64,000 nt of DNA from the NCBI GenBank assembly GCA_014238945.1, contig JABAAB010000046.1:1-64000 (forward strand), in the 5' to 3' direction. The first letter of the stretch is position 1; every line of letters begins with the position of its first letter. This document shows positions 1 through 64,000 of the stretch, piece after piece. The notes below the pieces were generated by a model. The model ran no database searches. It saw only the letters and a list, made by a program, of their open reading frames with translations, and was not told where the DNA came from. This stretch comes from Lysobacterales bacterium. GTDB taxonomy: Bacteria; Pseudomonadota; Gammaproteobacteria; Xanthomonadales; SZUA-36. The translations under genes and the position numbers were made by a program.

Positions 1-135
1 AACAAAATCACCACCACGCGCTTCAGCGCATATCTTCGTCATCGCCGCCGTCAGCGTCGTCTTGCCATGATCAACGTGGCCAATCGTCCCCACGTTTACA
101 TGGGGTTTTGTTCTTTCAAATTTTTCCTTGGACAT
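1..135 (-). CDS. tuf: Elongation factor Tu, N-terminal part (cut by window edge)
   Basis: The first 45 codons of EF-Tu are present and the gene runs off the left edge. The protein carries aminoacyl-tRNA to the ribosomal A site in a GTP-dependent way. The ATG at 133-135 opens a typical EF-Tu start, with the G1 P-loop GHVDHGKT at about residues 19-26 followed by TLTAAMTKI. It lies just downstream of tRNA-Tyr, tRNA-Gly and tRNA-Thr on the same strand, the classic tyrU-glyT-thrT-tufB order of gammaproteobacteria, so it is probably co-transcribed with them from the promoter near 618-646. Confidence 0.97.
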
Positions 136-219
136 GCCTGTCTCCTAACCACAACGAATTTAATACTGCAACTTAACTGGTAAGATTCATTCGTCTCTAG
201 ACAAATAACCTATACAGTG

Positions 220-295
<76 letters not shown>

Positions 296-367
296 CAATT
301 AAAAAAGCCCGGCAGACCCGGCTCCAAATCCCGAATCCTTGCATCCACCGTGAATATCCGGCGGACA

Positions 368-441
<74 letters not shown>

Positions 442-516
442 CTGTTCCAGTAACCTGAACTCTTAATATCTGAACCAGAAACCTGGCCAACACCCTGACT
501 TGTCACACCATGTAAA

Positions 517-601
517 TGGTGGAGGGGGGAGGATTCGAACCTCCGAAGGCATAGCCAGCAGATTTACAGTCTGCCCCCGTTGACCGCTTGGGTACCCCTC
601 C
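517..601 (-). tRNA. tRNA-Tyr (anticodon GTA)
   Basis: An 85-nt class II tRNA on the minus strand with the long variable arm expected of bacterial tRNA-Tyr. Acceptor arms are GGAGGGG and CCCCTCC, the anticodon loop is CTGTAAA with GTA, and CCA is encoded (517-519). It is the first gene of the tRNA-tuf operon, equivalent to tyrU. Confidence 0.97.
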
Positions 602-617
602 CTCAAGCAAGCCGTCT

Positions 618-646
618 ATTCTCTCTTAGCTTGTAATGGCTGTCAA
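618..646 (-). promoter_or_regulatory. Sigma-70 promoter of the tRNA(Tyr-Gly-Thr)-tuf operon
   Basis: On the minus strand a perfect -35 TTGACA (641-646) is followed after exactly 17 nt by GAGAAT (618-623), then a GC-rich discriminator AGACGGC. The start point would fall a few bases upstream of the tRNA-Tyr 5' end at 601. A consensus -35 plus a GC-rich discriminator is typical of stringently controlled stable-RNA promoters. Confidence 0.8.
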
Positions 647-815
647 GATTCGGCTGACACAAAATCGGCGCGGAAGTGTAACCATTTTCTTCACTCCGGG
701 CAAGTGAATTTCCGCTGGCCGTCAAGCAATGGTCAGTGAAGCCGCCTGGACGCTATCACTGGAACACAAAAATTGAGATTTCTGACCACAAATTGAACTT
801 GAGATTCAGAACGAC

Positions 816-1907
816 TCATACATTGAATCGAAAATGCATCACATCCCCTTCCCGAACGATGTATTCCTTGCCTTCGAGACGGAGTCTGCCAGCTTCTTTT
901 GCGCCCTGCTCGCCATTATGGGCAACAAATTCATCGAACGCGGTTACCTCGGCACGGATAAATCCACGTTCAAAATCTGTGTGTATGCGACCGGCGGCAT
1001 TGGGCGCCGTTGCTCCGCGGGTCACGGTCCAGGCCCTGACTTCTTTTTCTCCCGCGGTAAAAAATGTCAATAAACCCAAAAGACCATAGCCTTCCCTGAT
1101 CACCCCGGCAAGACCGGACTCGTCGAGACCCAGTTCTGACAGAAATTCCTGCCTTTCCTCCTGATCCAGCTGTGCAATTTCGGCCTCGATTGCCGCGCAC
1201 AGGGGAACCACCCTGGCATTGTCACCGGCCGCAAAAGCCCTCACTTGATCAAGCAATGGATTGGCCTCAAAACCATCTTCTGCCACATTGGCGATATACA
1301 CCACCGGCTTCATGGTCAATAAATGCAAATCCCTGACCTGTTTTTTCTGTTCCTTGTCCAGGCCCATGTTCCTGGCGCTACCCGTCGCACTGATGCTATC
1401 GCGCACCTTGGTCAAAAACGCGACACGGGCCATCATTTCCCTGTCACCGCCACGTGTTTGTTTCTGTGCTTTTTGCAACGCACGCTCAACCGTGTCCAGA
1501 TCGGCCAGGGCGAGTTCGGTATTAATTACTTCTATATCCGAGACCGGGTTAACCCGTGCAGAAACATGTATGACATCATCATTTTCAAAACATCGTACAA
1601 CGTGGGCTATGGCATCGGTTTCCCTTACATGGGCCAGGAATTTATTACCTAGACCTTCTCCTCTGGATGCACCTTCCACCAGACCGGCAATGTCCACGAA
1701 TTCCATGGTGGTTGGCAAAACCCTTTGCGGCTCCACAATATCTGCCAATTGTCCCAGTCGTAGATCCGGTACCGCTACTATCCCAATATTGGGATCTATG
1801 GTGCAGAACGGATAATTTTCCGCTGCAATACCCGATTCAGTCAGCGCATTGAACAAAGTTGACTTGCCCACGTTGGGTAATCCAACGATCCCACATTTAA
1901 AACCCAT
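816..1907 (-). CDS. ychF: Ribosome-associated P-loop ATPase YchF
   Basis: A 363-residue protein of the normal YchF/OLA1 length. It has an Obg-like G1 motif GLPNVGKST at residues 9-17 and the divergent G4 segment NVAED near residue 207, the substitution that gives this family ATP rather than GTP preference. A coiled-coil region sits in the middle, with a C-terminal TGS-like domain ending in [10 protein letters not shown]. Known family role: a ribosome-binding ATPase linked to oxidative-stress control. The ATG at 1905-1907 aligns with the family start. It is the last gene of the lolB-ispE-prs-rplY-pth-ychF block, 20 bp after pth. Confidence 0.97.
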
Positions 1908-1927
1908 GATTCAGTTCCAGATTGTGC

Positions 1928-2533
1928 TCAGTTATCGGACGCGGATTCGCTATCGGAAACTTCAGTGTGCAGGTCTTTCATGGCCCTGGACACATTACCC
2001 GCAAGAAGGTCGGGCATCACGTTCAGCGCATTATCGATTGATCGCATTATCAGGGTCTCCTGTTGTGCCGGTGCACGGCTAAGTACATATGGGGTCACAG
2101 CATCCCTGATTCCCGGATGCCCGATCCCTATTCGCAGTCTCAGAAAATCCGTGTCATCCAGGTGCCGGAAAATGTCCCGCAAACCATTGTGACCACCATG
2201 ACCACCACCCTGTTTCAAACGAATGGTACCCGGCCCAAGATCAAGATCATCATAGGCAACCAGGAGGTTTTTTACCGATAACCGGTAATAATCCATCACG
2301 GCTCTGACTGCCCGACCACTGTGATTCATGAACGTCGTCGGCCGGGCAACTATGCAATTTGTACGGTGCAAATCAATGCGACAGATTTCCGCTGACAGTT
2401 TTGCCTGTGACCGAAAAACAGCACCGGAACCACCCAGCAGTGCATCCAGAAACCAAAACCCGGCGTTATGCCGGGTTTGGCTGTATTTGGACCCTGGGTT
2501 ACCCAGACCGATAATTAAACATGAAGCGGACAA
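1928..2533 (-). CDS. pth: Peptidyl-tRNA hydrolase
   Basis: A 201-residue enzyme that recycles peptidyl-tRNA dropped from ribosomes by cleaving the ester bond. Family residues are visible: Asn in GLGNPG, the catalytic His in QTRHNAGFW (about residue 22), the Asp pair in AYDDLDL, and GGGHGGHNGL. The start is a TTG at 2531-2533; no in-frame ATG lies nearer the GLGNPG motif, and an AGGAG six bases upstream supports TTG. The C-terminus has a slightly extended acidic, Ser-rich tail. It sits between rplY and ychF as in most gammaproteobacteria. Confidence 0.96.
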   Translation of the reverse strand: MSASCLIIGLGNPGSKYSQTRHNAGFWFLDALLGGSGAVFRSQAKLSAEICRIDLHRTNCIVARPTTFMNHSGRAVRAVMDYYRLSVKNLLVAYDDLDLGPGTIRLKQGGGHGGHNGLRDIFRHLDDTDFLRLRIGIGHPGIRDAVTPYVLSRAPAQQETLIMRSIDNALNVMPDLLAGNVSRAMKDLHTEVSDSESASDN

Positions 2534-2576
2534 AACCTGCTCCTATCACAAAAGTGAATCAGCACCCAAAGTGCTG

Positions 2577-3305
2577 TCAATTTTCGATTTCTTCATCCTC
2601 GCCGGCCTCAGGTGCCGGTGCCGCGTCATCCTCATCTAACGCATCGACATCTGTTATCACACCCAGTTCGGTCTCAGCTGCTGCTGCTTCTTCTGCAGCT
2701 GCCGCTCCGGTACCCTGAGATTCCTTGATGTGAACCGCATTGGCGATCATCGTCTCATTTTCCTCATCAGTGGCCAGGGAGGTGATTTCAACCCCCTCGG
2801 GTAAAACGACCTCTGAAAGTAAAACAACACCACCCACATCAAGGGCCGAAAGATCGACCTCCAGATATTCCGGGAGATTTTCCGGCAATGCAGTGATTTC
2901 CAACTCAGTCACCAGGTGTTGAATGACAACACCCGAAGCCCGTCCGGCCGGAGATTTACCTTCGCCGGTGTAATGGATGGGCAAAGATATCTTGAGGGTT
3001 TCGGTGGCGGATACCCGCATGAAATCCAGATGCATGATCTGCAATTTGAAAGGATGCCTGTGTACATCGCGAACCACCACTTTCTGTCTGCGGCCATCGG
3101 CAACCTTGATCTCCAGGATTCTTGAGTAAAATGACTCCTGCTCTGCAGCATGCATGATCGGATCGTGCTCAAGTGTCAGGGTAGCGGGGTCTTTACGACC
3201 ACCATAGAGCACCGCTGGAATTTTTCCGTGGCGACGCAGGCGGCGGCTCGCACCTTTCCCCACGTCCTCACGGATTTCCGCGATTAATGTGTTTGAATCA
3301 GTCAT
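2577..3305 (-). CDS. rplY: 50S ribosomal protein L25, long (CTC) form
   Basis: A 242-residue L25/CTC-family protein that binds 5S rRNA. The N-terminal L25 domain contains RRHGKIPAVLYGG at about residues 24-36. It is followed by the CTC beta-rich C-terminal domain (ALPENLPEYLEVDLSALDVGG) and a strongly acidic Ala/Glu/Asp tail, so this is the long version unlike the ~94-residue E. coli protein. An AGAGGA sits six bases before the ATG at 3303-3305. It precedes pth and has its own promoter-like TATAAT about 115 bp upstream. Confidence 0.95.
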   Translation of the reverse strand: MTDSNTLIAEIREDVGKGASRRLRRHGKIPAVLYGGRKDPATLTLEHDPIMHAAEQESFYSRILEIKVADGRRQKVVVRDVHRHPFKLQIMHLDFMRVSATETLKISLPIHYTGEGKSPAGRASGVVIQHLVTELEITALPENLPEYLEVDLSALDVGGVVLLSEVVLPEGVEITSLATDEENETMIANAVHIKESQGTGAAAAEEAAAAETELGVITDVDALDEDDAAPAPEAGEDEEIEN

Positions 3306-3422
3306 GATAATCCTCTGAAGTTAATTCCGCCCCAAACCAGTGACTCAACCCGGGGCAAATACCGTTTGCACGGTGGTTAATCCATCCCCGCGACCAGGGA
3401 CAGCGTAAAAATAAAGCCGACC

Positions 3423-3428
3423 ATTATA
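3423..3428 (-). promoter_or_regulatory. Probable -10 element of the rplY-pth-ychF promoter
   Basis: A perfect TATAAT on the minus strand lies in the 183-bp space upstream of rplY. No convincing -35 hexamer is found 16-18 nt upstream, where the sequence is A-rich. Transcription would leave a leader of about 110 nt before rplY. This suggests rplY-pth-ychF is expressed separately from prs and the inserted TPR gene. Confidence 0.5.
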
Positions 3429-3488
3429 CTGCATTTTTTGGTTTTTGATACAGCATTTTATGGGTATGTACAAAACCGGCAGGCGATT

Positions 3489-4355
3489 TTATTCCTGGTA
3501 ACGTTTTAACATTTGAAGTGAAACCTGTTGGCACAACTCAACTGTGGGAGCACTGGCCAGATGAGACAGCTGATCCCGAGTCAGGGTGCCGGGAAGGGAA
3601 CGGTACCGGGACTGGTTCGTTGCGGCCATGGAAAACCATTGCCTCGCCTCAGCGATACTTCCTTTTTGACATTCCAACAAGGCCTGCCGTGTTTGCCATT
3701 GGTACAGTTGGCGGATAGGCCCAGGTAATTGGGCAAACATTTTGTCCACCATTTGAGTATCAGATTCCGCCAGTGATATATCAACACCTATGCCGGTCAG
3801 GGTTATTTCCTGAGGGAACTTGTTGAGACCTTCAACCACCGTAGTCATAGCGTGTGTGTATTGGTCGCTGCCCGCCTGTACCAGGGCCAAAGCTCTTGCG
3901 CTGTACAACACCGGGGTGGGTCTCGGGGAAACCCGGATAACCTTGCCGTAATCCCGCGCTGCCTCTAATGGTCTGTGCAGGAGCAGATAGGCCTGTGCAC
4001 GATTTTGCAAGGCAATACTGTGTTCAGCATGGGTGTTGAGAAATTTATTAAGCAGGTCGAGACCTTGCTGTGGATCACCCCATTGTATGAAAAGCCGGCC
4101 TTCAAACCAGTCGACCTGTGGGTTGCCAGGGTTCATTTCCCTGGCCCTCCTGAAATCGAACAGGGACTTTTCCCAGTCTTCATGCCGACGGTACAGGTCG
4201 CCCCTTTTCAGCAACAGCGTGGCATTTCCGGGATCCTGGTTCAATTGAGCCGATAGTTGTTCAATCTGCAGCAGCAAGTCCGGATGTGACCAGGCAATTG
4301 ATGACAGCAAGTTAGCCAGGCAAAACAGCACCGATAACGGTAGGTAGTTTCTCAT
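3489..4355 (-). CDS. Secreted tetratricopeptide-repeat protein
   Basis: A 288-residue protein with an N-terminal signal peptide (hydrophobic residues 5-20, likely cleavage after IAWS) followed by TPR-like helical repeats, for example ATLLLKRGDLYRRHEDW and IALQNRAQAYLLLHRPLEAARDYGKVI. No catalytic motif is visible, so the role is probably protein-protein contact in the periplasm. It is inserted between prs and rplY, which are adjacent or near in many relatives. The ATG overlaps by four bases the TGA of a dubious upstream frame. Specific function unknown. Confidence 0.75.
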   Translation of the reverse strand: MRNYLPLSVLFCLANLLSSIAWSHPDLLLQIEQLSAQLNQDPGNATLLLKRGDLYRRHEDWEKSLFDFRRAREMNPGNPQVDWFEGRLFIQWGDPQQGLDLLNKFLNTHAEHSIALQNRAQAYLLLHRPLEAARDYGKVIRVSPRPTPVLYSARALALVQAGSDQYTHAMTTVVEGLNKFPQEITLTGIGVDISLAESDTQMVDKMFAQLPGPIRQLYQWQTRQALLECQKGSIAEARQWFSMAATNQSRYRSLPGTLTRDQLSHLASAPTVELCQQVSLQMLKRYQE

Positions 4356-4736
4356 ACCCCCAGTGACCCGTACGACCAGAGATTGTCCAAAAAACAGTGG
4401 TGAATAACAGGTTTTCTGACCGGCTTATCACCTATATCAGAGTGAATTGCCTGCCACTGCACAACATGGAACCAAAATCTTTTAAATAAACGGGAAGTGT
4501 CACCGTGTCCACACTGGTAATTGGTGGCATCCGCACAAACACAATCGCCTGTGCTTGTCGTTTTTGCACTGGGATCACGATAAATGTCAAGAACCGGGCT
4601 GGTTCTGTGGGGCCGGATCACTGGCGTGCCACGGTGGCTGCAATACCGTTTCGAGCCACGAAATCGGTGACGGAAAATTTGCAGTATTGAATTCTGTGTC
4701 CCCAAAATCAGATGCCGGGTTCTGGTTTACACCTAT
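4356..4736. other. 381-bp stretch without a convincing gene
   Basis: Between the TPR gene and prs. A minus-strand frame with a TTG start (4352-4705) exists, but its composition (Cys/His-rich, no domain-like pattern) is unconvincing. Another minus-strand frame contains a short protein-like run (FSVTDFVARNGIAATVARQ) that soon stops. This could be a decayed gene remnant. No clear terminator or promoter was recognised. Confidence 0.4.
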
Positions 4737-5690
4737 TCAGTCAACATACATGGAACTGACAGACTCACCCTGTGCCATACGGCGTATGGTCTCCGCCAGC
4801 ATCTGGGAAACACTCAATTGCCGGATTTTACCGGAATCAAGTGCCCTATCACTCAAGGGAATGGTGTCAGTAACAACCAACTCATCCAGTTTGGAGTTGA
4901 TGATGTTGTCGATAGCAGGTCCTGATAAAACCGGGTGAACACAGTAGGCCACCACCTTGACGGCACCATGTTCCTTCAGTGCACCGGAAGCCGCGCACAA
5001 TGTGCCCGCAGTATCAACCATATCATCAACCATGACGCAGTTCTTTCCTTCAACATCGCCAATGATATTCATGACCCTCGCAACGTTAGCACGCGGCCGG
5101 CGTTTGTCGATGATGGCAAGATCCGCATCCAATCGCTTCGCAATCGCCCTGGCTCGAACCACGCCACCGACATCAGGTGAAACAACTACCAGTCCTTCAC
5201 TGCCCTGTCGCTGCCAGATATCCGCCAGTGTCAGCGGTGATGCATAGACGTTGTCCACTGGAATATCAAAGAAACCCTGGATCTGATCTGCATGGAGATC
5301 AATGGTTACGACCCGGTCGGTCCCTATCGCAGAAATCATTTTTGCAGCAACCTTGGCCGTTATCGGTACCCGGGCCGATCTCGGTCTGCGATCCTGACGT
5401 GCATAACCGAAATAGGGGATCACCGCCGTAACACGGGCTGCGGAGGCACGTTTGAACGCATCAACCATGACCAGCAATTCAACAAAATTGTCCGCCGTCG
5501 GCGCGCAGGTTGGCTGGATAACATAGATATCAGCGCCGCGGATGTTCTCCATGATTTCAACCATGACCTCGCCATCGCTGAAACTACCGACCACCGCTTT
5601 ACCCATCGGCACGCCCAACTCCCTGGCAATGTCATTTGCCAATTTTGGGTTCGCATTACCTGAAAATATCATCAGGGATTGACTGGGCAC
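4737..5690 (-). CDS. prs: Ribose-phosphate pyrophosphokinase
   Basis: Makes PRPP from ribose 5-phosphate and ATP, feeding purine, pyrimidine, His, Trp and NAD synthesis. Seen: the N-terminal [20 protein letters not shown], the catalytic flexible loop [12 protein letters not shown], the [12 protein letters not shown] segment and the PRPP-binding [12 protein letters not shown] chose the GTG at 5688-5690 (317 residues), with AGGA about 10 bases upstream; an ATG six codons later (5670-5672) is the alternative. The open frame extends further upstream only because it reads through tRNA-Gln. Order tRNA-Gln then prs is conserved. Confidence 0.96.
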
Positions 5691-5749
5691 TGTGTCTTTA
5701 TCCTGAGCTGAATTGATTATTGCTAATGAATTTTGTTTCGTTTTAAAAA

Positions 5750-5826
5750 TGGCTGGGACGGCAGGACTCGAACCTGCGAATGCGGGGATCAAAACCCCGT
5801 GCCTTAACCACCTTGGCGACGTCCCA
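5750..5826 (-). tRNA. tRNA-Gln (anticodon TTG)
   Basis: A 77-nt cloverleaf on the minus strand with acceptor stem TGGGACG/CGTCCCA, T-loop GGTTCGAGTCC and anticodon TTG inside the loop TTTTGAT between CGGGG and CCCCG. CCA is encoded (5750-5752). It lies between ispE and prs, its usual place in Pseudomonas-like genomes. Confidence 0.97.
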
Positions 5827-5847
5827 GTTATCGGTTAACTGCCGGTA

Positions 5848-6711
5848 TCAACCTTTGATAGACAGTCTGTCCGGTAAAGGTGATCGATTGACACCACCAA
5901 CCGCGCGGACATTATATCGGCATTTTAATTCTGATGCCGCGCTGATTGCAGATTTTTTGGTATCAAATGTCAAAAAAATGGTGCTCCCGGTGCCGCTTAT
6001 CCGCGGTTGCCCCCAATTGAGCAGATCCCGCATCATATCTTGCAACACCGGATACAGGTTTAGAAGGAGCGCTTCACAATCATTTCTGCCCGGCTTCATA
6101 TCCAGATCAGACCAGGACAACACCGGGGAATCCCGCTTTAGCAGCGGATGCTGAAACACCTGCGCCGTTGATATGTGTATCTCGGGAAACACCAGTACAA
6201 AATAGTGCTCCTCCAGAGTAACTGATTGCAATTGCTCACCCCGTCCGTGCGCCCGAGCGCTGTTTCCATAGACAAACAGAGGTACATCCGCACCCAATTC
6301 CAAACCCATCTCGGCCAACTGTTGAATAGACAGCCCGCAGTGCCAAAGCTCATTGAGGGCCACCAGGACCGTTGCCGCGTCAGAACTGCCGCCACCAAGT
6401 CCTGCTCCCAACGGTATCCGCTTGTTCAATTCGATATGCACACCATATTGAATTGAACAGCGGGATTTCAGCAATCTCGCCGCCGCAATACATAAATCCC
6501 CGGATTCCGGTATGCCATCAACATTACCACTGCGGGTGATATTTCCACAGTCGCTGACATTAATCACCAAGTCATCGCCCCAGTCCAGCAACTGAAAGAG
6601 GGTCTGCAGATCATGATAGCCATCCAGACGCTGACCGTTTATATGCAGAAACAGATTAAGCTTGGCCGGGGCCGGCCACGATCGGGTGATCAACTCAGAT
6701 TTTTGCTTCAT
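5848..6711 (-). CDS. ispE: 4-diphosphocytidyl-2-C-methyl-D-erythritol kinase
   Basis: A 287-residue GHMP kinase that phosphorylates CDP-ME in the MEP isoprenoid pathway. The N-terminal PAPAKLNLFLHINGQRLDGYH, with the catalytic Lys in AKLNL, and the ATP-binding PLGAGLGGGSSDAA (about residues 98-111) are present. The third GHMP motif appears near the C-terminus as ISGTGSTIF. The start ATG at 6709-6711 gives the normal length. It lies between lolB and tRNA-Gln, so its transcript likely continues into prs. Confidence 0.96.
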   Translation of the reverse strand: MKQKSELITRSWPAPAKLNLFLHINGQRLDGYHDLQTLFQLLDWGDDLVINVSDCGNITRSGNVDGIPESGDLCIAAARLLKSRCSIQYGVHIELNKRIPLGAGLGGGSSDAATVLVALNELWHCGLSIQQLAEMGLELGADVPLFVYGNSARAHGRGEQLQSVTLEEHYFVLVFPEIHISTAQVFQHPLLKRDSPVLSWSDLDMKPGRNDCEALLLNLYPVLQDMMRDLLNWGQPRISGTGSTIFLTFDTKKSAISAASELKCRYNVRAVGGVNRSPLPDRLSIKG

Positions 6712-6769
6712 CGACGATAGAGGATTTTACGAGGAGATACAGACCTGTCCGTCAACATCAACCGGTTGA

Positions 6770-7384
6770 TCATCTGTTCTTCACGTTGTCACCCATTAGC
6801 CAGGTACTGACCGCCAGTTTCACCCTGTAATTGTCACGCCTGGCATCCAGCCTGGTTGGCAGACTCAGTCCGGAATCCGAGTCAAATCGTTTGAAATCCA
6901 CATTCCAGCCAAATTGGGCCAGTTTCACCGGCACACCTGTTGAATCCAGGAGTAATTCATCAATTTCGCCGGGCGCTGCCAGTCCACGTACCCACCATTG
7001 CAGTGCATCAACAGGTATAGGCCAACCCATTCTCTGCTGTATCAGATCATCGACGGCCACTGCAGACTGTACACTTCCATTGGCCTCGCGAAGTACCGCA
7101 CGGGTCGGTTCTATCTGCAGGTTCCAGGCACCGCGTCCCATGGCCCCGTGGAAGTCGAGCTCGGTCAACCCATCCCTGGCCACCCATTGCAATCTGCCGC
7201 TGCCCCCATCTTTACCATCAGCAAGAGATATCCTGCCCACGAGGCTCCAGTCTCTGATCAATGCCAGTTTTTCGGCACGATCCTGGTAGGAAATATCACT
7301 GTCTGCGTCACTCACTTTCAACCCGGTGCTGCTGCAAGCTTCGAGCACCAAAAGTGCTGGCAGCAGCCACTTGCAATACCTCAA
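6770..7384 (-). CDS. lolB: Outer-membrane lipoprotein chaperone LolB
   Basis: A 204-residue lipoprotein that receives lipoproteins from LolA and inserts them into the outer membrane. It has a short lipoprotein signal with lipobox LVLEAC (Cys at about residue 16), then the LolB-like start DRAEKLALIRDWSLVGRISL and the conserved GSGRLQW and WWVRGLAAPG segments. The start is a TTG overlapping the TGA of the preceding TPR lipoprotein gene, suggesting translational coupling. Order lolB-ispE is conserved in the class. Confidence 0.92.
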   Translation of the reverse strand: MRYCKWLLPALLVLEACSSTGLKVSDADSDISYQDRAEKLALIRDWSLVGRISLADGKDGGSGRLQWVARDGLTELDFHGAMGRGAWNLQIEPTRAVLREANGSVQSAVAVDDLIQQRMGWPIPVDALQWWVRGLAAPGEIDELLLDSTGVPVKLAQFGWNVDFKRFDSDSGLSLPTRLDARRDNYRVKLAVSTWLMGDNVKNR

Positions 7385-9126
7385 GGCAACTCGCCAAAGC
7401 GTCGCAAGGTATTGATCAGGACCTCATTGTCGCTTTCAATCTCTGTACCCATCTGCCACAAAACGCGTGCTTCATTCTCTTGGCCGGCGGCCCACAGAAC
7501 CTCACCCAGGTGTGCGGCAACCTCTGCATTGCGCAACCTTCGCCAGGCCTCCCGCAGGAATGATTCGGCTTCCTGCAATCGTCCCTGACGGTAAGCAATC
7601 CATCCCATGCTGTCGATGATGGAAGAATCTTCTGGTTGTAATTTATACGCCTGTCTGATCAGCCACTCGGCTTCCTCAAACCGTTCTGTCAGATCCGCCA
7701 GCGTGTATCCAAGGGCATTCAATGCAGCAGCATTCTCTGGTTGAGCAGCGATGACTCTCCTCAAATCGTTTTCAGCCAGCTCAAGTTGACCAATCCCTAC
7801 GGCGGTCAGAGCACGTGAGTATCTCAGCCCGGCGTCTTCCGGGGAATTCTCAAGTGCTTCCGTCAGGATTTGCACCGCATCTTCAGTTTTTCCCGAATTC
7901 TGAAGAATCTGGGCTTCGGCCTGGTAGCTTTGCGAAACCACATCCGGATCAGCCTGTTTGCGCAACTGAACCAGTAAATCGCGCGCCTGATCCATGTCTT
8001 CCAGCTCAGCCAGCAGGAATGCACGACGCATGACCGCCCTGAGAGCGCGCTCGCCGGTCACCTGACCATACCAGTCAACCGCCTCTTCCAGATGACCCAG
8101 CAATTCAGCGCTCTGCGCCGCATGAAACGCAGTTTCCGTTGCATCTTCATAACCGGCGCCGGCAAACCCACCGTACAGAATTTCGGCTCCCTCACGGTCA
8201 CCACCGTCGAGTGCATAAACAATCCGGCCGAATCTCATATCCGGGGAATCGGGCAACTGTGCCAATATGTCCTGGCCGGCAGCCAGCTCATCATTGCGCT
8301 TGAGCAATTCCGCGTATGCCATCGCTATGGTCCGATCATCGGGGCTGATACTCCAGGCCATGTGATAACGTTGCAATGCCAGATCCTGATCATCTCGGTT
8401 AACTGCGAGTCTGCCTGACCAGGCCAACAGGTCCGACCTGCCGGAATCCAGTTCAATTGCTGCTTCAGCCAGCTCAGCAGCCTTTTCGAGATCACCCGTA
8501 TGGGCTGCGAGTTGGCTACTGGCAAACAGCGCTTCAACATTGTTGGCGCCATCAAAATCATTAAAGAGATTTTCCAGTACCTTGTTTGACCTGACCCTGT
8601 CGGTTGCAGGTGCCAGAAGACCGGTCACCATACGCCACCCCTGGGCCGGATCATCGGTGGTCAACTCCAGTATTTTGGACAACTGATATTCAGCACCAAC
8701 GTAATCACCCTCTCTTAATCGTGACCCGGCTGCCAGTTCACGGGCGTCGAGGCTGTCGGGATCCAACATTGCCCAACGGTCCGAGGCAAGCGCAACCATC
8801 TGCCATTCATTGGCCGACACTGCGACCTTGGCCGCACGTTCGGCAATCTCAGGATCATCCGAAGCAAGCGCAGCGGCAAGATATTCCGCAGCAGCTCCGG
8901 AATAATCACCTGCTGCACCCAGAACTTCTGCTGAGAACACGTGATGCATTACATCAGTGTCCGTCGGCGGAAGGTCACTTCTTGATGGTTTGCCGGATTG
9001 GGGGACCGAGGGTTCCACACTGTCTTCGGGAACCGGGTCGGGAGTTGACGCACAGCCTGAGAGCAAAAACAAACTGAAAATGAACGCGCAAAGCACCCTT
9101 TTCGTGAAACAATAGTAATAATTCAT
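7381..9126 (-). CDS. Large tetratricopeptide-repeat lipoprotein
   Basis: With the ATG at 9124-9126 the product is 581 residues. A basic N-terminus, a hydrophobic stretch and the lipobox LLSGCAS (Cys about residue 25) mark a lipoprotein. An acidic/Pro-rich linker is followed by many TPR units, clearest in the C-terminal third (AALNALGYTLADLTERFEEA, IIDSMGWIAYRQGRLQEAES). A homologous TPR protein lies upstream of lolB in Pseudomonas-type genomes, so a role linked to outer-membrane assembly is plausible but unproven. A TTG start 36 bases upstream is possible. Confidence 0.88.
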   Translation of the reverse strand: MNYYYCFTKRVLCAFIFSLFLLSGCASTPDPVPEDSVEPSVPQSGKPSRSDLPPTDTDVMHHVFSAEVLGAAGDYSGAAAEYLAAALASDDPEIAERAAKVAVSANEWQMVALASDRWAMLDPDSLDARELAAGSRLREGDYVGAEYQLSKILELTTDDPAQGWRMVTGLLAPATDRVRSNKVLENLFNDFDGANNVEALFASSQLAAHTGDLEKAAELAEAAIELDSGRSDLLAWSGRLAVNRDDQDLALQRYHMAWSISPDDRTIAMAYAELLKRNDELAAGQDILAQLPDSPDMRFGRIVYALDGGDREGAEILYGGFAGAGYEDATETAFHAAQSAELLGHLEEAVDWYGQVTGERALRAVMRRAFLLAELEDMDQARDLLVQLRKQADPDVVSQSYQAEAQILQNSGKTEDAVQILTEALENSPEDAGLRYSRALTAVGIGQLELAENDLRRVIAAQPENAAALNALGYTLADLTERFEEAEWLIRQAYKLQPEDSSIIDSMGWIAYRQGRLQEAESFLREAWRRLRNAEVAAHLGEVLWAAGQENEARVLWQMGTEIESDNEVLINTLRRFGELP

Positions 9127-9281
9127 AATGCAGAGGATAACTGCTTGCAGCCGGTGAACCAATCCCCGAAAGCGTTTCGGGGCAAAAAATCGTGCAGAAC
9201 AGTCAGAACAGGTTCAAATGTCTTGATTTTGTCGTTGCATGAAAACAAAATCGCTGCCTGTTTTCCTGACGAATAGTATCC

Positions 9282-10541
9282 ATGCCTTTACTGACAACCG
9301 GAATCAGCCATCACACCGCATCTCTCGAAATCCGCGAGAAGATCGCCATGGCGTCTACCGAATATGTCGAAAGCGTAAAGGATTTATGTTTAATGGATGG
9401 AATTGAGGAAGCGGTGATCGTCAGCACCTGTAATCGTACGGAGATCTATACCATCGGCCCGGCACACAGTCGTGACCAGGTGCAGGGTTGGTTGAAATCA
9501 AAAGGTGATCTGAGCGATACCGATATGGACAGCCATTGTTATGTCCATGAACGTGTGCATGCTGTTCAGCACCTTTTCCGGGTGGCGGGCGGCCTCGACT
9601 CCCTGATACTGGGAGAATCTCAGATTCTTGGTCAATTGAAGGATTCATGGCAACTCGCTCACCAGGCAGGTGGTGTGGGAAAAGTGCTCGACCGTCTGTT
9701 TCAACATGCGTTCGCAACGGCCAAACGAATTCGAAGCAACACCGGAATCGGTGATCATCCGGTTTCGGTTGCCTATACAACGGTGTTGTTGGCGAAACAG
9801 CTTTTTGGCGATCTGACCAGCAAAACCGTTTTGCTCATCGGTGCCGGTGAAATGATCGACCTTTGTGGTCGGCATCTGAGTGAAAAAGGGGTTTCCAACC
9901 TGATTATTGCAAACCGCAGTGTCAACAGGGCAAAGGAATTGGCAGCCCGGTTTAATGCACACGCGGTTTCACTGGCTGAATTACCAAATGTGTTACACAG
10001 GGCGGACATAGTGATCAGCTCAACCGCCAGTCCTCAACCGGTGATCGGTGCTGACGAGGTGCAAAGAGCACTAAAGATGCGACGCAACCAGACCATGTTC
10101 CTGGTAGATATCGCGGTACCACGTGATATTCATCCTGACACGGCTGCCCTGGACAGCGTATTCCTGTACACCATAGACGATCTGCAGAATGTGGTAGACA
10201 AAAATCTTTCCAGACGCAATAAAGCAGCCGAGGCCGCCGGCACAGATGTAGATGAGTCGGTGAATGAATTCATGCGCTGGATGAACAGCGCACGCGCCAC
10301 CGTTTACCTAAAAAAACTGCATCGACACGCACAAGCCAACAGCGACGAACTGGTGGCAAAAGCACTGCGTAAAATCAATGCAGGAAAAGATCCGGAACAG
10401 GTCATTACACAATTGGCCAGCACCCTGGCCAGTCGGATCCTGCACCTGCCCAGTACACGATTGCGTGAGGCGGCCGAACGACAGGATGACGAACTGCTCA
10501 AGGCTGCAGGAAGACTGTTTGATCCGGAGAAAGAAGAATGA
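9282..10541 (+). CDS. hemA: Glutamyl-tRNA reductase
   Basis: A 419-residue enzyme for the first step of C5 tetrapyrrole synthesis, reducing Glu-tRNA to glutamate semialdehyde with NADPH. The catalytic Cys lies in [10 protein letters not shown] (about residue 50), with [16 protein letters not shown] and an NADPH-binding GAGEMIDL further on, and a C-terminal dimerisation helix region. It is divergent from the lolB-side operon and overlaps prfA by four bases (ATGA). The hemA-prfA pair is conserved in gammaproteobacteria. Confidence 0.97.
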
Positions 10542-11626
10542 GCCTGCTACCCACCGTGCACGCACGATTACACCAGGTACAGGAGCGTCACGAGGAGATT
10601 ACAATGCTTTTGGCACAGCCTGAAATCATGGCTGACCAAAACCAGTTCCGTGCATTGTCGGTTGAATACTCACAACTGGAGCCCGTGGTTGCAAGCTGGA
10701 GAGACTGGCAAAGCGCTGGCGAGGCTATTGAGGAAGCAAAGGGTCTGCTCAACAGCTCGGATGCGGATATGCGCGAACTCGCCAACGAGGAAATTGCTGT
10801 CGCGACGCACCAGCAACATCAGGTGGAAAAACAACTGAATATCTTGTTGTTGCCCAGGGATCCGGATGATGACCACAATATTTTTCTTGAGATACGTGCC
10901 GGTACCGGCGGCGATGAGGCCGCCATTTTCGCTGGAGATCTGTTTCGTATGTACCACAGGTATGTTGAAGATCACCGCTGGCAGATGGAAATCATCAATA
11001 CAAGTAACGGTGATCACGGGGGATACAAGGAAATCATCGCACGTATTATTGGACATGGGGCGTATTCCAGGCTCAAGTTTGAATCGGGTACACACCGTGT
11101 ACAACGGGTACCCGAAACCGAGTCCCAGGGCCGTATTCACACCTCGGCCTGTACGGTCGCAATTCTGGCGGAAAGACCCGATATTGAGGGCGTGGACGTT
11201 CGAACAGCTGACCTGAGAATCGACACCTTTCGCGCCTCCGGTGCCGGGGGTCAACATGTCAATACCACGGACTCAGCCATCCGCATCACCCACTTACCCA
11301 CCGGACTGGTGGTCGAATGCCAGGATGAGCGTTCACAACACAAGAACAAGGCACGCGCCTTATCCTTGCTGGGTGCCCGGCTACTGGAGCGTGAAAAGAC
11401 CCAACAGGCCCGGGAGCAGGCTGAAAGCCGCAAGTTACAGGTTGGATCCGGAGACCGGTCACAGAGAATCCGCACCTATAACTTCCCGCAGGGAAGGGTT
11501 ACCGATCACCGCATCGGTCTGACCTTGTATAAACTGGAAGATGTGCTTGGAGGCAGTCTCGACCTGGTTGTGGAGCCGCTGATTCAAGAACACCAGGCCG
11601 AATTGCTGGCCGAACTGGGAGGTTGA
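10538..11626 (+). CDS. prfA: Peptide chain release factor 1
   Basis: A 362-residue RF1 that ends translation at UAA and UAG. The stop-recognition tripeptide appears as PET in [15 protein letters not shown] (PxT class), and the catalytic GGQ is in [17 protein letters not shown] (about residue 236). Start ATG overlaps the hemA stop. The usual next gene prmC (RF methyltransferase) is not present here; a secreted phosphatase follows instead. Confidence 0.97.
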
Positions 11627-11730
11627 ATGTTGTGTACTTCAGCAATCTGTCCCCGGTTCTCAGGTCTGACGACCAAATGCTTTGGCGACACAATTTTTCA
11701 ATCACCCTAACATAATAAAACAGGTTCATT

Positions 11731-12243
11731 ATGCGGATTATATATCTAATATTAATAACTATTATTATAACCTTCAGTGAAACTTCAATTGCTGAATCTG
11801 ATGGTCCATTTACACTGTACCTGGTGCGACATGCTGAAAAGCAGACCGACAGCGGACGCGATCCGGAACTAACCGAAGAGGGCAGCCACCGATCTGTGCA
11901 ACTGGCCGGTTGGTTTCGGGACAAGGGGCTTGTTGATATCTGGTCCAGTGATTACAAACGAACCCGCGACACCGCGACGCCAACCGCGACATCCCTCAAA
12001 CTCAAAGTTGAAATTTATAACGCCGGCAATCAGACCATCCTGATTGAGACCTTGCTCGAAAGGCAACACAACGCACTGGTCGTGGGGCACAGTAACACCA
12101 TCCCCGAACTGGCGCGCTTACTGTGCGAATGCAGTATTCCTGACATGGAAGATTCGGAGCACGATCGTTTGATTGTGATCAGCATCGAAGACGGCCATTC
12201 ACAGACCCGGACAATGATGCAAAATCGATTGTTCCGACCCTGA
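11731..12243 (+). CDS. Secreted histidine-phosphatase (SixA/phosphoglycerate-mutase fold)
   Basis: A 170-residue protein with an Ile-rich signal peptide (residues 2-20) and the histidine phosphatase core: the phospho-acceptor His in LVRHAEKQ (about residue 31), the Arg in SDYKRTRDTA and the second His in VVGHSNT. Length and motifs fit the small SixA-like branch. The signal peptide argues for a periplasmic phosphomonoesterase rather than cytoplasmic phosphohistidine signalling; the substrate is not predictable. It stands alone 104 bp after prfA. Confidence 0.8.
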   Translation: MRIIYLILITIIITFSETSIAESDGPFTLYLVRHAEKQTDSGRDPELTEEGSHRSVQLAGWFRDKGLVDIWSSDYKRTRDTATPTATSLKLKVEIYNAGNQTILIETLLERQHNALVVGHSNTIPELARLLCECSIPDMEDSEHDRLIVISIEDGHSQTRTMMQNRLFRP

Positions 12244-12265
12244 CAGCTACATCAAGCCAGGGTGC

Positions 12266-13492
12266 CTAGCTGGCTGGTCGGGCAGCTGATTTGATCAAAT
12301 ACAGGGCAACTAACAGGTTAATCGGTGCCAGCAGGGCCAGCACGTCGATATTATATTGATGTTCCGGCAATAACAGGAACAAACAGCAGAGCACTATCCC
12401 GCCAATCAGAAGAATTGCCCCGATTCGTCTGAACACCGGCACCAGTGCCAGCAAAATCAGTGGGTTAAAGAGCAGTAAATTGACATTCAGAGCAGCAACA
12501 GCGTGATCGGTAAAACCCCACAGTGCAGCCAGTATCAGGCCATTGGTGGCCCCGATCAGAATCCACGCCTGCGCCAGGCCTGCCCGCCAGACTTCGGGCA
12601 TGACTTTTCCACTCAACCAGGCCAGACCTGTGATCACTAGACCCAGCAATAAGTACCGATACCAGACACCATCGGGCTTTTCAGGCACCGTAAGGTTTGA
12701 CGTATAGAGTTGTTTGTCTTCCAGGACCACCGATTGGCCGGTACGGCCACCAGGTAAAGGCAGTACGGAAATCTCTTCTGCAACTACCATGGGGACAAAC
12801 ATTTCTTCCCACCGACTTACCGGTCGATCAACCGGGTACCCCAGCGCCAGTTCAAGACCGAAGTAATGCCAGAACTGCATTTGCGTCAACCTGCGGGTCT
12901 GGTCACGGAAATTCATACCGGCAGGCTTGTTCAGAGACTGATTGGAGAGGGCACCATCATAGGCCAGATCAAGCGCATCCCGGATTCGGGTAGAGCAGTT
13001 ATTCAGATAGTAGTCATATCGGTAGTCCCGGTTTTCCTCTTTGATTTCATTCAACAGGTAATCCCGCAAGCGCTCATACTGTGTTGGGTCAAGGTCCAGT
13101 TTCTGCGCCCGGATACTGCGATTGTCACCCCGGTAGAATTCAAACTCACGTTCGGCGGGCTGTGCTACTGAAAAATACAGCATTCTTCCACGCAGGAATC
13201 GCAAAAAGAAGTCTTTTTGCCCGAAATCAAAAAAACCAAAATTAAAAGTATGATTCAGCCCATGGGCGGGGTCCTTCAACCAGATGGCATTGTGCCCAAA
13301 TCGTTCCCAGTAAATCCTGCCCGGTCCAAATGTCACCAACCAGGCCTCCGGCTTTTGCAGGGATTGCTGTGCAGAAACTGCACTATCAGCGTCTTCCGTG
13401 TTGGTATCAGCGGTGCTCACCAGCGGAACAAAACAAAACCAGATAAGACAAAGTATTCGAACTGCCGTCAATCTGCCGCAACAACGACGCAT
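12266..13492 (-). CDS. DUF4105 (Lnb-like N-terminal domain) membrane protein
   Basis: With the ATG at 13490-13492 the product is 408 residues and starts with a signal peptide (CLIWFCFVPLVSTA). The DUF4105 domain follows: VTFGPGRIYWERFGHNAIW, then FNFGFFDF and RYDYYLNNCSTRIRDAL, with conserved His and Cys that suggest a papain-like (NlpC/P60-like) amidase or peptidase fold. The C-terminal part has about five hydrophobic helices. An alternative ATG at 13567 overlaps corC by 20 bases. It stands where lnt often follows corC. Function unproven. Confidence 0.78.
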   Translation of the reverse strand: MRRCCGRLTAVRILCLIWFCFVPLVSTADTNTEDADSAVSAQQSLQKPEAWLVTFGPGRIYWERFGHNAIWLKDPAHGLNHTFNFGFFDFGQKDFFLRFLRGRMLYFSVAQPAEREFEFYRGDNRSIRAQKLDLDPTQYERLRDYLLNEIKEENRDYRYDYYLNNCSTRIRDALDLAYDGALSNQSLNKPAGMNFRDQTRRLTQMQFWHYFGLELALGYPVDRPVSRWEEMFVPMVVAEEISVLPLPGGRTGQSVVLEDKQLYTSNLTVPEKPDGVWYRYLLLGLVITGLAWLSGKVMPEVWRAGLAQAWILIGATNGLILAALWGFTDHAVAALNVNLLLFNPLILLALVPVFRRIGAILLIGGIVLCCLFLLLPEHQYNIDVLALLAPINLLVALYLIKSAARPAS

Positions 13493-13547
13493 GTAATGAC
13501 TCACTGCACTCGGAATTGAATCAAGGCCGGCAGGCCCAAAAATCTGG

Positions 13548-14396
13548 CTATTCCGGTATAAGGTCATTCATTTCCAACAGGATAATACGACGACTGTCGG
13601 CCTCAGAAACAAGGAATTCAAAGCGCTCCGCCAAGACCACTCCCTCACCACACTCGGGAACACGACCGAATTCAGCCAGTAACAAACCACCTACGGTATC
13701 GTAATCCTCATCACTGAGTTCACACTGAAATGCCTCATTGAAATCTTCGATCTCGGTCAATGCATTAATCTGGTACCGGTTCTTGCCAAGTTGCTTGATT
13801 ACGGCCTCTTCTTCCTCATCGTGTTCATCGTCTATTTCACCGACAATTTCTTCCAACACGTCTTCGATGGTGATCAGACCAGATACACCACCATATTCAT
13901 CCACTACGATTGCCATGTGGTTGCGACTGGCTCGAAAATCCCGTAACAACATATTCAGACGCTTGCTTTCCGGTATGACCACAGCCTCCCGCACAATTTC
14001 ACGCAAATCCAGCGTCCGGCCGTTTTCAACATAGTGACTGAGCAAATCCTTGGCCAACAATATGCCTTCAACTTCGTCCTTGTCTTCACCAATAACTGGA
14101 AAACGCGAATGACCTGATTCGAGTATCAGCGGTAGAGACTCATCCAGAGGTATATCCAGCGGTATGACCACCATCTGGGAGCGGGGAATCATGGCGTCAC
14201 GAACCTGCATTTCAGATACCGCCAGTGCGCCTTCGATCATTGCGACCGCATCGGCATCCAGAATGCCCTTATCACAGGATTCGTTTATCAGTTCTTTGAG
14301 TTCTTCGCGATCCCGGGGCTCAGAGGAGAACACCTTGCTGATGCGTCCCATCCAGGTTATTGGCCCGGAACCGTTACTCGATTGATCTTCGCTCAT
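13548..14396 (-). CDS. corC: CorC/HlyC-family CBS-domain protein
   Basis: A 282-residue cytoplasmic protein with two CBS domains ([14 protein letters not shown] at about residue 66 and [28 protein letters not shown]) and a C-terminal CorC_HlyC transporter-associated domain ending near [11 protein letters not shown]. Known relatives are implicated in magnesium/cobalt efflux and bind ATP-Mg. It follows miaB-ybeZ-ybeY in the conserved order, separated from ybeY by 156 bp that contain a strong hairpin. Actual transport partner is not shown here. Confidence 0.93.
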
Positions 14397-14475
14397 GTTG
14401 CATTGGGCCCGTTAACACTTGCCAGATCGCTGTGTTACCGGCTGTGCAGGCAACACCCACTTCGCCCAGCGAACA

Positions 14476-14496
14476 GCAGGGAGTTCTGCTCCCTGC
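14476..14496. repeat. Perfect 8-bp hairpin between ybeY and corC
   Basis: GCAGGGAG and CTCCCTGC flank a five-base loop TTCTG. On the minus strand, the direction of the operon, no T-run follows, so it is unlikely to be an intrinsic terminator there. It may be an RNA processing or stability element between ybeY and corC. Confidence 0.55.
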
Positions 14497-14552
14497 AAAT
14501 TGATTTTTACCAGAAGTCTGTACTTTTTCAAGCTTTACCTGAAAAAAAACAC

Positions 14553-15047
14553 TCAGTCGTCAAAGCAATAGGGATCAGGAATGCCCAGTACAGCGAGAAT
14601 TTCAATTTCCATGCGTTCCATTATATCGGCCTCATCGGGCTGTTCATGGTCATATCCATACAAATGTAAAACACCATGGATGGTCAGGTGAGCCCAGTGA
14701 TCAATTTCGGTGCAACAACGCTCAATTGCTCCTCTTGCCACCACAGGAGCACAGATCAAAAGGTCACCAATTGACGCAGGAACCGTCCCCTCAGGCAATC
14801 CATCGATAACTGATGCAGGGAAAGACAAAACATTCGTGGGCCGATCCAGGCCACGATAATCCCGATTGAAACGCCGTCCTTCCGCTTCATCAACAATTCT
14901 AATGGCCAATTGTGCTCCGGCTTCGTGATGGGGGTTTTTTGCGCGTAGCAATTTACTCGTCGCGGCATCAACCCATTGCTTGAACTGTTGATCGGTGGGA
15001 ATGCCTGGTGATGTCACACCCCTTTGAACTTCAAGTTCAACTGTCAT
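14553..15047 (-). CDS. ybeY: Endoribonuclease YbeY
   Basis: A 164-residue single-strand-specific metallo-RNase involved in 16S rRNA 3' maturation and ribosome quality control. The zinc site HGVLHLYGYDHE (H3 pattern) is near residues 127-138, preceded by TNVLSFPA and GDLLICAP. The frame is open further upstream, but the ATG at 15045-15047 gives the family length and overlaps the ybeZ stop. It sits in the miaB-ybeZ-ybeY-corC operon. Confidence 0.96.
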   Translation of the reverse strand: MTVELEVQRGVTSPGIPTDQQFKQWVDAATSKLLRAKNPHHEAGAQLAIRIVDEAEGRRFNRDYRGLDRPTNVLSFPASVIDGLPEGTVPASIGDLLICAPVVARGAIERCCTEIDHWAHLTIHGVLHLYGYDHEQPDEADIMERMEIEILAVLGIPDPYCFDD

Positions 15048-16032
15048 CGCTTTCCTTTTTGCCGGTGCTCTTGTCATAGGCTTGAACAATGCGCTGAACC
15101 ATGGGGTGACGGACAACATCATGGGCGTCGAAATAGGTAAAACTGATACCCTCAACCTGTTTTAAAATCCCCCTCGCCTGCTTGAGTCCGGAAAGCTGGT
15201 GACTGGGCAAATCAATTTGCGTTACATCTCCGGTAATCACCGCCGTAGATCCAAATCCGATGCGGGTCAAAAACATTTTCATCTGCTCTGTGGTGGTGTT
15301 TTGCGCTTCATCGAGTATAACGAAGGCATCATTCAATGTTCGGCCACGCATAAACGCCAGTGGCGCCACTTCGATTACATTTCTATCAATCAACCTGGCC
15401 ACGTGATCAAATCCAAGCATTTCATAAAGTGCGTCATATAACGGCCGCAGATACGGATCAACTTTCTGTGCAAGATCTCCCGGAAGAAACCCAAGTCGTT
15501 CACCCGCCTCAACTGCCGGTCTGACCAACACTATTCTCTGAACATGGTCTGACTGGAGTGCGGCAACCGAACTGGCAACGGCAAGATAGGTTTTGCCAGT
15601 ACCTGCCGGCCCGATCCCGAAATTAACCGCATGCTTGCTGATATTACGCAGATAGCGTTTCTGATTGGGCCCACGGCCACGTACTGCACCACGTTTGGTA
15701 ATAATGGTGATTTCGTCATCCAGATTATCTGATCCGGCCGGATCAGAATCGGCATTCGCTATTTCTTCCACCCCCGAATCCTGAAGATATAAATTGATGA
15801 GCTCCGGTGTCAGAACCTCCGTCCCGGACAAGAGGTATAGTTGTTTCAACAAGCGGCCGGTTACCCTGGCCTGACGGCTTTCCCCTTGTACTGTGAACAA
15901 ATTTCCGCGACAGAATATATCCACCTGCAAACGACTTTCCATCTGCTTCAGGTGTTGGTCGAACTGCCCACACAGGTTTGCCAGCCTTTCCGTGTCGGCT
16001 GGTTCCAGCTCCAGGTTAATCCGCTGACTCAT
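15037..16032 (-). CDS. ybeZ: PhoH-like ATPase YbeZ
   Basis: A 331-residue PhoH-family P-loop ATPase. Walker A is GPAGTGKTYLAV (about residue 142) and Walker B is AFVILDEAQNTT. An N-terminal KH-like region precedes the ATPase. Known partner of YbeY in rRNA maturation and RNA metabolism. It lies six bases after miaB, and its 3' end overlaps ybeY by 11 bases, so the three are translated as an operon. Confidence 0.96.
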   Translation of the reverse strand: MSQRINLELEPADTERLANLCGQFDQHLKQMESRLQVDIFCRGNLFTVQGESRQARVTGRLLKQLYLLSGTEVLTPELINLYLQDSGVEEIANADSDPAGSDNLDDEITIITKRGAVRGRGPNQKRYLRNISKHAVNFGIGPAGTGKTYLAVASSVAALQSDHVQRIVLVRPAVEAGERLGFLPGDLAQKVDPYLRPLYDALYEMLGFDHVARLIDRNVIEVAPLAFMRGRTLNDAFVILDEAQNTTTEQMKMFLTRIGFGSTAVITGDVTQIDLPSHQLSGLKQARGILKQVEGISFTYFDAHDVVRHPMVQRIVQAYDKSTGKKESDDS

Positions 16033-16038
16033 GTGTCC

Positions 16039-17391
16039 TCAGGCTACTGCTGCAGCTTGAGTTTCTGTTGTTATCACACGGGCGCGCAATGAATTGCTGA
16101 GTGCTTCGGTGATGACCACATCCACCAATTTACCGATTAGGCGGGGGTGACCATCAAAATTTACAACCCGGTTATTTTCAGTTCTGCCGGCCAGTTGGTC
16201 TTGACTCTTTTTACTGTGGCCTTCAACCAGTATGCGTTGCACATCTCCAACCATCGCCTTGCTGATCCGGCCAGCCTGAAGATTGACAAGGTCCTGCAGA
16301 CGCCGTAACCGATCCTTTTTCAGCTCCATGGGTGTGTCGTCCGGCAAGGACGCTGCTGGTGTCCCGGGCCGCGCACTATAGATAAAGCTGAAACTCTGAT
16401 CAAAGTTCATTTCTGCGATCAGTCCCAGTGTATCTTCAAAATCACGGTCGGTTTCACCCGGGAATCCGACAATGAAGTCAGAGGACAGACTGATATCCGG
16501 TCGCTGCTCACGAAGACGGCGTATCTTCTGTTTATATTCGAGCACGGTATGACCGCGTTTCATCATGGCCAATACACGGTCGGACCCACTTTGTACCGGA
16601 AGATGAACATAGTTCGCCAGCTTGGGTATTTCACCGAATGCCATGATCAGACTGTCCGAGAATTCCACCGGGTGTGAAGTGGTGAAACGAATTCTGGCGA
16701 TGCCCTCGATCGCGGCAACATAATGAATCAGCAGGGCCAGGTCCGCATTGCTGCCATCGTGCATTTGCCCAGTGTAAGAGTTCACATTCTGTCCCAGCAG
16801 ATTGATTTCAAGCACCCCCTGTTCGGCCAGATGGGCACACTCTGCTACCACGTCGTCCAACGGCCGACTGACCTCCTCCCCACGGGTGTATGGCACCACA
16901 CAAAAGGTACAATATTTGCTGCAACCTTCCATGATTGAAACGAATGCGCTCGCACCGGTTGCTCCTGCAGGTGGGAGGGAATCGAATTTCTCAATCTCGG
17001 GAAATGAAATGTCAACCGCCACAGCCCCTGTATTTCGCACGGAATCAATCATCTGGGGCAGACGATGCAAGGTTTGCGGACCAAATACCATATCGACGTA
17101 TGGAGCGCGCTTGATAATCGCTTCGCCCTCCTGGCTGGCCACACATCCACCGACTCCAATAACCACTTTACGGTCACCGGTTTTCAGTTTTTTCCAGCGA
17201 CCCAACTGAGAAAATACCTTCTCCTGAGCCTTTTCACGTATCGAGCAGGTATTGACCAGAATGACATCGGCCTGCTCTTCACAATCGGTCAATTCCAGCC
17301 CATGCGATGCCGCCAGCACATCCGCCATTTTGTCGGAATCGTACTCGTTCATTTGACAACCGTGTGTCTTGATAAACAGCTTTCCTTTCAT
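16039..17391 (-). CDS. miaB: tRNA-2-methylthio-N6-isopentenyladenosine synthase MiaB
   Basis: A 450-residue radical-SAM methylthiotransferase that converts i6A37 to ms2i6A37 in tRNAs. The N-terminal UPF0004 domain has its cluster Cys in [12 protein letters not shown] and [10 protein letters not shown]; the radical-SAM motif is [16 protein letters not shown] (about residue 155); a TRAM domain ends the protein. The ATG at 17389-17391 matches the family start; the frame extends 32 codons upstream without support. First gene of the miaB-ybeZ-ybeY-corC operon. Confidence 0.97.
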
Positions 17392-17513
17392 CAGGAATAT
17401 ACCTGCAATTTCATAGATCCAAAGCCCCAGAGCCGATAAGCATTCAAGGAACCGCGTAGAATACACGCTGAAGCGACACATAGCCATTCCAACCCCACTG
17501 GTAAACCGATCCC

Positions 17514-18260
17514 ATGGAATTACCCGCAGGTCTCCTCATAGCATTGCAAAGTGCAAACAAGGTATTGGTGTTGACCGGCGCCGGTATGTCGGCCGAAAGC
17601 GGGGTTCCAACGTTTCGTGATGCACAACAAGGTTTGTGGAGCAAATACAAGCCTGAAGATCTTGCAACACCCGAAGCCTTCAGGAAAAACCCGCAGTTTG
17701 TCTGGGACTGGTATGAACAGCGACGCAGTATGATCAGCAAGGTCCTTCCACATGCAGGTCATACAGCCCTGGCTGAATTAGCCAGGCACTTCAAGGCGTT
17801 TTCTGTCGTGACTCAAAACGTTGATGGTTTGCACCAATTGGCCGGCTCAATGGACGTCACGGAACTACATGGCAATATCATGCGCTCGGTATGCAGCAGA
17901 ACAGGCAAATGGATAGACAATGAGTTGATTATTGGCTCAACTGTCCGTCCACCGGTGTCACCACACCATCCACAGGGGCTCGCCCGACCTGATGTTGTCT
18001 GGTTCGGTGAAGCGTTGCCGGAACAAAATTTTAACCACGCAACCGGCTTGGCGGGTGATTGCGATGTCTGTTTGTCCATCGGCACTTCAAACCTGGTTCA
18101 ACCCGCTGCTTCACTACCTTTTCTGGCCCTCAACTCCGGTGCAGTGGTCGCTGAGATCAATCCAATACCTACCCGACTGGGCCAGCTTGCTCACTTTTCC
18201 ATCCGGTCAACTGCAGTTGATGCCCTGACCGCGATCGTCGGTCAGTTCCGTGTCGGATAA
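17514..18260 (+). CDS. cobB: Sirtuin NAD-dependent protein deacylase lacking the zinc tetrad
   Basis: A 248-residue SIR2-family protein. Seen: NAD motifs [15 protein letters not shown] and TQNVDGLHQ, the catalytic His in ELHGN, and the class III signature Tyr and Arg in WYEQRR, which in CobB/SIRT5 favour succinyl- or malonyl-lysine. The small domain is odd: only one Cys (RSVCSRTG) remains and the second CxxC is replaced by VSPHHPQG before RPDVVWFGE, so the structural zinc site is not intact. It is divergent from miaB. Activity is likely but needs proof. Confidence 0.88.
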
Positions 18261-18360
18261 CACCCACCACACCGCTAACATGAGTGGTATGTGTCCGGTA
18301 TAATTTCATCCTAAGGCTGGTGCATAGCCAGCGGCCTGCCCCACTGATACAGGAGCAATC

Positions 18361-19419
18361 ATGTCCCAAACCATGCGCGCACTGGTAAAAAGCAAAGCCA
18401 AACCCGGTATCTGGATGAAGGATGTTGCGATCCCTCAGGCCGGCACCAACGAAGTATTGATTCAAGTCGAAAAAACAGCAATTTGCGGCACCGATGTGCA
18501 TATATACAACTGGGACGAATGGTCACAGAGAACCATAAATCCCGGTCTGGTGATCGGCCATGAGTTTGTTGGCCGCATCGTTGCTCTGGGTACGGGCGTT
18601 ACCAACTACCGACACGGTGACCGGGTCTCCGCCGAGGGCCATATCGTCTGTGGGCATTGTCGAAACTGCCGCGCCGGGAAACGTCATTTATGTCCAAATA
18701 CAGAGGGCATCGGCGTAAACAGAAATGGTGCGTTTGCCGAATATATCGTGGTTCCAGCCAGTAACCTTTGGCCGATCCCCGATGAAATTGCACCAGAGCT
18801 CGCCGCATATTTTGACCCGTTTGGAAACGCTGCGCACTGTGCACTACAGTTCGACCTGGTTGGCGAGGATGTACTGATAACCGGCGCGGGTCCTGTCGGC
18901 ATAATCGCAGCTGGAATATGTCGCCATGTTGGCGCGCGTCACGTCGTCATTACAGATGTGAATGACTACCGTCTCAACCTGGCTGCGGAAATGGGTGCCA
19001 CACGCACCATCAACGTCAAGCACGAATCCATTTCAGACATTGTCAGAGAGTTGAATATAGAGGGCTTTGATATCGGTATGGAAATGTCAGGCCAACCGAT
19101 GGCTTTCAATGACTTATTACACAACATGTTTCACGGTGGCCAGGTGGCATTGTTGGGTCTGCTGCCGGCAGGTACCGGTGTGGACTGGGACCAGATCATA
19201 TTCAAGGGTCTTGAATTGCACGGCATATATGGCCGGCGAATGTATGAAACCTGGTACAAGATGACCCAAATGGTTTTGACAGGATTTCCGTTGCACAAGG
19301 CCATGACCCACCACATACCGATTGATGAGTTCCAGACAGGCTTCCAGTTAATGCGTAATGGACAAAGCGGCAAGATCGTCTGTGACTGGACCGGGACGAT
19401 CCAGGGAGACAAGCGATGA
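18361..19419 (+). CDS. tdh: L-threonine 3-dehydrogenase
   Basis: A 352-residue zinc alcohol-dehydrogenase-family enzyme oxidising L-threonine to 2-amino-3-ketobutyrate with NAD. The catalytic zinc region is [15 protein letters not shown], structural-zinc cysteines are in [15 protein letters not shown], and the nucleotide-binding [11 protein letters not shown] lies near residue 175. A GGAG precedes the ATG. It overlaps kbl by four bases, giving the usual tdh-kbl threonine-to-glycine pathway. Confidence 0.97.
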
Positions 19420-20606
19420 TTCCAATGGACCGGCTAACAACCACACTGGATGAAATTCGCGCTGCCGGTTTGTATAAGACTGAACGTGTGATAACTACAC
19501 CACAAAGCGTTGAGATTGAAGTTCAGGGTGGTGAAGAGGTTATTAATTTTTGCGCCAATAACTACCTGGGATTGGCGGACAATTCGGAGGTGATAGCGGC
19601 GGCACACCAGGCCCTTGATGAGCATGGGTTCGGACTCGCTTCGGTTCGATTCATTTGTGGAACCCAGGATCTTCACAAGCAACTGGAAAGCACCATATCC
19701 AAATTCCTCGGAACCGAGGATACCATCCTGTACACCAGTTGCTTTGATGCCAATGGTGGATTGTTCGAAACCCTGTTGGGTCCAGAGGACGCCATTATTT
19801 CAGATTCATTGAATCACGCATCAATCATTGATGGGATCAGGCTATGCAAGGCACGCAGGCTCCGCTATGCCAACAGTGATATGCAGGCACTGGAAAAAGC
19901 GCTACGCGAATCACAAGACTGCCGCACACGAATGATTGCCACCGACGGTGTGTTCAGCATGGACGGATTTATTGCCAAACTGGATGAAATAACAGCACTG
20001 GCAAGACGCTATAAAGCATTGGTCATGGTTGATGACAGCCATGCCACCGGTTTCATGGGCAAGACCGGACGTGGTTCAGCAGAACATCACGGTGTCATGG
20101 AGCAGGTGGACATATTTACCTCCACCATGGGCAAAGCCCTCGGTGGGGGTTCCGGCGGTTTCAGCAGCGGAAGACAGCCAATCATAGACCTGTTACGGCA
20201 ACGCTCACGACCCTACCTCTTCTCCAATTCATTGCCACCTCCATTGGTTGCTGCCACCCTGAAGGTTTTCGAAATGTTATCCCGTTCAACCGAGCTTCGT
20301 GACAGATTGGAACGCAATACGCACTACTTCAGAGAAAAAATGGACCAGGCCGGATTCGATATCAAACAGGGTACCCACCCCATCGTTCCGGTCATGCTCT
20401 ACGATGCACCTCTTGCCCAGGAATTTGCATCCCGCTTACTGGATGAAGGCATTTACGTGATCGGCTTCTTTTTTCCCGTGGTGCCAAAAGGTGAGGCCCG
20501 CATCCGTGTACAGGTTTCTGCAGCACATCAAAAGCATCACCTGGATCGTGCCGTGGAGTCATTTATCAAGGTTGGGCACCAACTGGATGTATTACAGACG
20601 GAGTGA
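19416..20606 (+). CDS. kbl: 2-amino-3-ketobutyrate CoA ligase (glycine C-acetyltransferase)
   Basis: A 396-residue PLP enzyme that splits 2-amino-3-ketobutyrate with CoA to glycine and acetyl-CoA. The pyridoxal Lys is in [12 protein letters not shown] (about residue 243), with [15 protein letters not shown] upstream. The start ATG overlaps the tdh stop (ATGA). Two in-frame ATGs (MIPMDRL) are possible starts. Length fits the alpha-oxoamine synthase family. Confidence 0.97.
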
Positions 20607-20652
20607 ACCATCCATTCTGCAAAAAACATTGTAACCAGCAGGAAAGAGGAAC

Positions 20653-21321
20653 ATGAGGGAATGGCCATTTGAACCATTGGTGTTCAGTGAAAAGTTGCCT
20701 GACGACATGCGGGAAGCTTCGCGGGCATTCTATACACAAATAAAGAAACGGCGCACCGTCAGGGAATTCTCAAATAGACCGGTACCAAGGGAGATTATTG
20801 AAAACGCCTTGAAAGCCGCAGGTACGGCACCCAGCGGTGCGAATATGCAGCCATGGCATTTTGTTGCGGTTTCCAATCCTGCAACCAAGCATAAAATCCG
20901 TGTTGCTGCGGAACAGGAAGAAAAGGAGTTTTATGAACACAGGGCTTCCGGGGAATGGTTAAGAGCTCTTGAACCCCTGGGTACAAATGAGCACAAAGAT
21001 TTTCTGGACACCGCGCCATGGTTGATCACCGTATTTCTCAAGAAATTTACCTTTGACCCACAGGGCAACCGCTTCAAGAATTACTACACGACAGAATCTG
21101 TTGGTATCTCGTGTGGATTCCTGCTCAGTGCATTGCATTGGGCCGGACTGGTGACATTGACCCATACACCCAGCCCCATGAAATTTCTTAACCAATTACT
21201 GGGCCGGCCAAAGGATGAACGTGCCTTTATGATTATTGTTGCCGGTTATCCTGCCCCAGATGCGGTGGTGCCGGTTATCGGCAAACAATCATTGGGGAAG
21301 ATAGCCACATTCGAAACCTGA
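20653..21321 (+). CDS. Nitroreductase-family flavoprotein, iodotyrosine-deiodinase-like
   Basis: A 222-residue FMN-dependent nitroreductase-superfamily protein. KKRRTVREFSNRPVP and AGTAPSGANMQPWHFVAVS are FMN-binding segments, and the C-terminal HTPSPMKFLNQLLGRPKDER followed by GYP resembles the iodotyrosine deiodinase (IYD) subgroup more than NfsA/NfsB. IYD relatives reductively dehalogenate halotyrosines; the bacterial substrate is uncertain. A GGAAAGAGGA lies before the ATG. It follows kbl by 46 bp and may share its transcript. Confidence 0.82.
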   Translation: MREWPFEPLVFSEKLPDDMREASRAFYTQIKKRRTVREFSNRPVPREIIENALKAAGTAPSGANMQPWHFVAVSNPATKHKIRVAAEQEEKEFYEHRASGEWLRALEPLGTNEHKDFLDTAPWLITVFLKKFTFDPQGNRFKNYYTTESVGISCGFLLSALHWAGLVTLTHTPSPMKFLNQLLGRPKDERAFMIIVAGYPAPDAVVPVIGKQSLGKIATFET

Positions 21322-21365
21322 GAACCCCAGGTCCACCTGACTTGAACCTGTGACCAGCAGTTAAA

Positions 21366-22709
21366 TCAACCGGTCATTTCTGCGCGTACGACGGCTGCCA
21401 GATCCTCCGCGAGGATACCCACCTGGTCGGCATCTGTGCCTTCGAGCGTGACACGCACCAGGGGCTCGGTGCCCGAAGGACGTAAAATGACCCGTCCGGA
21501 TTCCCCCAACTGCTGCTGGGTTGCATTGACAGCATCCCGGACTGCCGCCGACGCCATCAATTCTGCAACCTGGCCGTTGACAGGTATGTTGATCATGGTT
21601 TGTGGAAGTTTCTGGACATCAGCTGCCAACTCGGCAAGATTCCTGCCCTGGTTGACCATTACCTCGAGGACCTGTAACGCACTGACGATCCCGTCACCGG
21701 TACTGGTTCGATCCAGACACAACAGATGGCCGGAAGCTTCACCACCCAGGATCCAGTCGTTGCTAACCAGTGCCTTGTGAACATGCCGGTCGCCTACGGC
21801 TGTACGCAGGAATGGGATACCGCGCTTTTTCAATGCCAGTTCCAGGCCTAAATTGCTCATCACGGTTCCAACGACGCCGCCGTTCATCAGATTTCTGTCC
21901 TGCCTGGCCGCGGCGATGATATAGAGCAATTCATCTCCGTCAACAACCTCACCACTGGCATCCACCATAATTACCCGATCACCATCACCATCCAGTGCAA
22001 TACCCACATCGGCACCCTGTTCCAGCACCGCCTGGCAGACAAATTCCGGATGAGTTGAACCGCAACCGTCGTTTATATTCAGTCCGTCGGGTTTATTTCC
22101 AATGGCAATGATTTTTGCCCCCAACTCTTCCAGCACGGACGGTCCCACACGGTAGGTCGCGCCATTAGCACAATCGACCACGATTTTCAGACCGCGTAAC
22201 TGGGTACCAAAAGGAATCGTACCTTTACAAAACTCGATATACCGGCCAGCAGCATCATCGATTCGCACCGCCTTGCCCATATGCTCAGATGCCACGGTGG
22301 AAAAAGGCTTCTCCATTTCGGATTCAATGGCCTCTTCAACTTCGTCGGGTAGTTTCTCACCGTCTGCCGAAAAAAACTTGATACCGTTGTCATGGAACGG
22401 GTTATGAGATGCGCTGATCACGATGCCCGCACAGGCGAACAGGGTTCTCGTCAGATAGGCAACAGCGGGAGTCGGCATGGGTCCAAGCAAGGCGACATTG
22501 GCACCGGCCGCAGCCAGGCCAGCCTCCAGGGCAGACTCAAACATATATCCGGAAATACGGGTGTCTTTGCCAATAACAACAGAGCGCCGGTCACCTTCAG
22601 CGAGCACTTTTCCGGCAGCCCTGCCCAAACGCAGCATAAAATCCGCGGTAACCGGTGAATCCCCAACCCGGCCACGTATGCCGTCGGTGCCAAAATATTT
22701 GTTGCCCAT
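21366..22709 (-). CDS. glmM: Phosphoglucosamine mutase
   Basis: A 447-residue enzyme converting glucosamine 6-phosphate to glucosamine 1-phosphate for UDP-GlcNAc. The phosphoserine loop is [15 protein letters not shown] (about residue 102), the Mg site is ALDGDGDR and the phosphate-binding loop is [11 protein letters not shown]. The N-terminus [10 protein letters not shown] is diagnostic. It lies 10 bp after folP, the conserved ftsH-folP-glmM order. Confidence 0.97.
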
Positions 22710-22719
22710 CCGGGTTATC

Positions 22720-23574
22720 TTACGCTCTCGGCGACCAGAGTGCAGTCGCTACTTTCAAGGCATCACTTGTTTCAGCCACATCATGGACCCGCAAAATTGA
22801 TGCGCCCTTCAGTGCTGCCAACGCTGCGGCAACGATGGACCCTGCCACCCTGCAGTCCGTTTCCCTGTTGGTAAATTGCCCGATCATTGCCTTTCGGGAC
22901 ACCCCAATCAATAGTGGATAACCGTGTGCAGCCATCGCTGGTATGGCAGTGAATAAATCAAGATTGTGTTGCAACGTTTTCCCGAAACCAAAGCCGGGGT
23001 CCAACACGATATTGCCCCGTGCAACTCCCCTGTCTTCACAATGATGCGCACGCTCCAGCAGAAAGCCCTGAACATCATGGACCACATCGGTATAGGATGG
23101 GGCCTCCTGCATCACACGTGGCTGACCCTGCATATGCATAAGGCAAACGGGAACAGCCAACTCGGCAGCAACAGCCACGGCATCCCCCTGGCGCAAGGCG
23201 TTAACATCATTGATCATGCCCGCGCCGGCAGCCACTGCTTGCCTCATGACCTCTGGTTTGCTGGTGTCGATGGAAACCGGTATTCGAAGCCTGGCCACCA
23301 CGGATTCAATCACCGGGATGACCCGTTCCAATTCCTGGTGTACCGAAACCGGTTCTGCACCGGGCCGTGTGGACTCCCCGCCTATATCAATCAGGTCTGC
23401 GCCCGCATCCTGCATCGCCTGTGCCTGCCGCACGGCGTCAGCAACATCCAGCCAGCGACCTCCATCCGAAAATGAATCAGGTGTAATGTTTAATACGCCC
23501 ATGATTCTGGGTCGGTCCAGGATGACCTTGCGTCCGACACAATTGAGTTCTGCTACTGTTGCGGTACTGGACAT
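22720..23574 (-). CDS. folP: Dihydropteroate synthase
   Basis: A 284-residue TIM-barrel enzyme that joins p-aminobenzoate to dihydropterin pyrophosphate in folate synthesis. Motifs [15 protein letters not shown] and [14 protein letters not shown] mark the two flexible loops, and GVSRKAMIG is the third signature. Start ATG at 23572-23574. It lies downstream of ftsH, but an intrinsic terminator separates the two, so folP-glmM probably use their own promoter or read-through. Confidence 0.97.
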
Positions 23575-23615
23575 ATTAGAAGAGATTGCTGTCTTTTTTA
23601 GGCGTTGGCTACATC

Positions 23616-23646
23616 AATAAAAAAACAGCGCCTGTTCAGCGCTGTT
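23616..23646 (-). terminator. Rho-independent terminator of ftsH
   Basis: On the minus strand AACAGCGC, a seven-base loop TGAACAG and GCGCTGTT form a perfect 8-bp stem, followed directly by TTTTT. It lies about 20 bp after the ftsH stop and before folP. Confidence 0.85.
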
Positions 23647-23667
23647 CCAATTCAATCCAATCCGTGC

Positions 23668-25599
23668 TCAATGTTGCTCAGCAGGATCACCAATTGAACC
23701 ACTATCTTCCGTGCTGTCGGGTGAATCATCCTTGGCTCGTTTCCCTCCGTCCTGGTTGGAATCATCCCAGTCTTCGGGTGGGTCAGGAATTTTTCCTTCC
23801 ATGATCTGGTCAATCTGACTCGCATCGATGGTCTCATATTTCATCAGAGCTTCGGTCATTGTTTCCAGTTTATCCAGATTGGCGTTGATCAGGTCCGATG
23901 CAGTTTTGTGCGCAATTTCTACTATTGCCCTAATTTCAATATCGATTTTGCGTGCGGTTTCATCGGATACATGTTTGTGTTGCGTCACCGAGCGACCGAG
24001 AAAAACCTCGTTTTCATCTTCGGCATAGGCCAGTGGCCCGAGAGCGTCTGTCAATCCCCAGCGTGTCACCATATTCCTGGCAAGCTTAGTTGCTCTCTCG
24101 ATGTCATTGGATGCGCCGGTAGTCACGTTTTCGATACCAAATATGATTTCCTCGGCAACCCGGCCACCAAACAGGCTGGCCAACTGGCTATCCAGTTGTT
24201 TACGCGAAATGCTGTACTTGTCCTGCTCGGGCAGAAACATGGTCACACCCAGCGCCCGGCCACGTGGAATGATGGTTACCTTGTAGACAGGATCGTGTTC
24301 CGGAACCAGTCGCCCAACAATGGCGTGACCTGCTTCGTGGTATGCAGTCAGAGATTTCTCTTTCTCCGACATCACCATGGAGCGACGCTCTGCACCCATC
24401 ATGATTTTGTCCTTGGCACGCTCAAAGTGATCCATGGAAACATCTGTTGCACTATCCCTGGCGGCAAAAAGTGCTGCTTCGTTTACCAGGTTGGCAAGAT
24501 CGGCCCCGCTGAAGCCCGGGGTTCCGCGTGCGATTGTGCGTGGCTTGACATCATCAGCCAATGGTACCTTGCGCATATGCACTTTCAGAATGCCTTCCCG
24601 ACCACGGATATCCGGCAAGGGCACCACCACCTGGCGATCGAAACGACCGGGACGCAACAGAGCCGGGTCGAGGACATCTGGGCGGTTTGTCGCGGCAATA
24701 ACAATCACCCCTTCACCCCCTTCAAAACCGTCCATTTCCACCAGTAATTGGTTTAGAGTCTGTTCGCGTTCATCGTGTCCGCCACCCAGACCGGCTCCCC
24801 GGTGGCGGCCAACGGCGTCAATCTCATCAATAAATATGATGCAGGGGGCGTGTTTCTTGGCCTGATCAAACATATCGCGCACCCGGGATGCACCAACACC
24901 AACAAACATTTCCACGAAATCGGACCCCGAAATCGAAAAGAACGGGACCTTGGCTTCGCCGGCAATGGCGCGGGCCAGCAGTGTTTTACCCGTGCCAGGT
25001 GACCCCAGCATTAACACCCCACGTGGAATGTGGCCGCCCAGCTTTTGAAACTTCCCCGGGTTGCGCAGGAACTCGACCAACTCACCCACTTCTTCCTTGG
25101 CTTCTTCCACACCTGCCACATCCGCAAAAGTGACTTTTATCTGGTCTTCACCCTGCAACTTGGCTTTGCTCTTGCCGAATGACATGGCACCACGACCTCC
25201 GCCGCCACCCTGCATCTGACGCATGAAATAGACCCACAATCCCACCAGCAGGAGGACCGGGATAATATTAATGATCAGGTCAAGGATTACAGAGCGCTGT
25301 TCCGGTGGCTCTGCAGTAATCTCGATATCGTGCTCTACGAGGTCGTCAACCAGTCGGGGATCGGGCATACCAAAGGTACGAAATGACTTTCCATTAATAT
25401 CCCTGCCCTGAATGGTATTTCCCTGTGCACTACTGCTAATGGTGACCTCGGCTACCGTGCCATTACGGACATTGTTCAGGAATTCGGAATAAGTAAGCTC
25501 ATCCGGTGTACTCTCGACATTGCCGTAATGATTAAAAATTGACATCAGAACCAACAGGATGATGCCCCAGGTAATCACATTTTTTAACATATCATTCAA
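23668..25599 (-). CDS. ftsH: ATP-dependent zinc metalloprotease FtsH
   Basis: A 643-residue inner-membrane AAA+ protease that degrades membrane and regulatory proteins. Two transmembrane helices (about residues 6-22 and 107-125) flank a periplasmic domain. Walker A is [10 protein letters not shown], Walker B is [11 protein letters not shown], the SRH is LRPGRFDRQ and the zinc motif is HEAGH (about residue 418). The acidic C-terminal tail is divergent, as is normal. It follows rlmE by 60 bp and ends at a strong terminator. Confidence 0.98.
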
Positions 25600-25659
25600 T
25601 CATTTATCCTCTGTCTTATCGCAAACCACATATTCTTTCATGCTGACTTGCGCAATTGC

Positions 25660-26283
25660 TTATTGTAGCCTGAGCCGGTGTCCCAGTATATAAACTTCCC
25701 GACTGCGTGGCCGGGATGCGGAAGGTTTACGCACCGCCACCTTCTCAAACATCGTTCGGGTCTGCTTCAAAAAGTCGTCAAACCCCTCACCGTGGAATAC
25801 TTTGACAACAAAATTCCCACCAGGCTCCAACCAATGTTCCACAAACGACAGTGCCAGTTCCGCCAGGTACATGGCACGTGGCTGATCTACCGCACCCATA
25901 CCACTCATATTGGGTGCCATATCCGACAACACAAGATCAACATTCTCACCGCCGAGTGACTGTTCCAACAGTGCCAATGGTTCATCTTCGGTGAAATCGC
26001 CCTGTATGAATGTCACACCTGCGAGTGGGTCCATTGGCAAAATGTCCAGTGCGATAACCTGCCCATTCTCACCCAGGACATTCCGCGCTACCTGGGACCA
26101 GCTTCCCGGTGCTGAACCGAGATCAACTACTCTCATGCCGCTGCGCAATAAGCTGTACTTTTCATCCAGTTCCATCAGCTTGAAGGCCGCCCTGGAACGC
26201 ATGCCCTGTTGTTGAGCCCGCTTGACATATTCATCATCAAAATGTTCAGTCAGCCAGCGCCGGCTACTCTTGCTTTTCGCCAT
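25660..26283 (-). CDS. rlmE: 23S rRNA 2'-O-ribose U2552 methyltransferase RlmE
   Basis: A 207-residue SAM-dependent methyltransferase for U2552 of 23S rRNA. The SAM site [15 protein letters not shown] (about residue 50), the catalytic Asp in [11 protein letters not shown] and the Lys in [11 protein letters not shown] complete the K-D-K-E set. N-terminal [16 protein letters not shown] is family-typical. It is divergent from yhbY and precedes ftsH, the conserved arrangement. Confidence 0.97.
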
Positions 26284-26382
26284 GATTCAATCTTCCGGTG
26301 GACATAATTACCCGAAACCCATACCGGTCATCCTGAGGCCTTCGGTGTTAAAATGACATTTTGCCATATCAGGAACTGACAG

Positions 26383-26679
26383 ATGTCATTAAAAGGAATA
26401 CAGAAAAAGAAGTTGCGGGGTCAGGCCCACCACCTGAAACCGGTAGTAACCATCGCCGACAAGGGGCTGAGCGATAGCGTGGTTTTGGAAATAGAACGGG
26501 CCCTGAACGACCACGAATTGATCAAGATCAAACTGAGAAGTGACAGGGAAACACGTAAAATGTGGGTTGCCAGCATTACCAAAAAATGCAATGCCGAGTT
26601 GGTCCAGACTATTGGTCAGGTTGCATGTTTTTACCGGAAAAATCCTGAAAAACAGAAAGTTGACACGAAACTGAACTGA
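26383..26679 (+). CDS. yhbY: CRM-domain ribosome assembly RNA-binding protein YhbY
   Basis: A 98-residue CRS1/YhbY-domain protein associated with 50S precursors. The GxxG-like loop and RAL/HEL pattern appear in IERALNDHELIKIKL, with N-terminal LRGQAHHLKPVVTIADKGLS. Length and position opposite rlmE are typical. Start ATG at 26383. Confidence 0.93.
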   Translation: MSLKGIQKKKLRGQAHHLKPVVTIADKGLSDSVVLEIERALNDHELIKIKLRSDRETRKMWVASITKKCNAELVQTIGQVACFYRKNPEKQKVDTKLN

Positions 26680-26699
26680 CAAACACCGGGAGTGAACCC

Positions 26700-27068
26700 A
26701 TGGACCTGAGCCTGGACATACCACGCGACCATCTTTTTATCCGCTCCTGTGATAAACACGGCGTGTGTGTCGGTGAGGACTGTTTCAATGAGTCGTTCAT
26801 ACTCACGGGCAATCAGCTTATACCCGACTGGCAGGTTGCGCGCATTGAGGAAATCAATCAGGAAAAATTGCAGGTGGTATTCGACCTGCTACCGGAGGTT
26901 GTACTGATAGGTACGGGTAAAAGTCAGCATTTTTTGCCTGTAAACACCCAAAAACTATTTTTTCAACGTAATTTGGGCTTTGAGGTAATGACCACCGATG
27001 CTGCCTGTCGTACTTTTAATGTGCTGGCATCCGAGGGGCGTAAGGTAGTTGCTGCATTGATACTTTAG
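26700..27068 (+). CDS. Mth938-like (DUF498) domain protein
   Basis: A 122-residue protein of the Mth938/NDUFAF3-like fold: VLIGTGKSQHFLP around residue 70, then LGFEVMTTDAACRTFNVLASEGRKVVAALIL at the C-terminus (given in parts by family pattern). The bacterial role is not established; eukaryotic relatives assist complex I assembly. It follows yhbY by 20 bp on the same strand and is convergent with rpoS. Confidence 0.85.
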   Translation: MDLSLDIPRDHLFIRSCDKHGVCVGEDCFNESFILTGNQLIPDWQVARIEEINQEKLQVVFDLLPEVVLIGTGKSQHFLPVNTQKLFFQRNLGFEVMTTDAACRTFNVLASEGRKVVAALIL

Positions 27069-27080
27069 ATCTGAACTGCC

Positions 27081-28025
27081 CTATTCCATGAATGGTGTTT
27101 CTATCACACCTTCACGCCGGGAAATCTCCCTCAGGTGTGTTAGCGCAGCCAACTGTACCTGCCTTACACGTTCCCTGGTCACACCCAGCAACCTGCCAAC
27201 TTCTTCAAGTGTTTGTCGGCCTTTACCATGCAAACCAAAACGGTGCTCAACAACAATTCGTTGCTGTGGTGGTAGCATATCCAGCCAATGACCCAGTAAT
27301 TCACCGGCTGCCTTATCCGCATATTCGGATTCGGGGTCACGGTTATGGTCATCGGCAATCGATTCTATGACCGAGAAATGCCCGTTATTGATGGGATTGT
27401 CCGTTGATGCAATGGGTTCATTCAATTCAAACATTTTGTGGACAACATCGCTGGGTTTATCCAGCATTTGCGCCACTTCGTCTATCGTTGGGCGACGACC
27501 CAATGACTGTTCCAGCGAGCGGGTGGTCTTCAGGTAGGTAGTCAGTTCCCGAATGACGTGGATGGGTAGACGCACGGTCCGGCATTGATTCATTATGGAG
27601 CGTTCCACAGACTGCCTGATCCACCAGGTTGCATAGGTGGAAAATCTGAACCCTCTGTCCGGATCAAATTTTTCCACGGCGCGAATCAGACCGAGATTGC
27701 CCTCTTCGATCAGGTCCAGTAACGGCAGTCCACGCTTGATGTAAAAACGCGCCACTCTTACAACCAGGCGCAGGTTACATTCGATCATTCGTTGTCGGCT
27801 GGCCATGCAGCCATTGCGGGCGGCCGTTGCCAGTGACTTTTCCTGCTCTGCAGTTAAAAGCTTGGAACGGCCTATCTCACTCAGGTATATACGGGTTACA
27901 TCGCCATGGCTAAGGCCCCGGCGCCTGCTCACCGCATCTTTGGACTGGACGAATTTCAGTCCTTTTTTTGCTACTCTGTTGCTAAGATCTGTGAACACCT
28001 TGGATCTTTGAGCTTTCTTTTTCAT
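27081..28025 (-). CDS. rpoS: RNA polymerase sigma factor RpoS
   Basis: A 314-residue sigma-70-family protein of RpoS type. Region 1.2 starts near [11 protein letters not shown], region 2 contains [17 protein letters not shown] and [15 protein letters not shown], region 3 follows, and region 4.2 is [20 protein letters not shown]. Known as the general stress and stationary-phase sigma factor. It lies downstream of nlpD in the surE-pcm-yqaA-nlpD-rpoS order; the 156-bp nlpD-rpoS space may hold regulatory leader sequence. Confidence 0.95.
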
Positions 28026-28181
28026 CCCCCACCCCGTTGCCGGATAGCGTCTGGAACACCACCCTGAATTATGTTACCCGGTATTGAAACGTCAAGTCGA
28101 AACCCACAGGATGGACCATCAACGCTAGCACAAACCAGGCCAAAAGTCACAGTTGGGTGAATTTGCAGTGTCGGGGGTTGA

Positions 28182-29042
28182 TTATCGGATACGTTCCGGA
28201 AGATGGTTTAACGGATTCACGGGTTTTCCCCGGGTACGAATTTCAAAATGCAGCAATTGTTCGTCCTGGTCGTTTCTGCCCATTTCTGCAATTTTCTGGC
28301 CAGCGGAAACCTGCTCGCCCTCATTGACCAAACGAAGCTTGTTGTGCGCATATGCACTCAGCATTCGCTCACTGTGTTTAATGATGATCAATTCCCCGTA
28401 AGCGATCAGACCGTTGCCACTATATACGACCGTGCCCGGAGCAGAGGCCGTCACGCTCTGGCCTTCTTTACCCGCTATATCAAGTCCGTTGCGAGACGGA
28501 TCATTCGCGACAAATCCCCTCAGCACACGACCGCTCGCTGGCCACTTCCATGTGATCGGATCGGCCCCCGTTGTGGCAATGGACTTCACCTGTGGCTGGG
28601 TATTCCTGCCGCTTCCGGTATCACCGGCAGGAGGAGGGCTGACTGCAACAGGAGTCGACGACTCGGGAAGTTGTTCGTTCTGAGGCCTGGTGGTGGCCCC
28701 GGCCGGGGTTTTGACCGCAGAAATTTGCACGTCTGTTGTACGGTCCCTGTCACGAACCGGGTTAAGGGTTGGCACCAGGGACAATTCCTGGCCCGGATAG
28801 ATAATGTACGGACTGGCAATACCATTCCATGCAGCCACATCATGGGGGTCCAGGTCAAAACTGAATGCAATAGCATAGAGCGTGTCCCCTGTCCCGACCC
28901 GGTAAACGTCCTTCTCGGTGCGATCCTGATTGACCATGCCGGAAGAAAAATCTTCGACCGGTGCCGGTTGGTGTCGACCACAACCAGTCAACCAGAACAG
29001 GCACAGGAACAGGACCAATCCCTTTGTGCAGCGTCGTCTCAT
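28182..29042 (-). CDS. nlpD: LysM/M23 lipoprotein NlpD
   Basis: A 286-residue lipoprotein with lipobox LTGCG (Cys about residue 21), a LysM domain (VGTGDTLYAIAFSFDLDP to IIYPGQELSL), a Pro/Thr-rich linker and a C-terminal M23 domain. The zinc ligands are degenerate: NGLDIAG replaces the HxxxD site and LHFEIR lacks the second His. This fits NlpD as an amidase activator in cell separation rather than an enzyme. It overlaps yqaA by four bases and precedes rpoS. Confidence 0.93.
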   Translation of the reverse strand: MRRRCTKGLVLFLCLFWLTGCGRHQPAPVEDFSSGMVNQDRTEKDVYRVGTGDTLYAIAFSFDLDPHDVAAWNGIASPYIIYPGQELSLVPTLNPVRDRDRTTDVQISAVKTPAGATTRPQNEQLPESSTPVAVSPPPAGDTGSGRNTQPQVKSIATTGADPITWKWPASGRVLRGFVANDPSRNGLDIAGKEGQSVTASAPGTVVYSGNGLIAYGELIIIKHSERMLSAYAHNKLRLVNEGEQVSAGQKIAEMGRNDQDEQLLHFEIRTRGKPVNPLNHLPERIR

Positions 29043-29626
29043 GATGGGTGACTATTCAATTTCACGATAGCGAACACAATAACAGCCAACAAGATCATCA
29101 GCCAGCCGATAACATCAACATATTTTCTCAATCGATCAGCAAAAGTTTTGCCTCCGAACTTGAGCAAACCGCCCACAAGATAAAAACGACCTCCCCTTCC
29201 AACCAGAGAACCTGCAATAAAAGCCAGCCAGGGCATACCGACAACACCCGCACTGATAGTGAATACCTTGTAGGGGATGGGTGTAAATCCCGCCACCAAT
29301 ATGTACCAGAACCCCCAGGTTTCAAAAGCCGCGACTGCCTGTGTGAATACCCCTTCGTAGCTGGACTCCATCAGCCATGGTTCTATCCACCCGAAAGCCA
29401 GCTTGCCGATCAGATAACCACCTATGCCACCCAGGACAGAAAACAGGGTGCACAAAGTTGCATAAAACCAGCTTTTTTCTGGCCTCGACAGACACATCGG
29501 TATCAACATGACATCCGGCGGTATCGGAAAAACACTGGATTCCGCAAAACTCAAGGTCGCCAGAATCGATGGCGCCCTGCGGTGGGCAGACAAAGTAATT
29601 ACACGATCATACAGACGCTGAAACAT
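29039..29626 (-). CDS. yqaA: YqaA/DedA-like (VTT-domain) membrane protein
   Basis: A 195-residue inner-membrane protein with four to five hydrophobic helices and SNARE-associated/VTT features (FPIPPDVMLIPMCLSRPEKSW and GGIGGYLIGKLAFGW; FTPIPYKVFTISAGV). DedA relatives are implicated in lipid-carrier flipping, but YqaA is uncharacterised. It lies between pcm (9 bp) and nlpD (ATGA overlap), an order also seen in other gammaproteobacteria. Confidence 0.88.
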   Translation of the reverse strand: MFQRLYDRVITLSAHRRAPSILATLSFAESSVFPIPPDVMLIPMCLSRPEKSWFYATLCTLFSVLGGIGGYLIGKLAFGWIEPWLMESSYEGVFTQAVAAFETWGFWYILVAGFTPIPYKVFTISAGVVGMPWLAFIAGSLVGRGGRFYLVGGLLKFGGKTFADRLRKYVDVIGWLMILLAVIVFAIVKLNSHPS

Positions 29627-29635
29627 ACAGGTGCT

Positions 29636-30313
29636 TCAGGTCAATCCGCTAAGCATTGGTACAAACACCACATCACAAATTTCTGACTCCTCAATACCGT
29701 CCTCGACACGCCGGTAAGTTTTCAACTTCTGACACCCGTTTGAGCCGACCGGTATCACCAACACACCACCGACCTTGAGTTGGTCAAGCAACTCCTGCGG
29801 GACGTTCTGCGCCGCCGCGGTCACCATGATGCCATCAAATGGTGCCTGGCTGGGCCAACCGAGGTGACCGTCTGCATAACGAACATAGATGTTATTCATT
29901 CGCAGACCGTGAAAGCGCCGCCGCGCCAGGCGGAGTAGCTCGTCTATGCGTTCAACCGTGAATACCTGCGGTATCAGGCGAGATAATATGGCGGCCTGGT
30001 ATCCGGAACCTGTTCCGACTTCGAGCACCTTATCAGGATTGCCCTGGTCCAGTAACGCTTCGGTCATTCGGGCCACGATCCATGGCTGTGAAATGGTCTG
30101 GCTTTGCCCTATCGGCAGGGCGCTGTCCTCATAGGCCCGACTGGCCAGCGCTTCGTCCACAAATTCATGCCGCGGCACCTGGGTGATTGCGTTGAGCACC
30201 CGCTCGTCCTTGATTCCGTCCAGGCGCAAGCGAGAGACCAGTCGATCACGTGTTCCCTGTGATGTCATGCCAATACCCTGCCTGTTGCTATCCAGTCTGG
30301 ACTTGTTAATCAT
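29636..30313 (-). CDS. pcm: Protein-L-isoaspartate O-methyltransferase
   Basis: A 225-residue SAM methyltransferase that repairs isoaspartyl residues in aged proteins. SAM motif I is [15 protein letters not shown] (about residue 96), with the upstream [19 protein letters not shown] substrate region. The first ATG overlaps the surE stop by four bases; a second Met at residue 16 aligns better with E. coli Pcm. Coupled to surE as in most of the class. Confidence 0.96.
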
Positions 30314-31092
30314 TCTTCACTCCGTGCTTGAAGTGATTGCCTGTTTACGGCGTCCATCCAACCGGATACCTGATCCAGAGCCTGGTAACGGGTCAGGTCG
30401 ACATGGATGGGAGTTACCGAAATGTACCCTCGCCGAACGGCATCAAAGTCAGTTCCTGGCCCCGCATCCTGTTCCGCTCCAGCAGGGCCGATCCAATACA
30501 TGTCACGCCCCCTGGGGTCGGTTGTTTTGATGACCTTTTCTGCCCGGTGTCTATGACCCAACCGGGTGACTTCGAACCCGCGAATCTCAGACCAGGGACA
30601 ATCCGGTACATTTACATTGAGAATGGTGTCTGCGGGCAAAGGATCACGTTGCAACTGTTTCACAAGGCAGACTGCAGCTTCCCCTGCCGTTGCAAAATGT
30701 TTCGGTCGATCCAGAAATACCAATGATAGTGCAAGTGCAGGATAACCGAGAAACCGTCCTTCCATCGCGGCCGCCACGGTACCTGAATAAATTACGTCAT
30801 CTCCGAGGTTCGCCCCGGCATTGATTCCCGAAACAACGATATCCGGATCCTCCTCCAGTAGCCCCGTCAGGGCAATGTGAACACAATCTGTTGGGGTGCC
30901 TGAAGCGCGGAAATTTCCGTCTTCCAGTTCGGTGATCCTGATGGGAGCGTCCAGAGTGAGCGAGTTACTCGCACCGCTGCGGTTTTTGTCAGGAGCGACA
31001 ATGGTAACCCTGCCGAGCCCACGCATGCACTCAGCCAGTACGCGAATACCCGTGGCCTCTATACCATCATCATTGCTGATCAGAAATTCCAT
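30310..31092 (-). CDS. surE: 5'/3'-nucleotidase SurE
   Basis: A 260-residue survival protein, a metal-dependent nucleotidase/exopolyphosphatase. The metal-binding Asp pair is in [14 protein letters not shown], the Asn in [14 protein letters not shown], and the family Ser in [10 protein letters not shown]. The ATG at 31090-31092 gives the usual N-terminus; the frame extends six codons further. It begins the surE-pcm-yqaA-nlpD-rpoS group. Confidence 0.96.
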
Positions 31093-31207
31093 TCCCGCTG
31101 CTTGTTCCAAATCTGGTTGAAAAACACACCTTTCAACAACAGGTATGTAAGAGAGGTGATATTGTACGTATTCAGAGCAGTTTTCGATATGTGGATTTTG
31201 CGATTAC

Positions 31208-31741
31208 ATGGATAAAAATAAAAATAAATCAACAGCGGATGAAAAGTTATTCCGTCAGGCCATCGGCGATGTTGTTCCGCTCAGGTCAGCAGCAACCACC
31301 AGTTCAAAGCCCCCCGTAACCACCAAACGGAGACCAGCAAGCAGCACGCCAGTGGAACCCAGTCGTGCCCATGACTTCATCACGGTGCATACTGATGGTG
31401 GGCACAATGACTCGACGCACCGTAAAGATGGGGTTCAGAAAAAAGTCCTGCAAAAACTTAAACGGGGCCGGTTCGGTGTTGGTGATCAACTGGACCTACA
31501 CCAGATTACGACAAAGTCAGGCAGCAGGGCACTGTTTCAATTCATAGACCAGGCACAGAACATGGGCTTTAAATGCGTAAGAATCATTCATGGCAAGGGA
31601 CTGAGATCTGCACACGGCCCCCGTCTGAAAATCATGGTACGACAACTGTTGAGCACACATTCCCAAGTGCTTGCCTATGCTGTTTGCAAACCCGGCCAGG
31701 GAGGTGAAGGCGCGGTGGACGTCTTGCTGAAATCAAGATGA
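31208..31741 (+). CDS. Smr-domain protein
   Basis: A 177-residue protein with a basic, low-complexity N-terminal half and a C-terminal Smr domain: LDLHQITTKSGSRALFQFI at about residue 96, then CVRIIHGKGLRSAHGPRLK and the closing segment AYAVCKPGQGGEGAVDVLL. The LDLH and HGKG motifs match SmrA/YdaL-type nucleases, which may nick DNA or cleave RNA (SmrB rescues collided ribosomes). It is divergent from surE and overlaps the DUF3301 gene by four bases. Confidence 0.9.
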   Translation: MDKNKNKSTADEKLFRQAIGDVVPLRSAATTSSKPPVTTKRRPASSTPVEPSRAHDFITVHTDGGHNDSTHRKDGVQKKVLQKLKRGRFGVGDQLDLHQITTKSGSRALFQFIDQAQNMGFKCVRIIHGKGLRSAHGPRLKIMVRQLLSTHSQVLAYAVCKPGQGGEGAVDVLLKSR

Positions 31742-32058
31742 TTGAGTTGCTGTTTGTTTTGCTGATCTCATCAATCATTGCCATGTGGTGGCAGTTGATG
31801 CAGGGCCGGCAAAAAGCCCGTCGAGTGGCTGGTCAGGTATGTGCCATCCATGAACTTCAATTGCTCGATGACACGGTAACTTTCAGCTCTGTGAGCTGGG
31901 ACAGGGAGCACCCCGGGCCCCACCTGTTGATCAACTACAGTTTTGAATTTACCACCAATGGCGCCAGACGCAGAAGAGGTGTGGCTGCATTGGGTGTCCC
32001 CGGGTCTGTCACCGTATCACTGGATCTTGAGCATGGCAGGCTGATCGAACAACTCTAG
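31738..32058 (+). CDS. DUF3301 small membrane-anchored protein
   Basis: A 106-residue protein with one N-terminal hydrophobic helix (residues 3-18) followed by a basic, soluble domain with QVCAIHELQLLDDTV and FEFTTNGARRRRGV, matching DUF3301. Function unknown. ATGA overlap with the Smr gene indicates translational coupling. Confidence 0.85.
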   Translation: MIELLFVLLISSIIAMWWQLMQGRQKARRVAGQVCAIHELQLLDDTVTFSSVSWDREHPGPHLLINYSFEFTTNGARRRRGVAALGVPGSVTVSLDLEHGRLIEQL

Positions 32059-32131
32059 TACTTTGCCGGTTTCAAATCAGCATCAGAGACACATCAAGGT
32101 AACACTCAAAAGAACAGTCCCGCTGCAGAGC

Positions 32132-32530
32132 TTACTTGACAACCTTCAGGTGAGACCTGATTTGGGACTTGTCTGATTCGCCCAGCGGAGGTGGCGTTGA
32201 GTCATCCTGGGCAAACATCATTCCCTGACCATTCTCACGTGCATAAATCGCGATGACGGCACCCATGGGGATACTGATGAGGTGAGGTTGACCTGAAAAA
32301 CGGGCTTTGAAGTGTATGGTTTCGTTATCCAGCTTCAGGTGCTCTGTTGCACTCGCTGCGATATTCAAAACCACTTTTCCCTTTTGTACCGCCTGTTCTG
32401 GAACGTCTACTTCTTCATGGGAGGCGTCGACCAGCACGTGCGGTGTCATCCCGTTATCAGTGATCCAGTCGTAAAGTGCACGCAATAAATAGGGTTGATT
32501 GGAATTCATACCATCGGCAGACGAACTCAT
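32132..32530 (-). CDS. sspB: ClpXP protease specificity-enhancing factor SspB
   Basis: A 132-residue adaptor that delivers ssrA-tagged proteins to ClpXP. The core LLRALYDWITDNGMTPHVLVDA and FSARFSGQPHLISIPMGAVIAIYARENGQGM segments are typical, and the C-terminal short basic tail (SHLKVVK) is the ClpX-binding motif. Its ATG overlaps the sspA stop by four bases. The order petABC-sspA-sspB is standard. Confidence 0.95.
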   Translation of the reverse strand: MSSSADGMNSNQPYLLRALYDWITDNGMTPHVLVDASHEEVDVPEQAVQKGKVVLNIAASATEHLKLDNETIHFKARFSGQPHLISIPMGAVIAIYARENGQGMMFAQDDSTPPPLGESDKSQIRSHLKVVK

Positions 32531-33168
32531 GTTGCATCTAGAACCATTTCACGTTCGGCGCGGGTCAGGCTGGATTTAAAAGTAGGTCGTGAAATCAGAC
32601 GTTGTACATATCCCTGTACCGACGCACCGGGTTTGCCAAGGTCCAGACCATACACCGGCAGACGCCAGAACAATGGGGCAAGTGTGCAATCTACCAGGCT
32701 CAGTTCATCTCCAAACATGTAATCAGAATGTTTGAACAAGTCATTGGCTGCGACGATGGCTTCCTTCAACTGTTGCCTGCTTTTTTCTGCTTTGCGTCCG
32801 ACAGAATTCTCAATCTCCTCCGCGAGGGGATACCAGTCGCGTAACACCCGGTGGTGGACCAGTCTCAAGCGCGCACGTGAAACCGGGTCTACGGGCATCA
32901 GCGGAGGATGCGGATAACGTTCGTCCAGATAATCATTGATTACACTGGCATCGTGTAGCAACAGGTCACGATCAACCAGTGTAGGAGTTTCGTTGTACGG
33001 ATTGATCTCGGCAAGGTCTGCAGCCGCTGACTCATTTCTGCTCACATCAATGATATCCACATTGATGCCCTTTTCAGCCAGTACGAAACGAACCCGGTGA
33101 CAGTGTATGCTGCGATCGGATGAATACAGCGCCATGATGGAACGCCCTTTTACTGCTGCTGTCACCAC
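32527..33168 (-). CDS. sspA: Stringent starvation protein A
   Basis: A 213-residue glutathione-S-transferase-fold protein that binds RNA polymerase and represses sigma-70 transcription of some genes in stationary phase. The N-terminal thioredoxin-like domain (HCHRVRFVLAEKGINVDII, NPYNETPTLVDRDLLL) and C-terminal helical domain are present. The start is one of two adjacent GTG codons behind AGGAG; the N-terminal extension resembles E. coli SspA. It lies just downstream of the bc1 genes. Confidence 0.95.
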   Translation of the reverse strand: MVTAAVKGRSIMALYSSDRSIHCHRVRFVLAEKGINVDIIDVSRNESAAADLAEINPYNETPTLVDRDLLLHDASVINDYLDERYPHPPLMPVDPVSRARLRLVHHRVLRDWYPLAEEIENSVGRKAEKSRQQLKEAIVAANDLFKHSDYMFGDELSLVDCTLAPLFWRLPVYGLDLGKPGASVQGYVQRLISRPTFKSSLTRAEREMVLDAT

Positions 33169-33217
33169 ATTTCTCCTGTTGGCTGATGATCGCTAAAAAT
33201 TAGGTTTTGTGTTTGTT

Positions 33218-33964
33218 TCAATGTATGTCGCGCCAGAATTCTGCTTTCAGCAGGTAGGCTAAAAATGCAAACAGCGCCAGGAACAAAATGACCCACACAC
33301 CGACACCCTTGCGCTGAAGCTTGGCGGGTTCTCCTACATATTCCAGGAATGCTGCAATATCACGAGCCGTCTCTTTGTACTCTTCCGCGGTTTGTACACC
33401 CGGCGAGACCATCTCAAAATGGTCAAAGACCTCCCGTGAGTACCCACTTTCACCGGTCTCTGTCTTGTAAACCGCTTGTTGAATACCCTGCAAACGCCAG
33501 AGTACATGAGGCATAGAGACATTGGGTAACACGGTATTATTCCAGCCGCCCGTTTCATCCATGTAAAATCCACGAAGATAAGCAAAAATCCAGTCTGCGC
33601 CACGGGATCGACCGATCAGCGAGAGATCCGGCGGGGTATTGCCAAACCAGGATTCAGCGTGATCCGGACGCATGGATATTTCCATGGTGTCACCGAATTT
33701 CGCGTCGGCAAAGACCAGGTTTTCCATGACCATTTCCTCGCTTAGACCCAGGTCCTGGGCCATACGGTTGTAACGCATGTAACTGACACTGTGGCAACTG
33801 AGACAATAATTCATAAACCACTTGGCACCGCGCTGTAATGAAGCAGTGTCCGTAATATTGGCACCCGAATGTTCAATTTCCTCGCTTCCTGAAGCGCTTA
33901 ATTCAACACTTGAGAACAACAGCAGAATGGCCACGAAGAGTAATCTGATCGTTTTTCTCTCCAT
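33218..33964 (-). CDS. petC: Cytochrome c1 of the bc1 complex
   Basis: A 248-residue membrane-anchored c-type cytochrome. A signal peptide (LLFVAILLLFSSVELSA) leads to the haem motif CLSCH (about residue 53) with the downstream MRYNRMAQDLGL; the axial Met is probably in the VLPNVSMPHVLW segment. A C-terminal anchor helix ends ILFLALFAFLAYLLKAEFW. The true start is the ATG at 33962-33964, overlapping the cytochrome b stop as ATGA; the longer frame upstream is cytochrome b read in another frame. Confidence 0.95.
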   Translation of the reverse strand: MERKTIRLLFVAILLLFSSVELSASGSEEIEHSGANITDTASLQRGAKWFMNYCLSCHSVSYMRYNRMAQDLGLSEEMVMENLVFADAKFGDTMEISMRPDHAESWFGNTPPDLSLIGRSRGADWIFAYLRGFYMDETGGWNNTVLPNVSMPHVLWRLQGIQQAVYKTETGESGYSREVFDHFEMVSPGVQTAEEYKETARDIAAFLEYVGEPAKLQRKGVGVWVILFLALFAFLAYLLKAEFWRDIH

Positions 33965-35208
33965 CAGTGTGTCACCCGCTCCGGCACATCCTTGGTTCTG
34001 GCTCCGGGACTCATGAAGAACAGCAGAACAAAAAACATAAAATAGGCAAATGTCCAGATCCGCATCTCCCAGGTCTGTGCAGGAGTTCCCTCGGCCATAC
34101 CCAGCATGCCGAGACGGACAAAGGCTATGGTGAAAATCGTAAGCAACAACTTGTACCACCCACCCTTGTAACGGATGGACTTGACCGGTGACCTGTCCAG
34201 CCAGGGCAGGAAGAACAGGATGAGAACCGATGCACCCATCAGCAACACACCCATCAGCTTGTCCGGGACCGCCTTGAGAATTGCGTAGAAAGGGGTGAAG
34301 TACCAAACTGGCTTGATGTGCTCTGGCGTCACCAGTGGATTGGCCGGAACAAAATTGTCGTGTTCAAGAAACAGACCCCCGGCCTCCGGCCAGAAAAACA
34401 GGATGAAGGCGAAAAGAATCATGAACATGGCAACGCCAAATATATCTTTGACGGTGTAGTAGGGATGGAACGGGATACCATCCAGGGGAATGCCATCCTC
34501 GCCCTTGGTTTTCTTGATCTCGATCCCATCGGGATTCAGTGAACCCGTCTGGTGCAGGGCCGCGAGATGCAGCACGACCACCATCAGCAACGCCAACGGA
34601 ATAGCGATCACATGCAGGGCAAAAAATCGATTCAATGTAGCGTCGGAAATAAAATAATCGCCTCGAATCCACTGGGTCAGAGGTTCACCGATCTTCGGGA
34701 TCGCACCAAACAGGTTGATAATCACCTGGGCACCCCAGTAAGACATTTGCCCCCAGGGAAGGACATAACCAAGAAAGGCCTCTGCCATCAGCAGCAGGTA
34801 CAGGAACATACCCAGTACCCACAACAATTCACGTGGCTCGCGGTGGGATCCATACAGCATGCTACGGAACATGTGCAGATAAACCACGATGAAAAAGAAC
34901 GAGGAACCCGTGGTGTGCATGTAGCGTATAAGCCATCCCCAGTCCACGTCCCTCATAATGTATTCAACAGAGGCAAAAGCCTCCTCCGCAGAGGGCTTGT
35001 AATGCATGGCCAACAGAATGCCGGATACTATCTGAATAACCAGCATCAACAGGGCCAGCGAGCCCATGTAATACCAGAAATTGAAATTTTTTGGCGCGTA
35101 ATATTTCGCCAAATGAGCGTTCCAGAACTCGGTAACCGGGAGCCGTTCATCTACCCAGCCCAATAATGCTTCGGCCTGTTTTGTAAGACCGTCGGTAATT
35201 TTGGCCAT
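33964..35208 (-). CDS. petB: Cytochrome b of the bc1 complex
   Basis: A 414-residue integral membrane subunit with eight or so helices. Haem-ligating His pairs lie in YMHTTGSSFFFIVVYLHMFRS and in FFALHVIAIPLALLMVVVLHL. The Qo-site motif appears as PVWY in KPVWYFTPFYAILKAVP instead of PEWY, as in related proteobacterial proteins. It overlaps the Rieske stop by one base and couples to cytochrome c1, giving petABC. Confidence 0.97.
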   Translation of the reverse strand: MAKITDGLTKQAEALLGWVDERLPVTEFWNAHLAKYYAPKNFNFWYYMGSLALLMLVIQIVSGILLAMHYKPSAEEAFASVEYIMRDVDWGWLIRYMHTTGSSFFFIVVYLHMFRSMLYGSHREPRELLWVLGMFLYLLLMAEAFLGYVLPWGQMSYWGAQVIINLFGAIPKIGEPLTQWIRGDYFISDATLNRFFALHVIAIPLALLMVVVLHLAALHQTGSLNPDGIEIKKTKGEDGIPLDGIPFHPYYTVKDIFGVAMFMILFAFILFFWPEAGGLFLEHDNFVPANPLVTPEHIKPVWYFTPFYAILKAVPDKLMGVLLMGASVLILFFLPWLDRSPVKSIRYKGGWYKLLLTIFTIAFVRLGMLGMAEGTPAQTWEMRIWTFAYFMFFVLLFFMSPGARTKDVPERVTH

Positions 35209-35804
35209 TACACAGTTCCTTCGGGACTGACACCGATCATCACGGTTCGGTCGTCAATAAAGCTATAAGGCGGGATGGTCAGGTTGGTTGGAGCCGGAAC
35301 GCCCTTATACACGCGTCCGGATAAGTCAAATTTGGATTTATGGCAGGGGCAATAGAACCCGCCGTTCCAGTTATCATCAAACGGCTGTGGACCCACCTGC
35401 GGCACCAATTGGGGAACACATCCGAGATGGGTGCAATGCATATTTACAACCAGGTATTCCGGCCGTAAAGATCTGGGTTCACCCCCGGCATATTCCGGCT
35501 GTTCAGACTCGACCGATTCCGGGTCAGCCAACACAGAGTCAATCTTACCAAGGTCGGAAATCATTTCGGGTGTGCGTCGCAGTACGCCGATGGTCTGCCC
35601 TCGCCACTGCACCTTGAGCAGCTGGCCTTCTTCAAGTTTCGATACGTTGACCTCAACCGGTGCACCGACCGCCTTGGCCTTGGCGCTGGGCATCCATGAC
35701 TGCAGGAAAGGAATTGCAGCGATACCCACACCGACCGCACCGACGGTCGAAGTGGTTGCAACCAGGAAGCGGCGGCGCTCCATGTTCACGTCATCAGATG
35801 ACAT
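35208..35804 (-). CDS. petA: Ubiquinol-cytochrome c reductase iron-sulfur (Rieske) subunit
   Basis: A 198-residue Rieske protein. The N-terminus has a Tat-like motif MERRRFL followed by a hydrophobic helix serving as signal-anchor. The 2Fe-2S ligands are in MHCTHLGCVP and YCPCHKSKFD (about residues 125 and 155). It is the first gene of petABC and oxidises ubiquinol at the Qo site together with cytochrome b. Confidence 0.97.
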   Translation of the reverse strand: MSSDDVNMERRRFLVATTSTVGAVGVGIAAIPFLQSWMPSAKAKAVGAPVEVNVSKLEEGQLLKVQWRGQTIGVLRRTPEMISDLGKIDSVLADPESVESEQPEYAGGEPRSLRPEYLVVNMHCTHLGCVPQLVPQVGPQPFDDNWNGGFYCPCHKSKFDLSGRVYKGVPAPTNLTIPPYSFIDDRTVMIGVSPEGTV

Positions 35805-36059
35805 TCAAATCTCCAGCAGAATAAAGCGTCCCAACCCGGGACGGTTGTCAATTCAGGAACTTAATAATCTTGCGGTCCGAAAATGGGCAGGGCGACAGGC
35901 TGATTACAACTACCAGGCCGACCATCTTGTCTCCCATCTAGACCAATGTACTATTTTATCCGAAATGCACCATGCGAGACAAACGATTTGCCGATAGAAT
36001 TGCGGGCATCTTTGCTGGTTTTATCAGAAAATCTGCCACATCAGCGTTTTGAAGGGACA

Positions 36060-37208
36060 ATGTCAGGAATGAATCAACCCCAATCCAGTTCGAAAAACGG
36101 AAAAAAGACTGCATCTGCAGTATTCGGCTTTGTCCTGCGCTCGGTGATAACTGGTCTCGCCCTGGCCTTTATTATCCTGTATCTGTGGCCCAGTATCAGT
36201 GATCGTTTTAGCAGAGAGTCGGCTCCGGCACAGGTCATCACCATAGCACCCGTGTCCTACGCGGACGCTGTAGACAGGACCGCACCTTCGGTGGTGAGCA
36301 TTTATACAACAACGGTTGAGGTTCAACAGGTCCCCCCGAGGCTGCAACGAATTACCGGCAGCCCCTATGTGGTTCGCAGACGAGAGAACATGGGTTCAGG
36401 TGTGCTGGTCAGCGACGATGGTTATATCCTGACCAATAACCATGTGATCAATCTGGTTCAGAATATCAGCGTGGCCCTCTGGGATGGGCGTTTTGCCCAG
36501 GCTGAGGTGGTGGGCAGCGATCCGGAAACCGACCTGGCGGTTTTGAAAATTGATGTGGATGGACTGCCTGCAGCACCACTGGCCGCAGACTCCAATATCA
36601 GGGTAGGTGACGTTGTGCTGGCCATCGGCAATGCCTTTGGTCTGAGTCATACGGTCACCATGGGTATCGTCAGCGCCACCGGTCGCAATGACCTGAGAGC
36701 TGTTTTATACGAGGACTTTATCCAGACCGATGCCGCCATCAATGCGGGCAACAGTGGTGGCGCGCTGATCAATTATCGGGGTGAGGTAATCGGTATCAAC
36801 ACCCGCAACCTCGGTCAGCCTCAGGGGGCACAAAATATCGGTTTCGCCATTCCCATTGCCATGGCACGCAATGTCATGCAACAGATTGTTGAAAACGGCA
36901 CCGTCAGGAGAGGATGGCTGGGTGCCCTGTTCAGCGATTTGCCACTGACACTGCCTACCGATGGCAGCGCAGTGCGTCGTGGTATTCAGGTCCGTGATGT
37001 TACGACAGGAGGGCCCGCCTGGACCGCAGGTATCAGAGCCGGTGATATCCTTTTGAGCCTTGACAGTACAGACGTTGATGATGCCAGGGCATTTATGCTG
37101 AGCATATCCCAGCGCCAACCGGGCGCACAGATTGAGTTACAGGTTCAACGTGAAGCCGAAGTATTCGAGACTTACGCAACATTGATTCAACAACCGCCGC
37201 TGCGTTAA
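36060..37208 (+). CDS. degS: DegS-like trypsin-family serine protease
   Basis: With the ATG at 36060, behind GAAGGGA, the protein is 382 residues. One N-terminal membrane anchor (VITGLALAFIILYLWP) leads to a trypsin-like domain with the triad His in ILTNNHVINL, Asp in PETDLAVLKID and Ser in NAGNSGGALIN, then a single PDZ domain (GPAWTAGIRAGDILLSLD). One PDZ plus an anchor fits DegS/AlgW, the site-1 protease that starts the sigma-E response by cutting the anti-sigma factor. Divergent from petA, as in many relatives. Confidence 0.93.
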   Translation: MSGMNQPQSSSKNGKKTASAVFGFVLRSVITGLALAFIILYLWPSISDRFSRESAPAQVITIAPVSYADAVDRTAPSVVSIYTTTVEVQQVPPRLQRITGSPYVVRRRENMGSGVLVSDDGYILTNNHVINLVQNISVALWDGRFAQAEVVGSDPETDLAVLKIDVDGLPAAPLAADSNIRVGDVVLAIGNAFGLSHTVTMGIVSATGRNDLRAVLYEDFIQTDAAINAGNSGGALINYRGEVIGINTRNLGQPQGAQNIGFAIPIAMARNVMQQIVENGTVRRGWLGALFSDLPLTLPTDGSAVRRGIQVRDVTTGGPAWTAGIRAGDILLSLDSTDVDDARAFMLSISQRQPGAQIELQVQREAEVFETYATLIQQPPLR

Positions 37209-37218
37209 TTCTGGTCGC

Positions 37219-37845
37219 CTATCCACTCAGCGGGCAGGCTGCGAATTCAGGCAGCGATTCTGCTCCCGCAGAAAGTTCGGCCAGCGCAGGATAATCCTCC
37301 GGAACAACATTTGCCCGGTCGATGTGTTGCGTGAATCGCCAGGCTACTGCAATCGAGATATCCCCCTGGGTGACCCCATCACCGGAAAGACGATCCCAAT
37401 GTATTCCCGCGCCCGCAGATACGGACGCTTCCATCAGTCCCACTGCACCCTTGAGTTGCTGTTCAATACGAACAATCCAGTCCGGGTGTTGCCTTTCCCG
37501 TGGACGTTGTTGGGTTTCATAGATCAATTGTGCAACTTTCTCCATTCCGACCAAAGCATAACCAGTGTCCTGCAGGGCAAGTTGATAGGATGCTGATTCC
37601 GGAGCCATCAGACTTCGACCGGCCACCCGTTTTTCGAGGTAATCGATAATCAGGGTTGAATCTGTCAATATCTGACCATCATCCAGAACCAGTGTGGGCA
37701 CCTTGACCAACGGGTTCAAAGCATAAAACTCATCAAAATCCCTGAATATGGACAGTTCACGATGGTCGTAACCAACCCCCAGGTAACGCATCGTAATTGC
37801 CACACGGCGTACAAAAGGGGAATCCAGATATCCAACTAATTGCAT
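37219..37845 (-). CDS. Glutathione S-transferase family protein
   Basis: A 208-residue protein with a thioredoxin-like N-terminal domain (GYLDSPFVRRVAITMRYLGVGYDH, NPLVKVPTLVLDDGQIL, then DSTLIIDYLE) and a helical C-terminal domain. The SPFVRR active-site region has Ser in the catalytic position, and the cis-Pro KVPTL and the glutathione-binding DST are intact. Substrate unknown. It is convergent with degS. Confidence 0.88.
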   Translation of the reverse strand: MQLVGYLDSPFVRRVAITMRYLGVGYDHRELSIFRDFDEFYALNPLVKVPTLVLDDGQILTDSTLIIDYLEKRVAGRSLMAPESASYQLALQDTGYALVGMEKVAQLIYETQQRPRERQHPDWIVRIEQQLKGAVGLMEASVSAGAGIHWDRLSGDGVTQGDISIAVAWRFTQHIDRANVVPEDYPALAELSAGAESLPEFAACPLSG

Positions 37846-38049
37846 TTTTCATTTCCTCAACTAATCAATATGGTGGTCAACCATCTATCCAGCGGTTCAG
37901 AATTTCAGTGACTCTGCTGCCCGGTGCCCGGACAATTTAACGAACAATGCAAACTACATTATAGATGTTTATGTCCCGGACCCAACTGCTCATATTTCGG
38001 GGGAAAGCGTAGGATTGCTAATTGAACAGGCGCAACCGATAACCACAAT

Positions 38050-39846
38050 ATGTCGCTCATCCGGGAACTCAAACGAAGAAATGTCTTTCGTGTCACGGCA
38101 GCCTACCTGATTACGGCCTGGCTGGTGATGCAGGTGGGAGACACCATGGTACCCGCACTGCGTCTGCCAGACTGGAGCGCCTCGCTGCTGGCATTTTTTC
38201 TGATCCTGGGCTTCCCGATTGCCATCTTTTTCGCGTGGGCTTTTGAACTGACACCGGAGGGTCTGAAACGCGATGAGGGAACACAGGGGCAGAACGAAAA
38301 CAGAGTAAGGGCTGACCGCAAGCTGAACCACAGCATCCTGGTAGTGATGACACTGGCGCTCGGCTATTTCGTTCTGGACAAGTTTGTTTTCACCCATTCG
38401 GACTTAGCAGAAACTACGGTTTCTTCGCTGGGTTCTTCCAAAGATGAACAGCAGAAATCACCGGAAATATCCAGTCAGTCCATCGCGGTGCTGCCTTTTG
38501 TGAATATGTCATCTGATCCGGAACAGGAATATTTCTCCGATGGCCTGACCGAGGAACTACTCAGCCTGTTGGCGGGTATCAAAGAATTGAAGGTGGCCGC
38601 GAGAACATCCTCGTTTTATTACAAGGACAAGGTGGAAAGCGTGCCACTGACCGAAATAGCAAAGCAGCTTGAAGTGGCACATGTGCTGGAAGGCAGCGTG
38701 CGTAAAAGTGGCTCCACCACCCGTATCACGGCACAACTGATCAAGGCCGACGACGGTTTTCACCTGTGGTCGGAAACCTGTGACCGGGAACTTGATGACA
38801 TTTTTGCCATCCAGGACGAGATTGCTGCCGCGGTGACCAGCTCGTTGAAGATCACCTTGCTCGGTGAGGCACCCAGGACGAAAGTATTGAATACGGAGTC
38901 CTACGAACTGACGATGCAGGCCCGATTCCTGTTCAAGCGCCGAAAGGAAGGTGACCTGCAGCGTGCCCTGGAACTATTTGAAAGAGCAACCCAGCTTGAT
39001 CCAGACAACGCGGCAGCCTGGGTCGGTCTCAGTCCGCTTTATTTGTTCCTGTTCGATCCGCCCGATAACAACCGTTCCCTGGAAGCCGCAAAAAAAGCCG
39101 TGGAACTTTCACCGGAAAACCCGGAAGCACGTATTCGATTTGCAGGGGCGCTTTCTCGTGCAGGCGATCAAACTCAATCGAGACAGGAATTTCAGAAAGG
39201 TGTACAACTGGGCCAGGACAATCCGTATGTGCTCTCCTCCATGGCAGGCATGGCGGGTTTTTTTGGAGACCTGGACAAGGCCATCGAACTGCTGACCCGA
39301 GCGGTGGCCCTGGACCCCCTGTATATCGTCAACCTCGGCAATCTGAGCAGCTACCTGGTGCTGGCTGGAAGAATTGATGAGGCCAATGACCTTGCCATGA
39401 AAGTACTTAACCTGGAACCCACCAGTCCGCAGGGGCTTGAATCACTGGCGGAGATCAGGTTGCTTCAGGGAGCACCCAAAGAAGCCTTGAAATTAATGCA
39501 ACAGATTACGGAGGTTGACAGGCCTGGCACATTTTTTGGCCGACATGACCAGTTTGAAGCCATGATTCATTTTTCGCTCGGTGACGAATCGGCATCGGAC
39601 GATAGTTTAAATCGGTTCAAACAAAAATATGCTGACGAAAACCCGTCTGAAATTGCCGGTATCTGCGCCTGGTGCGGGCAAACGGATGAGGCCTTCGGGT
39701 GGTTGGAACATGCTCTTGAAATTGATCCCAACAGGTCATTCCAGGAAACCTGGAGTCCTTACCTTGAGAGCCTGCACCAGGACGCTCGATGGCAGCACCT
39801 GATGACAAGATGGGTGGGGACGCCAAACTGGCTTGAAGAGGAATAG
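38050..39846 (+). CDS. Membrane-anchored TolB-like/TPR protein
   Basis: A 598-residue protein typical of marine proteobacteria. The N-terminal part (LIRELKRRNVFRVTAAYLIT) with two to three hydrophobic helices up to residue 115 is followed by a TolB-like/FlgO-like domain: SIAVLPFVNMSSDPEQEYFS, then DGLTEELLSLLA and VEGSVRKSG-type VLEGSVRKSGSTTRI with FAIQDEIAAAV. The C-terminal half consists of TPR units (LELFERATQLDPDNAAAWVGL). Such proteins are often annotated as adenylate-cyclase-like regulators, but no cyclase domain is visible here. Convergent with the broken amidohydrolase. Confidence 0.85.
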   Translation: MSLIRELKRRNVFRVTAAYLITAWLVMQVGDTMVPALRLPDWSASLLAFFLILGFPIAIFFAWAFELTPEGLKRDEGTQGQNENRVRADRKLNHSILVVMTLALGYFVLDKFVFTHSDLAETTVSSLGSSKDEQQKSPEISSQSIAVLPFVNMSSDPEQEYFSDGLTEELLSLLAGIKELKVAARTSSFYYKDKVESVPLTEIAKQLEVAHVLEGSVRKSGSTTRITAQLIKADDGFHLWSETCDRELDDIFAIQDEIAAAVTSSLKITLLGEAPRTKVLNTESYELTMQARFLFKRRKEGDLQRALELFERATQLDPDNAAAWVGLSPLYLFLFDPPDNNRSLEAAKKAVELSPENPEARIRFAGALSRAGDQTQSRQEFQKGVQLGQDNPYVLSSMAGMAGFFGDLDKAIELLTRAVALDPLYIVNLGNLSSYLVLAGRIDEANDLAMKVLNLEPTSPQGLESLAEIRLLQGAPKEALKLMQQITEVDRPGTFFGRHDQFEAMIHFSLGDESASDDSLNRFKQKYADENPSEIAGICAWCGQTDEAFGWLEHALEIDPNRSFQETWSPYLESLHQDARWQHLMTRWVGTPNWLEEE

Positions 39847-39856
39847 ATTGCCTGGT

Positions 39857-41566
39857 TCATGATCCGGAATCGGGTGGATCAAATGCGCCCGCTGCGCGAA
39901 AAACGATCGCTCCTTCCAGCAGGGTCAGTAATACCCTGACCTTGTGAATATCCATGCGTTTGACTTCGAACAAGTTCCGCTCAAGCACGATCAGGTCAGC
40001 CGCTTTGCCCGGTTCCAGGCTACCACTCAGCTGATCCTGCCGGGCAAGCCACGCCCCGTTTATCGTGTAGACATCGATCATTTGCTCCAGGCTGGCACGT
40101 TCGGTCGGCGACCATGGTGGTGCGCCGCCGTCAACCGGGCGTCTTGTTACAGCGATCTGGATGGCAACCAGCGGGTTCATGGACTCCGAAATCCAATCGC
40201 TTCCTGCTACTACCTTTGCACCGGTTTTCAGTATGCTGTTAATGGGAATCAATCGCTTCTACCGGTCTTCACCAAACTTTGAAAGCTGGTCCAGCGTGAA
40301 TCCCTGTTGGGCCCATAACGGCTGAAAGTCCGCAACCACTCCCAGTAAGGCAAACCGTGGCAGGTCAAGCGGGTCGATCAGTGCGATGTGTGCCAGCTGA
40401 TGACGACGGTCCCGTGTTCCATTTCGATTGATGGCAGACTCAATGGCATCCAGTCCGACCTGAACTGCCCGGTCGCCCACGGCATGCATGTGCACCTGGA
40501 AATCTGCGCCATCAAGTTCCGTAATAATTTCATTCAACCGGTGGCTGTCAAAGACCAGGTCCCCGCGATCCCCCGCCTTATCAGCATAAGATTGCAGGAG
40601 TCCCGCTGAGTGATTGTGAAAATCACCATCAATAACCAGCTTCACGGCATCTGCCCTGAATTTGTTACCAGAGACCGATCGTTTCTGTCTTATCAATGTG
40701 TGCACCTGTTTCACACCGAATTCGTTTTGCCAGGCCAGCGAAGCCTGTACACGCAGAGTCATTTCTCCTTCGAGGTCCGCACGACGGTAAGCCTGCAGGT
40801 GGCGTTCGAATACCTTGGCTTCATTGGCAGAGGTAATGCCAAAGCTGTTGGCCATTTGTGACGCCAGGCGAAGTGCCAGGCGCAAGTTGTCTTCACTGTA
40901 ATGGGGCAAAATCCGTCTGACCATGTAAGCCGCACTACCCTTCAATACACCGGAGGGTATGTTGTTGGTGTCCCGAACTATTTCACCTCTGGCCGGGTCT
41001 TCCATATTCGCGTTGATATCTGCTTCGGCCAGAGCCGGTGAATTTACCCAGGCATTAAAACCGGATTGATTGGTGATATAAGCGGGATGATCCGGGACCA
41101 GGCGGTCCAGTTCTGTACGGTGTGGCCCGTTCCCGGAAAATACCTCGTCCGGCAGACCAACACCGTGCAACCACTCACCATCATTCAAACCCTTTGCACA
41201 CTTTTCGATCTCTTCAAGGGCCTCATCCGGCCACTCCAGATCATGCAGACGGCAGCGTAAAAAACGGGTACCTGCACTCATAGGATGCATATGTGAATCG
41301 TGGAAACCCGGCATCAGCATGCGCCCGGCAAGGTCTATGACCTCGGTGGTGTTCCCAACGTGTCCCACAACGCCCTCATCATCACCAACATAGGTAATCA
41401 GCCCATTCCTGATGGCAACTGCTTCGGCCCATTCGCGGTTTGCATTAACGGTGTATACGACCCCGTTTTTCAAAACGAGGTCGGCACCGGCAACCGTGTC
41501 TGCGTAAATCGGCGCCAACCAAAAAATGATCGAAAGCGAGACCACAAAAATAATCCTGGACAACAT
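39857..41566 (-). pseudogene. YtcJ-like amidohydrolase interrupted by an in-frame TAG
   Basis: Two halves of one amidohydrolase_3 protein lie in the same frame. The first (41566-40262) has a signal peptide, ADLVLKNGVVYTVNANREWAEAVA, the metal site GFHDSHMHP, and HMHAVGDRAVQVGLDAIE. A single TAG (40259-40261) stops it after FGEDR; the same frame continues KRLIPINSILKTGAKVVAGSDW and ends with GKAADLIVLERNLFEV. Homologs usually carry an aromatic residue at that point, so TGG-to-TAG is the simplest change. The complete protein would be about 569 residues. It may be a recent pseudogene, a suppressed stop or a sequence error. Confidence 0.85.
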
Positions 41567-41749
41567 GCGCGTTCCTGCAACTCTATGCTGATTACTATAG
41601 TGGAGAGCACGGTAAGTTGGTCGTTGGCCCTCGAGCGTTCGCGGTAACGGGTGGGAAACAGTAGTCAGATCAACCCGGTATCTTCATGCGGTGAGATTGA
41701 CCCAGACATGGTTCTTCCGGTTCCCATCCGGTCAGAAAGGACCATCATT

Positions 41750-42319
41750 TCAGGTTTTCGGGAGGGTGACGCCAGTCTGTCCCTGGTATTTTCCGGCACG
41801 ATCACCATAGGAAGTTTCGCACTCCTCGTCCGATTCAAAAAACAGGAACTGGGCAACTCCTTCATTTGCGTAGATTCTCGCGGGTAACGGGGTGGTATTG
41901 GAAAATTCCAGTGTTACGTGTCCCTCCCACTCCGGTTCCAGTGGGGTGACATTAACAATGATGCCACAGCGTGCGTAGGTGGACTTGCCCAGGCAAATGG
42001 TCAAGACATTCCTGGGGATACGCAGGTACTCTACCGTGTGTGCCAGGGCAAATGAATTCGGGGGGATAATACATTCATCACCCCAGACATCCACAAAGCT
42101 GCTTTCATCAAAATTCTTGGGGTCGACAATCGCAGAATTGATATTGGTGAAAATCTTGAAATGGTCAGCACAACGAACGTCATATCCGTAACTTGAAGTT
42201 CCATAGGATATTTGTTGCGCGCCGGATTCTGATACACGTACCTGACCGGGTTCAAACGGCTCGATCATATGGTGATTCTGCGCCATGTGACGTATCCAGC
42301 GATCAGATTTGATGCTCAA
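41750..42319 (-). CDS. dcd: dCTP deaminase
   Basis: A 189-residue enzyme producing dUTP from dCTP. The N-terminus [21 protein letters not shown] and the core [41 protein letters not shown] match Dcd, with the catalytic Glu in [15 protein letters not shown]. The start is a TTG at 42317-42319 overlapping the apbC TGA; it gives exactly the family N-terminus. The pairing apbC-dcd near metG is conserved. Confidence 0.97.
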
Positions 42320-43407
42320 GCGGCCGGCCCCTGGTTCTGAACCACGATTTCCGGCATCTTGAATGTCATACTGCGTGGCTTGACGGATAACTCACCGGAG
42401 GTACGCAATGCAAGTTGACGAAAACTTTTCGCGATGGGTGAGTCCGGGCTTTGAACAACACTCGGCTGACCCGCATCCAGCGATGAACGGATCTCCGATG
42501 CAAGTGGCAACTGGCCCAGCAAGGGCAGGTCAAAATCCTTCGCCATCTGTTCTCCACCACCCTGGCCGAATATCGCCTCTTCATGACCACAGGATGTGCA
42601 GATGTGCGTACTCATATTCTCAACCACACCCAGTACCGGCACTTTCACCTTACGGAACATGTGGAACGCCCTGCGCGCATCAATCAGGGCAATATCCTGT
42701 GGCGTGGTGATGATGACCGCACCGGAGACCGGGATTCTTTGTGCCAGTGTCAACTGGATATCGCCTGTCCCGGGTGGCAAATCAATGACCAGGTAATCCA
42801 AATTTTCCCATTTGGTTTCACCCAGCAATTGCTGCAGGGCGGATGTCACCATCGGGCCCCGCCAGATCATTGGGGTATCTTCCTCGATCAGGAAGCCGAT
42901 GGACATGACCTGAAGGCCATGCGCCTTGATGGGTATGATCTTTTCTCCTTCGATTTCGGGCTGACCTGAAACACCCAACATGGTCGGGATACTCGGTCCA
43001 TAGATGTCCGCGTCGAGCAGACCCACCCGTGCTCCTTCGAGTTGCAATGCCAGAGCCAGGTTTACGGCAGTGGTGGATTTACCAACACCTCCTTTGCCTG
43101 ATCCCACGGCAATAATATTTGCAATGGAGTCCAGCGGTTTCAAATCCTCCTGGACTTTATGGGGCATGATTTTGTAACTGACGTTGACACCGGCACTACT
43201 GACACCGGGATCACTCTCCAGTCGCGATTTGATTTCCATCGCCAGTTTCTCACCTCCGTCGGCGAGCGGATAACCCAACCGGATATCAACACTGACACTG
43301 TTTTCATGAATACCGATTTCTCGAACCGCACCGGCAGAAACCAGGTCGAGTCCGGCACGTTCATCTTCAATTTTGGCCAGCAGGTCCATCAGGTAGTCTT
43401 TGGTCAT
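42316..43407 (-). CDS. apbC: Iron-sulfur cluster carrier ATPase ApbC/Mrp
   Basis: A 363-residue P-loop NTPase (ParA/MinD family). An N-terminal DUF59/MIP18-like domain precedes the deviant Walker [21 protein letters not shown] (about residue 105); the scaffold CxxC is in ICTSCGHEE near residue 270. Known role: binding and passing on 4Fe-4S clusters. The first in-frame ATG is at 43405-43407; a TTG precedes it. It overlaps dcd by four bases and lies opposite metG. Confidence 0.95.
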
Positions 43408-43624
43408 CAATCAATCCATTTTGTGCGTGTGATTACTGTTCAGAAAGGCGGGACATTGTACCCGTTATCTAGTCCAATTTGGCAATGCGATATGTGCGGG
43501 AAACCGTCGGGGGATGAGCGTCACTGAATCAGATCTCTTGCCAATGTGTAAGTCGGACCCGCTATTATCCGTCCTGGTCCGTGTCTGCATCAACGACTTC
43601 GTATCTTTGCGAATCTTATTCGGG

Positions 43625-44083
43625 TTAAACAACTTCGATATCCAGCGCACTAATAACCTTGAGCAGTTCATTGGATTTGCGCCGGAACAATGATAATACT
43701 TCGATGTGCACATAGCGTACCGTGCCACTTTCATCGATCAGGAAAATCGCCCTTTTCATACCAAGGAAACCGGTACAACCATAGCGTTTTGCAACGTCAA
43801 GATCCGGATCAGAAAGAAGTACAAACGGAAATTTGTGGCGGGCCCTGAAGCCACGATGTGATTCCAGGCTGTTGGAACTGATACCCACGACCGAGACACC
43901 CAGATCTTTAAAAGACCCGATCGCATCCCGGTATTCACATAACTGCCGGGTACATACAGGTGTGTTGTCACCCGGATAAAAAACCAGTAACACCCGCTCA
44001 CCCCTGTGGTCTGAAAGCTGGTAGTCCCCAATGTTGTCGCTATGCAACCTGAAATCGGGGGCTACGTCATGCACTTTGATCAT
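43625..44083 (-). CDS. Peroxiredoxin (AhpC/TSA, BCP-like)
   Basis: With the ATG at 44081-44083, behind a GGAG eight bases upstream, the product is 152 residues. The peroxidatic Cys lies in YPGDNTPVCTRQLCEY (about residue 45), with a second Cys five residues on, the spacing used by BCP/PrxQ. Residues around SDPDLDVAKRYGC and the conserved Arg complete the fold. It reduces peroxides with thioredoxin-type donors. It stands alone between apbC and metG. Confidence 0.92.
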   Translation of the reverse strand: MIKVHDVAPDFRLHSDNIGDYQLSDHRGERVLLVFYPGDNTPVCTRQLCEYRDAIGSFKDLGVSVVGISSNSLESHRGFRARHKFPFVLLSDPDLDVAKRYGCTGFLGMKRAIFLIDESGTVRYVHIEVLSLFRRKSNELLKVISALDIEVV

Positions 44084-44281
44084 CTGGCATCTCCTACAGA
44101 CCTGAATTCTTAAATATGGGGCGATTTTGAAGATTATATTGGAAATGATCGCAGGGAAATGGCAATTTATTACTATCATTCCCTCAATCCATACGTGGCT
44201 GACGCTACAGCTTGGCCTGGGAGCGTGCCATAATTGCGCATTCCAAATCATGTCCGGGAACCGCGGTCAGCAGCACAAATC

Positions 44282-46300
44282 ATGAGCAAACAAAAAAGAA
44301 GAATACTTGTCACCAGCGCCCTGCCCTATGCCAATGGTGCCATCCATCTGGGACATATGCTGGAATACATCCAGACCGATATCTGGGCACGCTTTCAGCG
44401 CGCCCAGGGTCACGAGTGTTATTTCGCCTGGGCCGATGATGCACACGGTACTCCGATCATGCTGCGGGCACAGTCCGAGGGAATCGCACCGGAAGAATTG
44501 ATCGACCGGATGAACACCGAGCACCAGCAGGACTTCCTGGATTTCGGGCTGAAATTCGACAACTATGCAACCACACATGGAGAGGCCAATCGTGAATGTG
44601 TTGAAACCATCTACAAACGACTTGAAGACGGTGGCTATGTTGAGAGACGGACCATTTCCCAATTCTATGACGAACAAAAGGGCATGTTTTTGCCCGACCG
44701 TTTTATCAGGGGAACCTGTCCGAAGTGCAAAACCGAGGATCAGTACGGTGATAGTTGTGAGTCCTGTGGAAGCACTTACAGTCCGACCGACCTGATAGAC
44801 CCACACTCGGCAATCAGTGGTACAGCTCCGGTGATGCGTGACTCGGAGCACTATTTTGTCCGGCTCTCCGAATTTGAGGACCGTCTGCACAGCTGGATGA
44901 CATCTGGCGTCCTGCAGCCCGAGGTGGTCAACAAGATGCAGGAATGGTTCAACGATGGTCTGCGTGACTGGGATATATCGCGGGATGAGCCCTATTTTGG
45001 TTTCAAGATACCGGGCACCGATGACAAATATTTCTATGTCTGGGTAGATGCACCCGTAGGATACATGGCCAGTTTCAAGGAATTGGCTGATCGAACAGGT
45101 CTGGACTTTGATGAATGGTGGAAACCGGATACAGACACTGAATTGTATAATTTTATTGGCAAGGACATCGTCTATTTCCACACGCTGTTCTGGCCTGCCA
45201 TGTTGATGGGGGCGGATTTTCGCTGGCCAACAGCGGTGTACGCTCATGGCTTTCTGACCGTCGACGGATCCAAGATGTCCAAGTCACGCGGTACCTTTAT
45301 TCGGGCTCGCACATACCTTGATCACCTGAATCCGGACTATCTGCGTTATTACTTCTGTGCACGTCTCGGTGCCGGTATGGCAGACATTGACCTGAGTCTC
45401 GACGATTTTGTTTCCCGGGTAAACTCTGACATGGTCGGAAAGGTCGTGAATATCGCCAGTCGCTGTGCCGGATTTATCCAGCGAGGCTCAAATGGACAAT
45501 TGGCTGAAGAGCTACCAGAACCCGGGCTATATCAGCAGTTCCTGGATCAACGTGAACACATAGCATCTGATTTTGAACAACGAAATTATCAATCAGCCAT
45601 CCGGCGTATCATGGCGCTCGCCGATGAAGGCAACCGATACATCAATGAGCACAAACCCTGGCAACTGAACAAGCAGGAAGGCCAGCAACAAACCGTGCAG
45701 GCAATTTGTACCCAGGGCATTAACCTGTTCCGGGTCCTGATGACTTACCTGGCACCCGTGGTCCCGTTCACGGCTGTAAGCGCTGCCGAATTCCTGGGTG
45801 TTGATCTCGATCAATGGTCCGAGCTGGACCAGCCGATGCTGAATGTATCCATACAATCATTTAAACCATTAATGACCCGTGTTGATCCGCTCAAGATAAA
45901 GTCCATGATTGAAGATTCAAAAGAAAACCTGCAGTCCACCGGAAAAGCAACTGTGCCAAAGCTGGATCTTGCTGATGAAATCACCATCGAGGAATTCCTG
46001 AAGGTTGATCTGCGCATTGCAAAGATCATCAACGCACAACAGGTGCCTGAAGCAGACAAATTGCTTGAACTGACACTGGATATCGGTGGTGAAACCCGTA
46101 AGGTCTTTGCCGGTATCAAATCGGCCTACGAGCCTTCGGACCTGATCGGACGCCACACGGTCATGGTGGCCAACCTGAAGCCACGAAAAATGCGTTTTGG
46201 CGTATCTCAGGGCATGGTTCTGGCGGCGGGACCCGGTGGCAGTGATCTGTATATCCTTGGCCCTGATCAGGGTGCGGTGCCGGGTATGCGGGTAACCTGA
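44282..46300 (+). CDS. metG: Methionyl-tRNA synthetase
   Basis: A 672-residue class I synthetase. HIGH motif in [12 protein letters not shown] (about residue 13), zinc knuckle [23 protein letters not shown] in [12 protein letters not shown] and a C-terminal tRNA-binding EMAP-II-like domain ([19 protein letters not shown]) are all present. The ATG at 44282 matches the family N-terminus; the frame reads 16 codons further upstream. It is divergent from the peroxiredoxin gene and is followed after 18 bp by rsxA. Confidence 0.97.
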
Positions 46301-46318
46301 TCCGAATTTGATTGCTGT

Positions 46319-46900
46319 ATGAACGAATATCTGCTGATCCTGGTTAGTACGGTACTGGCAAACAATTTTGTTCTGGTCCGCTTTCTCGGCCTTTGTCCTT
46401 TCATGGGTGTCTCAACCAAGCTGGAAGGCGCGATGGGGATGGCCGTTGCAACGGCTTTTGTTCTGACATTATCATCGGTTTCGAGCTACCTGCTACACCG
46501 TTACCTGCTCCAGCCATTGGGTCTTGAATACCTTTCGACGCTTGGTTTTATCCTTGTCATCGCGGTCATGGTGCAACTTACCGAGATGGTCATGCGCAAG
46601 AGCAGCCCCATACTGTACCGGGTACTCGGGATATTCCTGCCACTGATTACCAGTAATTGTGCGGTACTGGGGGTGGCCTTGCTGAATGTACAGGAACAAC
46701 ACAACCTGCTCCAGTCAGCCCTTTATGGATTTGGTGCCGCAGCGGGTTTTGGTCTGGTCCTGGTGCTGTTTGCGGCCATGCGTGAACGTATTGCCCTTGC
46801 TGATGTGCCCCGACCTTTCAAGGGCGCACCCATCGGTTTGATCACTGCTGGATTGATGTCGCTCGCATTCATGGGCTTCAGTGGTCTGGCCAACCTCTGA
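46319..46900 (+). CDS. rsxA: Electron transport complex subunit RsxA/RnfA
   Basis: A 193-residue integral membrane protein with six hydrophobic helices and the RnfA/NqrE signature [19 protein letters not shown] and [15 protein letters not shown], whose Cys residues bind an intramembrane 2Fe-2S cluster. First gene of rsxABCDGE, an ion-coupled ferredoxin:NAD oxidoreductase that in E. coli also re-reduces SoxR. Start ATG 18 bp after metG. Confidence 0.96.
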
Positions 46901-46901
46901 C

Positions 46902-47462
46902 ATGTTGATTTCACTCCTGCTGTTGACAACACTTGGTCTTGCATTTGGTTTGGGGCTTGGCTGGGCTGCCATAAAGCTGAAAATCGAATCTGACCCTGTA
47001 GTCGAGCGGATTGATGCACTGCTGCCACAAACACAATGCGCCCAATGCGGATTCCCTGGCTGCCGTCCTTATGCTGAAGCGATCGCCGCTGACACTGCCG
47101 ATATCAACCAGTGTCCCCCAGGTGGTGAAGCCGGTATCCAGGCCCTGGCTGATCTGCTTGGCCGAGAACCCAAGCCCCTGAACCCGGAAAATGGCAAGGA
47201 GACACCCACGACGGTGGTCGTTATTGATGAGCAAAGATGTATTGGTTGTACCCTGTGTATACAGGCCTGTCCCGTGGATGCCATCGTTGGCGCTGCGAAA
47301 CTGATGCACACGGTCATCGAGTCTGAATGTACCGGATGCGACCTGTGCCTGCCGCCCTGCCCGGTGGATTGCATCGATATAGTTGAACCGCGACCAGGCG
47401 CCAGGCTGTGGCGTGTACCTCGCCCTGGATTGGAGACGGTTATTAAGGAATCATCCGGATGA
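46902..47462 (+). CDS. rsxB: Electron transport complex subunit RsxB/RnfB
   Basis: A 186-residue ferredoxin-like subunit. One N-terminal membrane helix, then a Fe-S domain [16 protein letters not shown] (about residue 46) and two 4Fe-4S motifs [16 protein letters not shown] and [16 protein letters not shown]. The ATG at 46902 lies just after the rsxA stop; the frame is open seven codons upstream within rsxA. It overlaps rsxC by four bases. Confidence 0.96.
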
Positions 47463-49024
47463 ATGATGCGGTGGCCAGGATAGGACCAGTAAACCACCAC
47501 TTCCATGGCGGCTTGCGACTGCGTCATAATAAGAAGATCTCCTGTCAGCATCAGGTCGAGCGCCCAAGACTTCCCAAACAACTTGTTGTACCGCTGCAAC
47601 AACATGCCGGTGATGTGGCGACACCATGCGTACAGGTGGGTGAGCGGGTGCTCAAGGGCCAGCAAATAGGGAATTGTGAATCCTGCGTGGCCATTCACTC
47701 GCCGGTCTCTGGAATCGTCAACGCCATAGAGAACCACCTGATTTCCCACCCATCGGGCAAATCCGATAACTGTGTCGTAATCACACCGGATGGGGCCGAG
47801 GAGTGGGTGAAGCTTGATCCGGTAACTGACTGGCAACACGCCGATCCCGAGGAACTGATCCTGCATTTGAAGTTATGCGGTATCGCCGGTCTGGGTGGTG
47901 CCGTTTTTCCAACCCACGTGAAGATACGTGACGGACGGGCCCGCCAGATTCATACCCTGATACTTAATGGTGCGGAGTGTGAACCCTATATCAGTTGTGA
48001 CGAGATGCTGATGCGCGAAAAACCGGCCAAAATCATCCTGGGGGCCAGAATTTTACGCCGGGCGATCGGAGCCGACCGGGTGGTGGTTGCCATAGAAGAC
48101 CAGATGGGCGCGGTGTATGAAGCACTTAACGCCGCTGCACATGAGGCTGACAGTAAAAATATCTCAGTGGTCAAGATCACCACCATTTATCCCGAGGGCG
48201 GTGAAAGACAACTAATCCAGGTGCTAACCGGTAGCGAAGTGCCGATTGACGGAAGACCGTCGGATTTGGGACTTGTCTGTCAGAATGTTGCAACCGCAGC
48301 GGCAGTCGCAGATGCGGTTGTTGAGGGAAAGCCGTTGATCGAACGTTACATTACCGTGTCCGGCAATGGCATCACTACACCTCGAAATTGGCTGGCATTG
48401 ATCGGTACATCCTTTGCCCACCTGATAGATGCCTGCGGTGGCTACAGGGGGGATGTCACCCGGCTTGTCATTGGTGGACCAATGATGGGTTACCCGGTTG
48501 CAAGTGATGCCGTTCCGGTGGTAAAGGCGGTCAACTGCATACTGGCACTTACACAGGCCGATGTTGCAACACCGCAGGTTGAAATGCCGTGTATACGTTG
48601 TGGTGAATGCGCCAGGGTTTGCCCCGCCAGGCTGTTACCTCAATCACTGTACCTGCAGACGAAAAACGGATTGTGGGATGATGCAGGAGCGTACGGCCTG
48701 TCTTCCTGTATAGAGTGTGGTTGTTGCGATCTTGTCTGCCCCAGTCACATTCCCCTGGTCGATTGGTTCCGCTTTGGCAAGAGCGAGCTGGTTCAACGCA
48801 AAATAAAGACCCGGGCTGTCGAACGGGCCAGGACGCGGTTTGAAGCCAGGGAACAGCGACTGGAACTCAAACAGCGGAAACGGGCAGAAAAAATGGCACT
48901 CCGAAAACAAATGCTCAAGGACAAGTCAAAACAAAAAGACCGTGTTCAAGCTGCCATCACCAGGGCAAAGGAGAAGGCTGACAACAAGCCAAGAATCATT
49001 CATGGCAGTTCCGATGACACGTAG
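47459..49024 (+). CDS. rsxC: Electron transport complex subunit RsxC/RnfC
   Basis: A 521-residue peripheral subunit with NADH/FMN-binding homology to complex I NuoF ([34 protein letters not shown]) and two C-terminal 4Fe-4S motifs [18 protein letters not shown] and [16 protein letters not shown]. The tail after the clusters is a short basic coiled coil, without the long Ala-rich extension of E. coli RsxC. Start overlaps the rsxB stop; 3' end overlaps rsxD. Confidence 0.95.
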
Positions 49025-50045
49025 CTTCACAACCAGCGGCGCGCCATTTTTTGCACCTAAGCCGACCGTTACGAAAGTAATGCTGCAGGTATTGCTTGCG
49101 CTGGTACCCGGCATCCTGGCCTATGCCTGGTTTTTCGGGCCGGGTGTTATCGTTCAGATTCTGCTGGCAATGGTATTTGCATTAATATTTGAGTCACTGA
49201 TGCTGCGTTTGCGTGGCCAGCCGCAATTACCTTATGTCACCGACTTGAGCGCGTTGGTAACTGCAGTTTTGTTCGCCCTGTGTATCCCGCCTCTTGCACC
49301 CTGGTGGATCAGTTGTATTGCCATGCTGTTCGCCATTGTCGTTGCCAAACACCTCTACGGTGGATTGGGTCAGAACCTGTTTAATCCAGCCATGGTTGGC
49401 TATGTGGTTGTCCTGATCAGCTTTCCTCAGGCCATGACCGCGTGGCTGCCACCTTTGGCCCTTTCGCAACACAGCCTGGGGTTAGCCGACACGCTGGCCA
49501 TTATTTTTGGTGGGCAGATCCCCATTCAAGGCGGTTGGGACGCGATTACCCATGCAACACCGTTGGACATATTGAAAACCACACTTGATTCCGGTGCTGT
49601 GATTACCGAAATACGCAGATCACCACTTTTTGGTGACTATGGAGGATTGGGCTGGGAGTGGGTGGCAAACGGGTTCGCTCTCGGTGGACTCTTCCTGTTA
49701 TACAAACGTGTTATATCCTGGCACGTGCCACTCGCGGTCACAGGCAGTGTGATACTGCTCAGCCTGCCGCTGTGGCTGGCGAACCCCGATTCCAACCTGT
49801 CTCCAATGCAACATGTATTTTCCGGCGCCATCGTGCTGGCTGCATTTTTTATCGCCACAGACCCGGTCAGCGGTTGTGTCAGTAACCCGGGCAAACTGAT
49901 TTTTGGTGCGGGGGTGGGCATCATCACTCTGGTGATCAGACGGTGGGGTGGTTACCCGGACGGAATTGCTTTTGCGGTTCTGTTAATGAATATGGCGGCA
50001 CCGCTGATCGACCGTTACACAAGACCGAGGATATACGGGGAATGA
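49002..50045 (+). CDS. rsxD: Electron transport complex subunit RsxD/RnfD
   Basis: A 347-residue membrane protein with about nine helices. It has the RnfD/NqrB flavinylation region WDAITHATPLDILK, whose Thr would carry covalent FMN, and FIATDPVSGCVSNPGK near the C-terminus. I chose the ATG at 49002, inside the rsxC end; an ATG four codons on is an alternative. The stop overlaps rsxG (ATGA). Confidence 0.94.
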   Translation: MAVPMTRSFTTSGAPFFAPKPTVTKVMLQVLLALVPGILAYAWFFGPGVIVQILLAMVFALIFESLMLRLRGQPQLPYVTDLSALVTAVLFALCIPPLAPWWISCIAMLFAIVVAKHLYGGLGQNLFNPAMVGYVVVLISFPQAMTAWLPPLALSQHSLGLADTLAIIFGGQIPIQGGWDAITHATPLDILKTTLDSGAVITEIRRSPLFGDYGGLGWEWVANGFALGGLFLLYKRVISWHVPLAVTGSVILLSLPLWLANPDSNLSPMQHVFSGAIVLAAFFIATDPVSGCVSNPGKLIFGAGVGIITLVIRRWGGYPDGIAFAVLLMNMAAPLIDRYTRPRIYGE

Positions 50046-50689
50046 GCCACCAACTGTCCCCCATAGTTCGCAGCAGCCTGTTGCTGGGGTTAATTGCACT
50101 ATTGGGTACAGCTCTGCTGTCATCCATAGATCATCTGACACATGATCGAATCCTGGAGCAGGAGCAAAACCGTGTGCTTCGACAGCTCAACGAAATCATA
50201 CCGCTGCATCTTTACGACAATCCGCTGCATGAGGACGTGATTGAAATAAACGACCCGGAGTTTTTCAGACATACCGACAGGGTGACTGTTTATCGTGCCC
50301 GCAGCGATAGTGAAGCAGTTGCACTCATCATGAGATTGACCGCAGCGGATGGTTACAATGGTGATATTCGGTTGTTGGTGGGAATCAGCGCCGAGGGAAC
50401 CATCATGGGTGTGCGTGTGTTATCACACCGGGAAACACCGGGTCTGGGTGACCCAATAGAAAGTGGAAAAAGTGACTGGATATATGGTTTCGAGGGTACA
50501 TCCATGCAAAACCCGGGGCAGAGAGGTTGGGCGGTCAAAAAAGATGGGGGGGAGTTCGACCAGTTTACTGGTGCAACCATTTCACCACGGGCGGTGGTCA
50601 CGGCCGTACACAGGGGCTTGGTGTATTTTGATGAACACCGTCAATTGTTGTTCAACACAAAAATGAACACCACAATCAACGACGAATGA
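50042..50689 (+). CDS. rsxG: Electron transport complex subunit RsxG/RnfG
   Basis: A 215-residue protein with one N-terminal helix and a periplasmic FMN-binding domain. The flavinylation motif is FTGATISPRAVV (Thr about residue 180), preceded by SHRETPGLGDPIE. Start ATG overlaps the rsxD stop and the stop overlaps rsxE, so the operon is tightly coupled. Confidence 0.95.
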   Translation: MSHQLSPIVRSSLLLGLIALLGTALLSSIDHLTHDRILEQEQNRVLRQLNEIIPLHLYDNPLHEDVIEINDPEFFRHTDRVTVYRARSDSEAVALIMRLTAADGYNGDIRLLVGISAEGTIMGVRVLSHRETPGLGDPIESGKSDWIYGFEGTSMQNPGQRGWAVKKDGGEFDQFTGATISPRAVVTAVHRGLVYFDEHRQLLFNTKMNTTINDE

Positions 50690-51393
50690 AACTGGATATG
50701 GCTGGATCCCACTACAAAGAAATCCTGACAAACGGTGTTTGGCAGCAAAATACGGGTTTGGTCGTATTACTGGGTCTGTGTCCACTGTTGGCCGTGACCG
50801 GCACAGTGGTCAACGGCCTCGCGCTGGGACTGGCGACCATGTTGACGCTAATGATGTCAAACCTGGCGGTTTCATTGCTGCGTGGATTACTCCGCCCGGA
50901 AATTCGGATTCCGGCCTTTGTGCTTATCATAGCTTCGGTAGTGACAGTAATAGATATGTTGATGCACGCGTTTTTTTATGACCTTCACCGCGTACTGGGT
51001 ATTTTCATTCCTCTGATTGTTACCAATTGCGCCATTATCGGCCGCGCAGAGGCATTTGCATCCAGGAACAACCCTGGGGCCTCACTACTTGATGGTTTTG
51101 CTACCGGTCTTGGCTTTTGCATCACCCTGGTGTCGCTGGGTGCCTTGAGGGAGTTGTTTGGCCGCGGTACTCTGCTGGCCGGGGCAGAGTTGCTGGGTGG
51201 CGAGTGGGCCCTCAACCTGACCCTGACCATCATTCCTCAGCATCCGGGTTTCCTGCTGGCGATATTGCCTCCCGGTGCATTTATCGGCCTGGCACTGCTG
51301 ATCGCCGCACGCAATGCCTGGGAGGCCGGCAAGTCACGCACAGCGGATGCCATGGGCGAAAAACTACCAGGTCCCGGTTCATTTCAACCATGA
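50686..51393 (+). CDS. rsxE: Electron transport complex subunit RsxE/RnfE
   Basis: A 235-residue membrane protein paralogous to RsxA, with six helices, NGVWQQNTGLVVLLGLCPLLAVT and IPLIVTNCAIIGRAEAF as cluster-binding regions. It overlaps rsxG and nth by four bases each. Order rsxE-nth is conserved in gammaproteobacteria. Confidence 0.96.
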   Translation: MKLDMAGSHYKEILTNGVWQQNTGLVVLLGLCPLLAVTGTVVNGLALGLATMLTLMMSNLAVSLLRGLLRPEIRIPAFVLIIASVVTVIDMLMHAFFYDLHRVLGIFIPLIVTNCAIIGRAEAFASRNNPGASLLDGFATGLGFCITLVSLGALRELFGRGTLLAGAELLGGEWALNLTLTIIPQHPGFLLAILPPGAFIGLALLIAARNAWEAGKSRTADAMGEKLPGPGSFQP

Positions 51394-52025
51394 AACTCGA
51401 ACATCGAAAAGAATTCTTTCGCCGATTGCAGGCCATTGATCCGGAGCCAACCACCGAGCTTGAGTATCAATCCACCTTTGAGTTACTTATCGCGGTGATA
51501 CTCTCCGCCCAGGCTACCGATGTCGGTGTAAACCTTGCGACCCGACGTCTTTTTCGCAGGGCCAACACACCAGAGGATATCCTGGCGCTCGGAATAGACA
51601 CCCTGAAGGACTATATCAGGACCATAGGGCTATTCAATTCCAAAGCTGCCAATATCATCAAAACCTGTAAAATCCTGATGGAAGCACATTCTTCCAAAGT
51701 GCCGTCGGACAGAACAGAGTTGGAGGCATTGCCCGGCGTAGGTCGCAAAACCGCCAATGTTGTGTTGAACACAGCATTTGGCCAACCAACGCTGGCTGTG
51801 GACACACATATTTTTCGTGTCGCAAACCGTACCGGTCTGGCCCTGGGCAAAACACCATTGATCATTGAACGAAAGCTATTGAAAAGTATTCCGGCAGCCT
51901 ACCTTCAAAATGCACACCACTGGCTGATCCTTCACGGCCGTTATGTCTGCAAAGCGCGTACTCCAAACTGTCCTGAATGCATAGTACGCGACCTGTGCAG
52001 GACCGGAAAAAAGAGGGTTAATTAG
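51390..52025 (+). CDS. nth: Endonuclease III
   Basis: A 211-residue base-excision repair glycosylase/AP lyase for oxidised pyrimidines. The helix-hairpin-helix LPGVGRKTANVVL has the catalytic Lys, the catalytic Asp is in AVDTHIFRVANR, and the 4Fe-4S cysteines are in CKARTPNCPECIVRDLC. The true ATG at 51390 overlaps the rsxE stop; the longer open frame upstream is within rsxE. Confidence 0.97.
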   Translation: MKLEHRKEFFRRLQAIDPEPTTELEYQSTFELLIAVILSAQATDVGVNLATRRLFRRANTPEDILALGIDTLKDYIRTIGLFNSKAANIIKTCKILMEAHSSKVPSDRTELEALPGVGRKTANVVLNTAFGQPTLAVDTHIFRVANRTGLALGKTPLIIERKLLKSIPAAYLQNAHHWLILHGRYVCKARTPNCPECIVRDLCRTGKKRVN

Positions 52026-52288
52026 GCATCGGCAAATCAATCTGAAATTGCTTGTAATAATCTTTCCTACTTATCGGTCTATAGCTTCGATACGGTTTTT
52101 TCCTAGATAAACATCAGCCTTATTGCTAGTCTCTAGGTATGGCCCGATGAAATATTGCCTCCTGAGGCCATGCCAAAGGAGACCAGTAGAAACTCTTTAC
52201 GGGTTGTAATTAGAGACGCTGAGGCGTTGTAATTGATACCCCCGTGCTATTTTTGTCGGGAATTTTGTAACTGTGGAGGTTATTCCTA
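52026..52288 (+). promoter_or_regulatory. Leader and promoter region of the hvf operon
   Basis: A 263-bp space between nth and hvfA. It holds a long hairpin (52126-52186), two copies of GTTGTAATT at 52203-52211 and 52226-52234, and a further TGTAAC at 52266-52271. A GGAGG sits nine bases before the hvfA ATG. No standard sigma-70 promoter pair was recognised. Clusters of this type are often driven by ECF sigma factors, so the TGTAA-type repeats are candidates for such an element, but this is inference. Confidence 0.45.
52126..52186 (+). repeat. Long imperfect hairpin upstream of hvfA
   Basis: GTCTCT-A-GGTATGGCC (52129-52144) pairs with GGCCATGCC-AAA-GGAGAC (52166-52183): 9 plus 6 base pairs with two G-U wobbles, and CT/AG can extend the base. 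The 21-nt loop contains a second small inverted repeat CCTCCTGAGG. No T-run follows, so it is not an intrinsic terminator. A structured 5' leader is the best reading. Confidence 0.6.
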
Positions 52289-52654
52289 ATGGCTAATAAG
52301 TTAATGATCGTCAAACCTGTTGCTGCTGCCGTCGGCGTAGCATTTGTTTCATCTTTGTTCATCTCTTCCAGTGTGGTTGCAGATGATAATCCTTTCTCAA
52401 CTGCTGACCTGGACTCCGGTTACATGCTGGCTGACGACAAGGGCGAAGAAGGCAAATGTGGCGAAGGCAAATGTGGCGGCGATAAGGGCGAAGAAGGCTC
52501 TTGCGGTGAGAAAGGCGAAGAAGGCTCTTGCGGCGAGAAAGGCGAAGAAGGCTCTTGCGGCGAGAAAGGCGAAGAAGGCTCTTGCGGCGAAAAGGGCGAA
52601 GAAGGCTCTTGTGGCGAGAAGGGCGAAGAAGGCTCTTGTGGCGGTAATGCCTGA
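52289..52654 (+). CDS. hvfA: HvfA-type Cys-rich repeat RiPP precursor (copper-associated)
   Basis: A 121-residue protein with a Sec-type signal peptide (VAFVSSLFISSSVVA, cleavage before DDNPF). The mature start NPFSTADLDSGYMLAD is typical of HvfA-type precursors. The low-complexity region has eight Cys: two EGKCG units, then six EEGSCG units separated by EKG. Known family: Cys of EGKCG are converted by the adjacent HvfB/HvfC to modified residues that bind copper. The swap to EGSCG in most units is unusual. GGAGG precedes the ATG by nine bases; hvfB follows after 9 bp. Confidence 0.9.
   Translation: MANKLMIVKPVAAAVGVAFVSSLFISSSVVADDNPFSTADLDSGYMLADDKGEEGKCGEGKCGGDKGEEGSCGEKGEEGSCGEKGEEGSCGEKGEEGSCGEKGEEGSCGEKGEEGSCGGNA
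52484..52645 (+). repeat. 27-bp tandem repeat inside hvfA (six units)
   Basis: Units begin at 52484, 52511, 52538, 52565, 52592 and 52619, each encoding KGEEGSCGE, the last diverging at its end to SCGGNA. Units differ only at a few third positions (GGT/GGC, GAG/GAA, AAA/AAG, TGC/TGT), which points to recent expansion or gene conversion. It is coding, in frame, and not a CRISPR. Confidence 0.95.
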
Positions 52655-52663
52655 GTTAAGCTA

Positions 52664-53542
52664 GTGAGTCACCGAGTACACCCCGTCACGGGTGCGGGAC
52701 TTGGTTTGAGGCGGGCCCTTCTGGGTCCGCTTCAGAATCAGGATCTCGAAATGATCGAGTTCATGGAGGTGGCTCCCGAAAACTGGATCAATGTGGGTGG
52801 TCAGCGGGCAAGGGATTTTGAGTATTTCACCGAGCGATTCCCGTTCGTCTGTCATGGGTTATCCCTGTCCGTTGGTGGTCCATCACCACTGGACCACACC
52901 TTCATACGCAAATTACGTCAGTTCATGGATCGGCATGGAATAAGGGCCTACAGCGAGCATCTGAGCTACTGTACAGATGACGGGCATCTCTATGACCTGA
53001 TGCCAATTCCCTTTACAGAAGAGGCCATCCATTATGTCGCCGGCCGTATCGGTCAGGTGCAGGATATGCTGGGACAACGTATGGCCATCGAAAATGTGTC
53101 TTATTACGCCGCCCCATCCGCCGAGCTTAGTGAAATAGATTTTATTAATGCGGTCATCACTGAAGCAGATTGTGACCTGTTGCTTGATGTCAACAACATT
53201 TATGTCAACAGTGTCAACCACGGCTACGATGCCATGGAATTCTTACGGGGTCTGCCATCAGAGCGAATTGCCTATGGGCACATTGCCGGACATGACAACG
53301 AAGCTGAAGACCTGATCGTTGATACACACGGTGCCAGTGTAATCCCCGACGTGTGGGAATTGCTGGACGCTGCCTACCGGTTTTTCGGTGTATTCCCTAC
53401 ACTACTGGAACGGGATTTCAACATCCTACCCGTAGAGAATCTGCTCACCGAAGTGCAGAAAATCAGGAACATTCAGAACAAATGGTGCCCGGAGCACCAA
53501 CTCCATGATGAGCAATCCAAAGTACGACCCCTCAGCGCCTGA
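52664..53542 (+). CDS. hvfB: DUF692 multinuclear non-haem iron oxidase (HvfB-type)
   Basis: A 292-residue TIM-barrel MNIO enzyme. Family landmarks in order: [93 protein letters not shown] and TLLERDFN; these hold the His/Asp/Glu ligands of the iron site. MNIOs in HvfA-type pathways oxidise Cys side chains of the precursor to make oxazolone/thioamide groups. Start is GTG at 52664, 9 bp after hvfA. It overlaps hvfC by 38 bp. Confidence 0.93.
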
Positions 53543-54293
53543 TACCCTGATTAAACTGCAGACCAGCTTTGCGGCTCATATACGGGATCCGGGCTCGGTA
53601 GCAGCACCCGAAGGTATTGAAGACCGGCGCATGGGTATTTACCGAAGGTTGTTTTTCAATAACGTCAGGAATTTCCTGTCGAATAATTTCCCGGTACTCA
53701 AAACCCTTTATGACGATGAGTCATGGGCAACCCTGTGTCGTGAGTTTTACAGGGAATTTAGATGTCATACACCACTGTTTCCGGAAATACCACGTGAGTT
53801 CCTGAAATACCTGCAGGATCACCGTAAAGATCATGTTGATGATTTGCCGTTCATGCTGGAACTGGCACATTACGAGTGGATTGAATTGGCACTGTCACTG
53901 GACGAGACCCGTGTTGAAGACATTGAAATCAATCCTGATGGGGACCTGTTGTCCGGCATACCTGTGCTTTCACCCGTGGCATGGCTCATCAGCTATCGAT
54001 TTCCTGTTCACAGGATACGGGTCGATTATCAACCCCAAAATGCACCTGAGAATCCCACCCACCTGCTGGCCTGGCGGCGTACGGACTACCAGGTGAAGTT
54101 CATGCAACTGAATGAGATTTCAACCCTGCTGCTGCAAGAAATGAAAGAAGATTCGAAGCGTACGGGTATTGAATTACTGACATCGATCGCCGGGATCATA
54201 AACCACCCGAATCCCGAAGTAGTTATACGGGGCGGTGCCGACCTGCTGGATGAACTGAAGAACAAACAGGTCATTCTGGGCACCCGTCTTTAA
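53505..54293 (+). CDS. hvfC: DUF2063 partner protein (HvfC-type)
   Basis: A 262-residue protein with the DUF2063 N-terminal putative DNA-binding-like domain: [41 protein letters not shown] and [23 protein letters not shown]. It is the obligate companion of DUF692 enzymes, probably presenting the precursor peptide to HvfB. Two adjacent ATGs begin the gene within the end of hvfB, indicating translational coupling. No DNA-binding role is implied. Confidence 0.92.
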
Positions 54294-54318
54294 AACGCAA
54301 CAAAAAGGCGCACTATCA

Positions 54319-54990
54319 ATGGCAGTAATCCACTCCTATGACCAAATATCATCCCGCTTAAGGACATCAGGAGACTATGTCTGGCCTACCGCGTTGCGAT
54401 TGATCATGTTCTGGGAATTCTGGGAATCCGGGGTGAAAAAATTGAACGGGAGTAACTGGTTTGCCGAGATTCCATGGGCCGACTGGCAGGCTGGGTTTCC
54501 ATTTCCATTTGACAGGATTTCCCAGGATCTGAACTGGTTTTTGGCTACCTGGAGTGAATTGGTTTTTGCCGTGATGCTGCTGCTGGGTCTTTTTACACGC
54601 CTGGCCGCATTTTCGCTGATCGTGGTCACGGCTGTAGCAACAGCCGCCGTACACTGGCCTGCCGACTGGAATAGCCTGTCGGAGCTGTGGAATGGCTACG
54701 TGATCACATCCAAGGGTGCCGGAAACTTCAAACTGCCCCTATTGTTCGTGGTCATGCTTTTACCACTGGTGTTCAACGGTGGCGGCAAGTTATCTGTGGA
54801 TTACCTGTTGATTGCATTGACCGGACGAAAAGACAGGCTCGAAGAACGCGTTGATGGTCTTCAATCAGCCGGGCTGGCCTTGCTGGTGTTGGGACTGGCG
54901 ACCATCTGGGTCGAACCCACCTGGGGATTCACCTTCCTTGGGGCCGCGGCTGTGGCCATGGTCATACCTGAATTCGTCAGCAGGCATTGA
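54319..54990 (+). CDS. hvfD: DoxX-family membrane protein (HvfD-type)
   Basis: A 223-residue inner-membrane protein with about four helices and a DoxX-like pattern: [46 protein letters not shown] and [28 protein letters not shown]. DoxX-type members regularly end hvfABCD or gig-type operons, but their job (electron supply, export or metal handling) is unknown. It follows hvfC by 25 bp and is the last gene of the cluster. Confidence 0.88.
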
Positions 54991-55031
54991 ATTTCCCAAC
55001 AGCGAGGAAACCACACCGGTTGAAGGAACCG

Positions 55032-55985
55032 TTATTCGGGAGCAAATGGCAGGGGCAATGGTTTAAGTGTATATCCCTGAACACGGAGCAACTCAAGTAA
55101 ACCTTTTTCACCCGGCAGGTGCAGCGCACCCACGGCAACAAAAACCTGGCTGCTCCGAAGATGTGGCAACAGGGTGTCAAGCATACGGATATTGCGTGCA
55201 TTGATACCCAGTTCGACGAAATATTCATGCGCCTTGATCCCCACCGTACTGAACTCTTCATTGGACAGGGCCTGTAATCCGACCAGATCGTTTTCCAGGT
55301 ACGCTGCAACCATGCGATCATGTGCATCTGCAACCAGATCAAACCCTGCAATTGCCTGGTCCAACAGGTTCAATTGCAAGTCCATGGGCATGTCCTCCAG
55401 GAAGGACAGTTGTTGTTCCAGTGTTTCCAGTCCTACCACCTTCAGCCCACTACCGGTGGCGCGCAGCGAAAGCGACAAATCCATGAAGAAGCCTGTCTCA
55501 GGAGCTGGTGTGCTGAGCGTCATCATGGCCGCCCAGGGTTTCATCCTGTCGACAAAATCTTCTGGCACATGATAACCGGACAGGGCCGACATCAGCGCTT
55601 CAAAACGCCCGGGTCCGATGACCCCGGTAAGCGTTTTTCCAGGTGGAAAATGCATGTATTCGGCCAGACGCGCCAGGGTGGGTAAATCCGGCACCAACTC
55701 CATTGCAAACACCGTATTGCTATTGAGCATGGTCAGCAATTCTTCTGAAAAATCCAGTACCCGGGGGTCTTCACTGTGGATGGTGCCCAACAAAAATCCA
55801 GCGGGTGATCCTGCCTTCTCAATGGCCCAGAATATGGCTTGATCGGATTGTTGATCGAGTTTGACCGAAGCTGCATTGGACACCACTGGCGATAACATGA
55901 ACAGCAACAGGCAAAAAACCGGTGCCAACATCGTCGGTATCAATCTCAACACAACTGCTTTTTTACATGGTATTTTGTCACGCAT
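55032..55985 (-). CDS. TraB/GumN-family secreted protein
   Basis: With the ATG at 55983-55985 the product is 317 residues, with a signal peptide ([16 protein letters not shown]) and the TraB/GumN core: [23 protein letters not shown]-type [10 protein letters not shown] and [18 protein letters not shown] near the C-terminus. Relatives (Tiki/TraB) are proposed metalloproteases using the GTIH His and the GALHL His. Convergent with hvfD (41 bp apart) and divergent from rnt; no direct tie to hvf is shown. Confidence 0.87.
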
Positions 55986-56022
55986 TCCCTTATTCTCGCT
56001 GCCTTTATTGCCGGAATCCAAT

Positions 56023-56628
56023 ATGACACGTATTTCTGATCGATTCAGAGGATTTCTACCCGTTGTCATCGATGTCGAAACCGGCGGATTCAACTCAAGC
56101 ACCGATGCGATACTTGAGATTGCCGCCTGCATCATTTGCATGGACGATTTCGGCCGTCTCAAAATTGCCGATACCATCGCCGCAGAAATTGTGCCCTTCA
56201 AGGGTTCACGCATCGAACCAAGTTCACTGGAGTTTACAGGAATCGACCTGGATGATCCCCAACGCCAACCCATCAGTGAAAAAGAAGCATTGCGCAAGAT
56301 ATTTTTACCTGTCAGGCAGGAATTAAGGGCCACGGATTGTCAGCGCGCAATCCTGGTGGGTCACAACCCGTCTTTTGATCTGTCTTTTTTAAATGCTGCC
56401 ATCAAGCGAGTGGACTACAAGCGTAACCCAATGCACCCATTCAGCTCGTTTGATACCGCTACTCTGGGTGGGCTTGCCTTTGGCCAGACGGTGTTGGCAC
56501 GTGCTGTGCAGGCCGCCGGCATCGACTGGGATGAATCAGCAGCACATTCTGCGGAATACGATACGGTAAAAACAGCCGAGTTATTCTGCACTATTGTCAA
56601 TCGGTGGAAGATACTGACGGGTTTATAA
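56023..56628 (+). CDS. rnt: Ribonuclease T
   Basis: A 201-residue DEDDh exonuclease that trims tRNA CCA turnover ends and stable RNA 3' ends. Exo I is [20 protein letters not shown] (Asp and Glu about residues 18-20), Exo II is [13 protein letters not shown] and Exo III is [19 protein letters not shown] with the catalytic His. The ATG at 56023 matches the family; the upstream open frame belongs to the opposite gene's region. Convergent overlap of six bases with hyuB. Confidence 0.95.
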
Positions 56629-58194
56629 GTCACCATTAGCCCGCAACCCAAAACCACCACCACCCGGTGTCATAATTTTCAATGTTTGCCCAGCAGTGGT
56701 ATTAAATCGTAACTTTGGGTCCAATAACTCTCCATCCAGTTCATTCTGACCACCCATTCCGGCATCTCCGCCGGAGAGCCCCCAGGGCTGATGCCGTCGA
56801 CGTTCGGTCAACAATGAAACTTCAGCATCAGCAAGGAATTGATATTCACGCACCACACCATCTCCACCCCTGAATTCCCCATCACCGCCAGATCCGCGTC
56901 TGACCTTGTATTGCCTGATTCTCAGGGGATAGTTCAATTCCAGTATTTCGACCGGTGTGTTCAACGTATTGGTCATGTGGCTGTGACGGGCGGACTGTCC
57001 ATTACCGTCATGAGATGCGCCCAATCCACCGGCCAACGTTTCGTAGTAATCCCAGCCTTCCACACCACGCCGGCCCATCGCGATGTTGTTCATACTCCCC
57101 TGACTTGCCGCGGGTACCTCCTCCGGCAAGGCCTTCGCCAGAGCACCGCAGACTGCATCAACAATTCTGCTGCTGGTTTCAACGTTGCCAGCCGCAACCG
57201 CGGCCGGTGGTCCGGCATTGACCAGACAACCCCGTGGGGCGGAGATACTCACCCCCTGTAATGCGCCGTAACAGGCAGGTGTGTGGGCTGGCATCAAACA
57301 TCGAAACACGTAATATACCGCTGCGGCTGTAACCGGCATCGGACAATTCAGATTTCCGCCAACCTGCATTGCCGTTCCGGAAAAATCTACCCTGACACCA
57401 TTTTTTTTGAACTCGAGTGTGACCGCGATCGGGATATCGAATTGGCCATGACCATCGTCGTCGAGGTAATCAACGAATGAAAAACTTCCCCGGGGAATTG
57501 CTGCAAGACTGCTAGCCACCAAAGTTCCGGCCCATACTTGCAAAGCATTTTCCCGCTGGGTGAAAACATCCGTTCCCATGGTTTCAACAAGTTCACTCAG
57601 ACGATCGACACCCAACAGATTCGCAGCGATCTGGGCATTGAAATCGCCCCGGGCTGTAACGGGGCTGGTAATTTTTGTGAGTATGGTTTGTAGAAAATCA
57701 TCATCCAGTTGGCCACGCTTGATCAGCAAAGTGGGTGGAATAAGAATTCCCTCTTCGTCCAGCGTGTCACTGACCGGCATCGACCCGGGGGCATCTGAAC
57801 CGATGTCCGCGTGGTGTGCCCGGTTTGCACAGAAACCAAACAGTTCACCATTGACATGTACCGGCGCCACCAGGGTCACATCCGGCAAATGGGTACCCCC
57901 TCGGTACGGGTCGTTGAGTATCAACATATCCCCGTTCTTCCATTGCCGGTCGCGGGTCAGGTCCATCATCGCGTATGCCATACTGCCAAGGTGCACCGGG
58001 ATATGCGTTGCCTGCCCAAGCAATCGCCCCTGGCAGTTGAACAATGCACATGAGTAATCCAGCCGATCCCGTATATTGGGTGAAAAAGCCACCCTGCCCA
58101 GCAGTGCGCCCATCTCCTCACAAATGGCGGCAATGCGACTGGAAAACAGACCCAGTTCGACACTGCCTGGTGATTTTTTCTTCGAACTTGTCAC
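56623..58194 (-). CDS. Hydantoinase B/5-oxoprolinase-family protein
   Basis: A 523-residue HyuB-type subunit. It shows the family run [79 protein letters not shown] and [18 protein letters not shown]. HyuB normally works with a HyuA ATPase subunit to open hydantoin or 5-oxoproline rings; no hyuA is near. Start is GTG at 58194, three bases after the purK stop, so it appears to be the third gene of purE-purK-hyuB. Confidence 0.93.
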
Positions 58195-58197
58195 TTG

Positions 58198-59331
58198 CTA
58201 CAAAACAGACTCAAGATTTAGTTCGGCCGCCACGCCAAGATAGGCTGCCAGTTGTGAAGACCGTGCACGCAGTCCTGTGTCGCTTTGCGCTGTGACCGTT
58301 ACATGGCCAATTTTGCGCCCCTGCCTGGCGGTTTTATGATAGTCATGCCAATACACACCGGTCGCAGGGTATTGATTGCTTGACTCACCACCATGGTCCG
58401 GCATTTCGCCAAGCAAATTAAACATCAGTGCCCTGGTGGCGTTATTGGTATTGCCCAGGGCCATACCACAAATGGCGCGCAAATGATTTTCAAACTGTGA
58501 GGTATTCGCTGCATCGATGGTCCAGTGTCCGGAATTGTGGACCCTGGGCGCAAATTCGTTGGCGAGCAATTCACCGTCTGCCATGAATAATTCCAGCGCC
58601 ATGACACCGGTATAATCGAGGTGTTCAAGCAATTTCCCGATCAGAGCTTCGGCCCGTTGCTGGGTGCCTGCTGAAAATGCCGGTGCCCTGCTGATGGCCA
58701 GGATGCCGTCACGGTGCAGATTATGGGTCAGTGGCCAGTACACACACAGCCCATCCCTGCCCCGTGCCGCTATGATGGAGCATTCCGTATCAAAAGGTAC
58801 AAAGGCCTCATAAATCAGTTTGTAATCGCCCAGCTTCTGCCAGGCTCGCTCCATGTCTTCGTCCAGCCTCAAAACGGCCTGGCCTTTTCCGTCATAACCA
58901 AAACGCCGGGTTTTGAGAACCCCGGGAAGTCCGATTTTCTCTACCGCAGCCATCAGTTCAGGACGGGAGGAAACCGGAACAAATGGTGCCACCGGAATTT
59001 CCAGCTCCTGTAACAGGGTTTTTTCCCTTAACCTGTCCTGGCTCGCGAACAGGGCGCTCGGAGCAGGGTACACGGGACACAGGGACTCAACCAGACGGGC
59101 AGAATCATCCGGAATATTTTCAAAATCAAAAGTGGCAACATCGGAGCGTTGCCCCAACTCGCTCAGCGCGGCCTCATCACTCCAGTCAGCCTGGATATGG
59201 TCACCCCATTCGGCCGCACAGGCATCGGCTGCCGGATCGAGAAAAATAAAATCGAGTCCCAGCGGGCGACCCGCCTGGGCCAGCATGCGACCCAACTGGC
59301 CACCACCGAGTATGCCAACGGTTTTGATCAT
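58198..59331 (-). CDS. purK: N5-carboxyaminoimidazole ribonucleotide synthase
   Basis: A 377-residue ATP-grasp enzyme that carboxylates AIR with bicarbonate and ATP in purine synthesis. The N-terminal GILGGGQLGRMLAQAGRPLG, the ATP-grasp core VLKTRRFGYDGKGQAVLR and the metal site ELFMADGELLANEFAPRVHNSGHW are present. It lies 22 bp after purE and 3 bp before hyuB. Confidence 0.97.
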   Translation of the reverse strand: MIKTVGILGGGQLGRMLAQAGRPLGLDFIFLDPAADACAAEWGDHIQADWSDEAALSELGQRSDVATFDFENIPDDSARLVESLCPVYPAPSALFASQDRLREKTLLQELEIPVAPFVPVSSRPELMAAVEKIGLPGVLKTRRFGYDGKGQAVLRLDEDMERAWQKLGDYKLIYEAFVPFDTECSIIAARGRDGLCVYWPLTHNLHRDGILAISRAPAFSAGTQQRAEALIGKLLEHLDYTGVMALELFMADGELLANEFAPRVHNSGHWTIDAANTSQFENHLRAICGMALGNTNNATRALMFNLLGEMPDHGGESSNQYPATGVYWHDYHKTARQGRKIGHVTVTAQSDTGLRARSSQLAAYLGVAAELNLESVL

Positions 59332-59353
59332 GGTTTACCTGATACCCGGATGA

Positions 59354-59857
59354 TCACTCACCGCGCGGATCTGCTTGATCCAGTACAGCCTCGGTGCGCT
59401 GCGAACGGTATCTCTCCAATTCCTTTCGAATCTGCGGATGCTTTATACCCAGAATGGAAGCAGCAAGCAGGGCGGCGTTGACTGCACCGGCCTTGCCAAT
59501 TGCCAGTGTTGCCACCGGTATACCAGCGGGCATCTGAACAATGGACAACAGGGAATCCATTCCTTTGAGTGCGCGGGACTGCACCGGTACACCCAATACT
59601 GGCAGGCTGCACAGAGCAGCTACCATTCCCGGTAAATGAGCCGCACCACCGGCCCCGGCGATGATGACTTCCAAACCACGCGCAACCGCACTGCCGGCAT
59701 AGTCAAACATCAATTCGGGTGTGCGATGGGCCGAGACCACCCGGGTCTCAAAGGGAATGGACAGGGTAGTCAGCGTATCAGCTGTATTTTGCATGGTTTC
59801 CCAGTCAGACCGGGACCCCATGATCAGACCAACCAGTGCTTGCTCGTTTGACACCAT
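59354..59857 (-). CDS. purE: N5-carboxyaminoimidazole ribonucleotide mutase
   Basis: A 167-residue class I PurE converting N5-CAIR to [29 protein letters not shown] with the catalytic His, and [14 protein letters not shown] are diagnostic. The ATG at 59855-59857 gives the normal length; the frame extends 29 codons upstream without support. First gene of purE-purK-hyuB. Confidence 0.97.
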
Positions 59858-59957
59858 AACTCTCCGACCCGAAAGCGCTCTATTGTAGCAGTGTGCCGGT
59901 TCTGCAAACAGGGTGTGCCTGATACAATGCCCGTGACGATTCAATCAGGAACTTGTG

Positions 59958-60224
59958 ATGCCTGTCGATGGAAAATTGCTAGAAATATTGTGCTGCCCTG
60001 TCAGCAAGACCCCGCTTGGAATGCTGGGAAAGACCCGTCTGGAAGAATTAAACACGCTGATCACGAATGGTGAAGCATTGTTCATCAATGGTGACAAGGT
60101 TTCAGAAACGCTTGCAGAAGCGCTGATCACCGATGACTCCAGGGTCATTTACCCGGTCCAGGATGACATTCCGGTTTTACTCGAAGAAAAGGGTATCGGC
60201 ACAGCCCAGTTTCAGGATTTCTGA
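59958..60224 (+). CDS. Trm112-like (YcaR-type) small protein
   Basis: An 88-residue Trm112/UPF0434-like protein: MPVDGKLLEILCCPVSKTPL at the N-terminus and DDSRVIYPVQDDIPVLLEE near the C-terminus. The usual CPxCK is altered to CCPVSK, so zinc binding may be lost. It is longer than the ~60-residue YcaR, owing to an insert (residues 25-60). The ATG at 59958 is preceded by a GTG. Divergent from purE. Function in bacteria is unclear. Confidence 0.82.
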   Translation: MPVDGKLLEILCCPVSKTPLGMLGKTRLEELNTLITNGEALFINGDKVSETLAEALITDDSRVIYPVQDDIPVLLEEKGIGTAQFQDF

Positions 60225-60310
60225 TTCTTTAGTGTGACCGTCGTCCGGAAATCTGAAACTGACCTATAATGGATTGGCATGTGCAGATTGAATCGCAGGT
60301 TAGTACCCCG

Positions 60311-61417
60311 ATGAATAAATATAAAAACCCACGAATATCCCTGTCCCTGATGCGTTTCTTGCCTATGACGCTGTTGCTGTGGACCAGCGTGACATTCGCT
60401 GCGGAACCCGATGAGGGCAACGACGATGGTAAAGACAAACCACCCAAGCTATTCAGCGACAGCAGCGAAATGCAGGTTACGCTTTCAGGCCCCTGGCGCA
60501 CGATCCAGAAAAGGATCGAACAGGACGCCCACTACCCGGCACAGCTGACCTACACGGGTGCTGATGGCGCTGCCCACACCATCGATGTGGAAGTATCTCC
60601 CAGGGGCATTTCAAGACGATTCCGGGTCTGCAATTTTCCACCATTAAAGATACATTTCGACAAGAAAAAAATGAAAGGAACCGAGTTCCGTGGCAACAAG
60701 TCACTGAAACTGGTGACCTACTGTCAGACCAACACCAAGTATGAGCAGTACTACATCAAGGAATTCCTCGCCTACCGAATTTACAACCTGATCACCGAAT
60801 ACAGTTACCGCGTCAGACCCCTGTTTATCGAATACCGGGACAGCGAGAACAGCCGCTTGAAACCGATATCCCGGTTCAGTTTCCTGATCGAGGACATCGA
60901 CGATGTGGCCAAGCGCAATGACCTTGAAGAATTAAAGGTACCCAGGGTACCGGCAAAACAACTGGACAATGTGGAAACCAGCAAATACGCACTGTTTCAA
61001 TACCTGGTCGGAAACCTCGACTGGGCGGCTACCGGGGGACCGGATAAAGACAAGTGCTGCCACAACTCACGGCTGATAGGGACCGGAGATGACGATGTTC
61101 CAAAATACGTAATCCCATACGACTTTGATTCGACCGGTTTGGTTAACGCCCACTATGCCGCGCCTCCCGAAAAGCTCAAAGTTCGTAGCGTACGTCAGCG
61201 TTTGTACCGGGGTTTCTGTAGCCACAATGACACTTTGCCGGCGACTGTTGAACTGTACAGGCAAAACAGGTCAGCCATCATGGCACTGTTTGACGACAAC
61301 CGGCGAATTTCTGACAAAAACCGCAAGCGCTCCAAGGATTACGTCGAAGATTTTTTTAAAGTACTCGATGACCCGAGACGATTCGAACGCGAAATTACCG
61401 GCAAGTGCCGGGGATAA
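60311..61417 (+). CDS. Secreted CotH-kinase-like protein (tentative)
   Basis: A 368-residue protein with a signal peptide (FLPMTLLLWTSVTFAA). Seen: a beta-rich segment with IDVEVSPRGISRRFRVCNFP, then FLIEDIDDVAKRN, ALFQYLVGNLDWAA, a Cys pair KCCHNS, and PYDFDSTGLVNAHYAAP. The GNLDW-HN-YDFD series resembles the catalytic and metal-binding motifs of CotH-type atypical kinases, but I cannot confirm the relation. Orthologs are usually called hypothetical. The 3' end overlaps the convergent phosphatase by 23 bp. Confidence 0.7.
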   Translation: MNKYKNPRISLSLMRFLPMTLLLWTSVTFAAEPDEGNDDGKDKPPKLFSDSSEMQVTLSGPWRTIQKRIEQDAHYPAQLTYTGADGAAHTIDVEVSPRGISRRFRVCNFPPLKIHFDKKKMKGTEFRGNKSLKLVTYCQTNTKYEQYYIKEFLAYRIYNLITEYSYRVRPLFIEYRDSENSRLKPISRFSFLIEDIDDVAKRNDLEELKVPRVPAKQLDNVETSKYALFQYLVGNLDWAATGGPDKDKCCHNSRLIGTGDDDVPKYVIPYDFDSTGLVNAHYAAPPEKLKVRSVRQRLYRGFCSHNDTLPATVELYRQNRSAIMALFDDNRRISDKNRKRSKDYVEDFFKVLDDPRRFEREITGKCRG

Positions 61418-62618
61418 CTTCAGCCAGGCCGGTTTCCGTACCAGCGGGATCTGAGGGTGCCTCTGCTTCTGGCTCCGCCGGCGGTGGTGCCAGCATGCGG
61501 GCCAGACGCGCTTTGAGCTGTCCGTTGTTTGAGTCCGCCTCTATCACAGCACGTAAATAGGCTTCCCTGCCTTCATTGTCCGAGTGTAACGGAATCCTCT
61601 GGTCGCCATAAATAGCCACCAGGCCTCCGGCTGTAATTTCCAGCACACCCTTGTGTGACCCGTAGTGTGCGGCAATGCCGGTGTCATTGACGACAACGCG
61701 CTGGTCAAAACGGGGCCAGACTACGCCACCGGTAGGAGAGTGGCCAACCACCATGTGTTTAATTCCATATCGATTAAGGATATTGTCCAGCGTCTGGATG
61801 TAGATCTCATCATCCTCGGATTCCTGGGCCAGGCCACGGTACCAGACCGGTCCCAGCGGGTCGTCAATGATGGTGGTGACGGCGGGGTTGTAATTTTTCA
61901 TGGCTTTCATGACCTGCCCGGTCATTTCTTCAAGACTGAACTTGCAGTACTTGCTGCTGATTCCTCCATGTAGAAAGATACTGTCATTTACCCTGATGGC
62001 GACCTGGTTGTCACTCACCCACCCACCATATTCCCCGTTGAGGGCCCAGGCCTGGCGGTGCTCCACCCACCCCAATGGGACCCTTTGTTCCCATTCCTTG
62101 CGGTAGGTATCCTGATCCAGTGTGGCAAATGCCTCAGCGTCCCTGGATTCCATCCACTCGAGTTGGTGCTGCCACTGTAGTTCCTGGTATCGGGCGGAAT
62201 TTTTTGTCCTGAATGCATCGAATTCTCCCTTTGAGACATAGCGGAGATCACCGATCACGTTCATGGTCTCGTGGTTGCCAATCAGCAAGTGAATATAACC
62301 ACCCTTTTTCTTTGCCTGCTTTTTCAGTTGCAACAGGTGATCGATGATCTTGCGGCTATCGGCACCCCGGTCGGTGATGTCACCGGTCTGTACCAGGTGC
62401 GTTTTGCCCCCGCCCCATCTTTGCTTGTGGTCAACCAGGCCTGCCGAACGCATCACATTGATGTATTGCCCGTAGTCACCGTGCAGGTCACCAATAGCGA
62501 CAACCCGCTCCACACCGGTCCAGTGGTGGTCATTGATTTTTTTTGCCTTTGCCTGTGTACAGGGAGGCACCAGCAAAAAAACCATGGTCAAAAACAAGAT
62601 TTTCAATTTCATTTTCAA
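61395..62618 (-). CDS. Shewanella-like metallophosphatase, secreted
   Basis: A 407-residue calcineurin-like phosphoesterase with a signal peptide (ILFLTMVFLLVPPCTQA). The metal motifs are GDLHGDYGQY, GDITDRGADS, GNHETMNVIGDL (about residues 45-125), and VVGHSPTGGV with a downstream His. The spacing and the GNHExMN motif fit the Shewanella-like (SLP) phosphatase group. A Pro/Glu/Ala-rich C-terminal tail follows. Substrate unknown; the protein is probably periplasmic. Confidence 0.88.
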   Translation of the reverse strand: MKMKLKILFLTMVFLLVPPCTQAKAKKINDHHWTGVERVVAIGDLHGDYGQYINVMRSAGLVDHKQRWGGGKTHLVQTGDITDRGADSRKIIDHLLQLKKQAKKKGGYIHLLIGNHETMNVIGDLRYVSKGEFDAFRTKNSARYQELQWQHQLEWMESRDAEAFATLDQDTYRKEWEQRVPLGWVEHRQAWALNGEYGGWVSDNQVAIRVNDSIFLHGGISSKYCKFSLEEMTGQVMKAMKNYNPAVTTIIDDPLGPVWYRGLAQESEDDEIYIQTLDNILNRYGIKHMVVGHSPTGGVVWPRFDQRVVVNDTGIAAHYGSHKGVLEITAGGLVAIYGDQRIPLHSDNEGREAYLRAVIEADSNNGQLKARLARMLAPPPAEPEAEAPSDPAGTETGLAEVIPGTCR

Positions 62619-62758
62619 ACCTATTCCTGTTTCCTAATCGAAGATTCCCGTATCTTTCTGCTGTGCCTTCCGACGTTCTATTTCCCGTGGGCTCTGACGC
62701 ATATAGGTTTTGGCATCGGTACCGCCCCCGTAGTTCAATTCCCACAGGATCAGGACGA

Positions 62759-64000
62759 TTACCCCACGCCAATCACCGAACCGTCCGGCAGTAACTCCAC
62801 CTGCTCCGCCATTGGTTTTTTGGGCAGACCCGGCATACGCATGATATTACCGGTCAAAATCACCAGGAAGCCGGCGCCTGCGCTGACCTGGATATTCCTG
62901 ACCGTAACCTGGAAGTCCCGTGGACGCCCGTGCAGGGTCGGATCATCGGACAGCGAACTGGGCGCCTTGGCGATACAGATCGGCAAATTACCCAGACCCA
63001 GTTCCATGATGGTTTTCATGTCCTTTTCAGCATCTTTGCTAAAGGCAACATCGTTGGCGCCATACATCTCCTTGCAAACCTTGTAGACCTTGTCAAACAA
63101 GGTGTCGGTCAGTTCGTACAAGGGGGCAAAGGGTTCATTCTGATCAACGGATTTCATCACCGCCCTTGCCAGGTCCTGCGCGCCCTTGCCTCCTTCGGCG
63201 AAATGCCGGGTTTCAGCATAGGAAACGCCATGGGCTTCGACCCGTTCCCTGATGACACGGATTTCCTCATCGGTGTCAGCCAGAAAGCGGTTAACCGCGA
63301 CCACCGGGTGTTTGTTGAACTTGGCCACGCTTTCTATGTGCTTGTCCAGATTCTCCAACCCACCACGCGTGGCCTCCACATCTGGCTGGTCCAACTCATT
63401 CTTGTTTTTGCCACCATGCAGTTTGAGGGCCCGCACCGTGGTGACCAGAACCACGGCGTCCGGGTCAAGACCGGCTGAGCGGCACTTGATGTCAAAAAAC
63501 TTCTCCGCACCCAGGTCAAAGCCGAAGCCCGCTTCGGTCACCGTCCAGTCCGCGTAATGCATGGCCATACGGGTAGCAAACACACTGTTGCAACCATGTG
63601 CAATATTGGCGAACGGCCCACCGTGCATAAACGCCGGTGTACCCTCAAGTGTCTGTACCAGGTTGGGATGGACCGCATCACGTAACAGCGCCATCATGGC
63701 ACCGGTGATATTCAACGCCTCGAGGTAGACCGGCTCGCCTTTCCAGGTAATACCGATCAGGATGTTGTTCAGACGGCGGCGAAGATCGTCAATATCATTG
63801 GACAGGCAAAGTATGGCCATGATTTCCGAGGCCGCCGTGATATCAAACCCACCCTCACGGGGTATGCCCTGCATCTTGCCACCGAGACCGATGACGATCT
63901 TGCGCAGACTGCGGTCATTCATATCCATCACCCGGCGCCAGATCACCCTGCGCGGGTCAAGCCCCAGCTTGTTGCCCTGGAATATGTGGTTGTCCAGTGA
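62759..64000 (-). CDS. fhs: Formate-tetrahydrofolate ligase, C-terminal part (cut by window edge)
   Basis: The last 413 codons of Fhs, which makes 10-formyl-THF from formate, ATP and THF. Seen: the continuation LDPRRVIWRRVMDMNDRSLR, GGFDITAASEIMAILC, GGPFANIAHGCNS, EAGFGFDLGAEKFFD, VTTVRALKLHGG and the C-terminal MPGLPKKP. The frame stays open to the right edge, so the N-terminal P-loop is outside. It stands 140 bp from the phosphatase gene on the same strand. Confidence 0.96.
   Translation of the reverse strand, partial: SLDNHIFQGNKLGLDPRRVIWRRVMDMNDRSLRKIVIGLGGKMQGIPREGGFDITAASEIMAILCLSNDIDDLRRRLNNILIGITWKGEPVYLEALNITGAMMALLRDAVHPNLVQTLEGTPAFMHGGPFANIAHGCNSVFATRMAMHYADWTVTEAGFGFDLGAEKFFDIKCRSAGLDPDAVVLVTTVRALKLHGGKNKNELDQPDVEATRGGLENLDKHIESVAKFNKHPVVAVNRFLADTDEEIRVIRERVEAHGVSYAETRHFAEGGKGAQDLARAVMKSVDQNEPFAPLYELTDTLFDKVYKVCKEMYGANDVAFSKDAEKDMKTIMELGLGNLPICIAKAPSSLSDDPTLHGRPRDFQVTVRNIQVSAGAGFLVILTGNIMRMPGLPKKPMAEQVELLPDGSVIGVG

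What the first reader, a model, noticed from the sequence alone, without database searches (positions are those of the whole stretch)
52289..54990. HvfABCD-type cluster making a modified Cys-rich (copper-binding) peptide
Four tightly packed genes encode a secreted Cys-repeat precursor, a DUF692 MNIO, a DUF2063 partner and a DoxX-like membrane protein. Established knowledge: HvfA/GIG/bufferin-like systems modify Cys in EGKCG units and bind copper. What the sequence shows directly is the gene order, signal peptide, eight-Cys repeat and full set of MNIO motifs. That this particular product binds copper is inference.
Basis: partly seen in the sequence, partly recalled or inferred. Interest (0 to 1): 0.85.

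Follow-up and report, generated by a model that had tools for sequence, protein, structure and literature searches.

The report
Copper-binding modified peptide operon (hvfABCX)
A gammaproteobacterium carries a four-gene set, of an already known kind, that most likely makes a secreted, chemically modified cysteine-rich peptide for mopping up copper; its peptide is unusual in having serine instead of the usual lysine in front of most of its cysteines.

Summary
Window 52289-54990 holds a tightly packed operon: a signal-peptide precursor with eight Cys (hvfA), an MNIO/DUF692 enzyme (hvfB), a DUF2063-RRE partner (hvfC) and a DoxX-like protein (hvfX). HvfB, HvfC and HvfX pass NCBIfam cut-offs; metal-site motifs and published specificity residues are present. 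It is a new member of a known kind, the EGKCG-type captophorins/oxazolins (5-thiooxazole copper peptides). Correction: two of the eight motifs are EGKCG, six are EGSCG, so the precursor misses the NCBIfam HvfA cut-offs and hits Pfam "Collagen".

Additions: (1) in 95 precursors the residue before Cys follows context: Lys in paired motifs (423 of 491), often Ser in solitary ones (86 of 205); within-genome permutation supports this in the order, weakly in the class. Test: does the peptide lose 8 or 32 Da? (2) A promoter-like site TGTAAT-N16-CGGTCT precedes hvfA in 8 of 8 genus and 15 of 20 other family genomes and resembles the ECF-sigma promoter of the Neisseria homologue. (3) The leader has a partly covarying hairpin and a terminator-like one. 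Thiooxazole formation and copper binding are inferred, not shown.

The parts
52053..52080 (+). promoter-like site TGTAAT-N16-CGGTCT, proposed ECF-sigma type
   Evidence: at least 10 of 12 matches with spacer exactly 16 in 8 of 8 genus (consensus was drawn from these), 15 of 20 other family, 8 of 20 order and 6 of 47 class upstream regions; shuffle means 0.05-0.35; this place listed
52191..52205 (+). leader hairpin H0 (AACTC...GGGTT), tentative
   Evidence: read by eye from genus alignment and folds
52215..52228 (+). leader hairpin H1
   Evidence: 15 of 27 family leaders, picked by eye: 82.2% of cells paired against 37-56% when slid, 12 cells changed on both sides, covariation score 0.503 with 0 of 500 shuffles reaching it; but pairs changed on both sides (143 of 500) and pair types (119 of 500) are not above shuffles; three of the 15 do not fit
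52240..52266 (+). leader hairpin H2 plus short T stretch, terminator-like, just before the ribosome-binding site
   Evidence: folds of window and genus relatives
52275..52279 (+). ribosome-binding site GGAGG
   Evidence: sequence; TGGAG invariant in 15 aligned leaders
52289..52654 (+). hvfA-like precursor, 121 aa: signal peptide, NPFSTADLDSGYMLA leader, one EGKCGEGKCG dyad, six solitary EGSCG units
   Evidence: NF050137 18.2 bits against cut-off 19.5, NF050188 10.6 against 95, Pfam Collagen 32.5 against 27.2
52476..52643 (+). 27-bp tandem array encoding the EGSCG units
52664..53542 (+). hvfB, MNIO (DUF692) maturase
   Evidence: PF05114 341 bits, NF003818 435 over cut-off 360; aligns to 3BWW, E 4e-74
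53505..54293 (+). hvfC, DUF2063 plus RRE-type partner
   Evidence: NF050145 305 bits over cut-off 142; 3DEE, E 8e-16
54319..54990 (+). hvfX, DoxX-like membrane protein; no Cys in its sequence
   Evidence: PF07681 64.6 bits, NF050144 127 over cut-off 80; sequence

Best explanation
A captophorin (oxazolin/fontiphorin-type) operon. HvfA is made in the cytoplasm; HvfC's RRE domain docks its leader; the HvfB-HvfC pair, with a mixed-valent diiron centre, oxidises Cys (loss of four H each) and closes it onto the preceding carbonyl as a 5-thiooxazole. The modified peptide leaves through its signal peptide and binds Cu(I) in the periplasm as a buffer against copper or oxidative envelope stress, with HvfX as an accessory membrane factor. 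Shown here: gene content, order, family membership, conserved metal-site and specificity residues, conserved precursor architecture. Inferred from characterised relatives: chemistry, export, copper binding, role.
For: HvfB, HvfC and HvfX exceed NCBIfam equivalog cut-offs. H64, H99, E143, D175, N177, N178, H206, H210, D220, H222, E249 and D251 are invariant in 111 of 111 HvfB proteins; R16 and R17 are Arg in 109 each and F252 is Phe in 104, the residues that PMC12668002 calls Arg15, Arg16 and Phe250 of the Lys-Cys group; D251 stands for its proposed base Asp249. By motif, N177/N178, D220 and H222 match residues whose Ala variants were inactive in H. influenzae HvfB. HvfC matches in 56 of 61 genomes, own included, 54 over the cut-off. 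The four-gene order is kept in 20 of 20 family loci. A CG-repeat precursor lies upstream of hvfB in 95 of 112 loci.
Against: No chemistry or metal binding was measured. Six of eight Cys are in EGSCG, a motif not named as tested in the parts of the papers I read, and the precursor misses both NCBIfam HvfA cut-offs. A one-repeat FonA peptide was not modified by FonBC, so solitary units may be poor substrates. In Microbulbifer the homologous genes were not detected under copper, and the authors hesitate to assign a copper-protective role. In 17 of 112 loci no such precursor was found upstream; four of these are loci shorter than usual, 13 are class-level and were not followed up. hvfX was detected by similarity in only 9 of 20 order-level loci.
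Confidence: 0.87

Rival explanations
1. Two-class substrate: only the N-terminal EGKCGEGKCG dyad is converted to thiooxazoles; the solitary EGSCG units stay free thiols and act as spacers, scavenging thiols or lower-affinity metal sites.
For: Lys precedes Cys in 423 of 491 paired motifs but in 89 of 205 solitary ones, where Ser makes 86. Permuting residues within each of 26 informative order-level genomes gives mean 68.8, maximum 80 in 2000 rounds, against 104 observed. FonBC modified a two-repeat but not a one-repeat peptide.
Against: FonBC accepted Ala, Arg and Thr before Cys in a dyad, so Ser need not block it. In 22 genomes (11 order set, 11 class set) dyads and solitary motifs are all Lys; 35 of 491 dyad motifs have Ser. 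The class signal is weak: 33 observed, permuted mean 27.1, maximum 33.
Confidence: 0.27
2. The operon serves oxidative or hypochlorite envelope stress rather than copper as such: its thiooxazole or thiol groups are redox buffers and HvfX works in thiol or sulfur redox.
For: The H. influenzae homologue is RpoE2-dependent and induced by HOCl; the Neisseria operon shares a sigma-E promoter consensus with msrA/msrB. The window operon has a similar promoter-like site.
Against: Copper binding is reported for relatives; Caulobacter sigma-F targets respond to metal and a title in a search listing ties Legionella GIG to gold and copper. Window HvfX has no Cys.
Confidence: 0.3
3. The precursor is a secreted collagen-like or low-complexity protein that merely neighbours the MNIO genes.
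For: Pfam Collagen 32.5 bits over cut-off 27.2.
Against: Every repeat unit holds Cys, and a CG-repeat precursor precedes hvfB in 95 of 112 loci while the spacers between repeats vary.
Confidence: 0.02
4. The leader hairpins and promoter-like site are the rnf-nth terminator and chance sequence, not regulators of hvf.
For: A terminator after nth would be expected. A T-run is clear only in the genus, and one genus member (G003) lacks it. Mean folding z over 27 leaders is only -1.17. The H1 test used leaders picked by eye.
Against: The site keeps spacer 16 far above shuffles outside the genus too. H2 ends about ten bases before the ribosome-binding site, leaving no room for a promoter after it.
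Confidence: 0.3

Closest known systems
Oxazolin, hvfABCX of Haemophilus influenzae (PMC13419390; part 1 of 6 and passages read)
   Same: same four gene families; signal peptide; MNIO metal-site motifs; RRE partner; DoxX-like protein
   Different: three AEGKCGEGKCG motifs there; here one EGKCGEGKCG dyad plus six EGSCG units
Fontiphorin, fonABC, and the captophorin class (PMC12668002; parts 1-4 of 6 read)
   Same: Lys-Cys group MNIO signature (Arg-Arg, Asp-Phe), DUF2063 partner, EGxCG repeats
   Different: fon has no DoxX gene; fontiphorin has seven thiooxazoles at Lys-Cys motifs
Buf_EGKCG/oxazolin family (PMC12452194; passages read)
   Same: about 2,000 proteins, mostly Pseudomonadota, in the same gene set
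   Different: [quoted passage not shown] here 9-residue units with one EGSCG each; no beta-helix in a low-confidence single-sequence prediction
Neisseria sigma-E operon NMB2140-2145 / gonophorin genes (PMC2893595 and PMC3240639 passages; PMC12668002 as above)
   Same: DoxX, MNIO, DUF2063 gene families; reported GTMAGBWTT, 12-13 nt, CGTCTAAH has nearly the geometry of GTAATAATC-N12-CGGTCTA here
   Different: sigma factor and anti-sigma lie in that operon; neither does here
Bufferins of Caulobacter, sigma-F controlled (PMC3511200, PMC12452194; passages read)
   Same: MNIO, DUF2063, DoxX; ECF control
   Different: DUF2282 precursor; promoter GTAACC-N16-CGAA; window MNIO scores 254.6 against the BufB cut-off 310

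Membership tests
HvfB-type MNIO (NF003818, PF05114) | score over curated cut-off; metal-site motifs present | tested here: met
   435 bits over 360; motifs conserved
HvfC/PME1 partner (NF050145) | DUF2063 plus C-terminal RRE-type domain, over cut-off | tested here: met
   305 bits over 142; PF09836 and PF22106 both over cut-off
HvfX (NF050144) | score over cut-off | tested here: met
   127 bits over 80
HvfA equivalog (NF050188) | score over cut-off 95 | tested here: not met
   10.6 bits
HvfA family domain KCGExKCG_twice (NF050137) | score over cut-off 19.5 | tested here: not met
   18.2 bits
Captophorins, Lys-Cys group | MNIO, PME1 and Cys-rich precursor with a 5-mer Lys-Cys motif in one locus | tested here: met
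   motif met by two of eight units
Captophorins, Lys-Cys group | MNIO Arg-Arg and Asp-Phe residues | tested here: met
   R16, R17, D251, F252
Captophorins | 5-thiooxazole on Cys | not testable with these tools
   needs mass spectrometry and NMR
Captophorins | copper binding | not testable with these tools
   needs purified product
Bufferin maturase (NF050167) | score over cut-off 310 | tested here: not met
   254.6 bits
ECF-sigma-controlled promoter | two conserved elements at fixed spacing upstream of the operon | tested here: met
   function not shown
ECF-sigma-controlled promoter | identified cognate sigma factor with the same site | tested here: inconclusive
   19 Sigma70_r4_2 matches in the genome; five distinct 10-of-12 sites near sigma genes, none at 11 or 12, not placed relative to the genes

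The most novel reading that the evidence does not exclude
HvfA peptides carry a two-letter substrate code. Paired EGKCG motifs with Lys are the obligate entry and primary copper sites, while amplified solitary EGSCG units are a second class, modified only after the dyad or left as thiols. The operon is switched on by a dedicated ECF-type promoter and passes through a structured leader with a terminator-like hairpin that could act as an attenuator.
Probability: 0.22. Interest if true: 0.58.

Novelty: new member of a known kind. Interest (0 to 1): 0.36.

Why it matters
Captophorins are called one of the most populous RiPP classes (PMC12668002), and their physiological role is still argued. The window peptide holds two motif types in one natural substrate, so one mass measurement (8 or 32 Da lost) would show whether the MNIO needs a Lys dyad. 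The conserved upstream site gives a handle on what induces such operons outside pathogens.

Tried and rejected
Collagen-like reading of the precursor: rejected (see rivals). Beta-helix fold: single-sequence prediction gave mean pLDDT 42.5 with only the signal helix; no support, weak evidence either way. SD-sequestering hairpin: 8 of 8 genus and 11 of 20 other family sequences, but shuffled tails give 5.3 and 7.9; order 2 of 20 and class 5 of 47 are at shuffle level; not claimed. Antiterminator pairing CGGG with CCCG, as RNAalifold drew it for 7 genus sequences: two of its four pairs are broken in one sequence each, and the same bases also pair in H0; not claimed. RNA model R1, over 48 sources, found its own seven sequences, the genus member left out of it (L034, E 0.00027), one same-family locus at E 0.044, then E 0.5 and 1.4. 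Rfam: no match at gathering or up to E 5. Simple sigma-70 and terminator scans were near their shuffle counts: 1 against 3.1 and 5 against 3.0.

Wider regulon: 3 exact sites in the own genome against about 1.1 by my arithmetic and 0 for the reversed pattern. Over 37 genomes the table lists 50 sites against 12 for the reversed pattern; about 16 lie at hvf by place or extended motif, so some excess elsewhere remains. I looked at 16 of the other sites: four lie inside long ORFs and I saw no shared theme by eye, without family searches. A wider regulon is therefore not excluded. SigF/NrsF as the regulator: one NrsF gene directly follows a sigma gene, but upstream of the pair I read GTAACC-N16-CGTA, the Caulobacter type, unlike the hvf site. 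TraB/GumN as a fifth partner: beside hvfX in 19 of 20 family loci (3.6 kb away in L038; cut by a contig end in L050), 1 of 20 order-level loci, convergent; not included. The word EGSCG: 0 papers in the held library; supplements listing motifs were not open to me, so I do not claim the motif is unreported.

Row handling: one search gave a precursor in 47 of 52 loci; in 95 of 112 (48 of 52 genus-to-order loci, 47 of 60 class places). One relative whose precursor is interrupted by a run of N was dropped and kept. The 60 class places (58 genomes) are taken from HvfB matches listed over the cut-off (68 genomes over it). Precursor starts for one search were set by a motif rule and may be off in some rows. 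In one search, 5 of 20 other-family regions lacked the site; one (G020) was cut short and its site appears.

Full report
WHAT IS THERE. Upstream are rnf genes and nth (endonuclease III); downstream, convergent, a TraB/PrgY/GumN-family gene and then an exonuclease-like gene that I take for RNase T (label recalled). The own genome has one MNIO match, this one.

FAMILIES. HvfB passes PF05114 (341 bits) and the NCBIfam HvfB model (435 against 360); HvfC passes NF050145 (305 against 142); HvfX passes NF050144 (127 against 80). HvfB aligns to the solved Histophilus MNIO 3BWW (E 4e-74) and more weakly to DUF692 entry 8hci and MbnB structures; HvfC aligns to 3DEE. In 111 HvfB proteins (of 112 loci), 12 of 15 metal-site motif positions are invariant, two are 110 of 111, one is E or D. 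The paired Arg and the Asp-Phe that PMC12668002 ties to the Lys-Cys group are present. N177/N178, D220 and H222 correspond by motif to residues whose Ala variants were inactive in H. influenzae HvfB (PMC13419390, passages).

THE PRECURSOR. Eight Cys: two in one EGKCGEGKCG dyad next to the leader, six in EEGSCGEKG units coded by a 27-bp tandem array. It falls below both NCBIfam HvfA cut-offs and above Pfam's Collagen cut-off, so automatic annotation may miss or misname it. Short-read assembly could misjudge the copy number; the eight genus members carry 2 to 12 solitary Ser units.

THE LYS-DYAD TENDENCY. I collected precursors upstream of hvfB in 95 of 112 loci (48 genus-to-order including the window, 47 class). 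A dyad (two motifs five residues apart) is present in 91 of 95. Lys precedes Cys in 423 of 491 dyad motifs and Ser in 35; in solitary motifs Lys 89 and Ser 86 of 205. Per genome with both kinds, Lys is more frequent in dyads in 35, equal in 24, less in 2. Permuting residues within genomes, 2000 rounds: order set observed 104, mean 68.8, maximum 80 (26 informative genomes); own genus 22, mean 8.1, maximum 16 (8); order set without own genus 82, mean 60.7, maximum 70 (18); class 33, mean 27.1, maximum 33 (12), so weak there. Related genomes are not independent and tandem copying inflates counts: this is a tendency, strongest in this order. Against it: Ser dyads in G010, G054 and G180, and 22 genomes with Lys throughout. 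FonBC modified a two-repeat but not a one-repeat peptide, and tolerated Ala, Arg and Thr before Cys but not Phe or Glu (PMC12668002); Ser is not named in the parts I read.

CONTEXT. HvfC matches in 56 of 61 genomes, own included; the HvfB family matches in 126 of 204 class genomes, 68 over the cut-off. In 20 of 20 family loci the order is nth-hvfABCX; rnf genes precede nth in 19; TraB/GumN follows, convergent, directly in 19 and 3.6 kb away in one. In 20 order-level loci hvfB and hvfC are found in 20, nth in 11, hvfX in 9, TraB/GumN in 1 by similarity to the window proteins.

REGULATION. Upstream of hvfA a site TGTAAT-N16-CGGTCT occurs at 10 or more of 12 matches, spacer exactly 16, in 8 of 8 genus, 15 of 20 other family, 8 of 20 order and 6 of 47 class sequences; 20 shuffle rounds give means of 0.05 to 0.35, and spacers 14, 15, 17 and 18 give at most 2 of 95 each. 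I drew the consensus from the genus alignment after also viewing the family one, so the genus count is by construction. The geometry is close to the Neisseria sigma-E promoter of the homologous operon (PMC2893595) and near the Caulobacter sigma-F motif (PMC3511200). In H. influenzae the same four-gene operon depends on the ECF factor RpoE2 (PMC7907618). ECF control is likely here, but the sigma factor was not identified and a wider regulon is neither shown nor excluded.

THE LEADER. From the site to hvfA is about 200 nt in the genus. It holds a hairpin H1 with compensatory changes, tested on 15 of 27 family leaders picked by eye: three of five measures exceed all or nearly all shuffles and two do not. 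Just before the ribosome-binding site is a terminator-like hairpin H2 whose T-run is clear in most genus members, weak in the window and absent in G003. Attenuation is open; folding energies are only mildly below shuffles (mean z -1.17 over 27).

MECHANISM. Most likely: leader docking by HvfC, Cys oxidation to 5-thiooxazole by HvfB, export, Cu(I) sequestration in the periplasm. The chemistry is reported for relatives (PMC12668002, PMC13419390, PMC12538549) and inferred here. The role is less certain: in Microbulbifer the proteins were not detected under copper and the authors hesitate over a protective role, while H. influenzae induces the operon with hypochlorite.

VERDICT. The finding is correct and the kind of system is known. 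The additions are a Ser-rich precursor that falls below current models, the Lys-dyad tendency with a one-experiment test, and a conserved ECF-like promoter site with a structured leader.

Noticed in passing
window 55032-56333, - strand: TraB/PrgY/GumN-family gene (PF01963, 167.7 bits), convergent with hvfX; beside it in 19 of 20 family loci but found in 1 of 20 order-level loci. Possible functional neighbour, not shown.
   Followed up: partly
G000:C35:41816-42603 (L201): An ECF-type sigma gene directly followed by an NrsF anti-sigma gene, with GTAACC-N16-CGTA upstream like the Caulobacter sigma-F promoter, although the only MNIO match in this genome is the hvfB of the window.
   Followed up: partly
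L059 (G045), precursor: HvfA relative with five EGECG motifs in dyads and five solitary EGSCG motifs: Glu before Cys, which FonBC handled poorly, yet hvfB, hvfC and hvfX are all present.
   Followed up: no
L052, L053, L061, L067: Order-level precursors with segments that look by eye like EF-hands between or after the CG repeats, as described for the second type of Buf_EGKCG proteins in PMC12452194.
   Followed up: no
order-level upstream regions: A variant TGAAAG-N16-NGGTCT in 8 of 20 order-level upstream regions, suggesting a shifted sigma specificity.
   Followed up: no
L171 (G001): An exact TGAAAT-N16-CGGTCT site 29 nt before a gene that looks by eye like a thioredoxin-fold peroxiredoxin, in one genus relative.
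   Followed up: no
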